The notes beneath the pieces were generated by a model. That model had not been told where the DNA came from. It saw only the letters and a list, made by a program, of their open reading frames with translations, and searched no databases. DNA of 64,000 nucleotides from Albula goreensis (taxonomy: Eukaryota > Chordata > Actinopteri > Albuliformes > Albulidae): assembly GCA_022829145.1 (NCBI GenBank), contig CM040753.1, forward strand, positions 15,266,884-15,330,883, read 5' to 3'. This document shows, one piece after another, positions 1 to 64,000 of the stretch (positions are counted from its first letter, which is position 1; each line of letters starts with the position of its first letter). Made by a program: the position numbers and the translations under genes.

Positions 1-509
1 CAGTGGTACTGATCAGTCAGTCTCAATCACATGAGACACTTCTAAACAATTAACAGCACAAGATCATGTCATTTTGTATAAAGTATAAATTAGACAATTA
101 TACAGCTTATATATTATGTGTGTAGCTATGGGAAAATGACCACCTTTGAATTAACTGAAAGAATACCCAGAGGTGGTTTTGTGTGATTTGTTGGAACATT
201 TCTAACAGTCATGCTTGCAGATGGGGAAAAATCATTAAAACGCAGAAAATTATGGTAAAACACTAAACAAGAATGAAATTTTCGCAATTACCAAAACAAA
301 AAAATGACAATCAATGTAACCATGACAACTGTGTTGTCTGTAACAAAAACACAGCCACATTAAGGGAATGTCAAATATTTTATACAAACGAAATGCAAAA
401 AAAAAACATTTTAACAAAAAGATGAGCTGCTTCTAAGAAAGTTACTTAATGATGTGTAAAGTTTTCAAGGTAGAAAAATTATTTATTCTATTGTTGTCTT
501 TTTGATAGC
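1..509. other. unannotated AT-rich sequence
   Basis: No coding exon, RNA gene or recognisable mobile element is visible. The sequence is AT-rich with short A-runs, and every reading frame is closed at short intervals. Confidence 0.5.
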
Positions 510-748
510 TCAGCTGGAGCCTTTTATACAACTAAGCTCTTGGGTTTGGCCATGGCTTCTACTAGAAGACAGCAGTGCTTGAGTGAGCTCTCTGTGGGTA
601 GAATGGGATCCGGAGGCCAGTGCTGAGGGGTCCCCACAGGCTGTCACTCCAGCCTGGAGCAGACCACCAAAGCACGTGCGGCAAACAGTGAAGATCATGA
701 TGACAGCAGTGAATGGCTGTGTACCAGCCTCCTTTTCTCTAACCTGTA
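510..748 (-). CDS. possible 3'-terminal coding exon of an unrecognised gene
   Basis: On the minus strand a pyrimidine-containing tract ending in TTTACAG is followed by a frame that stays open for about 78 codons and ends in TGA at 510-512. The stretch is clearly richer in GC than its surroundings. The frame contains a hydrophobic segment (PFTAVIMIFTVCRTCFGGLL) that could be membrane-embedded, followed by a Ser/Thr/His-rich polar tail. This could be the last exon of a membrane protein whose other exons lie upstream on the minus strand, between here and the gypsy remnant or beyond. I do not recognise the family. The opposite strand is also open over the same bases, so it may instead be a conserved non-coding element or chance. 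No function is assigned. Confidence 0.25.
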
Positions 749-831
749 AACAACACTCATTACAACATGAAATACGCATACCCAATGTTCATGAACAACC
801 ATCCCCCACAAACCCAGCAGACAATCATTGA

Positions 832-3800
832 TTTGCTTCAATCAATAAAAAGACGTGGCAGTTTAAACCACAATTATTAAAATAAACCAGTGAATTACTT
901 GTAATATATGATCACCCATTTTGGTTTCAAGATACCTCCCCTTTTCCCATTTCAGATTAACCCGATGGGGCAAAAATCTCTGTGCTTGTCAATTCATGGG
1001 TCTCTTCTCTAATTTCCCCCCATTCCTGTATTATTTTAATTCAGCAGTCTGAAGTTCAACCCACACCACCCCCAGAGCAACCCCCACCCACCCATTTCAG
1101 ATCGCATCATAGACTCACAAGAGCCCATTATTATGGAGTTCAGTTACTGTAATTTAACTGTAATTTAAATAAGTGAATGATTGCATGCGTAGGGTGATCT
1201 GCTATGAAACAAAAGCCATCGCTGTCACCAACCCTCTTCAGTGATGATAATGGCTGTATAACACAGCCACCTACTCTGTTGCGTTTCATTTTTCCTATTG
1301 ATTGTTACTACATTTTAAAATTATACTTTTTCTTCTTTCTGTGCTTTCTGCTGTTTCATCTGCAATTGGTGAATTAGATTAATTTAATTTTTAGTCAAAA
1401 TAAGTATAAATAAGTAAAATTATAAAATGGAATTGCCAAACCATGCTGCATTTTCTTTTGAGAAAACACATTTCAACATGGTGATATTTCCACATAATTG
1501 TGTTATATTTTCTTATTATTTAATTTTTTGTTTATTTATTTACATCTGTAAAGGGTGAACCACTGATTTGTACCACAATGTGGACAATGTTCATATATTT
1601 CTTTGCAATTAGTTGGCAGTATATTTATACAATATTAAATAGTAATACTATTTTGAAGCTAGGATGTAAAATGAATAACATAATATAATACATTATATTA
1701 ATTATTACTGTTTTCATTATTTAAAAGATGTACATACTGTGATGCTACTGACACCCAAGCAGCCAGACCGTTACAATACATACAGTCAGACACAAAGAAA
1801 GATTAACTTGAATCCAAATGCAAATGACTTCTTTAATGATAGGCTTGGTTCCTTATTTTAAAAAATACTGACATACAAATGCATCCACATAAATTTGCAT
1901 ATTAACAGAGGTCCTGATATTTGCACCTTCATTTCACAAATCCTCTTATAAAGAAACAAAAAAACCTTCATATGACATGAATTAAAAAACATGAGGCTCT
2001 ATCTTTCTGCACGTGTGTGTGCGTGTGTATGTGAGGCAGAGAGATGAATGAATGATTGAATTTGTGTGATGCACATGTCAGGAGTGGGGACTGAATGAGC
2101 TGAGCTCTGTGGGTTGTACCAGGAAAGGGAGGGAGGGAGGGAGGGAGAAAGGGATGGAGGGGTGAGCACCATAGCACATACAGAGAAAGACCTTCCTCTC
2201 ACACAGCCTGGAAAATTAAAGCAAGGAAGCAAGCCGAACCTTAATCTGCCTTCTCCAACTACGAAACTCAGTACTCAAACCCCACTGCTTTTCCTTCCAG
2301 CTGACTTCACACATTTTGAAAGTGAGTGATTAAAACAAGAATACAAAGAGAAAAAGCTGGACAGGTAAAAGTCTGGATGAACAGAGGAAGTGAGTGGAAT
2401 TTGCTGATCACAGTTTTGAGATCCTGGTGCACAAAAAAAAACACATTCCCAGAGAGAAGCAATCAAGGGAAACTGAAGGAGGAACTGAATGTGAATCTTG
2501 TTGGGTAAGCTCACCTTCATTTATAAGTAGAACTGTGCAGCTGACACTGCTTGTGTATTCCCTGCTGTCTGAAAGAAAACATGTTGCTGTATGGTATTGA
2601 TTGAAATATAGCAGGTCTGTGGTCTGATGGTTGGTGCCTACACAGGACACAAATACTGAGACACAACTAATGAGTGCAAAATAGGCTCGAGTCTTTTGTT
2701 GAGCAGCTGAAAGCATGGCTTTTACTCAGCCATTCTCAGAATTTCTCACTTTTAACCAAAAGGCACATATGTATTGCCTGTCTTTCTGGGAAGTTCCCTC
2801 TCATTTTTGCAATCAGAACTTTCCTACAGGCTTTTCTGTATTCTGGCTGATGATATTCAAGTAAAAAATATGGCATTCTGCCAAGTCAAGAGTTTTTGTC
2901 TTTTTAATTTACACACTCCTCAGGTGCCTCGTAACGCTCCTGAAAACTATGATTAGTAACAAACCAGCTCTGCAGAAAAAACCTATGAGATATCTGTAAC
3001 AGAGATATCAGGATGCTCTCTGACAGGAAGATATGTACAGATTTGGACAAAAAGTGTATGTTTGAATAAGGAATCAAAACTATAATTTTTATTATAGTCC
3101 CTTAAACTGTCATTCATATTTGTGCTGCATTTGATTGGCCACATTGCTGGGACTTGCCATTGAATCGTAGGCTTAAGGTCTGCAATGTGACTGGCAGCAG
3201 TCACATTATCGCTCCACAGATAATGATTTCAAGAAGTGCCACGGGGTATCAAAGTCTAACCTGTCAAAAAGTACCAGAGTACCACAATGCAATCTATTTG
3301 CCATCTTGAATTATGCCATCACCTCTGAGTAAATCTACAGCATATTAAATATTAAAATGAAGATTAGCTTTTCCCTCTAAGTGATTCAAATCATAGAAGA
3401 CATGATTATATTCAGTCAACATGATGCATAATATATATGTATTATCATTTTTCATTCCATTTTAAATGGTAATCATTTTTCATTCCTTGATATACTGAAT
3501 GAGAAAGCTGTGCTGGTGCATAATGCTGAATTCCAACTGGAAAATTTTGACAGTCTTGAAACGTTGTCAAATTAATGTGGAAAAAGCATAATTACGGGGA
3601 CTGGATGTGTGGAGAGACTCAGATGCACACTGACAGCTGACTCCAGGGATTCCCACAGGGCATGTCGTTTGCCAGTTTGGTTGCCTCTAAGAGTGCACTT
3701 TCACATAAACTCTGCTGTCGAACATCTGACCCCCTCCCCCACCACCTTCAATCACGGGCACTTGAATTCTAGCCCTCCTCTGGAGAGGTGGATTGGCAAA

Positions 3801-5450
3801 CAGTTTTTTTGTCATATTGGTTTAGGAAAGTACGGAAGGCTGTTATGTGGTCTCCACACAGTGGGTGAGGAATAGCGACTAAAATCCTCCAAAAAAACTG
3901 AATCATAGTAAGACTGTGATTGTGCAACACATTTCTTCTGGGGATCTGTTTTAGGATCATGCAAAGCATAAGCAAACGTATCATAGAGCATGAATTGGAA
4001 GAATAGTCTCGCATCTCAGGTCAGCATAGGAAGTGTGCAGTAATATGTATAGCAATATTAAATGTAATTAACAATACAACAGAAAAGAAATGGGTTCCAT
4101 GAGGGTTAAACATAAGGAAATCACCACATTGGTTTGCTGTTTTACACCTATCTCAGATAAGTAATATTAGCTATGTAGATTGCTAGCTAAATTAGCAAGC
4201 TCCAGGGAGGTGAAATCTGATAAACAAACTATTTTTCATTCTTTGAGCTGTGCAATGAATGGCTTGATTTAAAATTTTCGCCCTGAAAATTTAAGCAGCA
4301 AATTTGAGAATATTGTTTACAGCTACAACTCACCATATACAAGCTTAGAATTTTGGTCTTTACATGTATGGGTTCTGAGACTAATATACTTCCAAGATTT
4401 GGAGTCTTCTCTCTGAAATAAATTAATAATAGCTAGCAAGTAGTAGTTATCCCTTTGGAATGGTAAGCACTAATCAGCTTGTCTCAGAAAGATTGTTATA
4501 ATATCAGTGGAGTCTTTACTTAGCAACTATCTTATCCTTGCATTAAATCAATATTGTGTGATGGTGGTGACTAGTTTTGGTGTTTTAAGTTGTTTTGTCC
4601 ATGTCCGTCAGTCCACTGACCTTGTCCCCTTCTTGAAAGGGTTTCTCTCCTCAGAAACTCAACTTTTCTAACATCACTGTTCTATTCTCTAGTGGAATGA
4701 GCCTCCAATAGTCCAAACAGCTGAGTTCCTGCTGATCGTCTACTGTAGACTGAAAACACTAGGAGAAGAATCAGAATCAAATCAGAAGGATCAAATTACA
4801 TCTTTACTCAACTCCTCTGATCTTTAAAAATCTCTTCTGGTTTGACTCTTCCACTTACTTTCATCTACATAACCAATTCCACACAGTCAAAGCAAGTAAA
4901 TGACTTATTAATTACAACTATCAAAATAATTTTAAAGTAAAAATTCAGGGATTTGAGGGGCCTGGGAAAAGAGAGATGTGTGACAGGGGACTGTGGCAGC
5001 AGCTTGTGGGGGCTACCATTGGTGGAGCATTGGCAGTATGGATGGAGCAGGGAGAATTGTTGGACAAAATGGACAATTACTACTGGTTTTGAATTTCTTA
5101 TGCACTCCATTTACAGAAAACAGTAAGAAAGGTGGTTACAAATAACAGTGATCTGAGTCTTTGGATGGTTCATGCATTTTTGTGGTGTTTAGACCATAAC
5201 CAAACCAAACCAGTTCATGTATGCAGACTTCACTCTCAAACTGTGGAAGTCACATAACACAACGTGCTGTAAACCGTACAGCTGGCACGACATACAGTTG
5301 GCCAGTCTTACAGGGGCATTAGTTCATTACACTCAAACACAATTAGACATAACATTTTCTCCCCCCAACCCCCTTAAGAAATGGAAAAACCCTTGCAGCC
5401 AATAAAGCCAAAAGGTGAATTAACTCACCATAACATAGTCCCAAAGTCAA
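832..5450. other. intergenic, no recognised gene
   Basis: This stretch holds a GGGA microsatellite near 2121-2160, short AT-rich repeats such as a duplicated TTTTTCATTCC segment around 3448-3486, and several short open frames on both strands. None of these frames has splice context or family resemblance. No RNA gene is recognised. Confidence 0.5.
2121..2160 (+). repeat. GGGA purine microsatellite
   Basis: An AGGAAA start is followed by about five uninterrupted GGGA units and then by degenerate purine-rich sequence. It produces an artificial Arg/Glu/Gly-rich open frame. Confidence 0.8.
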
Positions 5451-6850
5451 GCAGGTGGAGACCTCACTCATTGTGGCCTGGCGGGCCATGAAGCAGGATC
5501 CAGCGTTGGCAGATGATTATCCCCCATCTGGTTAGCTCCAGATTGGGGCAGCCAGGCTAGCGTGAAGGCTGGAGACTGGGACACTGCACCATGTGCAGGG
5601 GCTCCAACTCTGAGCTGGCAGTTGGCTTGCTAACAGGTCCGTTCGTCCAGTCTGAAAGTTGCCAGTCCAAGCTGCTGGGTCACCTGTAGGGGCTCCTACC
5701 AGTATTACCACAGCTTGTTTTGGTGGTGGGCATGTTTGACCCTAACCCAGTCCACCATTGACAGACAGGGGGGTCTGGACATCAAACCTCCTCTTCATCT
5801 GAGCCTGAGAGCTTCAGACACATGGTCCGGTTTTTTGGAGCTCCATGGTTCTGCATCCTGGGGCCAGCTTGGCACTAAGGCTGTCCAGCGGCAGCTTCAG
5901 ATCCCTCCCAATCATGTGCAGAGCAGGTGACACCCTGGTGGTGGAGTGCTTGGAGGCTCGAATGGTCAGGAAAGCTTGATGCTGAACTGTGCTGAAGGTT
6001 TCCCTTCCTCCAGACAGGGTTGAATTCTTGAGGGTTTTGTTCAGTCTTTCCACTTCCACATTGCTCCCCGGATGGTACACTGCTGTTCTGATGTGTTTGA
6101 TGGACCACTGGGAGAGACACTCTGATAAGTCTGCTGAGATGAATCGGGGTGCACGGAGGGCTTTGAAAGTCTCGTCCATGGTAGAGGCTGCTGCTCTGCC
6201 AGGGTGACCACCACGCTGAGGGGTGCATTGAGCATGTGGACCCAGTCATTGTCACCCTGTTGGTCCAACGGGGTGCCACTTGTCTGTGGCGAGGTAGCCA
6301 CAGAGGCCTGAGCCCTGAGCCACAGGTGTTAAGCAGTGCTGTCAGTGCCTGATGGCCTGTGCAGATGGTAAAGGCTCTGCCGTGCAGATACATTTGCCAA
6401 TGTTTGCAGGTGCACAAGCACACCAGGGCCTCCCTCTCCCTCTCCGAGTACTTCTGTTGGCTGGCGTGAGGGCCCTAGAAGCAAAAGTCACCAGGAACTG
6501 CATGCCCTTGTGAAGCTGGGAGAGTGTCCCCGGTGATGATGGTGAGCGCCATCAGGCTGAAATGTGCCAAAATGGGCAGGGGCGTAAGCTGTTGTTTGAT
6601 GACTTGCACCGCCTCCTTGCAGGCCGGGGTCCAGGCCCATACGGCATCCTTTTACAGCAGCTGGCACAGAGGGGCTGTTGAGTCTGAGTAATGAGGCAGG
6701 AACCTGAGGTAGTAGGTGGCCATCCCCAGGAAGGGACTGGGGGTCTGGGAGGGACAGAATTTTGTTGGTGGGGGACATAATAGGAGTTAAGCCCTCCTTG
6801 GAGCCTGAAACCCAGGAACATGCACTTCTCTGCATTCAGGGTGACATTGT
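5450..6850 (-). mobile_element. decayed Ty3/gypsy-type LTR retrotransposon pol fragment
   Basis: Read on the minus strand, the pieces come in the order expected for gypsy pol. About 6850-6480 encodes the end of reverse transcriptase, including a FLGF-type thumb motif and a following YY..F region. About 6480-6300 encodes RNase H, with the TGHQALTALL segment where intact copies have a Asp-His pair. About 6180-5900 encodes the C-terminal half of the integrase core, with a YHPGSN..VERLNKTL signature. The reading frame breaks several times, at least one stop falls inside RT, and only about 120 bp separates the RNase H motif from the integrase end, where an intact element has several hundred base pairs more. 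No LTRs are visible at either edge. GC is higher than in the flanking DNA, and the borders are estimates from that contrast. It is a dead fossil. Confidence 0.85.
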
Positions 6851-7840
6851 GCTTAGATACTTTAATCTAAAGTGACATTACACCACCAAAAAAAATCAAT
6901 AAATTTCCAACACATAAATTATCAATCAAAAGTTTTTATCGATGGTTAAAGACAGCCAGCATTTATGTGGTCATTGTATTCAGATGAGGTGAGTGTTTGT
7001 AATAACTCTTTGTAATAATGTTTGTAATAAGGAGGCTGTACATTCTTAGTGGTCCTCATATTTACAAATGATCTATCAAAGGACAAAACACATTTACATC
7101 CATTGGATACTCAGAGGACTGATACTAGAGAGGTTGCTTTTGTTTTATTTTCTTGAAAATAGATGTGAGTGCTCTTTTGTTCTTTACACCTGATGAGTAA
7201 ACTGTAAATCTTTTGTTTGTGTCAACTGTAATCCATACTGTCTAGCATTTGATTAAATATTGATGTTTGTTGCAATCTACAGGCTTAATACATCCAAGAC
7301 AAACTTGTGTGTTCACATGCCATATGGCCATACATTTCTCTTTGGCTGTCAAAACTCTTTGCAGAGAATGTTAATGTAGAATATACATTAAAAAAACATG
7401 TCTTTGATGGCATGAAAAGAATTTTGTCTGAAAACCATAGTTTTATGTTGAGGTGCTTCATGGTGCATCAAGGATTTTTATTATTTATTTATTTATTGCC
7501 AGAAACATATTACAATTAAACATACATTACCCTCTAACAGTGCTTTCACACACAAAGCTGTTAGCCAATAGCCACATCACATTTTGTGTGAGTTAGCAAG
7601 CTTACAAATTTTCTGCATTTTGAACTATATGCTGTATATGCCACAGCTATATCATAAACATCAATAAAGAGGTGGGATATGGGTGGAGGGATGTTTTAGC
7701 ATCGTTTCCGTTAACAAGTACTGGACAGTTGACTTCCCATCTCCAAAAATGGCAAAATCCAGTTCTAGTCTTGAAATCAAGTGAGCATACTTGCTACAAA
7801 TTCAGATGGAGCATTTGGTGGATAATATTATCCCCAAATA

Positions 7841-7843
<3 letters not shown>

Positions 7844-7903
<60 letters not shown>

Positions 7904-7932
7904 CGTGCGTGCGTGTGTGTGTGTGCATGTGT
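7844..7932 (+). repeat. GT dinucleotide microsatellite
   Basis: About 27 uninterrupted TG units are followed by GCGT interruptions and a short GT tail. It gives a spurious poly(Val-Cys) open frame. Immediately upstream, at 7820-7833, is a perfect 14-bp palindrome, GGATAATATTATCC. Confidence 0.95.
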
Positions 7933-10900
7933 ATTCGAAACATTATCCTCACTAGTTGTCTGTGAAAATTTTTTTTTCATTTTCTTTCTTCAAATATTTT
8001 CTTCCTCCTGGCAGAAAGGGCAGAAATCGTGTATGTTTCATTGCTGTAACTGGTTGAAGGTTGAACCAACAGCATTTAAAATCTTTGTGGTCTATGCCTA
8101 ATAGAACCCCAGGACCAATTTTGGAAAATACTAGCATTTCCACATTTGTGTTCACATCAAAAGGCATGAGAGGATTTATCACATGCTTGTAGTGAAATTG
8201 TGGGCACACAATGATAAATTAAGTGATACACCTTTTGTTCTGACCAGCACGGTATTCTGAGAACCAAGAATATCATCCCCAGAGAAACTGTGTACAGTAA
8301 CAGGATCATCATCATAAAAAAACAATAGAACGATTAAAAGACAATGTTTTGGTTCACATTAATGAAAAAGGGACATTTGGTTATTTAAATAAATGTGGTA
8401 GAGCAGTAGCCAGTTCACTGTACCTACTTTAAATACAGTACTTTGTGTGCCAATAGCAGCAAAATAAATATGTACAAAGAGGAATGCTACACAAAAGACC
8501 ATACAGATGGTACATTCTGAGAACACTGTTCACTGTTTTTTTATGCAAATTTAAGTTTCTCTATCTGACCTCATCTTAAATGATTCCTAGGTACACCTTT
8601 ATTTTCTGACATTAGAGTTCATGGTAAATTAACTTTAAATAGCACAGAGAACATCTTGACCTTCATATGTTCCTACTTTATAGTTTAAAAGTCCAGGCAT
8701 GACAGACAGGTCATTACAAACAAATACCATGTTACATTAAAAACATCACATTTTGCAGCTTCAGGCAACCGCAGTTCATAAAAATTAAAGTTGAGGATTA
8801 TGTGACATCACAATATGACTGTGAATGACTATGAATTTTAATATGGTTGATTTCCTAACTTAGATAACTGCCATTGTTAAATAGGGTATTGTCAGCTCTG
8901 TAGCAACCAACCATCAAGTCAGCAGTAGTTCTTGTAACCAACGCAGTTACATACCTTAAATAGACATATGATATCTTGATTATTGCACCACTAATTAATT
9001 CGTTTTGACTAAACAATACCACTGACAGTTTCTGAGAAGACGGAACTCAGTTTTTGTAAAGCGAACGCAAAGTAAAAACTTTTTTTGACATTTGCAACTT
9101 TATTAAATGTAACTAGTTTTAAAGTATGATACATAGAAGGCACAGTCACAGTAAAAATAGTTTTCACCACAGTCCACAACAGATAGCATGCAAGGTCCAC
9201 ATACCCTGCACAACTGTGTAGCAAAGCATTCAAATTACAATTAAGACACCCTTTGAGAATGTCTAACTACTGATGAACTATGGCTAAGACTGCAGACAGA
9301 TTGAAAGGAGTGTATCCTGATCTCAAAAGCCACGGAACAATCTAGTAATGGAAAGACAGATTTGTGCTTCTCGATAAAGCCAGAGAATTATTCACAGCAA
9401 GCAAAATGCACAGTAAACAGCATCTGCAGTTTATTTATTTCATAAAGCCACACAAGGGACTATTAGAATGACTGCCTAGTGAAACTGCTGAATTAGATGC
9501 CGCAGGATTGCCTTATCCTTCCCTTACATGAAGACTTGGTAGTGCCAGCTACGTACCCTTCCCTGTCTGTTCCTTCATCGCCATTAATGTCATGGTAAGC
9601 ATTACTTCTGCATGATTTCCAATGGTTATTCCAAAGCAGACCAGTCAACAAACCGTAGGGGATTGTACTCTCCTACATGAATTTACTTTTGAGCAGGTTT
9701 TTTAGGTGAGGTTTAACTCCCTCAAACCGTGAGTGCAGGAAGCACTGGAATCTCAAGTACATTAACATCCAATATCAGTGCAGCTCATGTCACCCTCACT
9801 ATAAAAAGCCATGGTTGTAGCACTCCATTAATTCCCTAACTTGCTTTTTTCACCTACAGTATGACCAAACCAATTCAGTGCTTACAATTAGTAGGCTATA
9901 GGGCCTACTATTTATGTTGCTACTCGTCTGCTTCCTCAACCAAGTAAGCTTTAGGCCCACTATTTACCTTTACAGGGTGAAATGTGACCAGGATCATCTT
10001 TGGTTGAACCGTGACATTCATAGTTCCCATGATCATGACCATTTTACCCTGTTTTACCATTAACAAAGCTGTGGATATCAAGAGACCCTGAGCCACTGTG
10101 GATCCCCAGGTTCCACTAACCCCATCTCTGTTTTCAAACAGAAGTTCTACAGTCTGGTCACAGGATCAAAGTCCAAGCTACCTATAAAAATGTAGTTTTT
10201 GTGTATCGTAGCTGACCCCTAAATGTTGACTGAACTGGCATGCAAATGGTGATGCAGTCAGATCACATATCTGGGTCTGCTCTCTCTGCTGGTTAAGGAT
10301 CTCTGCACTACTACACCCACCATTTGTGAAAGTGTGAGAAATATTTAAAGGGAGAATATCCAAAATCCTTCCCTTATGGTAGAAAGGGAAAGCTCATTAA
10401 GAGATAAAGAGAGAAAAGAGGACACACAAAATACAACATACAAAGGAAAAAAACAGACCTTGTTCGACATATAACTAATTTGTCCCAGCCCCTAACTCAA
10501 AATTGAACTGTGTGAAAGGCCATCTACACATAAAAAAGCTGTACAAAAGTGCTTATTGAAACAAGGCAATTAAACTTTGCAAGCTAATCCCTGCAGAACA
10601 TGGGCTGTAATGTTAATGAGCCATACATGCCATTGAGCATTTAATATGTCAGCTGCTCTTAGTGAATGTATGTGGTGTTAAAGTTTTTCCTTTTTTTCTC
10701 TCTGTAGCCTATTTTCCATGCTATCCCATTGTTCTGCATGCAAAAAGCCCTCACAATGTGTTCCTTTTGTGACAATTTTGGACTTGTCCACAGTCATCTT
10801 ATAGGGGCTGCTTAAATAATACATGAATGTGCTTAACACTTGATTGCTGAATTCTGGCTTGAATTAGCATGAATTGTGTAAGCCCAGATTTCGTGCAATG

Positions 10901-10987
10901 AGTTGAGCCTTGATTGAATGATCAGGATTGGTCAAACTACATTATACATGCACTCAAGACATTAAAATCATACACGCGCATGACGCC

Positions 10988-11017
10988 ACACACACATACA
11001 AACACACACACACACAT
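10988..11017 (+). repeat. short CA microsatellite
   Basis: An interrupted CACACA/ACATACAAACAC run of about 30 bp. Confidence 0.8.
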
Positions 11018-11859
11018 TATTTCTTTGACCTATCACTACTTCTGCTGTGTCCCAGCGCCTGGGAGGACTTCAGGACCATGGACAGCTGTGACCCCACCTA
11101 CAGGCATTCACACATTGACATCTGGGAACAAAAACCCAGGAGCTGATCATTACTAAAGTTAGGTCTGTCTTAAAGGCACTGCAAGCTGGTTTGTTCTTTG
11201 AAAATTTTGTGACTGTTTCTCAGATTCTGTAGGTGTAAAAAGAAGCAGGCTTTAGCCGGTGTCTCTGTATCGCAATTTTGTTCCCTTATCCAGTCACCAT
11301 CTGCCACACCCAGCACTTTTACAGTAAAAAAATTGAAATGTGTAAAAACTATAGCAGGGCTGGAGAACTCTGAGTCTGTCTCAAAGTACTGGCCTGTTGA
11401 TCAGTAGAAACCAAGATATCAAACCCTGTGAGATTGATAGAAAGTGCAAGAGATTATCCACAGAATTAAGGCCCTTGGTAGGACAGCATAGCAGAATTAT
11501 TGACCAATTGAGCTGATGGAGGGATGTCAGAACAGCAACAGATGACCCCCAGCCAATTGTCTGATCATTGTACCTGTGTCTTCATGTTGAGAGCCAGCAG
11601 TATCTGTAGGTTTTAGTGGTTCCTTTCAATCAGTAGCCAGTTTGACTCTCACGAATCCATATCATAAATCAAGTACTGAGGTGCTAAAATGCATAAAAAA
11701 CCAACCCTTGGATGTGGACCCCTGGATGAAAGGCAAATTATCCTCGAGAGCGGAATGTGTTGTCTGCCCTCCAACATCAGATATCATCATTTACTCCTGC
11801 TACTAGTAACAGTACAATTGATACGACTAATAATAATAATTTGATGGATGTATTTGTAA

Positions 11860-11939
11860 TCATTTCCCTCTCTTTCTCTCTGTCTCCCTCCCTATCTCTT
11901 TTTTTCTCTCCTTCTCTCCCATTCTTCTTCATGTTCCAG
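11860..11939 (+). promoter_or_regulatory. polypyrimidine tract and 3' splice acceptor before the nmur1 start codon
   Basis: A CT-rich tract of about 65 bp (TTTCTCTC, CCTCCC and similar) runs directly into TTCATGTTCCAG. Exonic sequence would start at 11940, ten bases before the ATG. This implies a separate, unplaced 5' untranslated exon upstream. The tract also looks like a degenerate CT microsatellite. Confidence 0.6.
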
Positions 11940-11949
11940 TTTCACCACC

Positions 11950-12234
11950 ATGATGGCCAGATATAATTGCTCATCTCCGAACATCTTGTCAACAGTAACA
12001 GACACAACAGGGTGTTACCAGGGGAGTATGTGTAACCACAGCTCTGCATTACCTGCAAATTCCAGCATGGAGTTGTTGGAAGACTTGTGTCTGAGCCAGG
12101 AGGAGTACCTGGAGAAGTACCTGGGCCCTCGCCGCTCCTCTGTATTCCTGCCCGTGTGCATTACCTACCTGGTGATCTTTCTGATGGGGGCAGTGGGCAA
12201 TGTGCTTACTTGCACGGTCATCATCCGCCACAAG
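11950..12234 (+). CDS. nmur1: nmur1 coding exon 1 (N-terminus, TM1)
   Basis: It encodes residues 1-95, ending in IIRHK. The donor is AAG|GTGTGC, phase 0. The frame stays open for 82 more codons into the intron, to 12480, but that part has no family resemblance and is read-through. Confidence 0.93.
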
Positions 12235-15200
12235 GTGTGCCTGGTCAGAACCCTGCCTTTATTCTGTCTAAAGCTAACAACGAGGAAAGCCTGCATCAGG
12301 GTTAATCATGCTGAGGTCTGGAGAGCCACAGTATCAGCAGGAATTAGCTCCACCCAAACAGTACAGCTCCTCATTTCACTCCTTAATTTTCTTGGTCCAT
12401 GCGGGGAGCTAATTAACGAAATCAGGTTGCACAGTGTGTGGTTGGATTCCTGCAGACACTGTAGCCCTCTAGGACTATAGGTGAACAGATTTCATGCCTT
12501 GCAATTAATTTAATGTGGGTTATAAAGAGATGTTTTATAAGGGCTATAATTTTGGTGTCTAAAGACTCACAGAACAATGAACAAAAAGATGATATCACTG
12601 GTCCCACCTCCTCATTCAAAAAGGAGACATGGTAAGGCACACAAAGATTGGCCATATCACTCTTACTGATTAATAACCAACATATTTCAATGAGATAGAA
12701 ACTATAGGTTGTGATCCAGTAGCTGCCGACCCCACTTAAGTCCAGATTGGAATCAGAAAATTTAGACTTTTGCCAATATCAAAATAAATAGCTCACATTA
12801 TTTGTTCATTCCCAATTCTGAAAAATCTTTCAAGGGGTTAGCACCTGAAGCTCATCAGTATTTCACTTTGGGATGTTTAAATTCCTATAATTGTTTTTTT
12901 AAAACAAGACTTGCCCTCAACAGCAATGCCTATCAGTGAGCTGGTGAACGAGAAAGCCAGTGAACAAGAGCAAGTGTAAGGAGCCAGAGACCGACATAGC
13001 CTAGTTCCCATCACCACCATTAACTGAGAAGGTGGGACTGGCAATAGCAGCATCTTCGGCCCCCAGGATGGCGGTGACACCAAAAAACTCACATGACTAA
13101 AACCCATGGGTTATACCCTGGGCAGCTAAACCTACTCACTCCACAAATAAGCTGGGCCTCAAATTGTGTAAAATGCAATGATATGCAGTCTGTAAAATAT
13201 AGTGTTCTTCAAAGACCTTGATGACCAAGTAATATTACTGGACCATCTTGTGTGAAATCACTGGACATCATTTTATTTGAAAACCCATTACAGATAAAAT
13301 AAATAAAACCTGAATTGTATTTCAGGTGTTCCCTGTCCTACCCAGGAACAGCCAGTGTGAGGCTTTTTTTCCAGTCCAGTAATGTAAACCTGATTCAGTT
13401 AATTAAAGGTCTCGATTGAAGATTATGATTCATCAAAATCAAAAGATTGCACCCACACTGGCTCTACTTAGAGAAGACTGCTGACCATCTTTTATGAAGT
13501 GATGGGAGAATTACATTTTACTGACCACAGAATAGAAATGGCATCAGTGACTTAATTACTTGGACTAATGACCACAGTGACTATGAAGAGAAAAACATGT
13601 TTGATTAGTTTAAACAAGTCAGTGAAGACAGCAAGGTGTAACTGCACACTAATGGAGATCATAAACCTTATTTCAGCCATAACTCTTGTCTTGTATTGTA
13701 CTGTATTTATCAGGTGATGCGCACACCCACAAACTACTACTTGTTCAGCCTGGCCGTGTCAGACCTTCTGGTTCTGCTACTGGGGATGCCCCTGGAACTC
13801 TACGAGATGTGGAGCAACTACCCCTTCCTCCTGGGCAAGGGTGGCTGCTACTTCAAGACCTTCCTGTTTGAGACAGTCTGCTTTGCCTCTATCTTGAACG
13901 TGACAGCGCTAAGCGTTGAACGCTACATTGCCGTGGTGCATCCACTCAAGGCCAAGTACGTGGTGACCCGGGCCCATGCCAAGCGCGTGATCCTGAGTGT
14001 GTGGGCGCTGTCTGTGCTCTGTGCAGTGCCCAACACCAGCCTGCATGGCATCCTCTCTCTGAACTCCTCCATCTTGGGCCATCACATCCCAGATTCAGCT
14101 ATCTGCACACTGGTCAAGCCCCGCTGGGTCTACAACCTGCTGATCCAGGTGCCTTTAAGATTACATTTAGCAGATACTCTTATGCAGAACAACTTACATG
14201 AGAACACAAGAACATATGGTGAAGAGAACAGGCCATTCACCCAACTAGTCTTGCCATTTACCTACATTCAAGAATGTCTGTCTGACATACTTTTAAACAT
14301 TGTTCCTTTACACAGAGAAATACTGAAGTAATTAGGGTAAAGTTGCTTTGCTCAGTAGAAATTCTAAGTTATAGGCCCAGCTTCCTAATCGTTATATTTC
14401 ACTGTCACCCAGGTGACCACACTCCTGTTCTTCCTGTTGCCCATGCTCACCATCAGCGTTCTGTACCTGCTCATCGGTCTGCGGCTCAAACGTGAGAGGA
14501 TGCTTCATATGCTGGAAGCCAAGACTAGCCTGCGAGAGGACAGCTACTGCAACATGCGGAACCAGCAACAGAAAATGCGCCGCAGACAAGTCACCAAAAT
14601 GCTGTGTGAGTCCATGTCACTTTTTCATTTTACAAGCTTCTCAGAAGAAATGAAAACTCAATATAGAAAAATCTTTCCCAATTAAAGCTTTTTTTGCCTA
14701 ATTGAAGGCAATGACTGCCATCCAGGTTGATTACAAATCTGTGTTCGAAAACCGCACACTGCACACTGCATATTGTGTACTGTGTACTGCATACTACACC
14801 AGTATATACTGCATACTGCATGCTATTTTTAGTATTGTATACACTCGCCATTATCAAAATGTCTTACCTTTTCGTGGTACGAGGTAGCCAAGGGATGTTA
14901 ACAGTTAATCGGTTAACTGTTATTCGTAATAAGAAAGTTGATTGACTAATTTAAATATTAATAGATATTAAACACTTACATTTCAAAAAACATTTTCAAT
15001 GAATAACCTTATGTTAGCTATTACATTTTGTTGCTCATCAAAAATATCACCACCCAGACATGAAAACTCTTAAATATAACATGTGGGGACATTGCTTTCA
15101 GTTGCAACTTTTCTCTTGCAACCTGGGAACGTTGTTTCATGGCACCAATGAAGGAAGCATAACAAAATAGCATATGGGAATAATGCCTATTAGTGGTTAT

Positions 15201-18200
15201 TGTGTGTGCAGGGTCTCACGGCACATTATATTTATTCCTAATAGGCTTTGTTTGCGGTCTGTATTGCTGATTTTTCAGTCCAGGAATCCGTAGTTCATTT
15301 ATTTTTTTTGTTTGACTTAATGGCCTTTATACAATACAATCCATTTTACTGTTAATGATTGTTGCCGCTTGTTGTAATAAAACCACTCTGATACAGGACT
15401 ACACAACTCATTTAATGGTATTTTGAGTCATTCATCGATTAATACTTTAATTACAGAATGTAGTAAATTCAGATTTTATTTGACAGATGAATGAATTTTA
15501 AATGAATTTAAAAACGAATTTTTGTTCGTCAAAGGTTTACCTCCAAAATGATCTGTGACATATAAAAACGCAATTCCTTATGGGATATAGTAGGCGAGGT
15601 TGACTGTTCTGATGTATACTAGCAATATTTTTTGAAATCTGTATATCTTCTGGGTATCTTTGGCATACTGGAATTTTCATTTTGTTCGCATACTGCATAC
15701 TACATACTACATTTCTCTCAAAATCAGTATGTATTTGTAGTGTGGTATGCAGTTTCGAACACACCTAATGTCTCAGTACATCTGCTTCTTTCCCAGAAAC
15801 ATCCTCAATACAGGATTCTAAATGGAGAATTCTTAATAATTCTTTGAATTAAAGAAGGGACTGTCAGTACCTAAAATCCCAAAAATTAATAATAATTTAT
15901 TGTAATGTTTATTATGCTATATCATTAGAGAAGAGCTCCAAGGCACCTATCTTTTTCCAAACAGAAACACTGACAAATGTATTACTACTGTGGTTCATCA
16001 GTAATTGAGGAAGAAAGTGGGCAGTGTGTTATGAATGTTTATCATTTATAGAATATGTCATTATTTTGGAAAATGGAAAATCTACCGCTTCTCTGAGCCC
16101 TTCAATTACTTTGAGCTGTATGCTACGTAAACATGGAACATTAAAATCAAAATAGAAAATAGTCCTTTGAAAATAACTGTATTGCCTATTTTTCTATTTA
16201 AATAATTAGGTTTACCACAGTGATTGGATAGAACCAGAAAGAAAAGCTAAGTCTGTTTGCCATGAAAGCAGGCTCAATGTGAAAGCTGGAATGGCATCAG
16301 CAGAGGGTTCCGATGCTTTACATGGTCTCTGTATGCCTGTTGTTTGTGTGTACATCTAACTGACATGTATGCACAGGAAATATTTAAGGTTATGATTATG
16401 ATAAAAAGACAGATAGATGCAAGCAGACAGACAGATAGATCAATACTTAAGTGGGTTGACCTCTTTTCAAACAGTATAATCATGAACAAGTTATAAAATG
16501 AAAGTCTAAAATGCACTTATAATAATACGCAATAAAAATAGAATAATGCACAATAATGCATAATACAAAATAATAAAACAAATAAAAATAGTTTTTTACA
16601 TTCTTTTTTAATTGTGAATTTGAATATGCATTTTGTTTACTATAGCATTCCTCTCCCTGAATATGCCTTGTAGAGCTGGAAGAAATAAAACCCATACTAC
16701 CATCGTGTGTAGAGTTCAGTTTACTCATTGGGTTATATGAGGGTAGATGACTGATGATGCTGACATGTGAGTAGCACATTCCATTTGTATAAAAGCATGG
16801 TAATGATTCAGAAGTTCAGATTCTCTCTGGATAAGCTATTATCGTTCAAAAAACACAAAATAGATAATGGCGATGATACAGTGCTGCACCTGACAACCAA
16901 TTTCTTCTGAATAGTATTTTGTGCATCTCAATTTAGTGGCATCTTGAAATTTCAGCTATTAGTTCTATACATCTTGGAGCAATTATTTAATGTCTGTTAC
17001 CCTCTTGTTCCGCACCTTTGACATTTTTACTATAATTTAACAGTGGCATGTTTCTTCAGTTCTACAGTTTAACTGCTTAATTGACGTAGCTAGTACCTGA
17101 AGAGTTCTTTGCAAATTGGCTGTTAGCATAAATATGACAGAGGCTGCATAAAATCTGAATTTCTCCATAGTGTATGGGTGTTAACTATAGGCAGTTAGCT
17201 CCACCATGTCCAATGCTCTTTATTACATACTTAATTGGTTCATATACTCTCTGTGTGTGCCCACAAGAGTGAATGCTTCTGCCTGGCCTTGGCCTTATTA
17301 AAGTGAAGCTTGGCATATGTTCAGAAATGGACTTAAAATGTTAAAGCAACTGCATTTATTACTGTGGCTAGTGTAACAGGTGCAGTTGTTGAATTGGTCA
17401 GTTTTCTTTCTTGTGGTGAACAGTGCCCACACCAATGCCTTTAATTATTTTGTCACTCAAATTAGCAATCAGTATATGCTAATCAAAATTAGACCTAATT
17501 ATAGTTGTTTATAGACTATACATAGCAATATACTCTGATGAGCCAATAATACAATTTAATACAAGTAAACTGTATAAAAACTATTGTACATAAAACAGTC
17601 AAAAAAGGGAGAACAGCCAAATCTTCACATGGTCTGAGCTGCTCATGAGGATGACAATCGAGGACATACGCTGTCTGAGCGATATCTTTTTTTAATTCTA
17701 CTGCGGAAAGGTTTAGAGACAACTCAAGGCCAGCTCTGGCTGGTCACAGTGATGTGAAGCGACATTGCCTGTGCTGAAAAAGGCTGCATAGCCGTGAGCT
17801 TTGCAGGAAATAAGCAGTGATTGTGTCAGCTTTTCCTCACTTGTCTCCAGCATCCATCTGTAATGGAGCAGCACTCTCCACAGACATGATTCTATTATGT
17901 TCCCAAAAAGTGTAATCCATTTAAGTGGCAAGTCCAGCTGTGTTGTTGTAGCCAATTTAATGCAGTTCAATTTGTGTGTGAATCTGGCATTGCAGCAACA
18001 AATATGATACAATTCCAATACTCAGCGTTAATCAGGATGCTCAGATCAGATTGTTTATTGCACTCAACAATGTTTGTGCCATTCTCAATTTTACACAGTA
18101 AATGGCATATAAAAGCTCATTTTTACATGTGTGTCATTGTAAAATGCATCATCCCCCTATGAAGCAGGTTACAGATTTCAATGTATGTAGGAGTCAGAAA

Positions 18201-20889
18201 GAACTGTTCAGCATGTGGAGAAAAAACAACGTGCTGGAAAAACATATCAAGATTAATTTTTATGCATGCTGTATAAACAAATCCCATGAGCCTTTCAATA
18301 AATAACTGCTCTCTGTACCAGGGCAGAGAAATGGATGCCTTGGTGCCCTGAAATTCAATCGGATTATCCTCTTTCCGATCATGGTCTTTGTTGATTATTA
18401 TTTTTTGCCTCCTGCTTCCTGCTTTGCAGGATCTAAATTGGAGAACTCTAGAATCCAGAGAGTTCTGCATACAGATGTGAAGTGTTATTATTACATGCTG
18501 CCCACTACAGAGGATGCAGTATCTTTGTTGGGTGGACATTAATTCACAAAGAGTTCATGCTGCCAGTGTAAATGAATCTTGTGGCCCAGAAGCAAAGATA
18601 ATAATTCTCAGAGACTGAAGTGTAATGCTGAGACTGAGAGCTAATTATGCTGTATTGTGACACCTAATTATTGCTTCCATAGGAAATTTTTTGAAGTGAG
18701 CATGGATTTCAGAGTTGTCTCTCTGGTAATGATTAGATAAAACTGCTGAGTGATGTTGGAGAGGAGATATCAGCTGCTTATTAGCACTGGCATCCAGCCA
18801 GTTTAGCATCAGGGAGCTCGTTTGGAATTGCATGTTTAATCTGTGCTGCATGTTATATCAGAACTACCTTGATTCTCTAGACTATATGGTCTTTTCTTGG
18901 GTCAAAGATAAGGCAACAAAGGCTCAACCAAAAGTGAAGCAACAAGCTGCCCTTTTTAATGGTAACTGATTAAAACATTTTAGTCACCTTATAGGCCATA
19001 GACAAGGGAACAAGGGGACATGTTTTTCATCCAGATTAGCTCCACATTGCACCAAATCAAAGATCAAAGTCCCCATTTCTGACACATCTACAGTATTCAT
19101 CCAGGATAGAGTTGAACTTATTTTCCACTGGTAAGATTCAACTTCCCTGTGTTAAATAAATTTATGCAAAATAACTTCAATAAGTGTGTCGCTTTGTGAT
19201 GTTTCAAGGAACCAATTGTCTGCTGTTTGTTTAATAGAAATCTCTTAGAATAGACAATTAAAGGATAATAAGGGAGTATCATGGTTTATTATTCCCAACT
19301 GCGATTGTTTAACTGAATTTAAGAAAGAACATTAAGAAAGCTCTCTTGTGTGGAATAAGCAGAAACTACAACAAGAAAAAGGAGTAAGTTTGAAGTTCAC
19401 AGCTAGGGACAGACTTACAATTAACACAACAGGTGCTAAAAGTTACAAAACAACAGCCTCAAAATGACCAAAGAACTGCCTCTCAGTTATATACATACCT
19501 CCAAGACTCTGCCTCAATGAATACGAAGTACAGATTAATGGTAGGGAGACCATTCAGGGTCAGCTTTTCAGCATAGTCAATGGGCATAAATACATGGCCT
19601 GGTGCAATGAAAAGAAACTGAAAGAGAGTAATATGGTTGAATGAGTTTTCCTTATTCTTTTTCCCACAAAGTACAGAAGATCAGTACAAAGCAAATTATG
19701 CAAATAGTTAGTTATTCTCCCAAATTCAGAATTCCAAAGCCTTTGGTGGGACATGCAAAAAAAAAAAAATGCTTGTGCAAGCCTTGCACATCATGGCTGG
19801 AGGTTCAACATGGGTACCGGAGTCATACTATTACTGGCTATGGCCAGAGGTCTGCTTTGGGGAGACAAGTAGTGAAAGAAAATACTGCTTACTTTAGATT
19901 TCAAACTTCAGATCCATAATGCTGTAAAATGTTATATTACAATACTACTGGCACATCCTTCTAATTGTTTTCTAAGTGATCAGTGCACCCATTATTATAT
20001 TGATATTCATTCCTTTCCAACAGATTAGTCAATAATAGCGGCATTCAATCCATATTTTAACTGCACAAGTTAACTGCATCTCAAATTAAGAACCATTTTA
20101 CAAGAGACTGTCAAAGGGCACTTTAATTAAATTCATTCATTATTTTAATCCCTATTCCATGAATGCCCTGAGTTATGAATGAACCCTGCTGACCTGAGAA
20201 TTCTATTCACACTCATTTTTACATGGAAAAGTTGCACTACTTTATAAAATGTAAGCAGTGTGTTATGGCCAACACACTAAGGACAAAGACTTAGAGAGGA
20301 TGTGAGTGATTGAGGTGGTTTGTCTGCCCCAATCACAGAAACATTCAAATCATTGAAACTATACATGCAAAATGAGTGTGTATGGGTGCATGGATTCATT
20401 TCTGTGAATGTTTTAGCGTGCAAGTTTGTGCACCTGACTGTGCATTTGTGCTCTCCCCTTTGAAAAACAGTTCACACATTTGTGTGTTTGCTTCTCCCAG
20501 TTGTCCTGGTGGTGGTGTTTGGCATCTGCTGGGCTCCCTTCCACACTGACCGCCTGATGTGGAGCTTCATTGACCACTGGACCAGTGACCACCTGGAGGT
20601 CTTCCAGTACGTGCACATCATCTCTGGAGTCTTCTTCTACCTGAGCTCCGCTGTCAACCCCATTCTCTACAACCTCATGTCCACACGCTTCCGTGAAACT
20701 TTCCGAGAGGCCATGTGTCAGCGCTCCCATCGCCCAGCAACCAGGAAGCACTCATTGAGCATCACTCGGGTAACGCTTCGCAGCACTGTTTGTGACAATC
20801 CGCCTGGGAACGGAATGCCTCATTCAGACGGGGAGGATTGTGACATTTACCCAGAATGCCACCAGGAGCATGAGACCACTGTAGCTTGA
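11950..20889 (+). CDS. nmur1: neuromedin-U receptor, NMUR1-like class A GPCR (four coding exons, 433 aa)
   Basis: This is a seven-transmembrane receptor for the neuropeptides neuromedin U and neuromedin S, a plasma-membrane protein coupled mainly to Gq. The coding exons 11950-12234, 13714-14148, 14413-14605 and 20501-20889 total 1302 nt, and all phases agree (0, 0, 1). Visible landmarks are N-glycosylation sites at Asn6, Asn29 and Asn37; Asn84 of TM1; Asp112 of TM2 in LAVSD; the Cys140-Cys226 extracellular pair; ERY at 164-166 ending TM3; Trp192 of TM4; Pro250 of TM5; CWAP at 314-317 in TM6; and NPILY at 357-361 in TM7. The segment [20 protein letters not shown] is shared by NMUR1 and NMUR2. 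[29 protein letters not shown] and the RSTVCD-like tail favour NMUR1. The length is close to human NMUR1 (426 aa). The start is the first of two adjacent ATGs in a CCACCATGATGG context. No damage is seen. Confidence 0.93.
12235..13713 (+). other. nmur1 intron 1
   Basis: 1.48 kb with no recognised element. The acceptor at the 3' end is TTTATCAG before GTG ATG CGC. Confidence 0.8.
13714..14148 (+). CDS. nmur1: nmur1 coding exon 2 (TM2 to start of TM5)
   Basis: Residues 96-240, from VMRTPTNYY through YNLLIQ. It includes the TM2 Asp, the ERY motif and both ECL cysteines. Acceptor CAG|GTG and donor CAG|GTGCCT, both phase 0. The donor lacks the usual A at +3, so it is weaker than average. Confidence 0.95.
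14158..14200 (-). repeat. 3' tail of an L2-type SINE/LINE inserted beside a splice donor
   Basis: Read on the minus strand this matches the widespread fish L2-clade tail (the AAGAGxATCTGCTAAATG type). It begins about ten bases inside nmur1 intron 2. The motif was recognised from memory of the family, not from an alignment. Confidence 0.6.
14413..14605 (+). CDS. nmur1: nmur1 coding exon 3 (TM5 to ICL3)
   Basis: Residues 241-304 plus the first base of codon 305. It contains the TM5 segment with Pro250 and a basic third intracellular loop ending RRRQVTKML. Acceptor CCCAG|GTG and donor CTGT|GTGAGT, phase 1. Confidence 0.93.
14606..20500 (+). other. nmur1 intron 3 (5.9 kb)
   Basis: It carries the inverted-repeat element at 14740-15763 and, around 17.7-18.9 kb, a long stretch without recognisable repeats that may contain conserved regulatory DNA. 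No nested gene is supported. A 138-codon minus-strand frame at 18123-18539 has no splice signals or family resemblance. Confidence 0.7.
14740..15763. mobile_element. non-autonomous DNA transposon with TGTGTTCGAAA terminal inverted repeats
   Basis: The left end TGTGTTCGAAAACCGCA (14740) is mirrored by the right end TGCAGTTTCGAACACA (ending 15763). Both ends are followed inward by many copies of ACTGCATACTAC-type subterminal motifs, in opposite orientation at the two sides. Near 14899-14920 is an internal palindrome, AACAGTTAA / TTAACTGTT. No transposase frame is left inside the roughly 1-kb body. No convincing target-site duplication is visible, so the superfamily is uncertain; the subterminal repeats suggest hAT. 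Confidence 0.6.
20501..20889 (+). CDS. nmur1: nmur1 coding exon 4 (TM6, TM7, C-tail)
   Basis: Begins after TTCTCCCAG with the last two bases of codon 305 (Phe) and reads [14 protein letters not shown], then TM7 with NPILY. The cytoplasmic tail of about 70 residues has Cys377 as a possible palmitoylation site. It stops at TGA 20887-20889. No canonical AATAAA follows closely; an ATTAAA lies at about 21183. Confidence 0.94.
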
Positions 20890-21340
20890 AAGGCTGATAG
20901 GGATAAGAGAGGCAAAGTATCATGTGAACTGTTGCATATTACCAGATGATTTTCAGCTATTTCCCTTGTCTTTGTGGAGGGATTAGAGGTCATGGTGGTG
21001 GTGATGGTGGTGTTCACAAGCCAGGTCTTAAAAGCTTTATGTGTTTCAGCTTCATTCCATTATGTGAAAGACTGCTTCACTTTTTCCATTTACTGTTCCT
21101 TTTTCTATTGAGTTTCAATCCACATAAGGTACTCTAAATGAACTCATCAGGATTTTGTAGAAATGCATTCCAAGCACCACCAATTAAATAGCAAATACTT
21201 CCTACTGGTAAATGAATACAATTCACTACAATTGGTCTTTCACAAAACAAGTAATTTCCTGACACGTGTGCGCAGACACATACAAATACACACAAACCGA
21301 GGTAAACTATTGTTCTACAGATGTGTTTAAGCTGTATATG

Positions 21341-21378
21341 AGGTATGGTTTGTTTGGAGAGGTATGGTTTGTTTGGAG
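21341..21378 (+). repeat. two-copy 19-bp direct repeat
   Basis: The unit AGGTATGGTTTGTTTGGAG occurs twice, head to tail, without a spacer. It is a simple local duplication. Confidence 0.9.
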
Positions 21379-22123
21379 ACCCCACAAGCCTGCCAAGCTA
21401 GCTCACAGAGCAGTCCCAGACCATTAGCCAAAGTTCTGATTAGATTCCAATTAAGCCTGAGATATCATGAGGAGGGAAATATAATGAAAATGATATATAT
21501 GCTGGGAAAATGTTTCAGGTTTAAAGTTTAAGGAGCATTATGGAAACTGGACACATTTTCATGGTGGGAAAAGTTACTCTGCCAGCAAATACTCATGTGC
21601 CAAAGGAAAGAGAGATTTACAGAAGATATCAGAAGCTAGATCTCTTTGAGGTCTCTTTGCCTGATCTGTCAGTTATTTGCGAGCATTTGCTAAATCCATA
21701 AAGGCACCAGCTAAATCCATGATATGTAGGATGTTCAATCACCATAGACAAAATGGCGCTGTTTCATGTTGTTTGAAGCAGATCAGCTTATTTTTAGACA
21801 CCCTGTGGAATTGTCCACCATAGTTCACAATCTTTTCTATAAATTAAAATCAAAGGACAACACAATATAATACAGAAAACTTTATTTCAAAAATGATTTA
21901 TATGTCAACATAAAGTATGTATAGAAGAGTCTAAGAGCTTCAAACATGTAAGTCTGACCTTGTGGAAAACATGCTTACTGAATATGAACGTGCATATTGA
22001 ATTATCAAAGTTCTTGGTAAGTCCTTTTTTTACTTCACTGTCTTCATTGTTCTTTTTTGTTTTCTTGTTTAGACCCATTGCTTTATATTTAAATAATTTC
22101 ACTTTTACATGACTCACATTTTA

Positions 22124-22143
22124 CAAACACACACACACACACA
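22124..22143 (+). repeat. short CA microsatellite
   Basis: About nine CA units. Confidence 0.85.
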
Positions 22144-23539
22144 GCAATTTTTGCTGTTCCATCATGTCTTAATGTCACCCCAGTTACTCTGTGGTCTTTG
22201 CTTATAAACAAATAATCAGGTACCACTCCTGACTAATTGCAATCTCCAATCTGAAGTTCAGAAATCAGAGGCCACAGTCGAAGGAGCAGTCGAAAAATTG
22301 ACTCTTCCACAGAGCCATGTCCGTCCCCCAGTGTGTTAATACACTTTATCACTAATTGCCTCGAGTGTTGCTTGTCCACATAATGCAGTGATGTGTCAAT
22401 CTTTTGATCCCTATGCCACAAGCTTTCCTATTATTTTCATCATCATCCGTTATTTTTCCAAGCACCATTGATGCCTCATTTCCACATCAACTGTGCAACA
22501 GTGATCAAACAGGCTAAGCCTACTCCATTGATAACCTGTTGAGCAAGGAGGATCTTAATGTCTCTGAGGAGCAGAGTGACGTTCAGCTGTGGGCTTAGGA
22601 CTTACAGATATTCAATGAGGGAAACTGTATTTGCATGTAATTTCACCATTGGTAATGTCGCTATGCTAGAATTTTAATCACTGATGTCTGGTTTTTTCCT
22701 TGTCTCTTTAATGTTTTAAAATGTAACTGGCAGTTGCTGTCAATAGGATGGCTAACACACACCCTGACGTCTTGGCTTTTGTGCAGTTTGGTGATGTGAC
22801 CTTCTGTGCCGCATGTCTTTCTTTATTAGTGTGTAACAATGCCCAGGAAAGATTTACACAAATGATCCCACCATTAAACAAGTGTTAATATGTTACAAAT
22901 ATGGAATGAAAATTCAAACTCAAGAATAAGAGCTAATTCAATAAGTTGAAAGGATATCCAACAGTACATCAGGTTTTTGAGAGGTGGTTATATATAGACA
23001 TATAGACATTGTTATTGATATGTTGCAGTAACTGTGATGTCAAAACAGGTAAGATAACTCAGATTTACATATAGATGTGATTGTGCATTGTTTACCTTTT
23101 TGAATGTAAGTTGGTTATACACTAGATCCTATATATAGTCTTTGGGGATGGAGATAAAGCTGCAGGTGAGTGGACAATGGAAACACCTACCTATATATAA
23201 ACAACAAGTACCTAAGTACAGCCAGTGATCACCTGCAGAAAAATTTCAGTCCTTTAATCCTAATGGCATATTGAACCATTCTTCAAGACGGAAAGCCGCT
23301 GATGGGGGTTGAAATCCACTTTTACACTCCAGATGGTGATTATGGAAAGTGTTTGATATCATCCTAGTTTTTATCCACTCTTGATTATATGTAGTAGTGT
23401 ATCTGGGGATGTTATCTTAGATTATGGGGACATGATACAGGGACAGAGTCTGCAACACAGTATGCATTTGGTATTGCTTTCATATTGATTGGCTGTTATA
23501 TGACGGTGCATCGCCATCAAGTTCAACAGCAGGCAAATT

Positions 23540-23760
23540 GTTGGCTTAAGACTTTCTTTGGCTTTTTTGCAAAGGCAAATCTTTCAATACAGACGAGTAA
23601 AGGCTGACTCATCAGACCACATAACGTTTTTTTTCCAGTGCTCCGGACTCCAGGTTTTGCGCGCTTTATATGTTTTTGAGCTCTTTAGTTGCCGTGTTGC
23701 TTTGGAAACTCATACATGGGGGTTCCTGTTTTTCAGGCCTCTTCCACATATGATACATAC
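23540..23760 (-). mobile_element. Tc1/mariner transposase remnant
   Basis: On the minus strand around 23600-23660 the frame reads KTWSPEHWKKNVMWSDESAF. This matches the segment of Tc1/mariner transposases around a catalytic Asp (WSDES). Upstream sequence on the same strand resembles the preceding basic region, but with stops and frame changes, and a stop follows soon after. The edges are estimates and no terminal inverted repeats were found. It is a dead fragment. Confidence 0.65.
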
Positions 23761-26700
23761 TGATAATTGGCATTTATTTTATACAAAATATGAAACATGG
23801 AAATTATATATGTATTATGTGTATACCTAGTGTTACTATGTATTATATTTTTAAAAGTTAATAAATGACCTTCATGGGAGAAGTTTCATTCCAGTGATTA
23901 TTGAAGACAATAAGGACTATTTGGCTGTTTCAGCATTTTGACTGGACATGTTTTTTTTAACCATCACACTGCTAAATGAAATGTATTCAATCAAAACACT
24001 GCCAGCTGAGCAAAAAAGTGATAATAGAAAACAACAACAGAGCAATCATTTTCGCCACAGAGATGAATAACTTCTTGCAAAATCGCAAGGACTAAAGGAA
24101 TCCCGTAAGCCACAGATGATCTAACAAGTAAATATATGCAATAATTGTGTTTTGGGGCAGAAAACAACCAACAACATAATCAGTAAAGGTCATGTCAATG
24201 AATATGGTTCTGATGTGTGTATTTGTAAGAGAGAATGAGAGCAAGAGAGACATAGTGTGTATGTGAATGTGTGGGAATCAATTAAGATAAAACTTTTGAC
24301 GCACCCTTCCTGTAAAGAAGGGCCACTGCACAAGCCTTCACAGTTGCAAAACTTTCATCATGTGTTGCAAAGTGTCTTGTATTGTTTTATGAAAAACTTA
24401 TCACCCTATTCATGTTTTATTCCTACAGTTCTGTATCTCTCAACATTATTTTGGGAATGAATAGAATGTATGTAACAACAAGGTCAAGAAAAAATTAATG
24501 TTTATAATGGTGGCCAAAACCATTGTATATGCTCACATTGTATGTGTCACAGAGGTACTATTGTGCTCCTCCATTTCATTGTCCATTTAACAGGAGAAGG
24601 TAATACAGCCAATGGTTCAGTGCTGCATTACAGTAATGTTTGATTCGTACAATGATAATCTGTACTAGAATCAGTGAAGCCTTCAGTTCAGTGAATGAGC
24701 CGCTACCATGGAAAGAAATATACAATACCACAATATACAGTCCTCATAACTACAGCACTCCTCATGGAACCCCGTAAATATCTCCCACCGAACCCTTTGT
24801 TACAGAGGACGGGGCCAATTCTTCATCCCCAGCATGTGCAGACTCTGTCTTATGCCCTGGTGACTGTCAGGAGCTGACTAGTGCAGGATCTGACTGGGTT
24901 GTCTTATGACCAAATCATGTTTTTACCCCACTGATTTTTCATTCACATGCTTGTTCACATGTAGTGGACCTGGTGGTGTTTAAGACCTCATAAAACATTG
25001 GTCATAATGACGGCTTCCATGGCCCATACATGCTGCTCAGCATGAGCTTTGTCAGCATATCAATCACATTCTGTTTGGAGAACAGATCAGCTGTTTGTGT
25101 GTTATGGTGCTGCTGCTCAAGGCAAAGTTGGATGGTCTCAGGGGCTTTCCCATTGGCTCTCTGGTGCAATTTGCTTGACTTGTGAGAGTGTGGGAAAGCT
25201 CCTCTCAGCTACTTTAGTGCTCAGCTAAAAGTCGGCACCCACTCCACAAGATGTGCGGCAGCATCACAAGCACAGATTCAATGGATACGTTTACAAAATG
25301 TATATACAATGGGGTCATGGAGTTTATTGTGCACCTCTGTAAGGCTTGGTTTTCTACAATTAGCAGCACTGGTTTTAGCTCATGAAGCTCTGAGCTTGGC
25401 ATCTAGATAAGTTTTAGTCAAGATCACCAGAGCTGAGACCAAAACAAGACTCAGGTTGGATCAGTAATTCACAATAGGCATAATATGTATTATAGCACAT
25501 ACTATTCCAGATCTGGGAACCCAAGTTAATTTTAAGTACCACACTGGTGTGAGTAGATTCAATAAGCATCTTTTAGCATAGGTTACCATGACAATGTCAT
25601 GTCTTCTGTTCGTCTTAGAAAAAAATTCTAGTGAAATATAGATGTCAGAGAACAAGACCCACACAAATCAGGTCCAAGATTGAAACAAGACCTAGACACA
25701 GATCTATCTCTGAGACAGGAGTAAATCCAATTTCCATATGAATTTTATAGCACACTTTACATGAATTATATGCCATAAAGCCTATGTAACCTTACCATTG
25801 GGGTACATAACGAGTTATGACAGCACATTTAACTTGTTACTGACAGCATAGTATCATCATAATGTATGTAGCTGTCATTTTTATTAGTAATTTGTATCTG
25901 TTTCTTGTTCTTTTCTCTTTTCTTTGCAGTAATACACTGTCATGGTTTGGTTCAGTAGATTATGTGTCATGCCTATGGCATCATCATGTAGGGCATATGT
26001 AGACATACAGTGCTACCTCAAGCTGTTAAAAATGATTGTTCAGCCACAGTAATGACCATCATTCTACATTCTACTCTTTTATTATATTAAATTTCATTAG
26101 TGATATGTAAAACATGTTTCCTCTATAGACAATTGGATGTTACACATAACAGTCAAGGGAATATTTATAATTTATTATGCTTTCAAAAAACAAAATGTCA
26201 AAACCTTATACATTCTTTTTTGTGTTGTGCACTTGTTGTCCTCTTGTATCCTCCAGAGACTTGTATTGTGAGATTAAAAAGACTAGCACTGGCCTTCCCT
26301 GTTCCAAATCTTTGTTTGGATAATTACAACACAAATGTACTTTTTGCCAAAGCCTTTTCTCAAGAGCTACCACTTTGAAGAACTGAGGTCACACAGGAAC
26401 AATACTTCTAAATCACATATAAATGCTGCCAAAGCAAGTACAGCTAGCACAGGAGACTATGGTTTACATGGTGTACATCCAGTAGCATGTCATCTATCCA
26501 GGCACTTGTTTAAGCATTGATCAGCTTTTGCAACATGTTTTGAAGACATCATGAATACAGCAACATTCATGAGCTGGTAAGGTACTGTAATTGCTTAATT
26601 ATACAAAGAAGACATCAATCATAGGTTAAGCAGGAGAATTTTAAAGTAATACAGTAATTTTCATATAGGCAAAAATCTCTCCTTTGCTGACTGTTGGTCA

Positions 26701-29117
26701 TGCCTCGAGACCTACAGTTTCAGGGTTGCTGAAGTGGTACAAATAGAGATCCCTCTATAGGTAAACACTTCATGAAGAGGCTGGGCTGCAATACCCGGGC
26801 AGAAAAATAAAAGCAAACAAGCAGGAGAAGACAGGAGATGAGATGGGAAATGACACAGGTGGAGTTCCTGGGGAGGAGAGCAGGAATGTGTGATTGGGTA
26901 GTGTCAGTATATTGCCAACCATCACTGCTCATATGTCACTGAGCCAACGTGTGGCTACTGAATGGTTTCATCTCAAAGTGGTCAAGGATATCCATTCAAA
27001 CATTCTTCTATTTGTCTTGATTTAGAAATTCTATGGATACTTTCAAATTTGTTCTTTATTGTTTATACTCTAGGAAACTAATTTCTTATTACTGGGAAAA
27101 CTTTACAGCAGTATGGAAAATATGAAATTTGAAAAAAAAAATGGAAATGCAATCATATCATTTATTTCCCTATTTATATTTGGATAATTTGTGAAAATAA
27201 TGCTTTGGCTGTTTTAATAACAAGAATATTTTTATGTAAAAAAAAAACAAAAACATCTTTATATCCTTACTGTGATTATTTAGAATTCCTTTTTTGAGCA
27301 TAACTTAACACAACTCTTCTCTTTAGTATTAACATAATTTTTGCAACAATGGCCAATCGATTCAGTAGTTATTCTGCTGGGAAGTGCAGAGGGAAGGTTT
27401 AAGACAAGTGAGCTCTCTTTGTCTGGTTACTTCTTCCCTAGGCATTCTTTCAGCAATGCAGACTACAAATAAGTCCCATTTCCTTGTAGGTCCAACCTCC
27501 AGAGAATGACTGACTACAAACATATACAGAATGATATTGGAAATCAAAATTGTGTTACCAAACGCAAATGTGAATTTTAATTTTCTTGCCCCAAACATTT
27601 TGAATACAACAATGAGTTAATAACTTTGTGTGTGTTGTAATAAAAAAGTTGTGTGACTGCTTTTTCATTTTCTTGTTTGAAATTACAAAGAATTTAGCCA
27701 CAATCTTACATACAGGGGTTCTCCAGAAGCTATAGGGTCTTCGGACATTTCATATGAGTAAAAATTTCAAAACAGAAAAAAATCTTTTCAGATTCACATC
27801 ACAGAGTCAAGATCCTGTAGTACGTGCCAAGGTTAGAGGACAAATACATTCTGTGGAACAGGAGTGCTGAGGAGATGAATTATCTTCCTCTAATGCAGCC
27901 TCTCTCTGCTGTTCCTCACAATCCAAGATGGCACTCTCCACATTCCTCCCAAGATTCCTATTTAGAGAGTGCTGGGCTGTTTTATGACTTCAAAGACAAG
28001 CATGCGTTCATCATAAGCATTCAAATTACAATGTGAAAGTGGTTCAACACGTGTCAAAGACCCTAATTATGAACACAAAGAAGGAGCATGCATGGAGAAG
28101 AAACCCGTTATGTACACAGAGACGGAGGGTGCACGTCAGTGTTATCGTAAGGACTACTGTACCTAATGTGATTTATAAGGTATCGATCAGACCTTTTCCT
28201 GTGGATGAACATACTTTGCCACACTCTCCTACTTAGCTGGTTCTCTCCCACTTTGTGTATCATTATGGCAATCCACAAAGAGAAAACAGATTAATACAAA
28301 TACAAGATGCTCATAGCTAATTCATCTGAATCCAATAATGATCAAATATTTACCTCTTTTCCTTAAAAGTTATCTGTAGATATTTTTTACTGTTTTTATT
28401 ACAGTGTTAAGAAGACACAGCTCACTGTAATAAAACAAGAGGGAGAGCGCGGTGATCACAGAAGTGAAATGGTTTTTTCTCACCAGCTTAATGATTTCAC
28501 TCAACCACTCTGGGTGATAGTGGGAACTCCCACTGGTCAGGAAATGAGACACAGAATGTACGGCTGCACACAGCAAAATCCTTTTGCAGGCAGCTAACTC
28601 AAAGCTAACGTTTCATTCCATAGTTTTCACTGAAAGGTTTTGGCATATGTGCTTTTCTGTTTTTCATTATCTTTGTGACTCTGTGATTAGAAGTGCTCAA
28701 GAGGCCTCTCACAGAGATGCAAAGCTTTTGGTCCACTGCAAGTGGCAGGATGACAAATTGTATCAAATCTTTAAATGTATTGCAAATGGGAGCAATTTAA
28801 TCTCCACAGAATAAGCACACTGTGAACTCCACAGGATGGGAAATCTAATTTTTCTGAGAGTGAAACCAAACTTAGTGATGCATGGGGAAGGACACTGAGT
28901 GACGTGAAGCTCCCGGTTTTATGGCGGAGCCAATCATTTATGTTTGCCAATGGCCATTTTGTCTGATAAGAGTAACTACAAAAAGGGCATTACTTTATCT
29001 CACTCCAGTCTGCTCCTTATCCAAAAGTTTAATCACAAAAGAAACATACAGATTGTTTTTTGTTATGCACCAAAATGTTATTATTTTATTATTAAGAATA
29101 ATTTTGGCATACTTTCA

Positions 29118-29153
29118 TTTTCATCCTATATATGAAAATATATAGGATGAAAA
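29118..29153. repeat. perfect 16-bp inverted repeat with a GAAA loop
   Basis: TTTTCATCCTATATAT is followed by GAAA and then by its exact reverse complement. Nothing coding surrounds it. Confidence 0.9.
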
Positions 29154-29490
29154 AACACCATATAATGTACTCAGCCATTGTACAGCCTGTGGTCCCAACA
29201 GTATTATGACTCTCCCATGCTAAGTCCTGCCTCAAACCGCCACATGGAACAGCCTGAAATAGAAACACTGACATGGATGAAGTGTGAGGATTGCAAACAA
29301 AGCTTCAAAGAAAAGCATTATATCATGCAAAGAAATCCAAACTCCTACTGCAAACTAATGAGTGGTTGTAAAATTGCAGTAGTGAAACAATCCATCATAA
29401 TGATCACCAGTGAGGAAGATGCACCCCATACCCCCAACCAACAGACTGAAGAACATACAAGAACAAAATATATTTGTGTGTAGATTCCTG

Positions 29491-29530
29491 GTATGAAAGA
29501 GCATCTGCTAAATGCCTGTGACATAATGCC
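29491..29530 (+). repeat. L2-type SINE tail fragment
   Basis: Contains AGAGCATCTGCTAAATGCC, the 3' tail shared by L2-clade LINEs and their SINE partners in fishes. The rest of the element is not recognisable. Confidence 0.55.
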
Positions 29531-30889
29531 AGATACTCACAATCCAGCACAGATGGGTCTTCCTCTCCTCTTCTGAGAAATGTTCTTTACCTTACTTCCA
29601 TGAACATTCTTTTCTATTTCCACTTGAGCAGCATTTTCTTTGTGAGCTACAACTTCATAATATTACATCTAAAAAGAGACATTTATTTGGAAGGTAAAAT
29701 ATGTAAAACGACTCTGTGATCATCAATAAATGTATATCTTTGGTATTCTTCATTGAGAGAGGCATTGTGTTTGTTTACCATATACAAGTCTCAATATGTA
29801 CTACAATACCCTAAGCTAAGAAACAAGGTAAATGAAGAGCTGTCACGACACTAACCCCAACCTTTATATGTAGATTCAGTCATGAAAAGGTGCCAGTGAA
29901 GATATGCTCATAATATTTTATACTGTATTAATGATTATGAGGGAGATTCTAATGAGTGCAGAGATGTGAAATCTGTATGTAATCTTGTGAATTAGGAGAC
30001 TGAAAGAATAAATCTTATTATAGTACAGAGTCATCCTAAACCAGCTGCCTTGGAAGTGGGATTGCTTCACTTGACACTATTAGGGCTACAGATGAAAGCT
30101 AGTGTTCCAAGCTTTCATAGATTCACTGTAAATTGTCACTCTTATCATTGTTATCACTTAGTTAAACCAAAATAATCCCAGCCACAACTCTCAATCTCTG
30201 GAGCATTTGGAAATGAAAGTTATAGTTTGTGAGATTATGTGTGTTTTATAGGCTGGTTTCCAAAAATTATACAATCTGACTGGTTCAATTTTAATTACCA
30301 TTTTATTATTAAATATTTTTTCTGATTGCACACTGATAATTGACTGCTTCCTCATCTTCTTTGTTATGTATGGTACATACACATATTATGGAAAAAATTT
30401 TAGAAATTACAAAAATAAAATAGCTTTTTAGCCATTTAGTTGCCATGGTATTCTTAACTGTATTTCTTTTTTCAGGTCAAAGAACTGCAGCTTGAAACTA
30501 GCAATTTCATTAAATCTGGCACTCTTACATAGATCTCTTACATTAGTCTTTGGAAATGCTGATTATTGTTTACTGTTCCTATCAACATTATACATAATTA
30601 TAAAAGTAGGAGGTACACAAGAAGTCCTCCCTGAAAATTAAGACTCCCTGTACATTTTGTTTTACTATGAGCCTCATAATACAGTGGCTTCTATTCATAG
30701 TGTATGAACATGTGGTTTCTGTTTATGAAATTAATTTAATTTATCAAACCACATTAAGTGGCAGCATGACGTCTCTGTACTTACATATGCACTGCAAAGA
30801 AGGTCTGTTCACAAAGCCATACCATACCAAAGCCATGTCATACTTACAGAATCGGACATGTGCAAAACTAGCTGTCAGTGGTCAGCGGT

Positions 30890-31090
30890 CAGTCTGACCT
30901 GCCTGTTTTCTGATTTTTGGATTGTGTCTCTGCCTGATTGCTGTCTCTCTACCTAGTCCCGACCTTGCCTGTTTTTTTTTTTGGCTTTGACCTTGGATCC
31001 TGTCGCTGTGCTCTGCTGGTTTGACCCTGTGCCTGTTTGTGACTCTGTTTTTGGGGTTTGCCCTTCACAATAACAACCAGTTTATTTCAT
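30890..31090 (+). repeat. CTG/CCTG-rich dispersed repeat end
   Basis: A T-rich stretch of repeated GACC.TGCCTG and TTTGACC-type motifs. It resembles the ends of fish LTR or other retroelements as I remember them. The family was not identified and the borders are approximate. Confidence 0.3.
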
Positions 31091-32623
31091 CTCTGTCTGC
31101 CCTTGAGTTCATACTGCACCCTAACACTAGCTCCCCAGTTCTAACTCCCATTCGCACAAGACACAGCCAACAAAAGAAGCACACACATTTAATTTAAAAC
31201 CGGTATGAATGAGAAACATGAAAACAGTAATGTCACGGCTGTTGAAGTTGGTCGCTTTGTGAAAAAAGGGGAATAATTTCTCAACTATATTTCAGTTAAA
31301 GTCATCCTGGTAAAGGCATATTGAAGGCAGCATATTGGAGACACAAATGATCACATTAAGAGTGAACCATAACAATGATTCTGTAAACGCAGCCGGGCAC
31401 TGTTATGTTTTCACTCATCCGGTGATAGCGGCCATAGTGATAACCTGAAAAGTGCTCCACTGATGAAAACAGAGTCACACAGATCATGAGGCGGTCATGA
31501 GGTTCGCAGCAGAGAGTGTCAATAATGCAGTTCTGGATCCCTTTAATTACTAACAATGTCAGCAGGAACAGATCTTTGAAGATGCAAAGCCTCAGAGTAA
31601 TAAATAATTTATTAAGAAACATATCATTTTATCTCATTACTATCACAAACTGTAGATGAGCCTGCAAGACAGAGTAACCCAGCAGTGATGTATGTAATTG
31701 TCAATCTGCCTCCTAATTGGCCCTCTGCTCACTGATCCCACATCAGCTGATGTGCAGATGTTTGGTGAGCATTCTGGTATGGCTGTACCAGCAATATAGC
31801 TGTCATGAATCACCAAGGTGAGTGCTGCACATGAGGTAATAGTTGAGAGGTTGAGATGAGTGTCGATGAAGTCCAATCTGTATGTGTGTATATATATATA
31901 TGAATAAACCCCAGCACCCCTACTTCCTGCAAGTTTGCCAAAACATGTTACATCACCACTTTACATAGTGTTAATTAATTATAACTGTGATAGTTTACAC
32001 TTCCTAACAGGATCTTTTTTTAGAAAATGTTCTGATCTAAAAGATCAATTAACAGAGCAATCACAGTTTCATGTGCAGACATAAATACTTAGTGGAGCAT
32101 TTGTAATGCACTTCTACTTTGCAGTTAATGTGTATAGTTCACTACCAAGGACAACAAACTAACTGAAATGAACACTAATGAATGCTATTTACAAATGTTT
32201 ATTGCATGTTTATTACATTTGAACTATCAATCATGCTGTATATTATAATGGGTTGTATTGTAATTAGAATATATAGCTAAGATTACTACATTAAGTCTTA
32301 CCAAAGGGGTTAGTTTTGATGTTGATGTGAACTGAGCCCATGTAAAAATGATAGCCTTGAACAATGTCCTCAAATAGCAAACTGGGCAGAAATAAATATG
32401 GAAACAGTGAAACACCAAGCACAGCATATTAATGGGGTCACTTTCCTGGCTTGGAGCTATCCTTTAATCTTGAACAATATATAATGTAGATGATGAAGTT
32501 GTGTGATATAATCTACTCTATATATTCCAAGAGTAATTTCCTGTGTCTTTTTTTAAACAATGAGTATCCCGAGCTTGCATTGCATGCTGCATGCTTGTAT
32601 CCTTTATATCTCTCTCTCTCTGG

Positions 32624-32624
<1 letters not shown>

Positions 32625-32713
<89 letters not shown>
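32625..32713 (+). repeat. GT microsatellite
   Basis: About 44 uninterrupted TG units, followed 50 bp later by an AC-rich tract. The pairing of a GT and a CA array within 350 bp makes a long imperfect inverted repeat. Confidence 0.97.
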
Positions 32714-32715
<2 letters not shown>

Positions 32716-32763
32716 CTGATTCACATTCTCCTAAGTGTTCTTACCAGAACATCTAGAGTGTAC

Positions 32764-32966
32764 AAACACACCCACACACACACACAAATAAACACATTCA
32801 TACAAAAAAATAGTCAGACACACAGACAAAACACATTTGTACATGTTCACATGCATATACATATACATACATACACCCACACACACACACACATGCAGAT
32901 ACATACCCACACTCACACATGGATATTCCAACACACACATTCACATACATACACCCACACACACGA
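32764..32966 (+). repeat. interrupted CA/CATA array
   Basis: A 200-bp tract of CACACA, CATACA and similar units. Confidence 0.92.
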
Positions 32967-35900
32967 ACAAATACAGAGACACAGGTGCCTTTAAATGGTA
33001 CATCAACAGATGCAATTACATGGAGGCCGAAGAATTCCACAGAAAATCTGCACTACCTGCCGCATTTTCACCACAGACCTAAAGGAAGTAATTACTGAAT
33101 TACTACAACCTGAATGTCTTACATCAGAAAGAACAAAATGATTAATATCAGATTTAGATGTCATTAAAATGCTTCAGATGCTTTATGATAATGATGAACC
33201 AATAGATTCTTTAGATTCTTTTACTTTTTTGACTTGCAAATGTACCATAGATCTCGACAGCAGCAGGGTGTGTGGATGTTTGATGTTATTCGGCCATAAT
33301 TGAATCAATTAAAGCACTTTAATAGAGTTATCTCATCAAGTTTCTTGTGTCTAAATTAGGTTTTGATTTGAAGGTGAGCAATAAAACCAGGCGTCTGGAG
33401 GATTGTGCAGTAAGCCCGCTTGTAGTGTACTTAGCATCAGACTAACTCTCAGGTTTAAACTATAAGACCACAGAACTACCTTACAGGTCTTTGGTCTTAT
33501 ATCAGTCACTCCAGATTCTGCTGAAAACATAGCGCAGTTGGAGTGACAAGTTGGATGATCCTGTAACAATTCATGGTAGTTTTGCTTGTCAGTGTTGCTA
33601 ACTCTTTCCCAAGGAAATTAGCTACTGACTGCTGAAAAAATTGCTAGATGTCTCTAAACTATTTAATTTTTAGAAATGTAAGTTGCTGAGTGGGTCTGAA
33701 AAGTTGCTAAATCTTGCCAGTTGGCAACAATGGTGCTTATGTATACATGCACCATCATGCGTTGCTGTTTGTAGCCTGTAAGTTATTGCTTGTATGTATG
33801 CTACTTTAATAAAAATACATGGTTAATGGTTCGAAGTCACTGCTTTATAGTATCCTACCTTTCTAAGAATGGACCCCTGCTGGCCAATGCCAACAGGCTG
33901 TTTGCACAAAGCTCTACATGAAGTGTCTTCCTCCAACATATGTAGCAAGAGCTAATCTTGTGGAATGTGAAGTGTAAAAGTAGTGGCAGCTGATTGTACA
34001 TGTATTGAATGCAATAATATACATCTCTGCTCTCTCCTGATTTTAAAAAGGGAGTTCCAGAAATGCATGTAGCTTGTCAGTAAATTTTGAGCAAAATGGG
34101 GAAAATAATTTAAAAAATGAGATTGCATTACAAGCAAAGCATCTCTACTAGTAATTATATTTTAAACTAGAGATGTGAAGGACCTGAGATGACTCATGGT
34201 TTTAGAAAATGATTGCTACCAAACTACAATCAAAATAGCACATTGACATTTGTTGTGTTGCCAAGATACAGGACCATACAATTAATGTGTCCTTTTTCCC
34301 TCTGTTTTGATCCCAGCTCCAATACTTGCTGGTAATAGTACATGTCCAGACTTCAAATAATTCATTTATTAAAGACGACAAACATTTTTCTGAACCTCAG
34401 CTGAATATATAATTTGAATTTTAAATCAGATCTAGAAACATATTTATTTACAAATGACTTGTTATATAATGGATCAATAACTTGAAATAAGTGTATGATA
34501 TGAGATGGCCTCGAAATAGTCTGAGTATGGATTTAATGGGAGTCATTTTGAGAGAAATGATGAGAAAAGGCACACAAACAGAGAGGCAGAGCCTTCTGCA
34601 CAGCATGAATCAGCCTGAGGTGGAAGCTCACAGCTGAGGTGAGGCCTTTGTTTGAAAAATACATGAGTGCAGTTGGTGTCATGCAGAGTTCACTGGGGTC
34701 CATAAGCCTCTGAAGTGGCAGATGTAGATGTTTGTATTGGTCTTCTCTGTTCTCTTCCACCACTTTCATATACCGTCTCTCTTTTTCAATAGTCGCCAAC
34801 TCTCTTTCTCACACTGTTACACATACAAGCCCAAATGAAAGAAATACTTTAAACACAATCTAATGTACTTCTCATAGACATTGTTGAGTCCTGTTTGAAA
34901 TCATTTTCTTATGTTTCTGAAATTCTGCCCCTGAGAAACAATCTTTGGATTGTCTCATTCTGATCATCAAGGACAGCATTCCAATAAAATTTTGATAAAA
35001 CAGTACATAAATCCAATCCACCCACTATTCCACAGAGTAATGGTTACCTTAACCAAAGTTAGTCTATAGATTATTCTTGTTTCTATAGCATATGTGGTAT
35101 ATGAAAATAGTTTGCATTACAAACCTACCTGACACCAGGCAGAAGTGTAATTACATACTTGGTTGCACAAACACACTTTGTGTTTGAGTGCAGCACTCCA
35201 ATAAATATTTTAACACATGTCACTTCTTCCAAAGTTTTATGTTATGAGGGTGCCAGAAGTTCTGGTCCAGAACATTCCTGGTTCAAAACCGATTAACATA
35301 AAGGAGGTCTTAAAAGAAGTGATATGGGTTAGAAAATGTATTGTTCATGTTCAAATGTCAGTAGAGGATGTTTTTGCTATTAAATATCAGATGCATCTGA
35401 GCCTGCAACTCTGCAGACCTGGGAGTAAAGTGACATCCCAACATCCTTTTGTGTGTATGGTGCTTGTTCATCGTTTACAAAATGATAAGAAGGCAAAAAG
35501 TAATGTCCTTTTTTGGGTTAAATCCACTCACAAACAAACAATAGGGCCACAGTGGCTAGGAAAAACTTGTATGGTGCAAAGGTAAGAAGCCTTTCCAGAC
35601 CATATTTGCCAACAAGTCAATCATTTCAAAATGAGCCAGTGGCAATGAAGGGATTATATTGAAGTATATAGTATATTTCTTACTTTGAGCCCCTACTAGT
35701 GCTTTGAATCCCTGCTAGAGTCTTCAAATGCATACACTATACAAATGTGACATGGTATACAATATTAATACAAGGGCAAGGTTAAAAGTGAAGTGCATCA
35801 TACATGATGCACAACACATTTAAATAGGACACATACAAAAAAAGTGAGAATTGTTATATTTTGGCCAACAGGAAGAGAACAGCTGTACAAAGAGTGTAAA

Positions 35901-36862
35901 ATGTGTACACATTCTTATACATACACATTCTTTACCACTTTCTCTGTCTATGCTGGCAATGTTATTTGAGGATATAATTCTTGTCTCTTTTGCACATGTA
36001 GAATATAAATTGTGCAATTTGTGAAATTATTTTTTGCTAATATTATATGCCATCAAAAATATATCATTTTATAAAAAAAAAACATGACCACAAAGGTTTC
36101 AGAAATGCATTTTTATTTAAGATCACAAACAAAAAATTAAATGCATTTGGCACCAGGGCTATTACTTGCCAGTACGACTGTCCTCTCAATAAGTTCAACC
36201 AACAGTGGATCTTTCACTCTTGCAGCCAGTCTTCTAAGTTCAACATTGATTCAGAAATTGTGTTTCTTCTCCATTCTGTTTGGATCATTGCCTTTAGAAC
36301 TGAATCATTGATCAGAATTGGCTGATCATTACATGGCTACTAATTAGCATGCAGGGGAGAGTATAAGTAGCAAGTTGAAATTCATGCTCAGGATCTATAG
36401 ATTAGATATCAATTAAATATCAGATATCAACCCTCGAGTAAGCAATTTAGAGGTGTCCTGAGTTGGCTGCTGGTGTAATTGTTTTTATGTATTGCCTTGT
36501 GTAGATGTCTGTCATGAGCATTGCTGTCATAAACTTAATAGCATGAGGTGTTCTGTAGATATCTCGGCTCTTTAGCTGGAAATGTTTGTTCAACAGCATT
36601 AATCCAATGATATTTTTGCTTATAATACTTAGGAAACAGTAAAAAAACTAATCCTTAGGTCGTGCTTTTTCAGCCACACAACAGTCTTACATCATACCTT
36701 CAAAGATCTTGCCAATATGGCAACCAACCTGTGAACTGAAACCCCATAATTCATTGAAAGTTAAATGCTAAACAAAATCCACTAAATTGTTTGTAGTGAC
36801 GATAAGGACAATAAATGGCATTTGCTCAAACAACAGAAGCCTCCATTACACATTGTATTGAT

Positions 36863-36972
36863 CATGGTTTATTACATGCCTCAAGTGTCCTTCACACATT
36901 GAATTGACATTGTTTCCATCTGTTATCTCAAGAAAAGTCCTGCTGGAAACCTTAGGCATGTAATAAACCATG
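36863..36972. repeat. 110-bp element with perfect 19-bp inverted ends
   Basis: CATGGTTTATTACATGCCT at 36863-36881 is exactly mirrored at 36954-36972, with a 72-base unpaired centre. It could be a tiny MITE or a transcribed stem-loop. No target-site duplication is evident. Confidence 0.8.
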
Positions 36973-39900
36973 GTCCTTCTTCTGTAAAATCGTAGCCAAA
37001 TGCCGAGCCAGGGTTGTTGGCCCATAGTTACCATGGTGGAGTGACAGGGGGTCTCTAATACATTTTTTCAAAAGGGGTGTTTTGTTCACTGTTGATGATG
37101 ATTAAGTCATTTCTCCGGATCATCCTGATAATTGATTTACTTGCCATGACACCACATAAGACAATCCCTGCCTTACCCACTGGGGGAAATCGATTGACAT
37201 GTGACAAGAAAAACTGGGAACAAACACAGCAGCTCTGTATGATGCCGAATGAGGTTTCATGTTTTTTTCTCATGGTGAGAGAGAGGGGGGGAGGAAGCAA
37301 TAAAGAGAAAGAGACAAATTTAAATAGAAATGAATTCTTTAGAAGCAAGGAAAATTAGCTGCACTGATTTCTTTTAAAAGATTGAAAGCTTCCTCTAATA
37401 GCAAAGGAGGGATAATGAGTTGGGAAGAGGGGAGAGAGAAGAGCTTTTTCATTAATTGATTAGACCAAACAACCACTTAACAGGTACAGGGCTTTCAATG
37501 TTTCCTCTTTTTTCTTCATTAACAGTGGGTATCCCATTAGTAGTCTGTCTCTCTCAGTGACAGCTGCGCCTCACAGTGAAACACTGCACCGTTCTCTATG
37601 CGTTACAGATGATTGGACACTGATTACCCTCTTGGCAATCTGTCCTCGCTCCATGGCAACTTAGAGCATGAAACACTCTGAGTTATTGCTGAGGTCTTCA
37701 AAAGACATTGCTGACTCAGCTGGAAGGCACATACCCCTGAGAATCCAGAACAAACAAAAAATAATCATTTTAAAAGTCTGGCAGAATTCACTGTGTGGTG
37801 TCCCATTCTAAATGATAAATCAGGTCCCTTCGATCCATTGACCTCTCTTTAAATTGTAGTTCACTCTGTCACCTCTTTCTGAAAAGTGTTTTAAAAATAC
37901 ATATTTTCCACTCATCTACAGAGAGCAGTGCTCCTTTCCACATTCATTGGGGTTCAACTTTCAGCCCTAGTCCTCGAGACACTCAGACACTATACGTGCT
38001 TAGAAAACATATTTTTTCAGTGATTTCAGGAATGCTTTTTTTATCTGCACAATCAAGCTGAAGAGGTAAAATGAATAAACACATTTTGGCCTGTGACTAA
38101 CTGAATCAATCTACTGAATAACCATTTGGAGGTCTGTTTAGAATGAGAATTAAACAATTTACACATGAAAGTATTATTTTTACATAATCCACTGGCTCTC
38201 TCTGGTTTATATAGTATGCAGCTCATTTACATTTATGACCTGACCTTGACTTTGTGGCAAATGTGATAAAATAACATTATTAAATACACAGTAATTTTAG
38301 CACATTTGTTTCAAAGTCAAGGTAAAATTATAAAATGAAGCAACCACACTTATTTTTTAATTGCTAAAACCATTTTATAACACATTTGAGGCCAGTGGTT
38401 TAGTACAGTTGCAGCTCTGTGTTTATGGTGTTTATTTTTTGCTTTTAGGTAGATGATCTCGTCCTTTTCTTTTACATGTACATTCTGACATTGACTTCAG
38501 TCCCTGGATTATTAATGTTAAGATGGCCTTCACACTTAAATGACAAGTACAGCAGGATGAAGGATCCCACCAGCACCTGAGCTGCCTCTACAAGGTGCCT
38601 GCACCTGTCACCACACCCAACTTGGGATATGGCTTCTTGAAGATGAACCTCCAATTCTCCAAAATAAGCTTTTTGATAAAAAAGGAGTATGAAATGAGGT
38701 GTGGCCAAACAGTGCTGTAACGAGTCCTCTTCAGTGCTCAATTATAAGAATTATCTACAATAGAATACATTTTTCTTTAACATACCTAATTGCCTTGGTG
38801 GCCAGGGAATGTAACTCAAAACATGTTTGGTGGCAGGGCACACTTTGGATTGATTGACTGATTGGTTGGTAGGAAAAGGGCAGGAGATTGTCCCATCCTG
38901 TTAAGTACACTTCAGTCTATGTGATTAGAAAAATTCAACAGGCTTTCACATTTGAAAAGCAGAGGGAACTCAAGGCAGTAATCAGTTAATCAAACAATCA
39001 GTCAATAACACAATCTAGCAATCAATGTTTATCTTGGTATAGTGCTCTCTACAAACAGGTTGGCACACAGCATCTCAAAGACATTTTCTAGATGGAATCA
39101 GAATCCAGAAAAAAAAGCGAGTGAAATGTGCTAAAAATGATAAATTAGCCCATGGTAATCTCCATCATTTGGAATTTATTATGCATTACCATAATGTATT
39201 GTGTATCATGAATGATTTGTTGTTTCAGAGAGTTATTAATGCATTGATAGAACAACTGTCCAGGCCATGTTGTATGGACAGAGATCCAATGGTTGTTCAA
39301 ATTTAGGCTTGATGCAGTGATAATTAATTATCCTGCAGAGTTGGGATGGCTTCCAACGCTGAAAAACTGCTACCAACTGAAGTTCTACTTACGAAGGTCC
39401 ACGAATGGTCAGAAGTTTTAATAAGGGGTGAATCACAGAAAATGCCACCTTACTTTACTCATTTCAGCAGTTTCCACTGTGAATGAACACTTGCATGAAC
39501 ATTAAAATGTTTCATGCCAAAATTCGTGTGTCTCATGATCATGGCACAGCTGTGAGCCCTATGACTAAGTGCAAAGGTCTGCACTGCAAGGCAAAGACAG
39601 GAAGCCTGAATTGTTTAAAACTGGTGATGCACCTCCCCTCTGCAGATTGGAACAAATCGTTACATGAATCACGGTGTACAGATTCCTCCTCCTGAGGCAG
39701 AGGGGATGTGTTGCTGCTGTAGGCTGACAAATCTGACTCAGGTGGGGAAAAGAGAGGGTGAGAAAACACCTCAAAACAAATACAATCACAAGGTAAGTAG
39801 TATAGTGCAGTTAGCAGGCACAGTCTTGCCTACTGTGAGTGTCATATTGAAAGCTTGTGTCATGTATTATTACAAGACTATACTTTGAGACTTGAAAATC

Positions 39901-42410
39901 TCTTTAAAATGAAAGAGGTTTATAATTTCTCTCAAATTTTGACATGTTCTTTTGACTTGACTTATAATAGCATTTTCAACTTCTTGAGCAAACATGAGCA
40001 ATATATACTGTATAACATGCTTTCACAACTTATTATACATAAAAAATATGGGAGAAATGAGTGGCCAAGGACCTCTGGAAGATAGGCTTGGAAAATAGGC
40101 CTCTCCTGGTAAAAACAAGGGGGTTGGTGAGTATGCACATGACCAACCTAAATCCCTCCCATGATCTGCAGTCTGGGAACCTCAGTGCTTTCAAACATCC
40201 TATTCTGGATCACAATTCAAACTTGATTAGATAATAACTTTTCTTTTCATGCTAAAGTAATCCTGCTGGTGTGCAGAGAGAACATATGAAGTAAAATTAG
40301 TTATTTGTTGCTTATATTCTGTGCTTTAACTCTGATTTACATATGTAAGGCTGAATGAGTTATTGAACCAATTAAGGCAGCATGTTTTATGGCGCTGCTC
40401 TAGAGTGAGGTTGATGATGAGACTGGGCTGAACTGACTCTTCTTGTGGTCATGTTCTTATAAAAGGGGTATCCTGGCTGAGACACCTCCTACTATGGTTC
40501 TGCACATTTCCAATAACAGATCTCAAGTAAACTGCACACTGCAAGCGAGCCCACTGCTTTTTAGGCCCAGTGAATGGGCACCTGGGTCCATCTTCTTAAG
40601 GCTGAATGTGTTGCTAAATTCAACCGACATAATTATAATCTCAGATCCTAGCTGGAGCCACCTGAGCCTGGGGAAATATCTGTGTAGCACGATCAGAGAA
40701 TGGTCTGTCTTCTGTAGAAGCAGCATGTTCTGTGCAGTATTTGGTGGGAGGGGGTTTGGTGCACAATTTCCTGCTCTCCTGGCTGCCTGTGCTCTCCTAT
40801 CACACTCTCCTGCTCAAATTTCAAGGGCCAGTGCTCATCCATCCCCTTTTTTTCTTATTCTTTTGCCTGGAGAAGATATGCTTCAGCAAGAGGGGCAAAT
40901 TCATTTCCTTCCACTTCAGCAACATAAAGGGGTAAGGTAATGCTTCATGTAACCAGTGTAGAGGGACAGTTCCAGGTAACCTTGGTCAATTGCAGGCACA
41001 CAAATTGGTCCCATTTTAGCTGGTGAGTGGTTCCATAGCTCTAGGTGGTAAAAGAAGTAAAAGGCTCTTTCCTTTCTACCATTTTCCAATGTACAAACTA
41101 ACCTAACTATAAAACTATACATGAGAGAAGAGCAAATTAATCCCTTTGAATAAACAAGCTTAAATGTAGTAAGTCCTTGCCTAAAACAAGGTGTGTGGAC
41201 AGGCATTTTAGTGCAGTGTTAAATTTGGACGTCAGTGCTTGTTGGCTGTAGGGCAGTGTGTAATTGGCAGTGGGAGTGCCACAATAGGGTCAGTCGAAAG
41301 GGATGTCCGTGCGGCTGACATCACACATTTTGGATGAGAGTGCAAGTACTCTATTGTAAAAAAAAAAACATAAAAAGGCAACTCATGCTTAGTTACCAGT
41401 CACACAGAATAGTTCTATTTAAATTCTAACAGACTTATCTTACCAGTCAATACCTGCCAAGGTCTGAAAATGCCTTGATCTTTTAGCCAGAGAGGAGGAC
41501 AGAATGTTCCATACCAATGTTTTTGTTCTCCTGTGATATAATCACATCCCTGGTCAAGTGAGTTTATGACATAAACACAAAGCACCAAATAAGAATAATA
41601 GTGCTGCAGACTGGTAAAAACTGTACAGTTGTGAGTGTAGTTTCATTTTGCTATGCTTTCTGATGTACTTGATGCACCATATATCTTCCATGTATGTACC
41701 TCCATCCAAGGTACACCCAACATTTCCAGACAAGATCCCAAATCAACCCCGTACATGTGTGTTCTCCTAAAGGATATATGTTTCACATAATAGATTAATG
41801 GAGTATGGTTTATTTGTATAATTTTCCTGGAACACAACCCTTGTATACAATAAGTTAGGACATCTATGCTGTTGAAAAATATAAGGCTGCACAGCTTTAT
41901 TGTGGCGTGCTACAGCCCAATGTCACAGTGAGAGAAATGAATGACAAATAAAGAAGTGATTAACCCTCCACTTTCTGCAAAAGTAATAATAGCCCGAGGT
42001 GGCTTGGATAACCCAGGTTTTTAAATGTTGTTAAATCACTATACGTGTATGTTGGAAGAAAACCCAAAACTTTAAAATGAACAACTCCATAGAAAAGGAA
42101 ATATTCAACAATAGTTTATGAAAAAGTACAACGATGCATATTATTCTTTACATATGACATTATTTTTAAGGTACAATCTTAGAAGTATGGATCATCACCT
42201 CTTTAGCCCAGGTGGTGATAGATATGACAAATAGACTGAAAAACAAAACAAAAAACCTTTATGCAAGATAAAAAGGCAATTTAAACTATATATTACTAAG
42301 ACAAGAAAGTAGTTAATTCCTGAAATGTTTTCACTGCTCTTACAGCACAAATAGCCTTCTGCTCCCCAGATAACAGTTGTTTTAAAAGTATTTTTCATTC
42401 TTTACAGTAT

Positions 42411-42416
42411 TTTATT
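42411..42416 (-). terminator. dynlt2b polyadenylation signal
   Basis: AATAAA on the minus strand (TTTATT on the plus strand), about 305 bases past the dynlt2b stop codon. A canonical hexamer at a plausible distance. Confidence 0.65.
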
Positions 42417-42721
42417 TTGAGTCGACCTGACAGCTACATGAATAATAAAACTGCTACTTATATGCCATGCGTGGGTGCTAGATGTCCTGGTTGACACAAA
42501 CTCAGGAGCATGTAGTATTGACACTGCAATGCTTATCTTTTGTAGGTTTTTTCTGACATCTTGCAGGTTGTAAAGAGGACAGGTGTGATCTGGATTTTTC
42601 CCGAATGCTGGCAGAGTGCTCTCTTGTCCATCAGTAATGTGGAGATTGTAGTAAGCACATGCAGTTTCTCTCTCCGTCAGTGCTCCCCATGAAAGGCCAC
42701 TCTGTCCTCTGCTCACTGCGC

Positions 42722-42769
42722 TCAATAGTAAAAGCAGCCAAAAGCAGCAGCCACACAGAACAAGCTATC
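42722..42769 (-). CDS. dynlt2b: dynlt2b coding exon 5
   Basis: Fifteen residues, DSLFCVAAAFGCFYY, then TGA. The acceptor is CCCTCAG. A tiny exon, identified by the conserved Tctex C-terminus. Confidence 0.93.
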   Translation of the reverse strand, partial: DSLFCVAAAFGCFYY

Positions 42770-45269
42770 CTGAGGGACAGGAACAGATATCGGCAAATTA
42801 GAGCTCACACATTCAGGCTTGCTAAACACCAGATACCTCAGGTAATGGACTCCCATTTATAGTTGAGGACGTCAGCTCACATTCATGAAGACATCCTGGG
42901 CATAGTTGTCAGTGTCTGCGTCCCAGAAGCAGCGGGCGGCCATCCTAGAATTAGAAAGAAATTTTCTGCTGAGCTTCACAAGCACCATGCTGTTGAATAT
43001 TTGTGACTATGTGATGTAAATGAGGCATTCAAAGTAAATCTGTCGCTAGCTGTCAGCATCGTGTTCAAATCACACAGAATGTATTTGCAGAGCAGATTTC
43101 ACAAGACATTTGTCATAGTATGATTTTACAGCGGAACCTTACCTAAAACCCCTCAAAACCAAACCACAAGACAACAGTGGTGAGAAAAAATTCCCTAGGT
43201 GGAGAGGAAGAAATCTTGAGAAGAACCCTTCGAGAGGGGAGCCCATCCTTCTTCAGCCAGTTCAGGATGTGAATTATTAGACTCATTTACATTATCTTGG
43301 TACTGCATTAAACACTATTGTTTCATAGTTGTTATATCTACACGGAAAATCTGATTGCATCAGTGATGTGATGACAGTCGTACAGTTCAGAAGACCTTTG
43401 AGGGTACGGTGGTGCAATACAAAGTAACACAATGTGCCTCTGTGACAAGCTTGGTAATACAAAGAGGATACATTTCTCAGCAAGTTTCCCCCTCTACATG
43501 TAAGTATGACAAAGTGTTGATTACAGATGATGGTGATTGAAGGATTACCAATACTTATAAAGAATGTAATCCATGTCACATTTCCAGCTGTATTTGTGTG
43601 TGGTGTGTGTGAGAGGGTGTGTTTCTCCGGAACTACTTCATCATCATGCATTAGGATCTTTCACTGTGCAAGTTATTGAACAGTAATACACATCACACCC
43701 TCTATCTCTCTCAGATGTCTTTCTCTTCTGTTTTCAGGCCCTAACCCTTCGCTAAACTAAAATAGGATTAGCACATATGGTTCCCTGAGTAATAGGGCTT
43801 GCAAGGAAGAGGTGCAAAAGAAAAAAGCCCAATAAAATCTAGAAAAATATTTCTGGGGATCTCAATTCACGCCACATTTCAACTCCACATTAAAGGGGTA
43901 AATAAGTGGCATCAGTGGAAGCTTTACTGCCTCCACGTGCTTCACAGGGGCTCTGACGGCCATTTACACCAGCCGCTAAATGCACTTTTAATGATTCAAT
44001 ACTACCTATCCTTATCAGCTGCCATGCTCAATCACTCTTGTAAGATTTCACCTTTATTATTATGTTCTTGTCTGTGCTACAGTTTTGTGTTTTTAATGGT
44101 GTGTTTATAGTTGCCCTGTTTTGTGAATAATGCTGCACACTGTTTATCATTCCATTCATCAATCAATCACACCATCCACTGGTCTTCTGATGACTTGACA
44201 TTTGACTAAAAATGTTGAGTCAATTTGTTCTGTACTTATATCAATTTTGCTGTGTTTTATAAGCTGCCATCACCTTCTGAAAAGCTGCACATTTTCACTT
44301 GCAGTCATTCTTTGTTTGCTCCTTGACCTTTTTTTTTTTTTTTTAGATTTTTATGACTCAAATAACAATAAATTTGTCATAGTAACTCACTTGCTTGGCT
44401 GTTCCACAATAACCATCTATATAGCTGGCTTATAGCAGTCAAGCCTCAATTCTGGTGTGAAAGAGAACAATCAGTATTTCCCATTATGTATAAGGTCACC
44501 ACGGCAACTCACTTGACTCCTTCTCCCCGCTGTTCTCCAATTACCACCTGCACAACCAGCTTGTAGCGGTCAAACCCCAACTCTGATGTGAAAGAGAACA
44601 ATCGGCAAAAATGACGCAGCAGCCACCACAAAATACACTAAGAACAGTAAGACATCAGATTTCAAAAGATGGGCAGACAATCCTATTCAGTCTTTCAGAA
44701 TTTACTTCAACCCCGTGGAACACGTGTGAAATGGTCATGTATAAATGAATAACATCTTTAGTTTCCATCCTTCGGTTTCTCACCTTTAAGTTTGTCCTTA
44801 ATACAGTCAGCCACTGAACGGCTCAAAGTGGAGATTTGCTGAGAGTTGTACTGCTTTCCCGTTAACTCCTCTTTCAGGACCTCTCGGATACACTCCTTTG
44901 CCACTCCAACTTTAAATCTAGCAGGGACATACCGACACAGTTAGCTAGATACCTAATTTACTACATTGTCACTCACGCAAATAAATTTGAAGACAACAAA
45001 CTGTTTTAAAGCTAGCGAGAAATTAGCGAATTATAGACAAATGCTCTTAATATCATCCATTTACCACGTCAGTTCAAGAGTTGCCATAAAGAATTAACTA
45101 ACTAGCTATATGGCTGGATAATAGCCTGTTTGTTTATTACTGATAAGCAATTGGTTGCAATGTTAATATAAAGCTAGCTATCGCGTGTTAGCCATTACTC
45201 CTTCCCCTACTTGTGTTGATAATTCGGTCGAATGATATAGGTATTTTCCATCGTATCCGGTTCTTCCAT
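42722..45269 (-). CDS. dynlt2b: dynein light chain Tctex-type 2B (five coding exons, 124 aa)
   Basis: This is DYNLT2B/TCTEX1D2, a light chain of cytoplasmic dynein-2 that works in retrograde intraflagellar transport in cilia. Minus-strand exons 45269-45211, 44917-44784, 44582-44513, 42944-42881 and 42769-42722 total 375 nt with matching phases (2, 1, 2, 0) and GT-AG borders. Residues 9-15 read NTYIIRP, corresponding to NTYILRP of the human protein. KECI..VLKEEL, KDKLKELGFDRYKLVVQVVI, GEQRGEGV, RCFWDADTDNY and the FCVAAAFGCFYY terminus follow the Tctex-1 fold from about residue 20 to the end. Human DYNLT2B is 142 aa and has a longer N-terminus, which accounts for the difference. The start is the first in-frame ATG of exon 1. 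No damage is seen. Confidence 0.92.
42881..42944 (-). CDS. dynlt2b: dynlt2b coding exon 4
   Basis: Residues 88 (part)-109, MAARCFWDADTDNYAQDVFMN. Acceptor ATTCTAG, donor AAT|GTGAGC, phase 0 at the end. Confidence 0.93.
43140..43290 (+). repeat. dispersed fish repeat fragment inside dynlt2b intron 4
   Basis: Contains the recognisable string of motifs GGTGAGAAAAAATTCCCTAG, then GAAATCTTGAGAAGAACCC and GGGGAGCCCATCC. This matches a repeat common in many fish genomes, recalled from memory. It lies between dynlt2b exons 3 and 4. Borders are approximate. Confidence 0.45.
44391..44474 (-). pseudogene. decayed tandem copy of dynlt2b exon 3
   Basis: On the minus strand this is a second copy of exon 3, 122 bp downstream of the functional one. 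It includes the acceptor-side intron sequence (GATTGTTCTCTTTCAC.CCAG) and the GTGAGT-like donor (CAA|GTGAGTTA). The exon body is 61 nt instead of 70, lacking nine bases near its end. In the phase of exon 3 it reads ELRLDCYKPAI and then TAG. Splicing it in, instead of or as well as exon 3, would truncate the protein. Confidence 0.85.
44513..44582 (-). CDS. dynlt2b: dynlt2b coding exon 3
   Basis: Residues 65 (part)-88 (part), ELGFDRYKLVVQVVIGEQ then RGEGV. Acceptor CACATCAG, donor CAA|GTGAGT. Confidence 0.93.
44784..44917 (-). CDS. dynlt2b: dynlt2b coding exon 2
   Basis: Residues 20 (part)-65 (part), FKVGVAKECIREVLKEELTG through CIKDKLK. Acceptor CCCTGCTAG, donor AAAG|GTGAGA. An upstream in-frame TAA on the minus strand rules out an exon extending past the acceptor. 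Confidence 0.92.
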
Positions 45270-45405
45270 ATTTATAGTTGATTAACTGTGATGTTGTTTG
45301 CTCATAGAACTTGCTGTTAGCTTGTTGGCTAACGTTACATTCGATAAAAAACTACACCTTTCAAAGATGACAGCTAACGTTAGCTATAGCAAGGTAGGCG
45401 AACAG
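44930..45405. promoter_or_regulatory. dynlt2b 5' region with clustered GCTAACGTTAGC-type motifs
   Basis: Around the first exon there are repeated CTAACGTTAG/GCTAGCTA motifs: GTTAGCTAGAT near 44940, CTAGCTATATGG near 45103, GCTAGCTATCGCG near 45174, GGCTAACGTTAC near 45328 and the full AGCTAACGTTAGCT at 45373-45386. The palindromic core suggests binding sites or a short dispersed promoter-associated repeat. Transcription presumably begins between about 45270 and 45480. Confidence 0.4.
45211..45269 (-). CDS. dynlt2b: dynlt2b coding exon 1
   Basis: Nineteen residues, MEEPDTMENTYIIRPNYQH, plus two bases of Lys20. Donor CACAA|GTAGGG. The NTYI.RP motif identifies it although it is far too short for ordinary frame searches. 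Confidence 0.9.
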
Positions 45406-45631
45406 CAGCAGTAGCAAACTGTTTCCATGACGACGGTAATTTCTCATCCGGGTCTTGTGAGACTGAAAGAAATACTATCCTGTGAGTTTTATACCGTTGA
45501 AGAGGCGGAACGTAAAAGTAAAGAATGAGATTACACGTGCACGTAAAATAGAATTCTTTGGTATTACATCGGCAGCCATAAAATGTGTAAGATATATGAA
45601 ACGTATAACATCACCTACTTAGTTTAAGTGA

Positions 45632-45689
45632 ATAATAATTTATTATTATTAGTAGTAGTACAAGTAGTAGTAGTAGTAGTAGCAGTATA
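45632..45689 (+). repeat. TAG/AAT trinucleotide microsatellite
   Basis: AATAATAATTTATTATTATT followed by AGTAGTAGTA, an interruption, and seven further TAG units. Confidence 0.9.
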
Positions 45690-48600
45690 TTGCATAACAT
45701 TCTATTTTACTAAACATTGGACAAAGGGTCTGTTATGCTGTTATGTTGTAAATGTTATGTTAGTCGTTTCAAATTATGTTCACTAGGTGGCGGTATTGAG
45801 CCTTAGTTAGAGCCAAATCCCAAAAACAATGCTTCAGGTGTGGTGAACATTTGCAGATGAAAATTGCAATTAATGGTCATCGCATGTTTTATAATTAAAC
45901 ACACATTTGGATCATTGGCCCAAATACATTTTAGTTGGATTAAACAGCTCAATGAATGAACAAATGAATGAACGACAGCTGAATTAGGCAACACTATAGG
46001 GATTCATGAAACCTCATTTCGTTCTGTATTATCCACCTGAAGGACCTGAGCATAGATATGTGCACATATGGTGACCTTCCCAGTTAGCAGAAACAGCTAA
46101 AGATCTCTCATCAAGGAATCTATTCTAACAGCCTTGAATGGATGTGGCTCAATCACATTGTTTACTATCAGGACAATCAGTATTTGAGCATGCTTGATCA
46201 TATTTGATGATGTGAGCAAAGAGCTCTCAAATTGTTAACGTCTCTGTCTGTAAGGATCAGATGAACAGTGTGCTGAGAACTCATCCAATTGACTTACATT
46301 CTATGCTTCTCCAGCACAGCAGCCATACAATATTTTTTAATTACACTTACCAAATGTGTGGGAATGGACCATATGTTTACGGATATTTTTTCTCAAGCAG
46401 TTGTCTAGGGAAAATGTGACTGCGCCAGTATCAAATCCCACTTCAGAATCACATGCAAGAGGAATACGATATGCTGATATAACACCATTTTATTATCTCA
46501 CTGATTAATTCAGCACCAATGGAACCAATGGAAATGACTAATTGTTGCCTTTTGTTATTTGAATATAGTTATTGTACAGTAGGAAACTCAGGGAAACTAA
46601 CCTTTATTTCTATATCTAGCAGAGAGTTCAACAGTGTATGCCACATGCCAACAGGCAATTAGAATCAAAGGTCTTACAGAACTTAAACCCCTGTCCAAGC
46701 TCAGGTAAGTCTGTTAACAACCTTGGCTGGAAAAAAATGTTGTTGAATATGAGACACACCTTTGAATATGAGAAATGCAGAACACCAGTGGTAAAGAAAC
46801 TGTAATTCTCATGGCATGCACTGACGCTCTATCAACTTACTGCTATTGCAACCCCCCTTTCCCTTTCCCAACTGTTTCCTGATATCACTACAGGAGAGTG
46901 TGTGATGGTGTTAGAACCAACACTATTCTTCATCTCTGATAATTACACATAGAAAAACAACACTTTATTTTTTTGTTAAACACATAGGTCAATTCTGTTT
47001 TGCGGTGACAACCTTGAATCAAAGTAGGAAGTGAATGAAAGAGATAGAGGTTGTGTACCCGATAAGATTCAGAAGATGATAAGGTCTATAGGCTCTTTTG
47101 TGTAAAAATAGAATCTGTACCCACTTTGGGAGGTGATCAATGGTGAATTAACAAGACAGAAATGACTACCACAATAGACCCTGCTACTTTCACATTTGAT
47201 CAATGACAAAAGACATTTCAAATTTCCAGTTTAAAAGTTTGCATGAAGTACTTGGCAAAAACAGCATTGCAAATACCCCAAAGTGAGCTGGCAAACAGTT
47301 TGCATTCTTTTTTCTTTTAGGGATATATTGGGGCCCTAATTTATGACATTGCAGTAACAACACTTGTAATAAGATATTAAGAAAAGTGCAATGCCCTCAT
47401 CAATGCACTTAAGCATTGAATTCCTGCTGAGTATGGAATAAAGAGTGTCTCCTATTGGCCCACCAATTCTTCTTGTAGCAGAACTGTCCTAGGTCTGCCT
47501 TACATGTGCTAATTCATGCTTAGCTTCAGCAGTTTGTCATAAGAAGGTGGTATGGCTTCTAGAATATGACTAATTACTCTGCATAAACACCCTCACAAGT
47601 TTATTTTTCAAGAGGGAAAGTTTTGTCTTCACATAATGTCTGATTGTAGATCTGATTGAAAGGTTACTGAGAGGCTAATTTTACATGGGAAAGCTTCCAT
47701 TCTAATCACTGTAAACATGAGGCATGCATCATTTGCCTATTCCAAGGGTCTCTGTCTCAGTGAAATTATCTGACAAATTGTTCAACACATTCTCAATTCT
47801 CTGTCTAATAAATTCTTTCTGATGTTAGTGCAATTCAACCTATACCCCTGTGAACAGCTGTCAGAACTCAACTGATGAAATGAATATCGTATATTGCTGC
47901 TCTGGCTTTTTAATACAATTATTTATGAAACTATTCATTATTTCCCATGCATATTGAACTATTTGTGTGTTTAAATCATCACCTGGCTTGTGATTCCCAT
48001 AGTCTTAACATGCTATACTTTTAGCAAAATCAAAATCCAAGTGAACACAACTACAAGGCCGCAAGGCATTTGGAAAAAAAAAAAAACTTTTCCATTAACC
48101 ACACAAAGCAGCAAAAGCTGAAAGGTAGAGCTTTGTCTATGGTTTTGTATTCCTGGTTTGCATAAGGTTCATCATGGGAAATTCCAAGGCAGTGCTGTTG
48201 TTCGGATATAGTGGCTTGTTTAGGGTGTTTTTGTGGTCACTCACTGTGTCAAACTGATCACTCCCCAAAGCATCATTCTGTGCTGTGAGCAGAGTACTCT
48301 TGGTCATAAACAGAAAAGCACTCCTCCTATATTTTCAGTGGAGACACTGACTACACACTCGGGGATATTGATCCGTTGTTCATTTTGTATCTTTTTTAGA
48401 TGAGAAATGCTTGCATTACTTAACAATAAGCCACTGTGACTCAACATAGGTCATGGATTTTCTTATTGCGTACAATACATAGTAAAAAATATATAACTTG
48501 TGTCAGTCATCTCTAAGGGAGTATAATATTAAAGGATGGCTTGGTTAAAGACTTGTTTCTGATTGGCTGAAAGTGTGTATTTCCAATTAAGGTGCCCTTT

Positions 48601-49179
48601 CATTATTCACAATTAATATGCCAAGCTCTTTTCTGTCCAAAGCCAGAGGTCAACATTGGTGAGGTCCCAGCTGATTACTTTAGACCACATGGAATTGATG
48701 GGGTCAGAAATGTGCCAAAGAAGAGAGATTATTCATCAGATGAATTGTCCTGTAGCCAGCAGCAAGCAGTTACTTCTGGGGTTCTACTTCAGTTTGGGGG
48801 TAGCAAAAAGAGGGGTAAAATAGAATGAAAAAAGAACATTAATAATTTAGTACAGTGGGAATCTATTTGGTTTGCAGCAACATAGGACTTAGTAGTACCA
48901 AAATACTTAAAATGAACATTTCCTTCTGCTGGTTCATGGTGAGCATTCAAATGTAAAGTCAGAAGCAGTTACCACCGTAGACCCCCCCCATTTTCATATT
49001 TAACTAATTACTACACATCCAGGTGATTAAAATGTAGTAAAAACAGCAACGCAAATGAAGTAAGGAAGTGAAGATATGTTTTTCATCTGGCAAACTGATT
49101 GAAGTGTAAAACTTGATCTATAAACTGCCACTGATCAGTAAATTGTAACTTGATCTAACCCGGAACTCTGAATATGTAT

Positions 49180-49332
49180 TACATTCCTCTGGTATCCACT
49201 AGAACATGTGATGTGCTGTAGGTTAATGTAATAAGTACTATGGTTGATTGTGGAACTAACGTATTGAATGTATTTTTGTAAATCATTCTGAATAAGGGCA
49301 TCTGCTTAATGCTTGCACAGAAATGTAAAAAG
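49180..49332 (+). repeat. L2-tailed SINE fragment
   Basis: Ends with TGAATAAGGGCATCTGCTTA, the L2-clade tail seen elsewhere in the window. The upstream part is degenerate and its left edge is a guess. Confidence 0.45.
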
Positions 49333-49407
49333 CTGAAATACAAGGAGTGGGCTTACAGTTGCAGGTCCTGCCCACTGTAGTCATGTGGTTTTGAGTGGGA
49401 TATGACC

Positions 49408-49419
49408 GGGGGGGGGGGG
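49408..49419 (+). repeat. poly-G run
   Basis: Twelve consecutive G after GACC. The length may be affected by sequencing error. Confidence 0.8.
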
Positions 49420-49639
49420 CTGCAGAATGTGCCAGAAGACTGTTGAGGGACCAAATAAATCTCATCAGCTACTGCTGGACATTTTGCTTAGGTCAGAGTT
49501 AAGAAATACAATCTGACTGATGTCAGATGTGTAAATAAAAACCAAAGTTGGTGTGCATGTATGTGTTTGTGGTTATAGTACGTAAGTGTGTGTATGTATA
49601 TATTTATGAGTATAAATGAATGAAAATAAATTCTTCAAA

Positions 49640-49682
49640 CACACACACATACACACACACACATACACATACTGACACACTC
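49640..49682 (+). repeat. CA microsatellite
   Basis: ACACACACACATACACACAC-type tract. Confidence 0.9.
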
Positions 49683-50041
49683 AGAAACACATATTTATTA
49701 GCACTGTTACCTTCTTATTTAGACCATTACTGCAGTGATACAGCTACCCTCAGAGACTGAAACCCAGTGGCAGCATGGCTCCAGAGCTGACATTCAGCAC
49801 AAAACTGCAGAGCTATGAAAAGCCTTTCCTCTCATCTGAGCTCAAGTTCCTGTCTCAGCCTCCCCCTCACATTTTTGTCTACTCACTGTGCCCCATGACT
49901 TCACATGCTCAAACTGACAGGCAGCAAGAATGAAACAGAGCACAAGGAAAGTTACTTTTACCAAACATAAGACTGAAAACTCTACCACAGACGTCTGAGC
50001 ACTGGTCCCTTCTTGACAAGCACAGCGAGCCTTCAGGAGCG

Positions 50042-50096
50042 ATGACTCTCTTCCAGCGGGTCCTCACTCTCACTCTGCTCCTGCTTCTGTACAAGC
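50042..50096 (+). CDS. pdcd1: pdcd1-like exon 1 (signal peptide)
   Basis: MTLFQRVLTLTLLLLLYK plus one base of codon 19. Donor AAGC|GTAAGT is strong, phase 1. The hydrophobic core is Leu/Thr-rich and cleavage is expected near the start of exon 2. Upstream, at 49946-49950, is a GGAAA core that could bind NFAT; this is speculative. Confidence 0.8.
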
Positions 50097-53000
50097 GTAA
50101 GTCCTTTTTTTTTACTTCCTTTTCACTTTTAGTAATGTCATTCATAAATGCTGCTCTTGTGTCACCCTGGTTTCAGGTGAGGTACTCAAATATTTATTTT
50201 TTAAAAATGTTCTTTTCTTACTTTTTAAATCAACATCTTTGATTTATCACAGTTTCAACAGCCAAGTGTTTATAAATTGTGCAGGCTGGTGTAGAGTACA
50301 TTATAACTTTTTTATTGACTATATATAACTATACACTACATACTATATATGTACTTATAGTCCATATAACATTGTATATAGACTATAAGTACATGAAACA
50401 ATAATTTTAAATGGCAGTCACAATCTCAAATAATTTTAATAGGTTTGATGTAGCATTAAAGAATGTTTTCATATGTTTTATCATTTGATTTAGCCAACCA
50501 AGGACTTACTGAATGCTGTGGACAGAGTAAAAAGTATATAGGTTTCCCCATGACAAAAATATGAATGTAAATTAATAACTGTTCGATAAAATATGTTTAA
50601 TATGAAATTGTACAGCACCAGAATGCTTGGAGAATTCACAACAGACATGTGTATGATGAAAAAACTTAAATTAAAAAAAAACAAGTACTAAAGATATGTG
50701 TGCCTGGGAGAGAGACTATAAAGATACACTGAGATAAAACCCACTTATTTCTGTTTCTCTCTGTCATGTTCTCCCCTCATGGAAAATATGACAAAGTGGC
50801 ACTACAAGGTTCTGCATATTTCTACCTCTTTTCTTTGAATTGCACCTTAGTTTTTCCTGAAACTTTCTTTTGTAATACAGTAAGTTTCTATTCCATTTAT
50901 TGGATGCAAGATTCAAATCAACTCAACTCATACTTCTTGAAATCTTTGTTTTGTCATGTTTTTGTAGATGAGTAAGGAGACATGGTAGTGACTCAGCTGA
51001 GGTGTTGACCCCTCAGTGGTTCTCTAACTTGAGGTTGATTGTTAGATTAGATTACATGTGGCAAAAATGAACCTTCCCCCAAACACTAACAGTGAAAATA
51101 ATCATCAGACTTGGATTGTGCAACCCTAGTGTTTTGATATATGTCAGGCTAACATATGCACCTCTTAACCACACAGTGCATTTCCCATGTAATAGACTTT
51201 TGGAAGTCTTATTTTTATGCCTCAAATTCACTTATGCACTGTGCAATTCAGGTATGGATTCAGTCTGTTCCAGACAATTTCAAATAATGGGGTCCGATTA
51301 CCATTGAGTTTGTGCAGTAATTGCTGGTTATGTCAGCTTCAAGTTTTCTTTGTGCTGACATATCTTGTCCTGAGCTATAATTGTGTGCCTTGTGATTAAG
51401 AACTTTTTGTTCATTTGAATAAGGTGTCAAAATAAATATTTTATTGTTACTTTATCTGGAAGGATCTCATGCAATTTCCAGATTTTGAATATCACCCAAG
51501 TCACTGCATGTTTGGTGTATCTTAATGGTTGGGTAGATTGGCTTGTAAGGCCAGGGTTTCAGATTCAGTTCCAAAATGGGCACTGCTGATGTACCTTTAC
51601 TAAGGTACTTAACCCAAAGTGCTTCAGTAAATATCCAGCTGTATGATAAGAAATAATACAGATAATAATTTCTTGTTTATTCTCAATCATAAGAAGTCTG
51701 TTATTTTATTCTAACAATTGTTGTTGTGTTTTTAACATATGATGCTATTTACATTTGTAATTATATAATATGTATATACAGGTTTCAAAATGATTAGCGT
51801 CTTTTTTCTCAGTACTTGGTGCAGCCTCATGTGTTAAAGAAGGACCTTTGCCATAATGTTTAATACGTTTGGAAAACACATCTGATTTGGGGGATCCTGA
51901 TCTGTTCTTCCTTGCAGAACCTTTCAAAGACCTTAATGTCTTTACGTATATGTTTAGGACTTCAAATCAGACCACAGGCTTGCTTGTTTGTTTGTTTGTT
52001 TGTTTGTTTGTTTGTTTGTTTGTTTGTTTGTTTGTTTGTTTGTTTGTTTGTTTGTTTGTTTGTTTGTTTGTTTGTTTGTTTGTTTGTCCAGTGATGGATG
52101 ACTATTTTTAAGGGTCACTGCATCAAATTATATTAAATATTATATCATTATAAATAATAAGATACTTTATTGTCATAGAGTTCATGATTCCAGTGATCTT
52201 AACAAGGACCCCAGGACCAATGTCAGCCCCATAAGATCAAAGATCCATCACAGTAGTATAGGTAGGTGTGAGGTTCCTCTCTGCATGTGCTTCCATCTTC
52301 TTACACCAAATTTACCATTAGTGTGCAAGGAACTGAGGAACTCAGTCTTGGGCTGCGTTCCAATCCTTTTTTTCGTCTCCTCCCCTCCTTTCCTACCCCA
52401 GAAATATGCCGGAAATATGTGGAGGAAAGGAAGGGAGGAAACGAGTGGAGGAAAGGAGGAAAGGAGGAGATGAATCGAAAATTGGAACAGCTAATCCGAT
52501 TCGCCCGTCATCAAAGTCGATGTCGGCTATTGATGAAGTAATAATTTCGACTGACTCTGAAGATAACAAAGCCAATCAAAATATTCTGTGGGATGGTCTT
52601 TTAACCTGACTGGTCATGAGCACAATGATGTCACCCAGAAATGTGAAAACACTTCCACGGTAGGATACATTGATGTATCCTCCGTTTGGAGGAAACGAAA
52701 AAGGAGGAAAGGAGGAGGCGAGATTTCGCTTTGGAACAGTGGAGGAAAGGAGGACACATAATCAGCTTCCGGGGCACGGAGGAAAGGAGGGGAGGAAAGG
52801 AGGAGATGAATTTGAGTATTGGAACGCAGCCTTGTTGTCTTTTGATCACATGTCCTTGTGGTCCAGTGGAAGTGCCAGAGGCATTTGTCAAACTCCAAGA
52901 CACTTCAATTTGTTTTTTGCATGCAATAATGGCTTTCTTATGGCAACCCTTCCGGATAGACCGGCATGGATTTGGCATCTAGTGTTTCAATTGGAGACTT

Positions 53001-56000
53001 TCATTCTCATTAATGGCTGAAGTTGTCTTTGAGATGCATTAAAATTCAACAGGTTGGATGTGAGGCTTGGTGAATGATTCTTATAGCGGCTTTACAGCAC
53101 ACCAAGAGGAATTTGACAAAAAAAACTGATTTACTTAATATCCAGTGCTTCTGCAGATTGCTAATACAGTTGACACCAATATTATATTAACAGAACATTG
53201 CTCCTTGAAAATGTACATTTTCCTCAACAAATTTATTTACATTTATATTCCTTGTTTATCTTTCACAGTCTATTAGTTCATCTATATCAAGGGTGCCAAA
53301 ACATCGGAGATGATCTTAGTATTATATTTTAAACAGTTTTTTTTAGAATAATTGTATTATTACACAGCATTCTCAGTCTGAGCATAAAATGATGTTTTTT
53401 AGGCCTAAGTGTTGTTTATTTTGTAAAGCCTTTTTGTTTATCTCACTCAAGGGCGCCAATAATTCTTGACTGTATGTCTCAGAAATTGTCCAGATTTTAA
53501 TGTTGTAATGCATGTCAAGTCAAGATATGGATGCCATGGACACTGAGTGCTGTAACCATGTGTCACAAATATGTTCTGTGCTTGGAATCTCCCTGTATTG
53601 CTGTGCTTCTGCCAGACTAACCGCATTAAAGTCTGAGCCGTGCAGGTCCTGAGAGACAGGAAACACTGCGGGATGGGGTTAGAGACTCGCCGCTTTTCAA
53701 CATCCTGGCAAAGCGCGTAATCACAAACACACTCTCACATACAGAAATGTCTCTCTGTCTCTCCCTGCTTCTCCCCCCACCCCCAATCTCTCTTTCTTTC
53801 AATTTCAAATTCAAGGTGCTTATTTCGGGAAATTCATCAATAAATATTGCCAAAGTGACATGGCAGGCTAAAATGTTTGCAATAAGTGTGCAACAACTGG
53901 GGTATTTATTCCCTCTCAAAAATAATTTCTCATTAGTGAGGAAGAAGTTTTGTTTAATATGTGAAAGTATTGTGGAAGTTTTTTTTATGTTTTATGCAAT
54001 AAAAGAGGAACTGCATGTATGTCTGCACACTTCCAGTTTTACTGTAGCCACACATTCACAGTTTGTTTTTTATACCAGTGGTTTTTGGTGTCTGCCTGTG
54101 TCAGCTGCAAAAAAGGGGTTGGTGAGCTCAATCAGTAGGGTCACTTAAAATCAGCTTTATTGGAATGGTAATTACGTGCTTCTCAAAAGCACAAAAATAA
54201 CGGCACATTCAGACACAAGATTGCAAAAATGGATGTGGGTAAGATGTTAGCTATTAAAACAGACTATATATCAATGATAATAGTTGTAATCACAAAGCAT
54301 AGCAACAATAAAAATGAACCTGTCCATTTAACCGGACAGGTTACTGAAACAGACTGCATCATCAGTTGAGAACATGGCCCTAAAGCTGGGTGAGATGAGG
54401 AATGCAGTCGATCCCCAGGAATCTGAAGCAAAGTGCCACATTACAAATCAGCTCCAGTACCAACTGTCATTTCTGCAATCACTTGTTTACATTTATATAA
54501 TCAATATTTTAAATGGGTATCAGTAATAACTGAGAAAAATCGATAGATGATGAGTGTGAGCTCTGAGTTAGAATTAGATTAGAAGTTAGAATTTATAAAG
54601 GAACCTGATGAGCAGGATGCCTCTAATGAATGAAATGCTTGTTTTTCCCTACAAATGTCAGAGAGGATTACTTTTAACTTTCATTATTAATGAAAAAGTA
54701 TGTCTCTTTTCAGCCTTATTTTGCATAGATGGTAATCAAAGTAACAAGCAGCTAGATACTTGCAGCTTAATGTCATGGTAAAACAGATCGATTTCATGGG
54801 ATTTGGGAGAGGATTCTTGAAAAGGCATAATGTCACCAATACTTCTCATAACATGCACAGTATTCTCATTTTTTAAACATACTAAAACCATTTTTATTCC
54901 CTTATATTTCTGATCAGATCACATCCAGGCAGTGGAGATTGAGAGGATAACTGGAGATGAAGTCAAGATCCTGTTCTCATTCCAGAACCAGTCTTTTCCT
55001 TATGTACAGAATAAACAACATTCCATAAATGTAAACGATATTGTGAATCTGTACAAAAATGATAAGAAAATTGTGGAGTGTAGCCCACGCTGCACAGACA
55101 GTCGCTTTATGTTATTTCATTCTCGGGAAGTCAGCCTTAGCATCACAAACCTGACACCTTCAGACTCTGGGGAGTACTACATTGCACTGATGCTCAAAAA
55201 TGAGGCCCCAGTGGAGAGTGAGAAAATATCCCTCCTCATTCACTCCAGGGAAACAATCACAGGTAAGTGGCCAGTCTGTTTCCTCATCAAAAACATCTAA
55301 CATCTCCTCATCAAGGAGCCTCGTGAACAGTAGTGTTAACATAACATGAATATTCAAGTTTCATGTTGTTCTTAATTGAAATGAGGGATTTTGATTTGAT
55401 TTTTTTGTTTGCATCACAAAATTAACAGCACAGATTACCAAACCTGGTCCCTGAGCAATTTTGTAATGTGATGTATTACAGTAATTTGTGGAACATGTAA
55501 CATATTCTGCAATGCATTTTACATGTCATGCAGCACATATACTGAACTATATCAAAAAATATCCATCCATGTAGTTGTAAGCTACTCTGCTGAAATGGTT
55601 TCCTAGATTTCTAGAACTTAAGATGCTCTGAATCTTTGCCATCATATTTCCAAATGTGAAATAGATTTTTGCTGTTGTTTTGGTCACATAAAATAATGTT
55701 TTGAAAACTTGTAATTGAGAGGTTGAAGGTTTCAGCCCCAGGTATCCACTGGCATCAGACCTCAATCCATCTATTTAAATTGCTTGTATGTGGCATAATG
55801 TAAGTCTGTGGTAAAAGTGGCTGCTTAAAAGGGAATGTACAAACCTTACTTCCCCCTCCACCTCTAGGGACTCCCTCAACCTCTTCTGCAAGCACAAGGC
55901 ATAGCTTCCATGAGCCCTCTATCTCTGCATCCTCTGCTCGCCTTTATATCATTACTGCGCTGGTGGTCATCGCCATGGTGATGCCCATTGTACTGATCAA

Positions 56001-58270
56001 CTGGTTCTGCCTGAACCAAGGGAGAAAGTCAGGTGAGGAGGGTCCTGCCACACTCCACAGGACTGACTGGGGCCATGGACTGTACTCACTCTGAAGAGAT
56101 GCAGGATATGCTGTTTTTTGTTGATACTCAGAGCCTAATTGATCATTTCACACACAGTTGACCCACTCACAATGTCTGTTGGGTCTGAACTAGTTGTTGA
56201 TTTTTTGGTGAAAATAAAAGGCAACAGAATCTGTATCTCTCTGTGGCCAGGGCAGACAAATCTCTGCTATAGATGCATCAGCTATTCAGCTCATTTATAT
56301 TCTACTGTCCTCTTTCCTTTTACCACAGGAGCATTTTGTAAAGTGATTTACTTTACAGGTTTTTGCTTTAGAACAGCATTAAATGCCTGATTTAAGCAAT
56401 GGAATGATCATCGTGTCAGTACAGCTGAATCAGGTGTTTTTATTGCTGGAAAAATCCCTGTGCAATAACGCATTACTGAAAGAGAGCTTGTTACATAACA
56501 GTGTTTTATAGCTGACAATATAAATTGCCTTTATTCTATAGTTTGGTTTGAGGAGACTGTTAGCTCCAATTACCATTTAGATACTGTGTCTTCATATCAG
56601 AACTGCTTTGACATTGTAAGGAGTTTGGGACTGAGTGTGAAATTCATTCATACTTATTCAGCATCATTCACTTTCAGCTGACGATTGCTTCATTTAATAT
56701 GTGTAGCTAAAGGAAAAACTGTTGGAAGGAAATATATGCTTTGTTCAGAAAAGCTGCAGTGAATTCAGTGTGCCCCCATGATTCACATTTAAGCGAAGAC
56801 ATAACGCCTAAACATGAATGACTCATGAACCAGAATGTCATTGATTCTTTTATCTGAGGATATCCATGCAGATAATTATTCAAATATGTGGAAAATGGCT
56901 TCTATATGCCCATGATTCACTAGAAAACTGATTTTTATTAGCGAAGGTGTAGGGAAAATGTAACATGTGACCATTTGTGGTTGAAAACAAAAGTCCCCCC
57001 TTCGTCAGCTATCTGGTATAGGTGGAAACCAAGCTTTGAAGCAATAAATGACAGAAATAATTGAAAACTCCTTTTTTGCTTCGTTGCAAGATTAATAGGG
57101 CTCACACAGTGACTGCAATAAGCCTATATCTTGAACAGCAGGCATGTTTTCCATAGGCAAAATAAAGTAGCATTATCTACCTCGCCACAATGAGGTCACA
57201 CTCTGCTGATGATGTCAGAGTAGACAAAGGAGGAGGGCCCTCTGATAATATTTAGTTCTTTACTCTCGACTTTTGTGGGTAGGTCACTGTAGAGAATGCA
57301 ACCAAAGTAACATGAAGTTGTGTCACACAGAACCACAAATTCAAAAGCATACACTCCAACTCTGGACCACCACATTATCCTGACCTGGCATAAACTCACC
57401 ATCTGATCTGAATATTAGCTTTGCCATTTAGCTTTTAATGAATTAGATCAGGATATGGTGAGGGGAACACTGATCTAAGATCAGGACACTTCATGGACAC
57501 TAGCCCTGATTACCAGAAATTCTCCTTTTTTCTACAGATACCCAGCAGCCCCAGATATCCGGCCCAAAGTGTGCGGTAAGCTCCTGCCTTGACTTCACAC
57601 TGATACCACCTCACTGAACACTTCCCAGCCAGAATGATGGAGGGGCTCCCAGACACAGCTGTTGCTCCACTAGCATTTTGTTTGTTAGCACTTGCTACAG
57701 TGATCAGCAAATGGACAGCTGAGCCAGTGAAACACTGGTAGACTAATAGCTGTTTCAGAGGTGGACAGCTAGAGCACCACTGCATTCTTCCTGGCTGGGC
57801 TTGGTCTTCTTTCTCCCTGTCTTTTCATTGAGTGCTTTTTCTTCATCATGAAGATGCATCCATGTTGTCAAAACAAACCTGAGAAGCTTCAAATGATTCA
57901 AAGTGAATCTGTAGGACTTTGTGCAGCTCTATTCTTGGAGAGTCAGTGTGTACAGGAAGGTTTCATTGAGGTGTTAAGGGGTTTTGTGCTCTCTCTGCAG
58001 GTGACCAGTGAGGCCTCCAGTTCCAAGCCTGTGTGTTCCATAGAGTATGTCATGCTGGACTTCCGCAACAGACCAGGGGGAAAGGAAGGGAACAGGTGGA
58101 GCGAAGCCAGCCTGAAACCTCAGGACAGTGTGGAATATGCCACCATCACCTTTCACCCCACACAGCCAGGGCCAAGAGTGGCCCAGGCGGAGCTGAACAC
58201 TCCAACAGAATCCATCCCCAGGATGTCTGCAGACACATCAGTAATCAGGCACAATGTGAGAAGACTTTGA
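50042..58270 (+). CDS. pdcd1: PD-1-like inhibitory Ig receptor (five coding exons, 290 aa)
   Basis: A type I membrane receptor, best read as programmed cell death 1, the lymphocyte checkpoint receptor that recruits SHP phosphatases. Exons 50042-50096, 54918-55262, 55868-56032, 57538-57575 and 58001-58270 total 873 nt; phases (1, 1, 1, 0) agree and all borders are GT-AG. The layout of signal / Ig / stalk+TM / tiny linker / tail, and the length, match mammalian PD-1 (288 aa). Residues 1-18 are a hydrophobic signal. The V-like Ig domain spans about 24-127 and contains DSGEYY and N-glycosylation sites at Asn42 and Asn96. TM is 159-182. The tail has exactly two tyrosines: Tyr217 in IEYVML (ITIM) and Tyr247 in VEYATITF (ITSM core, as EYATIVF in human). 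The canonical Ig cysteines are absent: Phe38 and Ile107 occupy those positions, and Cys73 and Cys77 are the only ectodomain cysteines. Another CD28-family or ITIM-bearing receptor is the main alternative. Confidence 0.8.
50349..50394. repeat. 14-bp perfect inverted repeat in an AT-rich patch
   Basis: ATGTACTTATAGTC and its exact complement GACTATAAGTACAT enclose 18 bases. The surroundings (50318-50395) are full of TATA/ACTA motifs, so a simple-sequence origin is likely. Confidence 0.85.
51525..51665 (+). repeat. tRNA-derived-type SINE (L2-tailed family) in pdcd1-like intron 1
   Basis: Contains, in order, TTGGCTTGTAAGGCCAGGGT, GGGCACTGCTGATGTACC, AAGGTACTTAACCC, GCTTCAGTAAATATCCAGCT and GTATGATAAGAAATAA. 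This is the diagnostic order of a widespread teleost SINE body as I recall it. Confidence 0.7.
51983..52087 (+). repeat. TTTG tetranucleotide microsatellite
   Basis: About 26 near-perfect TTTG units. It gives a spurious (Leu-Phe-Val-Cys)n frame. It lies 0.26 kb upstream of the MITE. Confidence 0.97.
52350..52831. mobile_element. MITE with GGCTGCGTTCCAAT terminal inverted repeats
   Basis: GGCTGCGTTCCAAT at 52351 is mirrored exactly by ATTGGAACGCAGCC ending at 52831. Inside each end lies an AGGAGGAAAGGAGG-type purine tract, oriented so that the ends form long imperfect inverted repeats; more copies of the purine motif occur internally. The flanks both show TTG, consistent with a 3-bp target-site duplication as in PIF/Harbinger elements. 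There is no transposase. The two closely related halves make long open frames that are artefacts. Confidence 0.85.
54918..55262 (+). CDS. pdcd1: pdcd1-like exon 2 (Ig domain)
   Basis: 345 nt, symmetric phase 1-1 as typical for Ig exons; residues 19-134. Acceptor TTCTGATCAG. A second acceptor 15 bases further on (AGGCAG before 54933) would also keep frame and remove five residues. Donor CACAG|GTAAGT. The frame runs 12 codons into intron 2 before a stop at about 55298-55300. Confidence 0.82.
55868..56032 (+). CDS. pdcd1: pdcd1-like exon 3 (stalk and transmembrane)
   Basis: 165 nt, phase 1-1. A Ser/Thr-rich stalk of about 24 residues is followed by YIITALVVIAMVMPIVLI and a Trp-Phe-Cys edge. Acceptor CCACCTCTAG, donor TCAG|GTGAGG. 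The exon is symmetric, so skipping it would give an in-frame protein without a membrane anchor. Confidence 0.82.
57538..57575 (+). CDS. pdcd1: pdcd1-like exon 4 (38-nt linker exon)
   Basis: Encodes the end of codon 189 through Ala201, DTQQPQISGPKCA. Acceptor TTTTTTCTACAG, donor GCG|GTAAGC. It shifts phase from 1 to 0. A tiny exon at this position is a hallmark of the PD-1 gene, whose human exon 4 encodes about 12 residues. Confidence 0.78.
58001..58270 (+). CDS. pdcd1: pdcd1-like exon 5 (cytoplasmic tail)
   Basis: Residues 202-290, after the acceptor CTCTCTGCAG. Holds CSIEYVMLDF and, 30 residues on, DSVEYATITF. The human PD-1 tyrosines are 25 residues apart. The tail ends VRRL and TGA at 58268-58270. 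Confidence 0.85.
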   Translation: MTSEASSSKPVCSIEYVMLDFRNRPGGKEGNRWSEASLKPQDSVEYATITFHPTQPGPRVAQAELNTPTESIPRMSADTSVIRHNVRRL

Positions 58271-58880
58271 ATCATCAGCAATGCACTGCACAAAGAAGCT
58301 TCAAATGAGTGTCAGCCACCCCTTCTCCCTCTCCAAAATCTATATGACGAACTTCACAGAGCACTTGCAAATTACAGAAATGGAGAATAGCCACTATCCC
58401 CAAAAATGGAGGTTCAGACAAAAGACGGACTCATGTCTTCATGAACTTTATTTTTAAAATATATATTTGTGCACTGAGGAAGTTTAGCAAGTCAAATGCA
58501 TTTGTATAAACTGAGATTGTTTTCCAAATGTATATTTTTAAAATAATGTGAAAAAAGGCCTTTGTCTGTCCAAACCAAGTTTCTCTTCCCTTTTCATTCA
58601 TTTGCAAGAGGAAGCATTTGCATACTTGAAATCTTGGAATGCAAATCCCAAGAGATACTAAATTCCTTTAGTGCGAGATTGGTGCTTAAAACACTTAGAA
58701 ACTACAGTTCTTGCAGGATAGCCAACACTCAATCAAGTGCTGCCTTATAGCCATCCTCACTTTCAATGCATGTGTTGTGTAATGATGGAGGTTTCTCCTA
58801 TGTCTGCTAACCTGCTGTAACACTATATGTCAAACAGGGGGACAATTCTGTAAATAAAAAAGTATATAACTTAAAACTCC
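58271..58880 (+). terminator. pdcd1-like 3' UTR with poly(A) signal
   Basis: AT-rich sequence after the stop. The first AATAAA is at 58853-58858, about 585 bases downstream of the stop codon. Another AATAAATAAA lies near 59222. Confidence 0.6.
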
Positions 58881-59281
58881 TTACCTGTATAAATATACAC
58901 CAAAAGGGCTTTCTTGATCAACTTATATCTCCTTTGCTTCTATTGCAGTTTTTCTCATGTTACAGAGTCTTGCAATTTTATGAGCAAGGCAACGGAAATC
59001 CTTCACACCCTTGTTGCTGCTGGCAAATACAAACAGGTGGGAGGGTGTGAATTTTTCTGCATTTTAATACGTTTAGGTCACATTAACAGACACCTTTGGG
59101 TGCATAATGACACATAATTATTTTGCAGAGCTGAAGAGGACTGTGCTAAGCAAGAAAAAAATAAAATAGAGGCTATTTTTGTAAAATTTCTGTATTATTA
59201 GTTATATAAGCATATGTACAAAATAAATAAATGTTCACACTGTCAGTCATATTATCATTAGTAATATTTCATCATGCAGCA

Positions 59282-59332
59282 CTGCCTGAGGCAACCTGCA
59301 TAATATTTCATTGTGCAGGTTACCTCAGGCAG
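59282..59332. repeat. 51-nt strong stem-loop
   Basis: CTGCCTGAGGCAACCTGCA pairs with TGCAGGTTACCTCAGGCAG across a 13-nt loop. There is one mismatch on the plus strand; on a minus-strand transcript it becomes a G-U pair and the 19-bp stem closes completely. Nothing coding is near. Confidence 0.85.
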
Positions 59333-59878
59333 GTGAACCTAATTTCTATACCATGCCTTTAATCAGATTCATCAGAAAATGGCCAATTTAAGCCTCACCA
59401 AGGCTTACAAAAACATATATTACATTCAAAGTTGTTCAAAACTATAGTTCAAAATATTTACATATCAGACAACAGTTCACTGAGTGTGTCAGAGAGAAAA
59501 TGAGGTTGTTCTTTGGAAAACATTTAAACTGTAAATTTCTATTTACACTAACAAAAATAACACTACAGTAGTATATTGAATATAGAAATGTTAACATGAA
59601 GAAGTATACATTTGTTTTAAAAAGGAGAAGAAAAACATATATTTGACATAGTAGACATCAGAAATAATTTGTAGATGTATTTGCGCATGTATACCCTGAA
59701 TTCTGGATCGGTTTTTTTCTTATTAATATAAATATTAATAAAAATTAAATATTAATATAACTTACACTAGTGAGTTGCCTCTGACTTGGCTGAGTTGCTA
59801 TGGTGAGCACAGAAGTTACCATAAGAGCCTCTTCCTATGCTTTAATGAAGCCCCTTTAGACCCCAGCAAATTGGCCAT

Positions 59879-59992
<114 letters not shown>

Positions 59993-60706
59993 TGATCATG
60001 AGCCTATGTGTGTATAAGTGTGGTGATAGCATTAGTGTGGCTTCAGCGCACAAGAACAAAGACAGTAGTAGCAGAGATAAAGATTTGTTTAGAGTCTACA
60101 TCTTTATTCAAGAACTCTGGGACAGTTCCACACAGCAAATCCCATATCATTTCTGTAAAAGCATAATAAAGATAATTGCTCCCATATTGGTGTTCGGAGA
60201 CCTGTAAGGAGCCTTGTTGTGATACCCCCATTAATATTTAAGCGATAGAGGCACATGTATTTACAATTAATTATGATTAGTTAAAGCTGGGACTTGGCAA
60301 CCTGTTTTTGTTGTCATTTAAGTATGTCTGGATTTGTCTCAAAACAAGTGCTGAAAATGTTGAAGAAAAGATAGAATGAACACTGCAAATTTGTCTTACA
60401 AAGTAGAATCAAGTAACTTGCTATTGGCTACACATAGAGCAAGCCATGCAGATGGACTTTCATGAACTGAAGCACTGGAGGTGTTTACAGGGTTCAGCCA
60501 ATGAAAATTCTATAGAAGTATTGAACTTTCTACATATTGAAGTATTTATACAGTGCTCTCCACATCAAGGTGTTTCAGGGTGTTGCGCAATTACAAATTA
60601 TTTCCAAAATACAAATGTCAGGCATAATTCATTCATTTTACATTGTAAATTTCATACAATGTACATTACAGCACAATAAAAAAGGGGAATAACAGTAGCC
60701 ATTTTT

Positions 60707-61600
60707 TATTATTATTATTTTTTTAATTTAACCTTTATTTCACCAAGTTCGTCCCATTGAGATTAAAATCTCTTTTACAAGAGAGACCTGGCCAAGAAAA
60801 GCAGCACATCAAGTTTCAGACAAAACAAACCAACATAAGCATTAAAAAATACACAAAAAGAACAATGACAAGCAGAAGTGCAACATACAATCAAGTGCAA
60901 AAGCAATCAATTTCCAGCTAACAAACATTTGCAATTCCCAATAGACTCTATTTCCAAACTCTTAACAATAGTTTTAAATTCACTAAGTGTGACTGAGTCC
61001 AGAAGTTTTAACTCTTTTTGCAGGCTATTCCAGGCAAAGGGTGCAGAAAACATGAAGGCCTTCTTGCAAAGCTCGGTGCGAACTTTAGGATCAGCCATAG
61101 GCAAACAGGCATGAGACCTTACTCTATAACTGCCTCCACATTTTTGAGACAGTTAACCACATAAACAAGAGGGACATTTTCCTAAAATGGCCCTATAAAT
61201 AAAACATGCCAGTGACAAAGTCTTCTTATGGACAGAGCAGGCCAATTGATTTTGGAATATACTGTACAATGATGAGTGAGGGCTCTGTTATTAGTAATGA
61301 ACCTCAAAGCCCCATGATAAGCAGTATCCAACATATGAAGACAATGACTTGCAGCATTCGTATATAACAAATCACCATAATCAAGAACAGGCATAAAAGT
61401 TGTTGCAACCAATCTCTGCCTGGTAACAAATGAAAGACAAGGTCTGTTCATAAAATAAAACCCAAGTTTTAACTTATGCTTATGTATCAGGTGTTGAATA
61501 TGAAGCTTAAAAAAGAAGCGATCATCAACTAAAATTCCAAAATATTTGTGAGTGGAAACAACTTCAATTTTCTTTAACAACTCCCATTGCTTTAGCATTT
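60707..61600 (-). mobile_element. 5'-truncated non-LTR retrotransposon (LINE) 3' end
   Basis: On the minus strand 61598-61182 encodes the C-terminal region of a LINE reverse transcriptase, with YFGILVDDRFFFKLHI, VLDYGDLLYT, ALRFITNN and a following THHC and WPALSIRR. After a stop and frame change near 61105-61190, 61104-60907 continues with the typical C-terminus (AFMFSAPFAWNSLQKELKL). The 3' end is an ATTTTAATCTCAATGGGAC block and AAATAAAGGTTAAA with an A-rich tail. No 5' part is present, which is normal for incomplete reverse transcription. Confidence 0.85.
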
Positions 61601-62026
61601 GTTTTCAGACTGAAATAAAATGAAGGTACAGAAGTAAACAGCATTAAGACTAACTAAGACTAGCCCAGCGTGCTAGTGGGTGTGTATGTGTGTGTGTGAC
61701 AGAGCTCTGGAAAAAAAAAGACATAAGCGTAGCCATCCTGTTTGCTGAAGTATCAGCAGAGTCTGGGACAGGTGCAAGGAGATCAAAAACAAAGCAATCT
61801 TAATTAGTCACCAGCACTCCGCCCCCTGCTTGTGCTTTCCAGCACGCTTTGACTGCTTGCTTCTCACCCACACCTTGTCCCGCAGCTGCTACGGTGCAGG
61901 CCAACGCACTGTTCCAAAAAAACTGTTCATTACACTACAACAACATCCACACACCAGCACAGCTACTCATTGTATCCAGCCTCTAATCTCACTTGTAAAA
62001 TAAAACTTTTTAGTAATGCATTGTAG

Positions 62027-62062
62027 GCATTTAACAGATTATCCTATCTAGAGTGAATTACA
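62027..62062 (-). repeat. L2-type tail fragment (minus strand)
   Basis: GGCATTTAACAGATTATCCT is the degenerate complement of the L2/SINE tail. Confidence 0.45.
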
Positions 62063-62264
62063 CAGTTCACATTCTAACATAATATATCTCTGAAGCAATT
62101 TAGGTGAGGTACCTAGCATAAGAGCTAAGAGTCATACCTGAATTTAACCTCCTTAGTTTCAGGTTCATCTCCATTAGCCATTATTCACATGTTCAAGTCT
62201 TGTACATGTGCAGTTTCTTTTTGGTCATTGTACATATAGATGTTTCTGAGGTCGAGTTTCTCCA

Positions 62265-62300
62265 TGAGATTCTCATTATCCTCATTATCCTCATTATCCA
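62265..62300 (+). repeat. three-copy CTCATTATC repeat
   Basis: CTCATTATC is repeated three times head to tail, just before a CA-rich tract at about 62314-62358. Confidence 0.9.
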
Positions 62301-62313
62301 ACCCTTCCCAACC

Positions 62314-62358
62314 ACACACACAAACACACACACACCCACACACATGCACACACACACT
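62314..62358 (+). repeat. CA microsatellite, interrupted
   Basis: ACACACACAAACACACACAC-type sequence with CCA and TGC interruptions. Confidence 0.9.
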
Positions 62359-64000
62359 TTTCTCTCAGAGCCATTCTTAATTATTGCCCCCACTCACAAT
62401 CTGTTACCCTGTTGCTATTAAAGCTATTAATCTCCATCAGCTCTTTTGGACCTACCTGTGTGTGATGCACTCTGGGTGCGTCTTAGTCTTAATTCTGTTT
62501 ACTTCATTACCTTTATTTTCTTTCAGTCAGAAAACAAATACTAAAGCAATGGCTTTAGGATTTGAGTCAGGAAATTAATCTCAATGACATGTGGAGTTAA
62601 AATAATATTTTGTCTGAAATGATACCACATACAATACAGTACATACATATGGAGTTATACCATTAAGAAAACTGTGCATTGAAAATTTCTGCCATCCCAT
62701 TGGTCAAGTAAAAGTTCAGTGTAATCTTGACTTAATTACTGTTAAACATAAAAGTTTAGGAGCTTATTTTAGCAAATAAGCAGCATTTCCAACAATCACC
62801 AGGTCCAGAAAAATGTTTACATTACAATAGATAAAACTGTGCAATTCATTGAAATTATTTTGAACTTATTAAGTCAAACATTTAGACACCAGACCTTGTT
62901 CTCTACACAACACAACTTCACCTGGCTATTGAAAAACAAGACAAAACATTCCTTTGAATGATGTACTGATACAGCATTCACATGCTTCTTGTTCATTAGT
63001 GGGGCCTATGCAATACTATCTCCCCAATGGCCATGTTTTTCGCTGTGCATGCAGGCAGCCTAATACAAACTCTTCTAAAAGGTAAATGAGATAGTACTGT
63101 CATCTTTGGAGATGTAAGTACAAAAAGAGGGAAATAAAAATTATATTTTAAATGATATAGTTCAGTGACCTGTCATTATTTTTTAAATGAATTTTCACTT
63201 GTTCACAAACATGTGAATACATACAGCAAGTCTTTCCTTCATGCAGTCATGACGTTATAGCTGTTTACCTCTCTTGAATCTGATTTTAATGATGGAAAGC
63301 TTTACAGGAAATTTTCCTCTTTACATTAATTTTCACAACCACAATACGGTAATGATTGCCTGTCATACTGATTCTGAAGTAACTCCCCAAAACCTTTCAA
63401 TTAATGTCGCATTTGCTTGAGTGAACTAGCGATCAGTATATATTTCAGTCAACAGTATTTCATTTGCAGGTATGTATTTGAAGGTATGTAGCTTTAAACT
63501 TTATAAAATCATGAAAACATCCTTTTATTATGTATCACCATGTTACTCCCACACAAAACATTTCCACAATGCCATACTCTTAAAGTGATGCAACACATTT
63601 TTAATATCCATTTTGATAGCACTATTGCATACCATCAATTAGATTTTGCAGATACTGTGAATGCATGAGTGTACTTTACAATAGATGTGGGTTCTGCATA
63701 TATGGTATTTTGCTCTGGCTTCTCTCATTTCATTAAGTTTTGTGAAGCTTTGTCAAATAGATTGAACACCTGATTCCAGGAACCTCCAGTCTCCAAGCAA
63801 CTGATACATTTGGTTGTGGCAACAAAAAATTATTAGAAAATTTATGGTATGTGTACTTCCTGTAATTGATGTGGCATGTCACACATTTTTTAGCGCTTCC
63901 ACTTCATGGACAGGTTGTTAATGAATAAGAGAATGCATTCTCAGAATCTCACCTAATCAAATAATAGTCAATAAAAAATACATTAAACTTTTTGCTAGAG

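Follow-up and report, generated by a model that had tools for sequence, protein, structure and literature searches.

The bonefish Albula goreensis almost certainly carries, in the 64,000-nucleotide stretch of DNA analysed here (the window, C13:15266884-15330883), an orthologue of PD-1 (PDCD1), an inhibitory receptor that most likely belongs to T cells. The present study also identifies a further intact PD-1 gene, located on a different contig (C24) and set in the same four-gene order as the first; as far as we have seen, such a pair is unreported. Throughout, copy A denotes the window gene and copy B the gene on C24, both names being coined in this analysis. PD-1 acts as a brake on T cells and is a target of cancer immunotherapy. 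Until 2024-25, tetrapods were believed to be the only animals with PD-1 (PMC12151841); fish PD-1 has now been described by Quiniou et al. 2024 (PMC11599192) and Kondo et al. 2025 (PMC12151841). Since fish PD-1, degraded Ig head included, is in print, the window gene belongs to a kind already known. The pair is not mentioned in the main-text passages of these two papers to which our comparison extends, and a literature search, whose reach excluded most subscription journals, returned no further paper on fish PD-1 by title.

Copy A consists of five exons on the forward strand, which we re-derived from the sequence at the positions, with the matching phases and the 290-residue product that the preliminary description had given. 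Exon 1 (50042-50096, 55 nt) holds the start codon and a hydrophobic leader peptide and ends in phase 1 at the donor AAGC/GTAAGT. It is followed by exon 2 (54918-55262, 345 nt), encoding an Ig V-like domain that lacks the canonical cysteine pair, and by exon 3 (55868-56032, 165 nt), encoding a Ser/Thr-rich stalk and the transmembrane helix. The tiny exon 4 (57538-57575) measures 38 nt and sits between the transmembrane and tail exons, as had been claimed; exon 4 of copy B is of the same length. Exon 5 (58001-58270, 270 nt), which is the part that the tail profile described below addresses, contributes the cytoplasmic tail with Y217 and Y247 and the stop codon. All four introns are GT-AG, with phases 1, 1, 1 and 0. 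The product thus has one V-type Ig head, a stalk, a single transmembrane segment and a cytoplasmic tail, the leader and transmembrane segment being judged by eye. Human PD-1 is likewise split into five exons, the fourth of them tiny, and the exon plan typical of PD-1, a tiny exon 4 with phases 1, 1, 1, 0, is found in the window gene.

Homologues came from elopomorphs. A first protein search gave two proteins at E <=1e-3 among 854 candidates: JZ751_025087 of Albula glossodonta (P0001), 98% identical to the window protein over its 208 aa, and AAFF_G00003820 of Aldrovandia affinis (P0002), 53% identical. The last search, with five proteins at E <=10 among 4015 candidates, added A. glossodonta JZ751_014377 (P0003), Megalops MATL_G00031160 (P0004) and Anguilla ANANG_G00123870 (P0005), while a search with the tail region returned two candidates, both already found. 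All five proteins are elopomorph. The independently predicted P0001 agrees with the window protein in 204 of 208 residues across three of the four exon junctions; therefore, the joins of the window exons are more than chance. The remaining join, between exons 1 and 2, is backed by the Aldrovandia and Megalops proteins, in which similar residues run through it. The preliminary description had also held that PD-1 has been hard to find in ray-finned fishes and that the gene may be unannotated. The first part is overtaken by the reports of 2024 and 2025. As to the second, the gene is annotated in the related bonefish, but P0001 begins within the Ig exon and is called a 'hypothetical protein', so that the annotation is truncated and nameless.

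The sole tyrosines of the tail are, as had been described, Y217 in IEYVMLDF and Y247 in VEYATITF; they stand 30 residues apart, compared with 25 in human PD-1. The published PD-1 consensus is (I/V)(D/E)YG(E/V)L(D/E)F for the ITIM and (T/V)EYATIx(F/Y) for the ITSM (Kondo et al. 2025, PMC12151841). VEYATITF agrees with the latter at eight of eight positions. IEYVMLDF fits the general ITIM (S/I/V/L)xYxx(I/V/L) and six of the eight positions of the strict PD-1 ITIM, departing from it at pY+1 and pY+2.

A profile built from seven elopomorph proteins was scored against six human receptors, with 2000 region-wise shuffles of PD-1 as the control. Human PD-1 reached 24.6 bits with the full profile, ahead of TIGIT (9.1), CTLA-4 (4.1), ICOS (2.6), BTLA (1.0) and CD28 (-1.6); the best shuffle gave 5.2, a score that TIGIT also exceeds. 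With the tail profile, human PD-1 scored 24.1 bits against a best shuffle of 8.5, whereas TIGIT, ICOS and CTLA-4 fell below 0 and no score was returned for CD28 and BTLA. The ectodomain profile did not single PD-1 out (TIGIT 8.8, CTLA-4 5.9 and PD-1 2.3 bits, best shuffle 1.5). Among solved structures, the window protein found weak Ig matches, the best at E 0.034, which assign no family, and the fish-only profile had no PD-1 chain in the best 60 of its 402 matches, CD2 being the best. With a human PD-1 row added, the profile did retrieve PD-1 structures at E 1.6e-38; this result is circular and was set aside. Because the ectodomain and solved-structure searches do not discriminate, the PD-1 assignment rests on the tail, the exon plan and the neighbourhood. 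Kondo et al. likewise reached ray-finned PD-1 via tail motifs (PMC12151841). Orthology to PD-1, as proposed in the preliminary description, is accordingly supported by the tail motifs, the exon plan, the whole-protein and tail profiles, and a neighbouring gene.

Since the Ig head of the window protein does not discriminate between receptor families, the gene could in principle encode a different inhibitory receptor of the CD28 family, one whose tail resembles ITIM/ITSM. An example is CD28HL3, known from bichir, gar, sterlet, carp-like fishes and catfishes; it too contains a V domain, and many species show the tail motifs [I,V]xYxxL and VTYxxV (PMC11599192). We consider this identity exceedingly improbable. 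CD28HL3 has YxC in its V domain and adjoins prkab1b, pla2g1b and tmem233 (PMC11599192), whereas the window protein reads YYI there, with I in place of the cysteine, its second tail motif reads VEYATITF, and the genes recognised nearby are NMUR1, RUBCN, HTR3-like and TSC22-family genes. Human BTLA, CD28, CTLA-4, ICOS and TIGIT share with the window protein a V-type Ig head, a transmembrane segment and a signalling tail, and BTLA also has tyrosine inhibitory motifs, but none of the five exceeds 9.1 bits in the full profile or scores above 0 in the tail profile.

The window protein is 22% or 33% identical to human PD-1, depending on the alignment used. The two have their domain order and tail motifs in common, together with the five-exon layout, the tiny exon 4 and equivalents of Y68 and K78. 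In contrast, the columns of human C54, W67 and C123 hold F, L and I in the window protein, which thus lacks the canonical disulphide and the core tryptophan; the N116 glycosylation sequon is missing as well, and V replaces the ITSM threonine. The preliminary description had reported one V-like Ig domain. A weak Pfam V-set match upholds this, but the canonical cysteines and tryptophan are absent and the score, 23.7 bits, falls just under the cut-off of 26, which the Megalops relative passes with 28.3. Retained residues are G47, Y68, K78, I110, D117, G119, Y121 and L142; apart from Y68, each is conserved in every fish sequence that covers it, including K78 in six of six.

Such a head could suggest a decaying or ligand-blind receptor that has lost its Ig core, given that the canonical cysteine pair, the tryptophan and the N116 site are all missing. 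We regard this as highly unlikely. Two Albula genomes keep the frame open, with the identity of 204 of 208 residues noted above and 68 of 68 in the tail stretch compared. Furthermore, ray-finned PD-1 in general has lost part of the V consensus, and expression is highest in T cells of the fish studied, as in mammals (salmon, zebrafish and nurse shark spleen data; Kondo et al., PMC12151841). Quiniou et al. 2024 (PMC11599192) find that sterlet, gar and teleost sequences lack the canonical C23 and W41, and tarpon PD-1 keeps the six structural residues G47, I110, D117, G119, Y121 and L142 together with the PD-L1 contacts Y68 and K78 (Kondo et al., PMC12151841). Both papers describe degraded V domains in fish PD-1; therefore, C54, W67 and C123 are not defining within ray-finned fish, and an Ig head without the canonical core is a known trait of fish PD-1. 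The window gene further shares with published fish PD-1 (PMC11599192, PMC12151841) the single Ig head, stalk and transmembrane segment, the ITIM-like and ITSM-like motifs, V at ITSM pY-2 and linkage to TSC22D2. It differs in having V and M at ITIM pY+1 and pY+2, outside the published consensus, and in being one of two copies.

Neighbouring genes were read by eye from 101 stretches picked by codon score over the window together with the 90 kb before it and the 110 kb after it. An NMUR1-like gene lies upstream on the forward strand at 11860-20889, with open frames at 11860-12480, 13642-14331, about 14404-14616 and 20464-20889; one of its exons matches the solved neuromedin-U receptor 1 at E 4.5e-66. 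The last of its frames stops near 20.9 kb, leaving about 29 kb to copy A, which confirms the distance given in the preliminary description. The nmur1 pointer in that description proved useful, as an NMUR1-like gene also stands upstream of copy B. Further upstream, beyond the NMUR1-like gene, is a kinase-like gene with an APH domain. Downstream of copy A come three sets of exons resembling 5-HT3 receptors (HTR3-like), a Rubicon-domain gene (PF13901, 81 bits) and, 62 kb from copy A, a TSC22-family gene (PF01166, 91.7 bits), whose N-terminal exon we take by eye to be that of TSC22D2. TSC22D2 is among the PD-1-linked genes in the Figure 1 legend of Kondo et al. (PMC12151841), and the neighbourhood markers in print are TSC22D2, PCYT1A, DYNLT2B and others. 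Thus, one published marker lies near the window gene, namely the TSC22-family gene read as TSC22D2. In the genome search (932 Mb, 208 contigs), PCYT1A was not found near the window gene, its best matches being on C11 and C24, the latter 3.5 Mb from copy B. DYNLT2B was not located by a Tctex-1 search of the genome, which gave 10 matches; one was read on the right strand and is presumably not DYNLT2B. Another Tctex-1 match is on C13, 10.5 Mb away.

A genome search with the tail exon gave four places at E <=10: the exon itself, C24:20248628 (E 2.3e-4), and two further places at E 0.1 and E 5.9. The E 0.1 match, on C19, has one stop and lies opposite a frame that by eye resembles a scavenger receptor, and was taken as chance, as was the E 5.9 match on C23. 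Copy B is complete and intact, with 259 aa and intron phases as in copy A. Its exons, all on the forward strand, are a leader exon (C24:20240696-20240756, donor CAG/GTAAGT), an Ig exon (C24:20245674-20245988, matching the window protein at E 8.6e-7 when 13 kb were searched), a transmembrane exon (C24:20246550-20246723), a 38-nt exon 4 (C24:20248093-20248130) and the tail exon found by the tail search (C24:20248613-20248804). P0003 of A. glossodonta begins with the same leader and is 92% identical to copy B over its full length, leader included, a level which suggests that the window probably comes from an Albula species other than A. glossodonta. An in-frame ATG just before the Ig exon was considered as the start and rejected, the conserved acceptor and the leader exon 4.9 kb upstream fitting better. 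A match of the C24 Ig exon to the Aldrovandia protein (E 5e-13) runs into this rejected stretch before the acceptor and hence was not relied on.

The surroundings of the two copies correspond. On C13, the order is NMUR1 at 15280594 (+), PD-1 at 15316925-15325153 (+), RUBCN at 15364510 (-) and TSC22D2 at 15387015 (-); the order and strands are identical on C24, with NMUR1 at 20192885 (+), PD-1 at 20240696-20248804 (+), RUBCN at 20262390 (-) and TSC22D2 at 20289945 (-). In searches with RUBCN, NMUR1 and TSC22, the C24 place was the best after the window's own. Identity to the C24 partner was 96% for RUBCN (two matches in all), 87% for the NMUR1 exon (third, on C14, 72%; 150 scored matches, mostly other receptors) and 70% for TSC22 (seven matches; other family members 57-69%). 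The PD-1 proteins of copies A and B are about 33% identical, making PD-1 the most changed of the four block genes.

A tree of the seven elopomorph sequences splits, with 100/100 support, into an A side (window gene, P0001, Aldrovandia, Megalops) and a B side (C24 gene, P0003, Anguilla). When the very distant human row was added in a separate run, the B clade held at 95/99 and the A side fell into no supported group. Judged from these sequences, the PD-1 duplication is older than the divergence of the sampled elopomorph orders. The two copies probably both descend from the teleost genome duplication, an origin that the tree split fits and that, because the sequences in hand are all elopomorph, we infer rather than date. 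A later segmental duplication within the elopomorph line is the other possible source, since the finding of elopomorph sequences only dates the split no further than before the sampled orders diverged. We judge it unlikely: a duplication confined to Albula was rejected (AU p 0.00023, in a test run once a first tree was already known), the two blocks repeat four genes with order and orientation unchanged, and the PD-1 proteins have diverged to about 33% identity.

The two copies differ in their functional motifs. The ITIM consensus is matched at six of eight positions in the four A copies and at seven or eight in the three B copies, the core being YVML in copy A, YGVL in bonefish copy B and YNVL in eel copy B. 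For the ITSM, the A copies score eight of eight except tarpon, with seven, and the three B copies seven; copy B has YSTI in this switch motif, whereas copy A keeps ATI apart from one tarpon residue. In the head, the three A copies that span position 68 all have Y there, and the three B copies have V or H. Hence both PD-L1-contact residues (Y68, K78) are present in the window copy and copy B is without one of them. The SHP-2 N-SH2 preferences quoted by Kondo et al. allow I at -2 along with V at +1 and L at +3 (PMC12151841), so the YVML of the window gene should still dock SHP-2. As G->A at ITIM +1 promotes SHP-1 recruitment (quoted in PMC12151841), V at this position may shift the choice of phosphatase.

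By analogy, we infer expression, binding and signalling for both copies. If the receptor works as in mammals, PD-L1 on another cell would engage the Ig head during T-cell-receptor activity, and Src-family kinases would phosphorylate Y217 and Y247. VEYATITF would then dock the C-terminal SH2 domain of SHP-2 (and of its relative SHP-2L) and IEYVMLDF the N-terminal one, opening the phosphatase, and T-cell signalling would be damped. A candidate ligand gene is present in the genome: of 42 matches to human PD-L1, the best (E 1.1e-16), at C1:42021399, shows 39% identity across the IgV domain. It is followed, 164 bases further on, by a match of IgC type (E 0.0017), and the frame of the PD-L1-like gene includes GGADYK, a stretch of human PD-L1.

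The window gene adds a complete example of PD-1 from an early teleost branch, and the interval between NMUR1 and RUBCN/TSC22D2 offers a lead for annotating PD-1 in other fishes. If both copies are expressed, a central immune checkpoint has been duplicated, with its ligand-contact and signalling motifs changed separately. It is conceivable, if somewhat doubtful, that elopomorphs kept both PD-1 genes of the genome duplication and that these divided the PD-1 job between them. On that reading, copy A, which keeps the contact tyrosine and carries a reworked YVML, and copy B, which has the nearer-consensus ITIM but has lost the contact tyrosine, would serve different parts of it. Were this division of labour true, the pair would amount to a natural experiment in which ligand binding and phosphatase wiring can be told apart.

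The bonefish genome that carries the window also holds a second, intact PD-1 gene, encoding 259 aa, on contig C24 (20240696-20248804). Its exon 4 is 38 nt long, and its tail motifs are VQYGVLDF and VEYSTITF. Between NMUR1 and PD-1 on C24 lies a butyrophilin/B7-like Ig V exon with the canonical cysteines (C24:20226181-20226582; positions 4182-4613 of L040, a stretch read from this genome). A search of the window with the forward frames of L040 at E 0.01 gave no match. Elsewhere in the genome, a PD-L1-like gene at C1:42021399-42022104 (stretch L037) comprises an IgV exon, which contains GGADYK, and an IgC-like exon.

Within intron 1 of the window PD-1 gene, a 481-bp stretch (52351-52831) is bounded by terminal inverted repeats of 44 nt (GGCTGCGTTCCAAT...) with 77% complementarity. 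To the eye, this stretch resembles a short non-autonomous DNA transposon. GGAGGAAA also appeared abundant in it on visual inspection. Two frames in the window, both on the minus strand, are mobile element-like. The frame at 5814-6245 is broken and retroelement integrase-like, its rve_3 match (E 7.8e-4) falling below the family cut-off. The other, at 61182-61604, looks by eye like the C-terminal portion of a reverse transcriptase from a LINE; a Pfam search at E 0.01 returned no match for it.

In the head of the window protein, exon 2 encodes an NLT sequon (residues 96-98) that precedes the column of human N116 by four residues, and that column itself is occupied by S. Human PD-1 N116 is described in a fish PD-1 paper (Kondo et al. 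2025, PMC12151841, section 17) as the galectin-binding glycan site.
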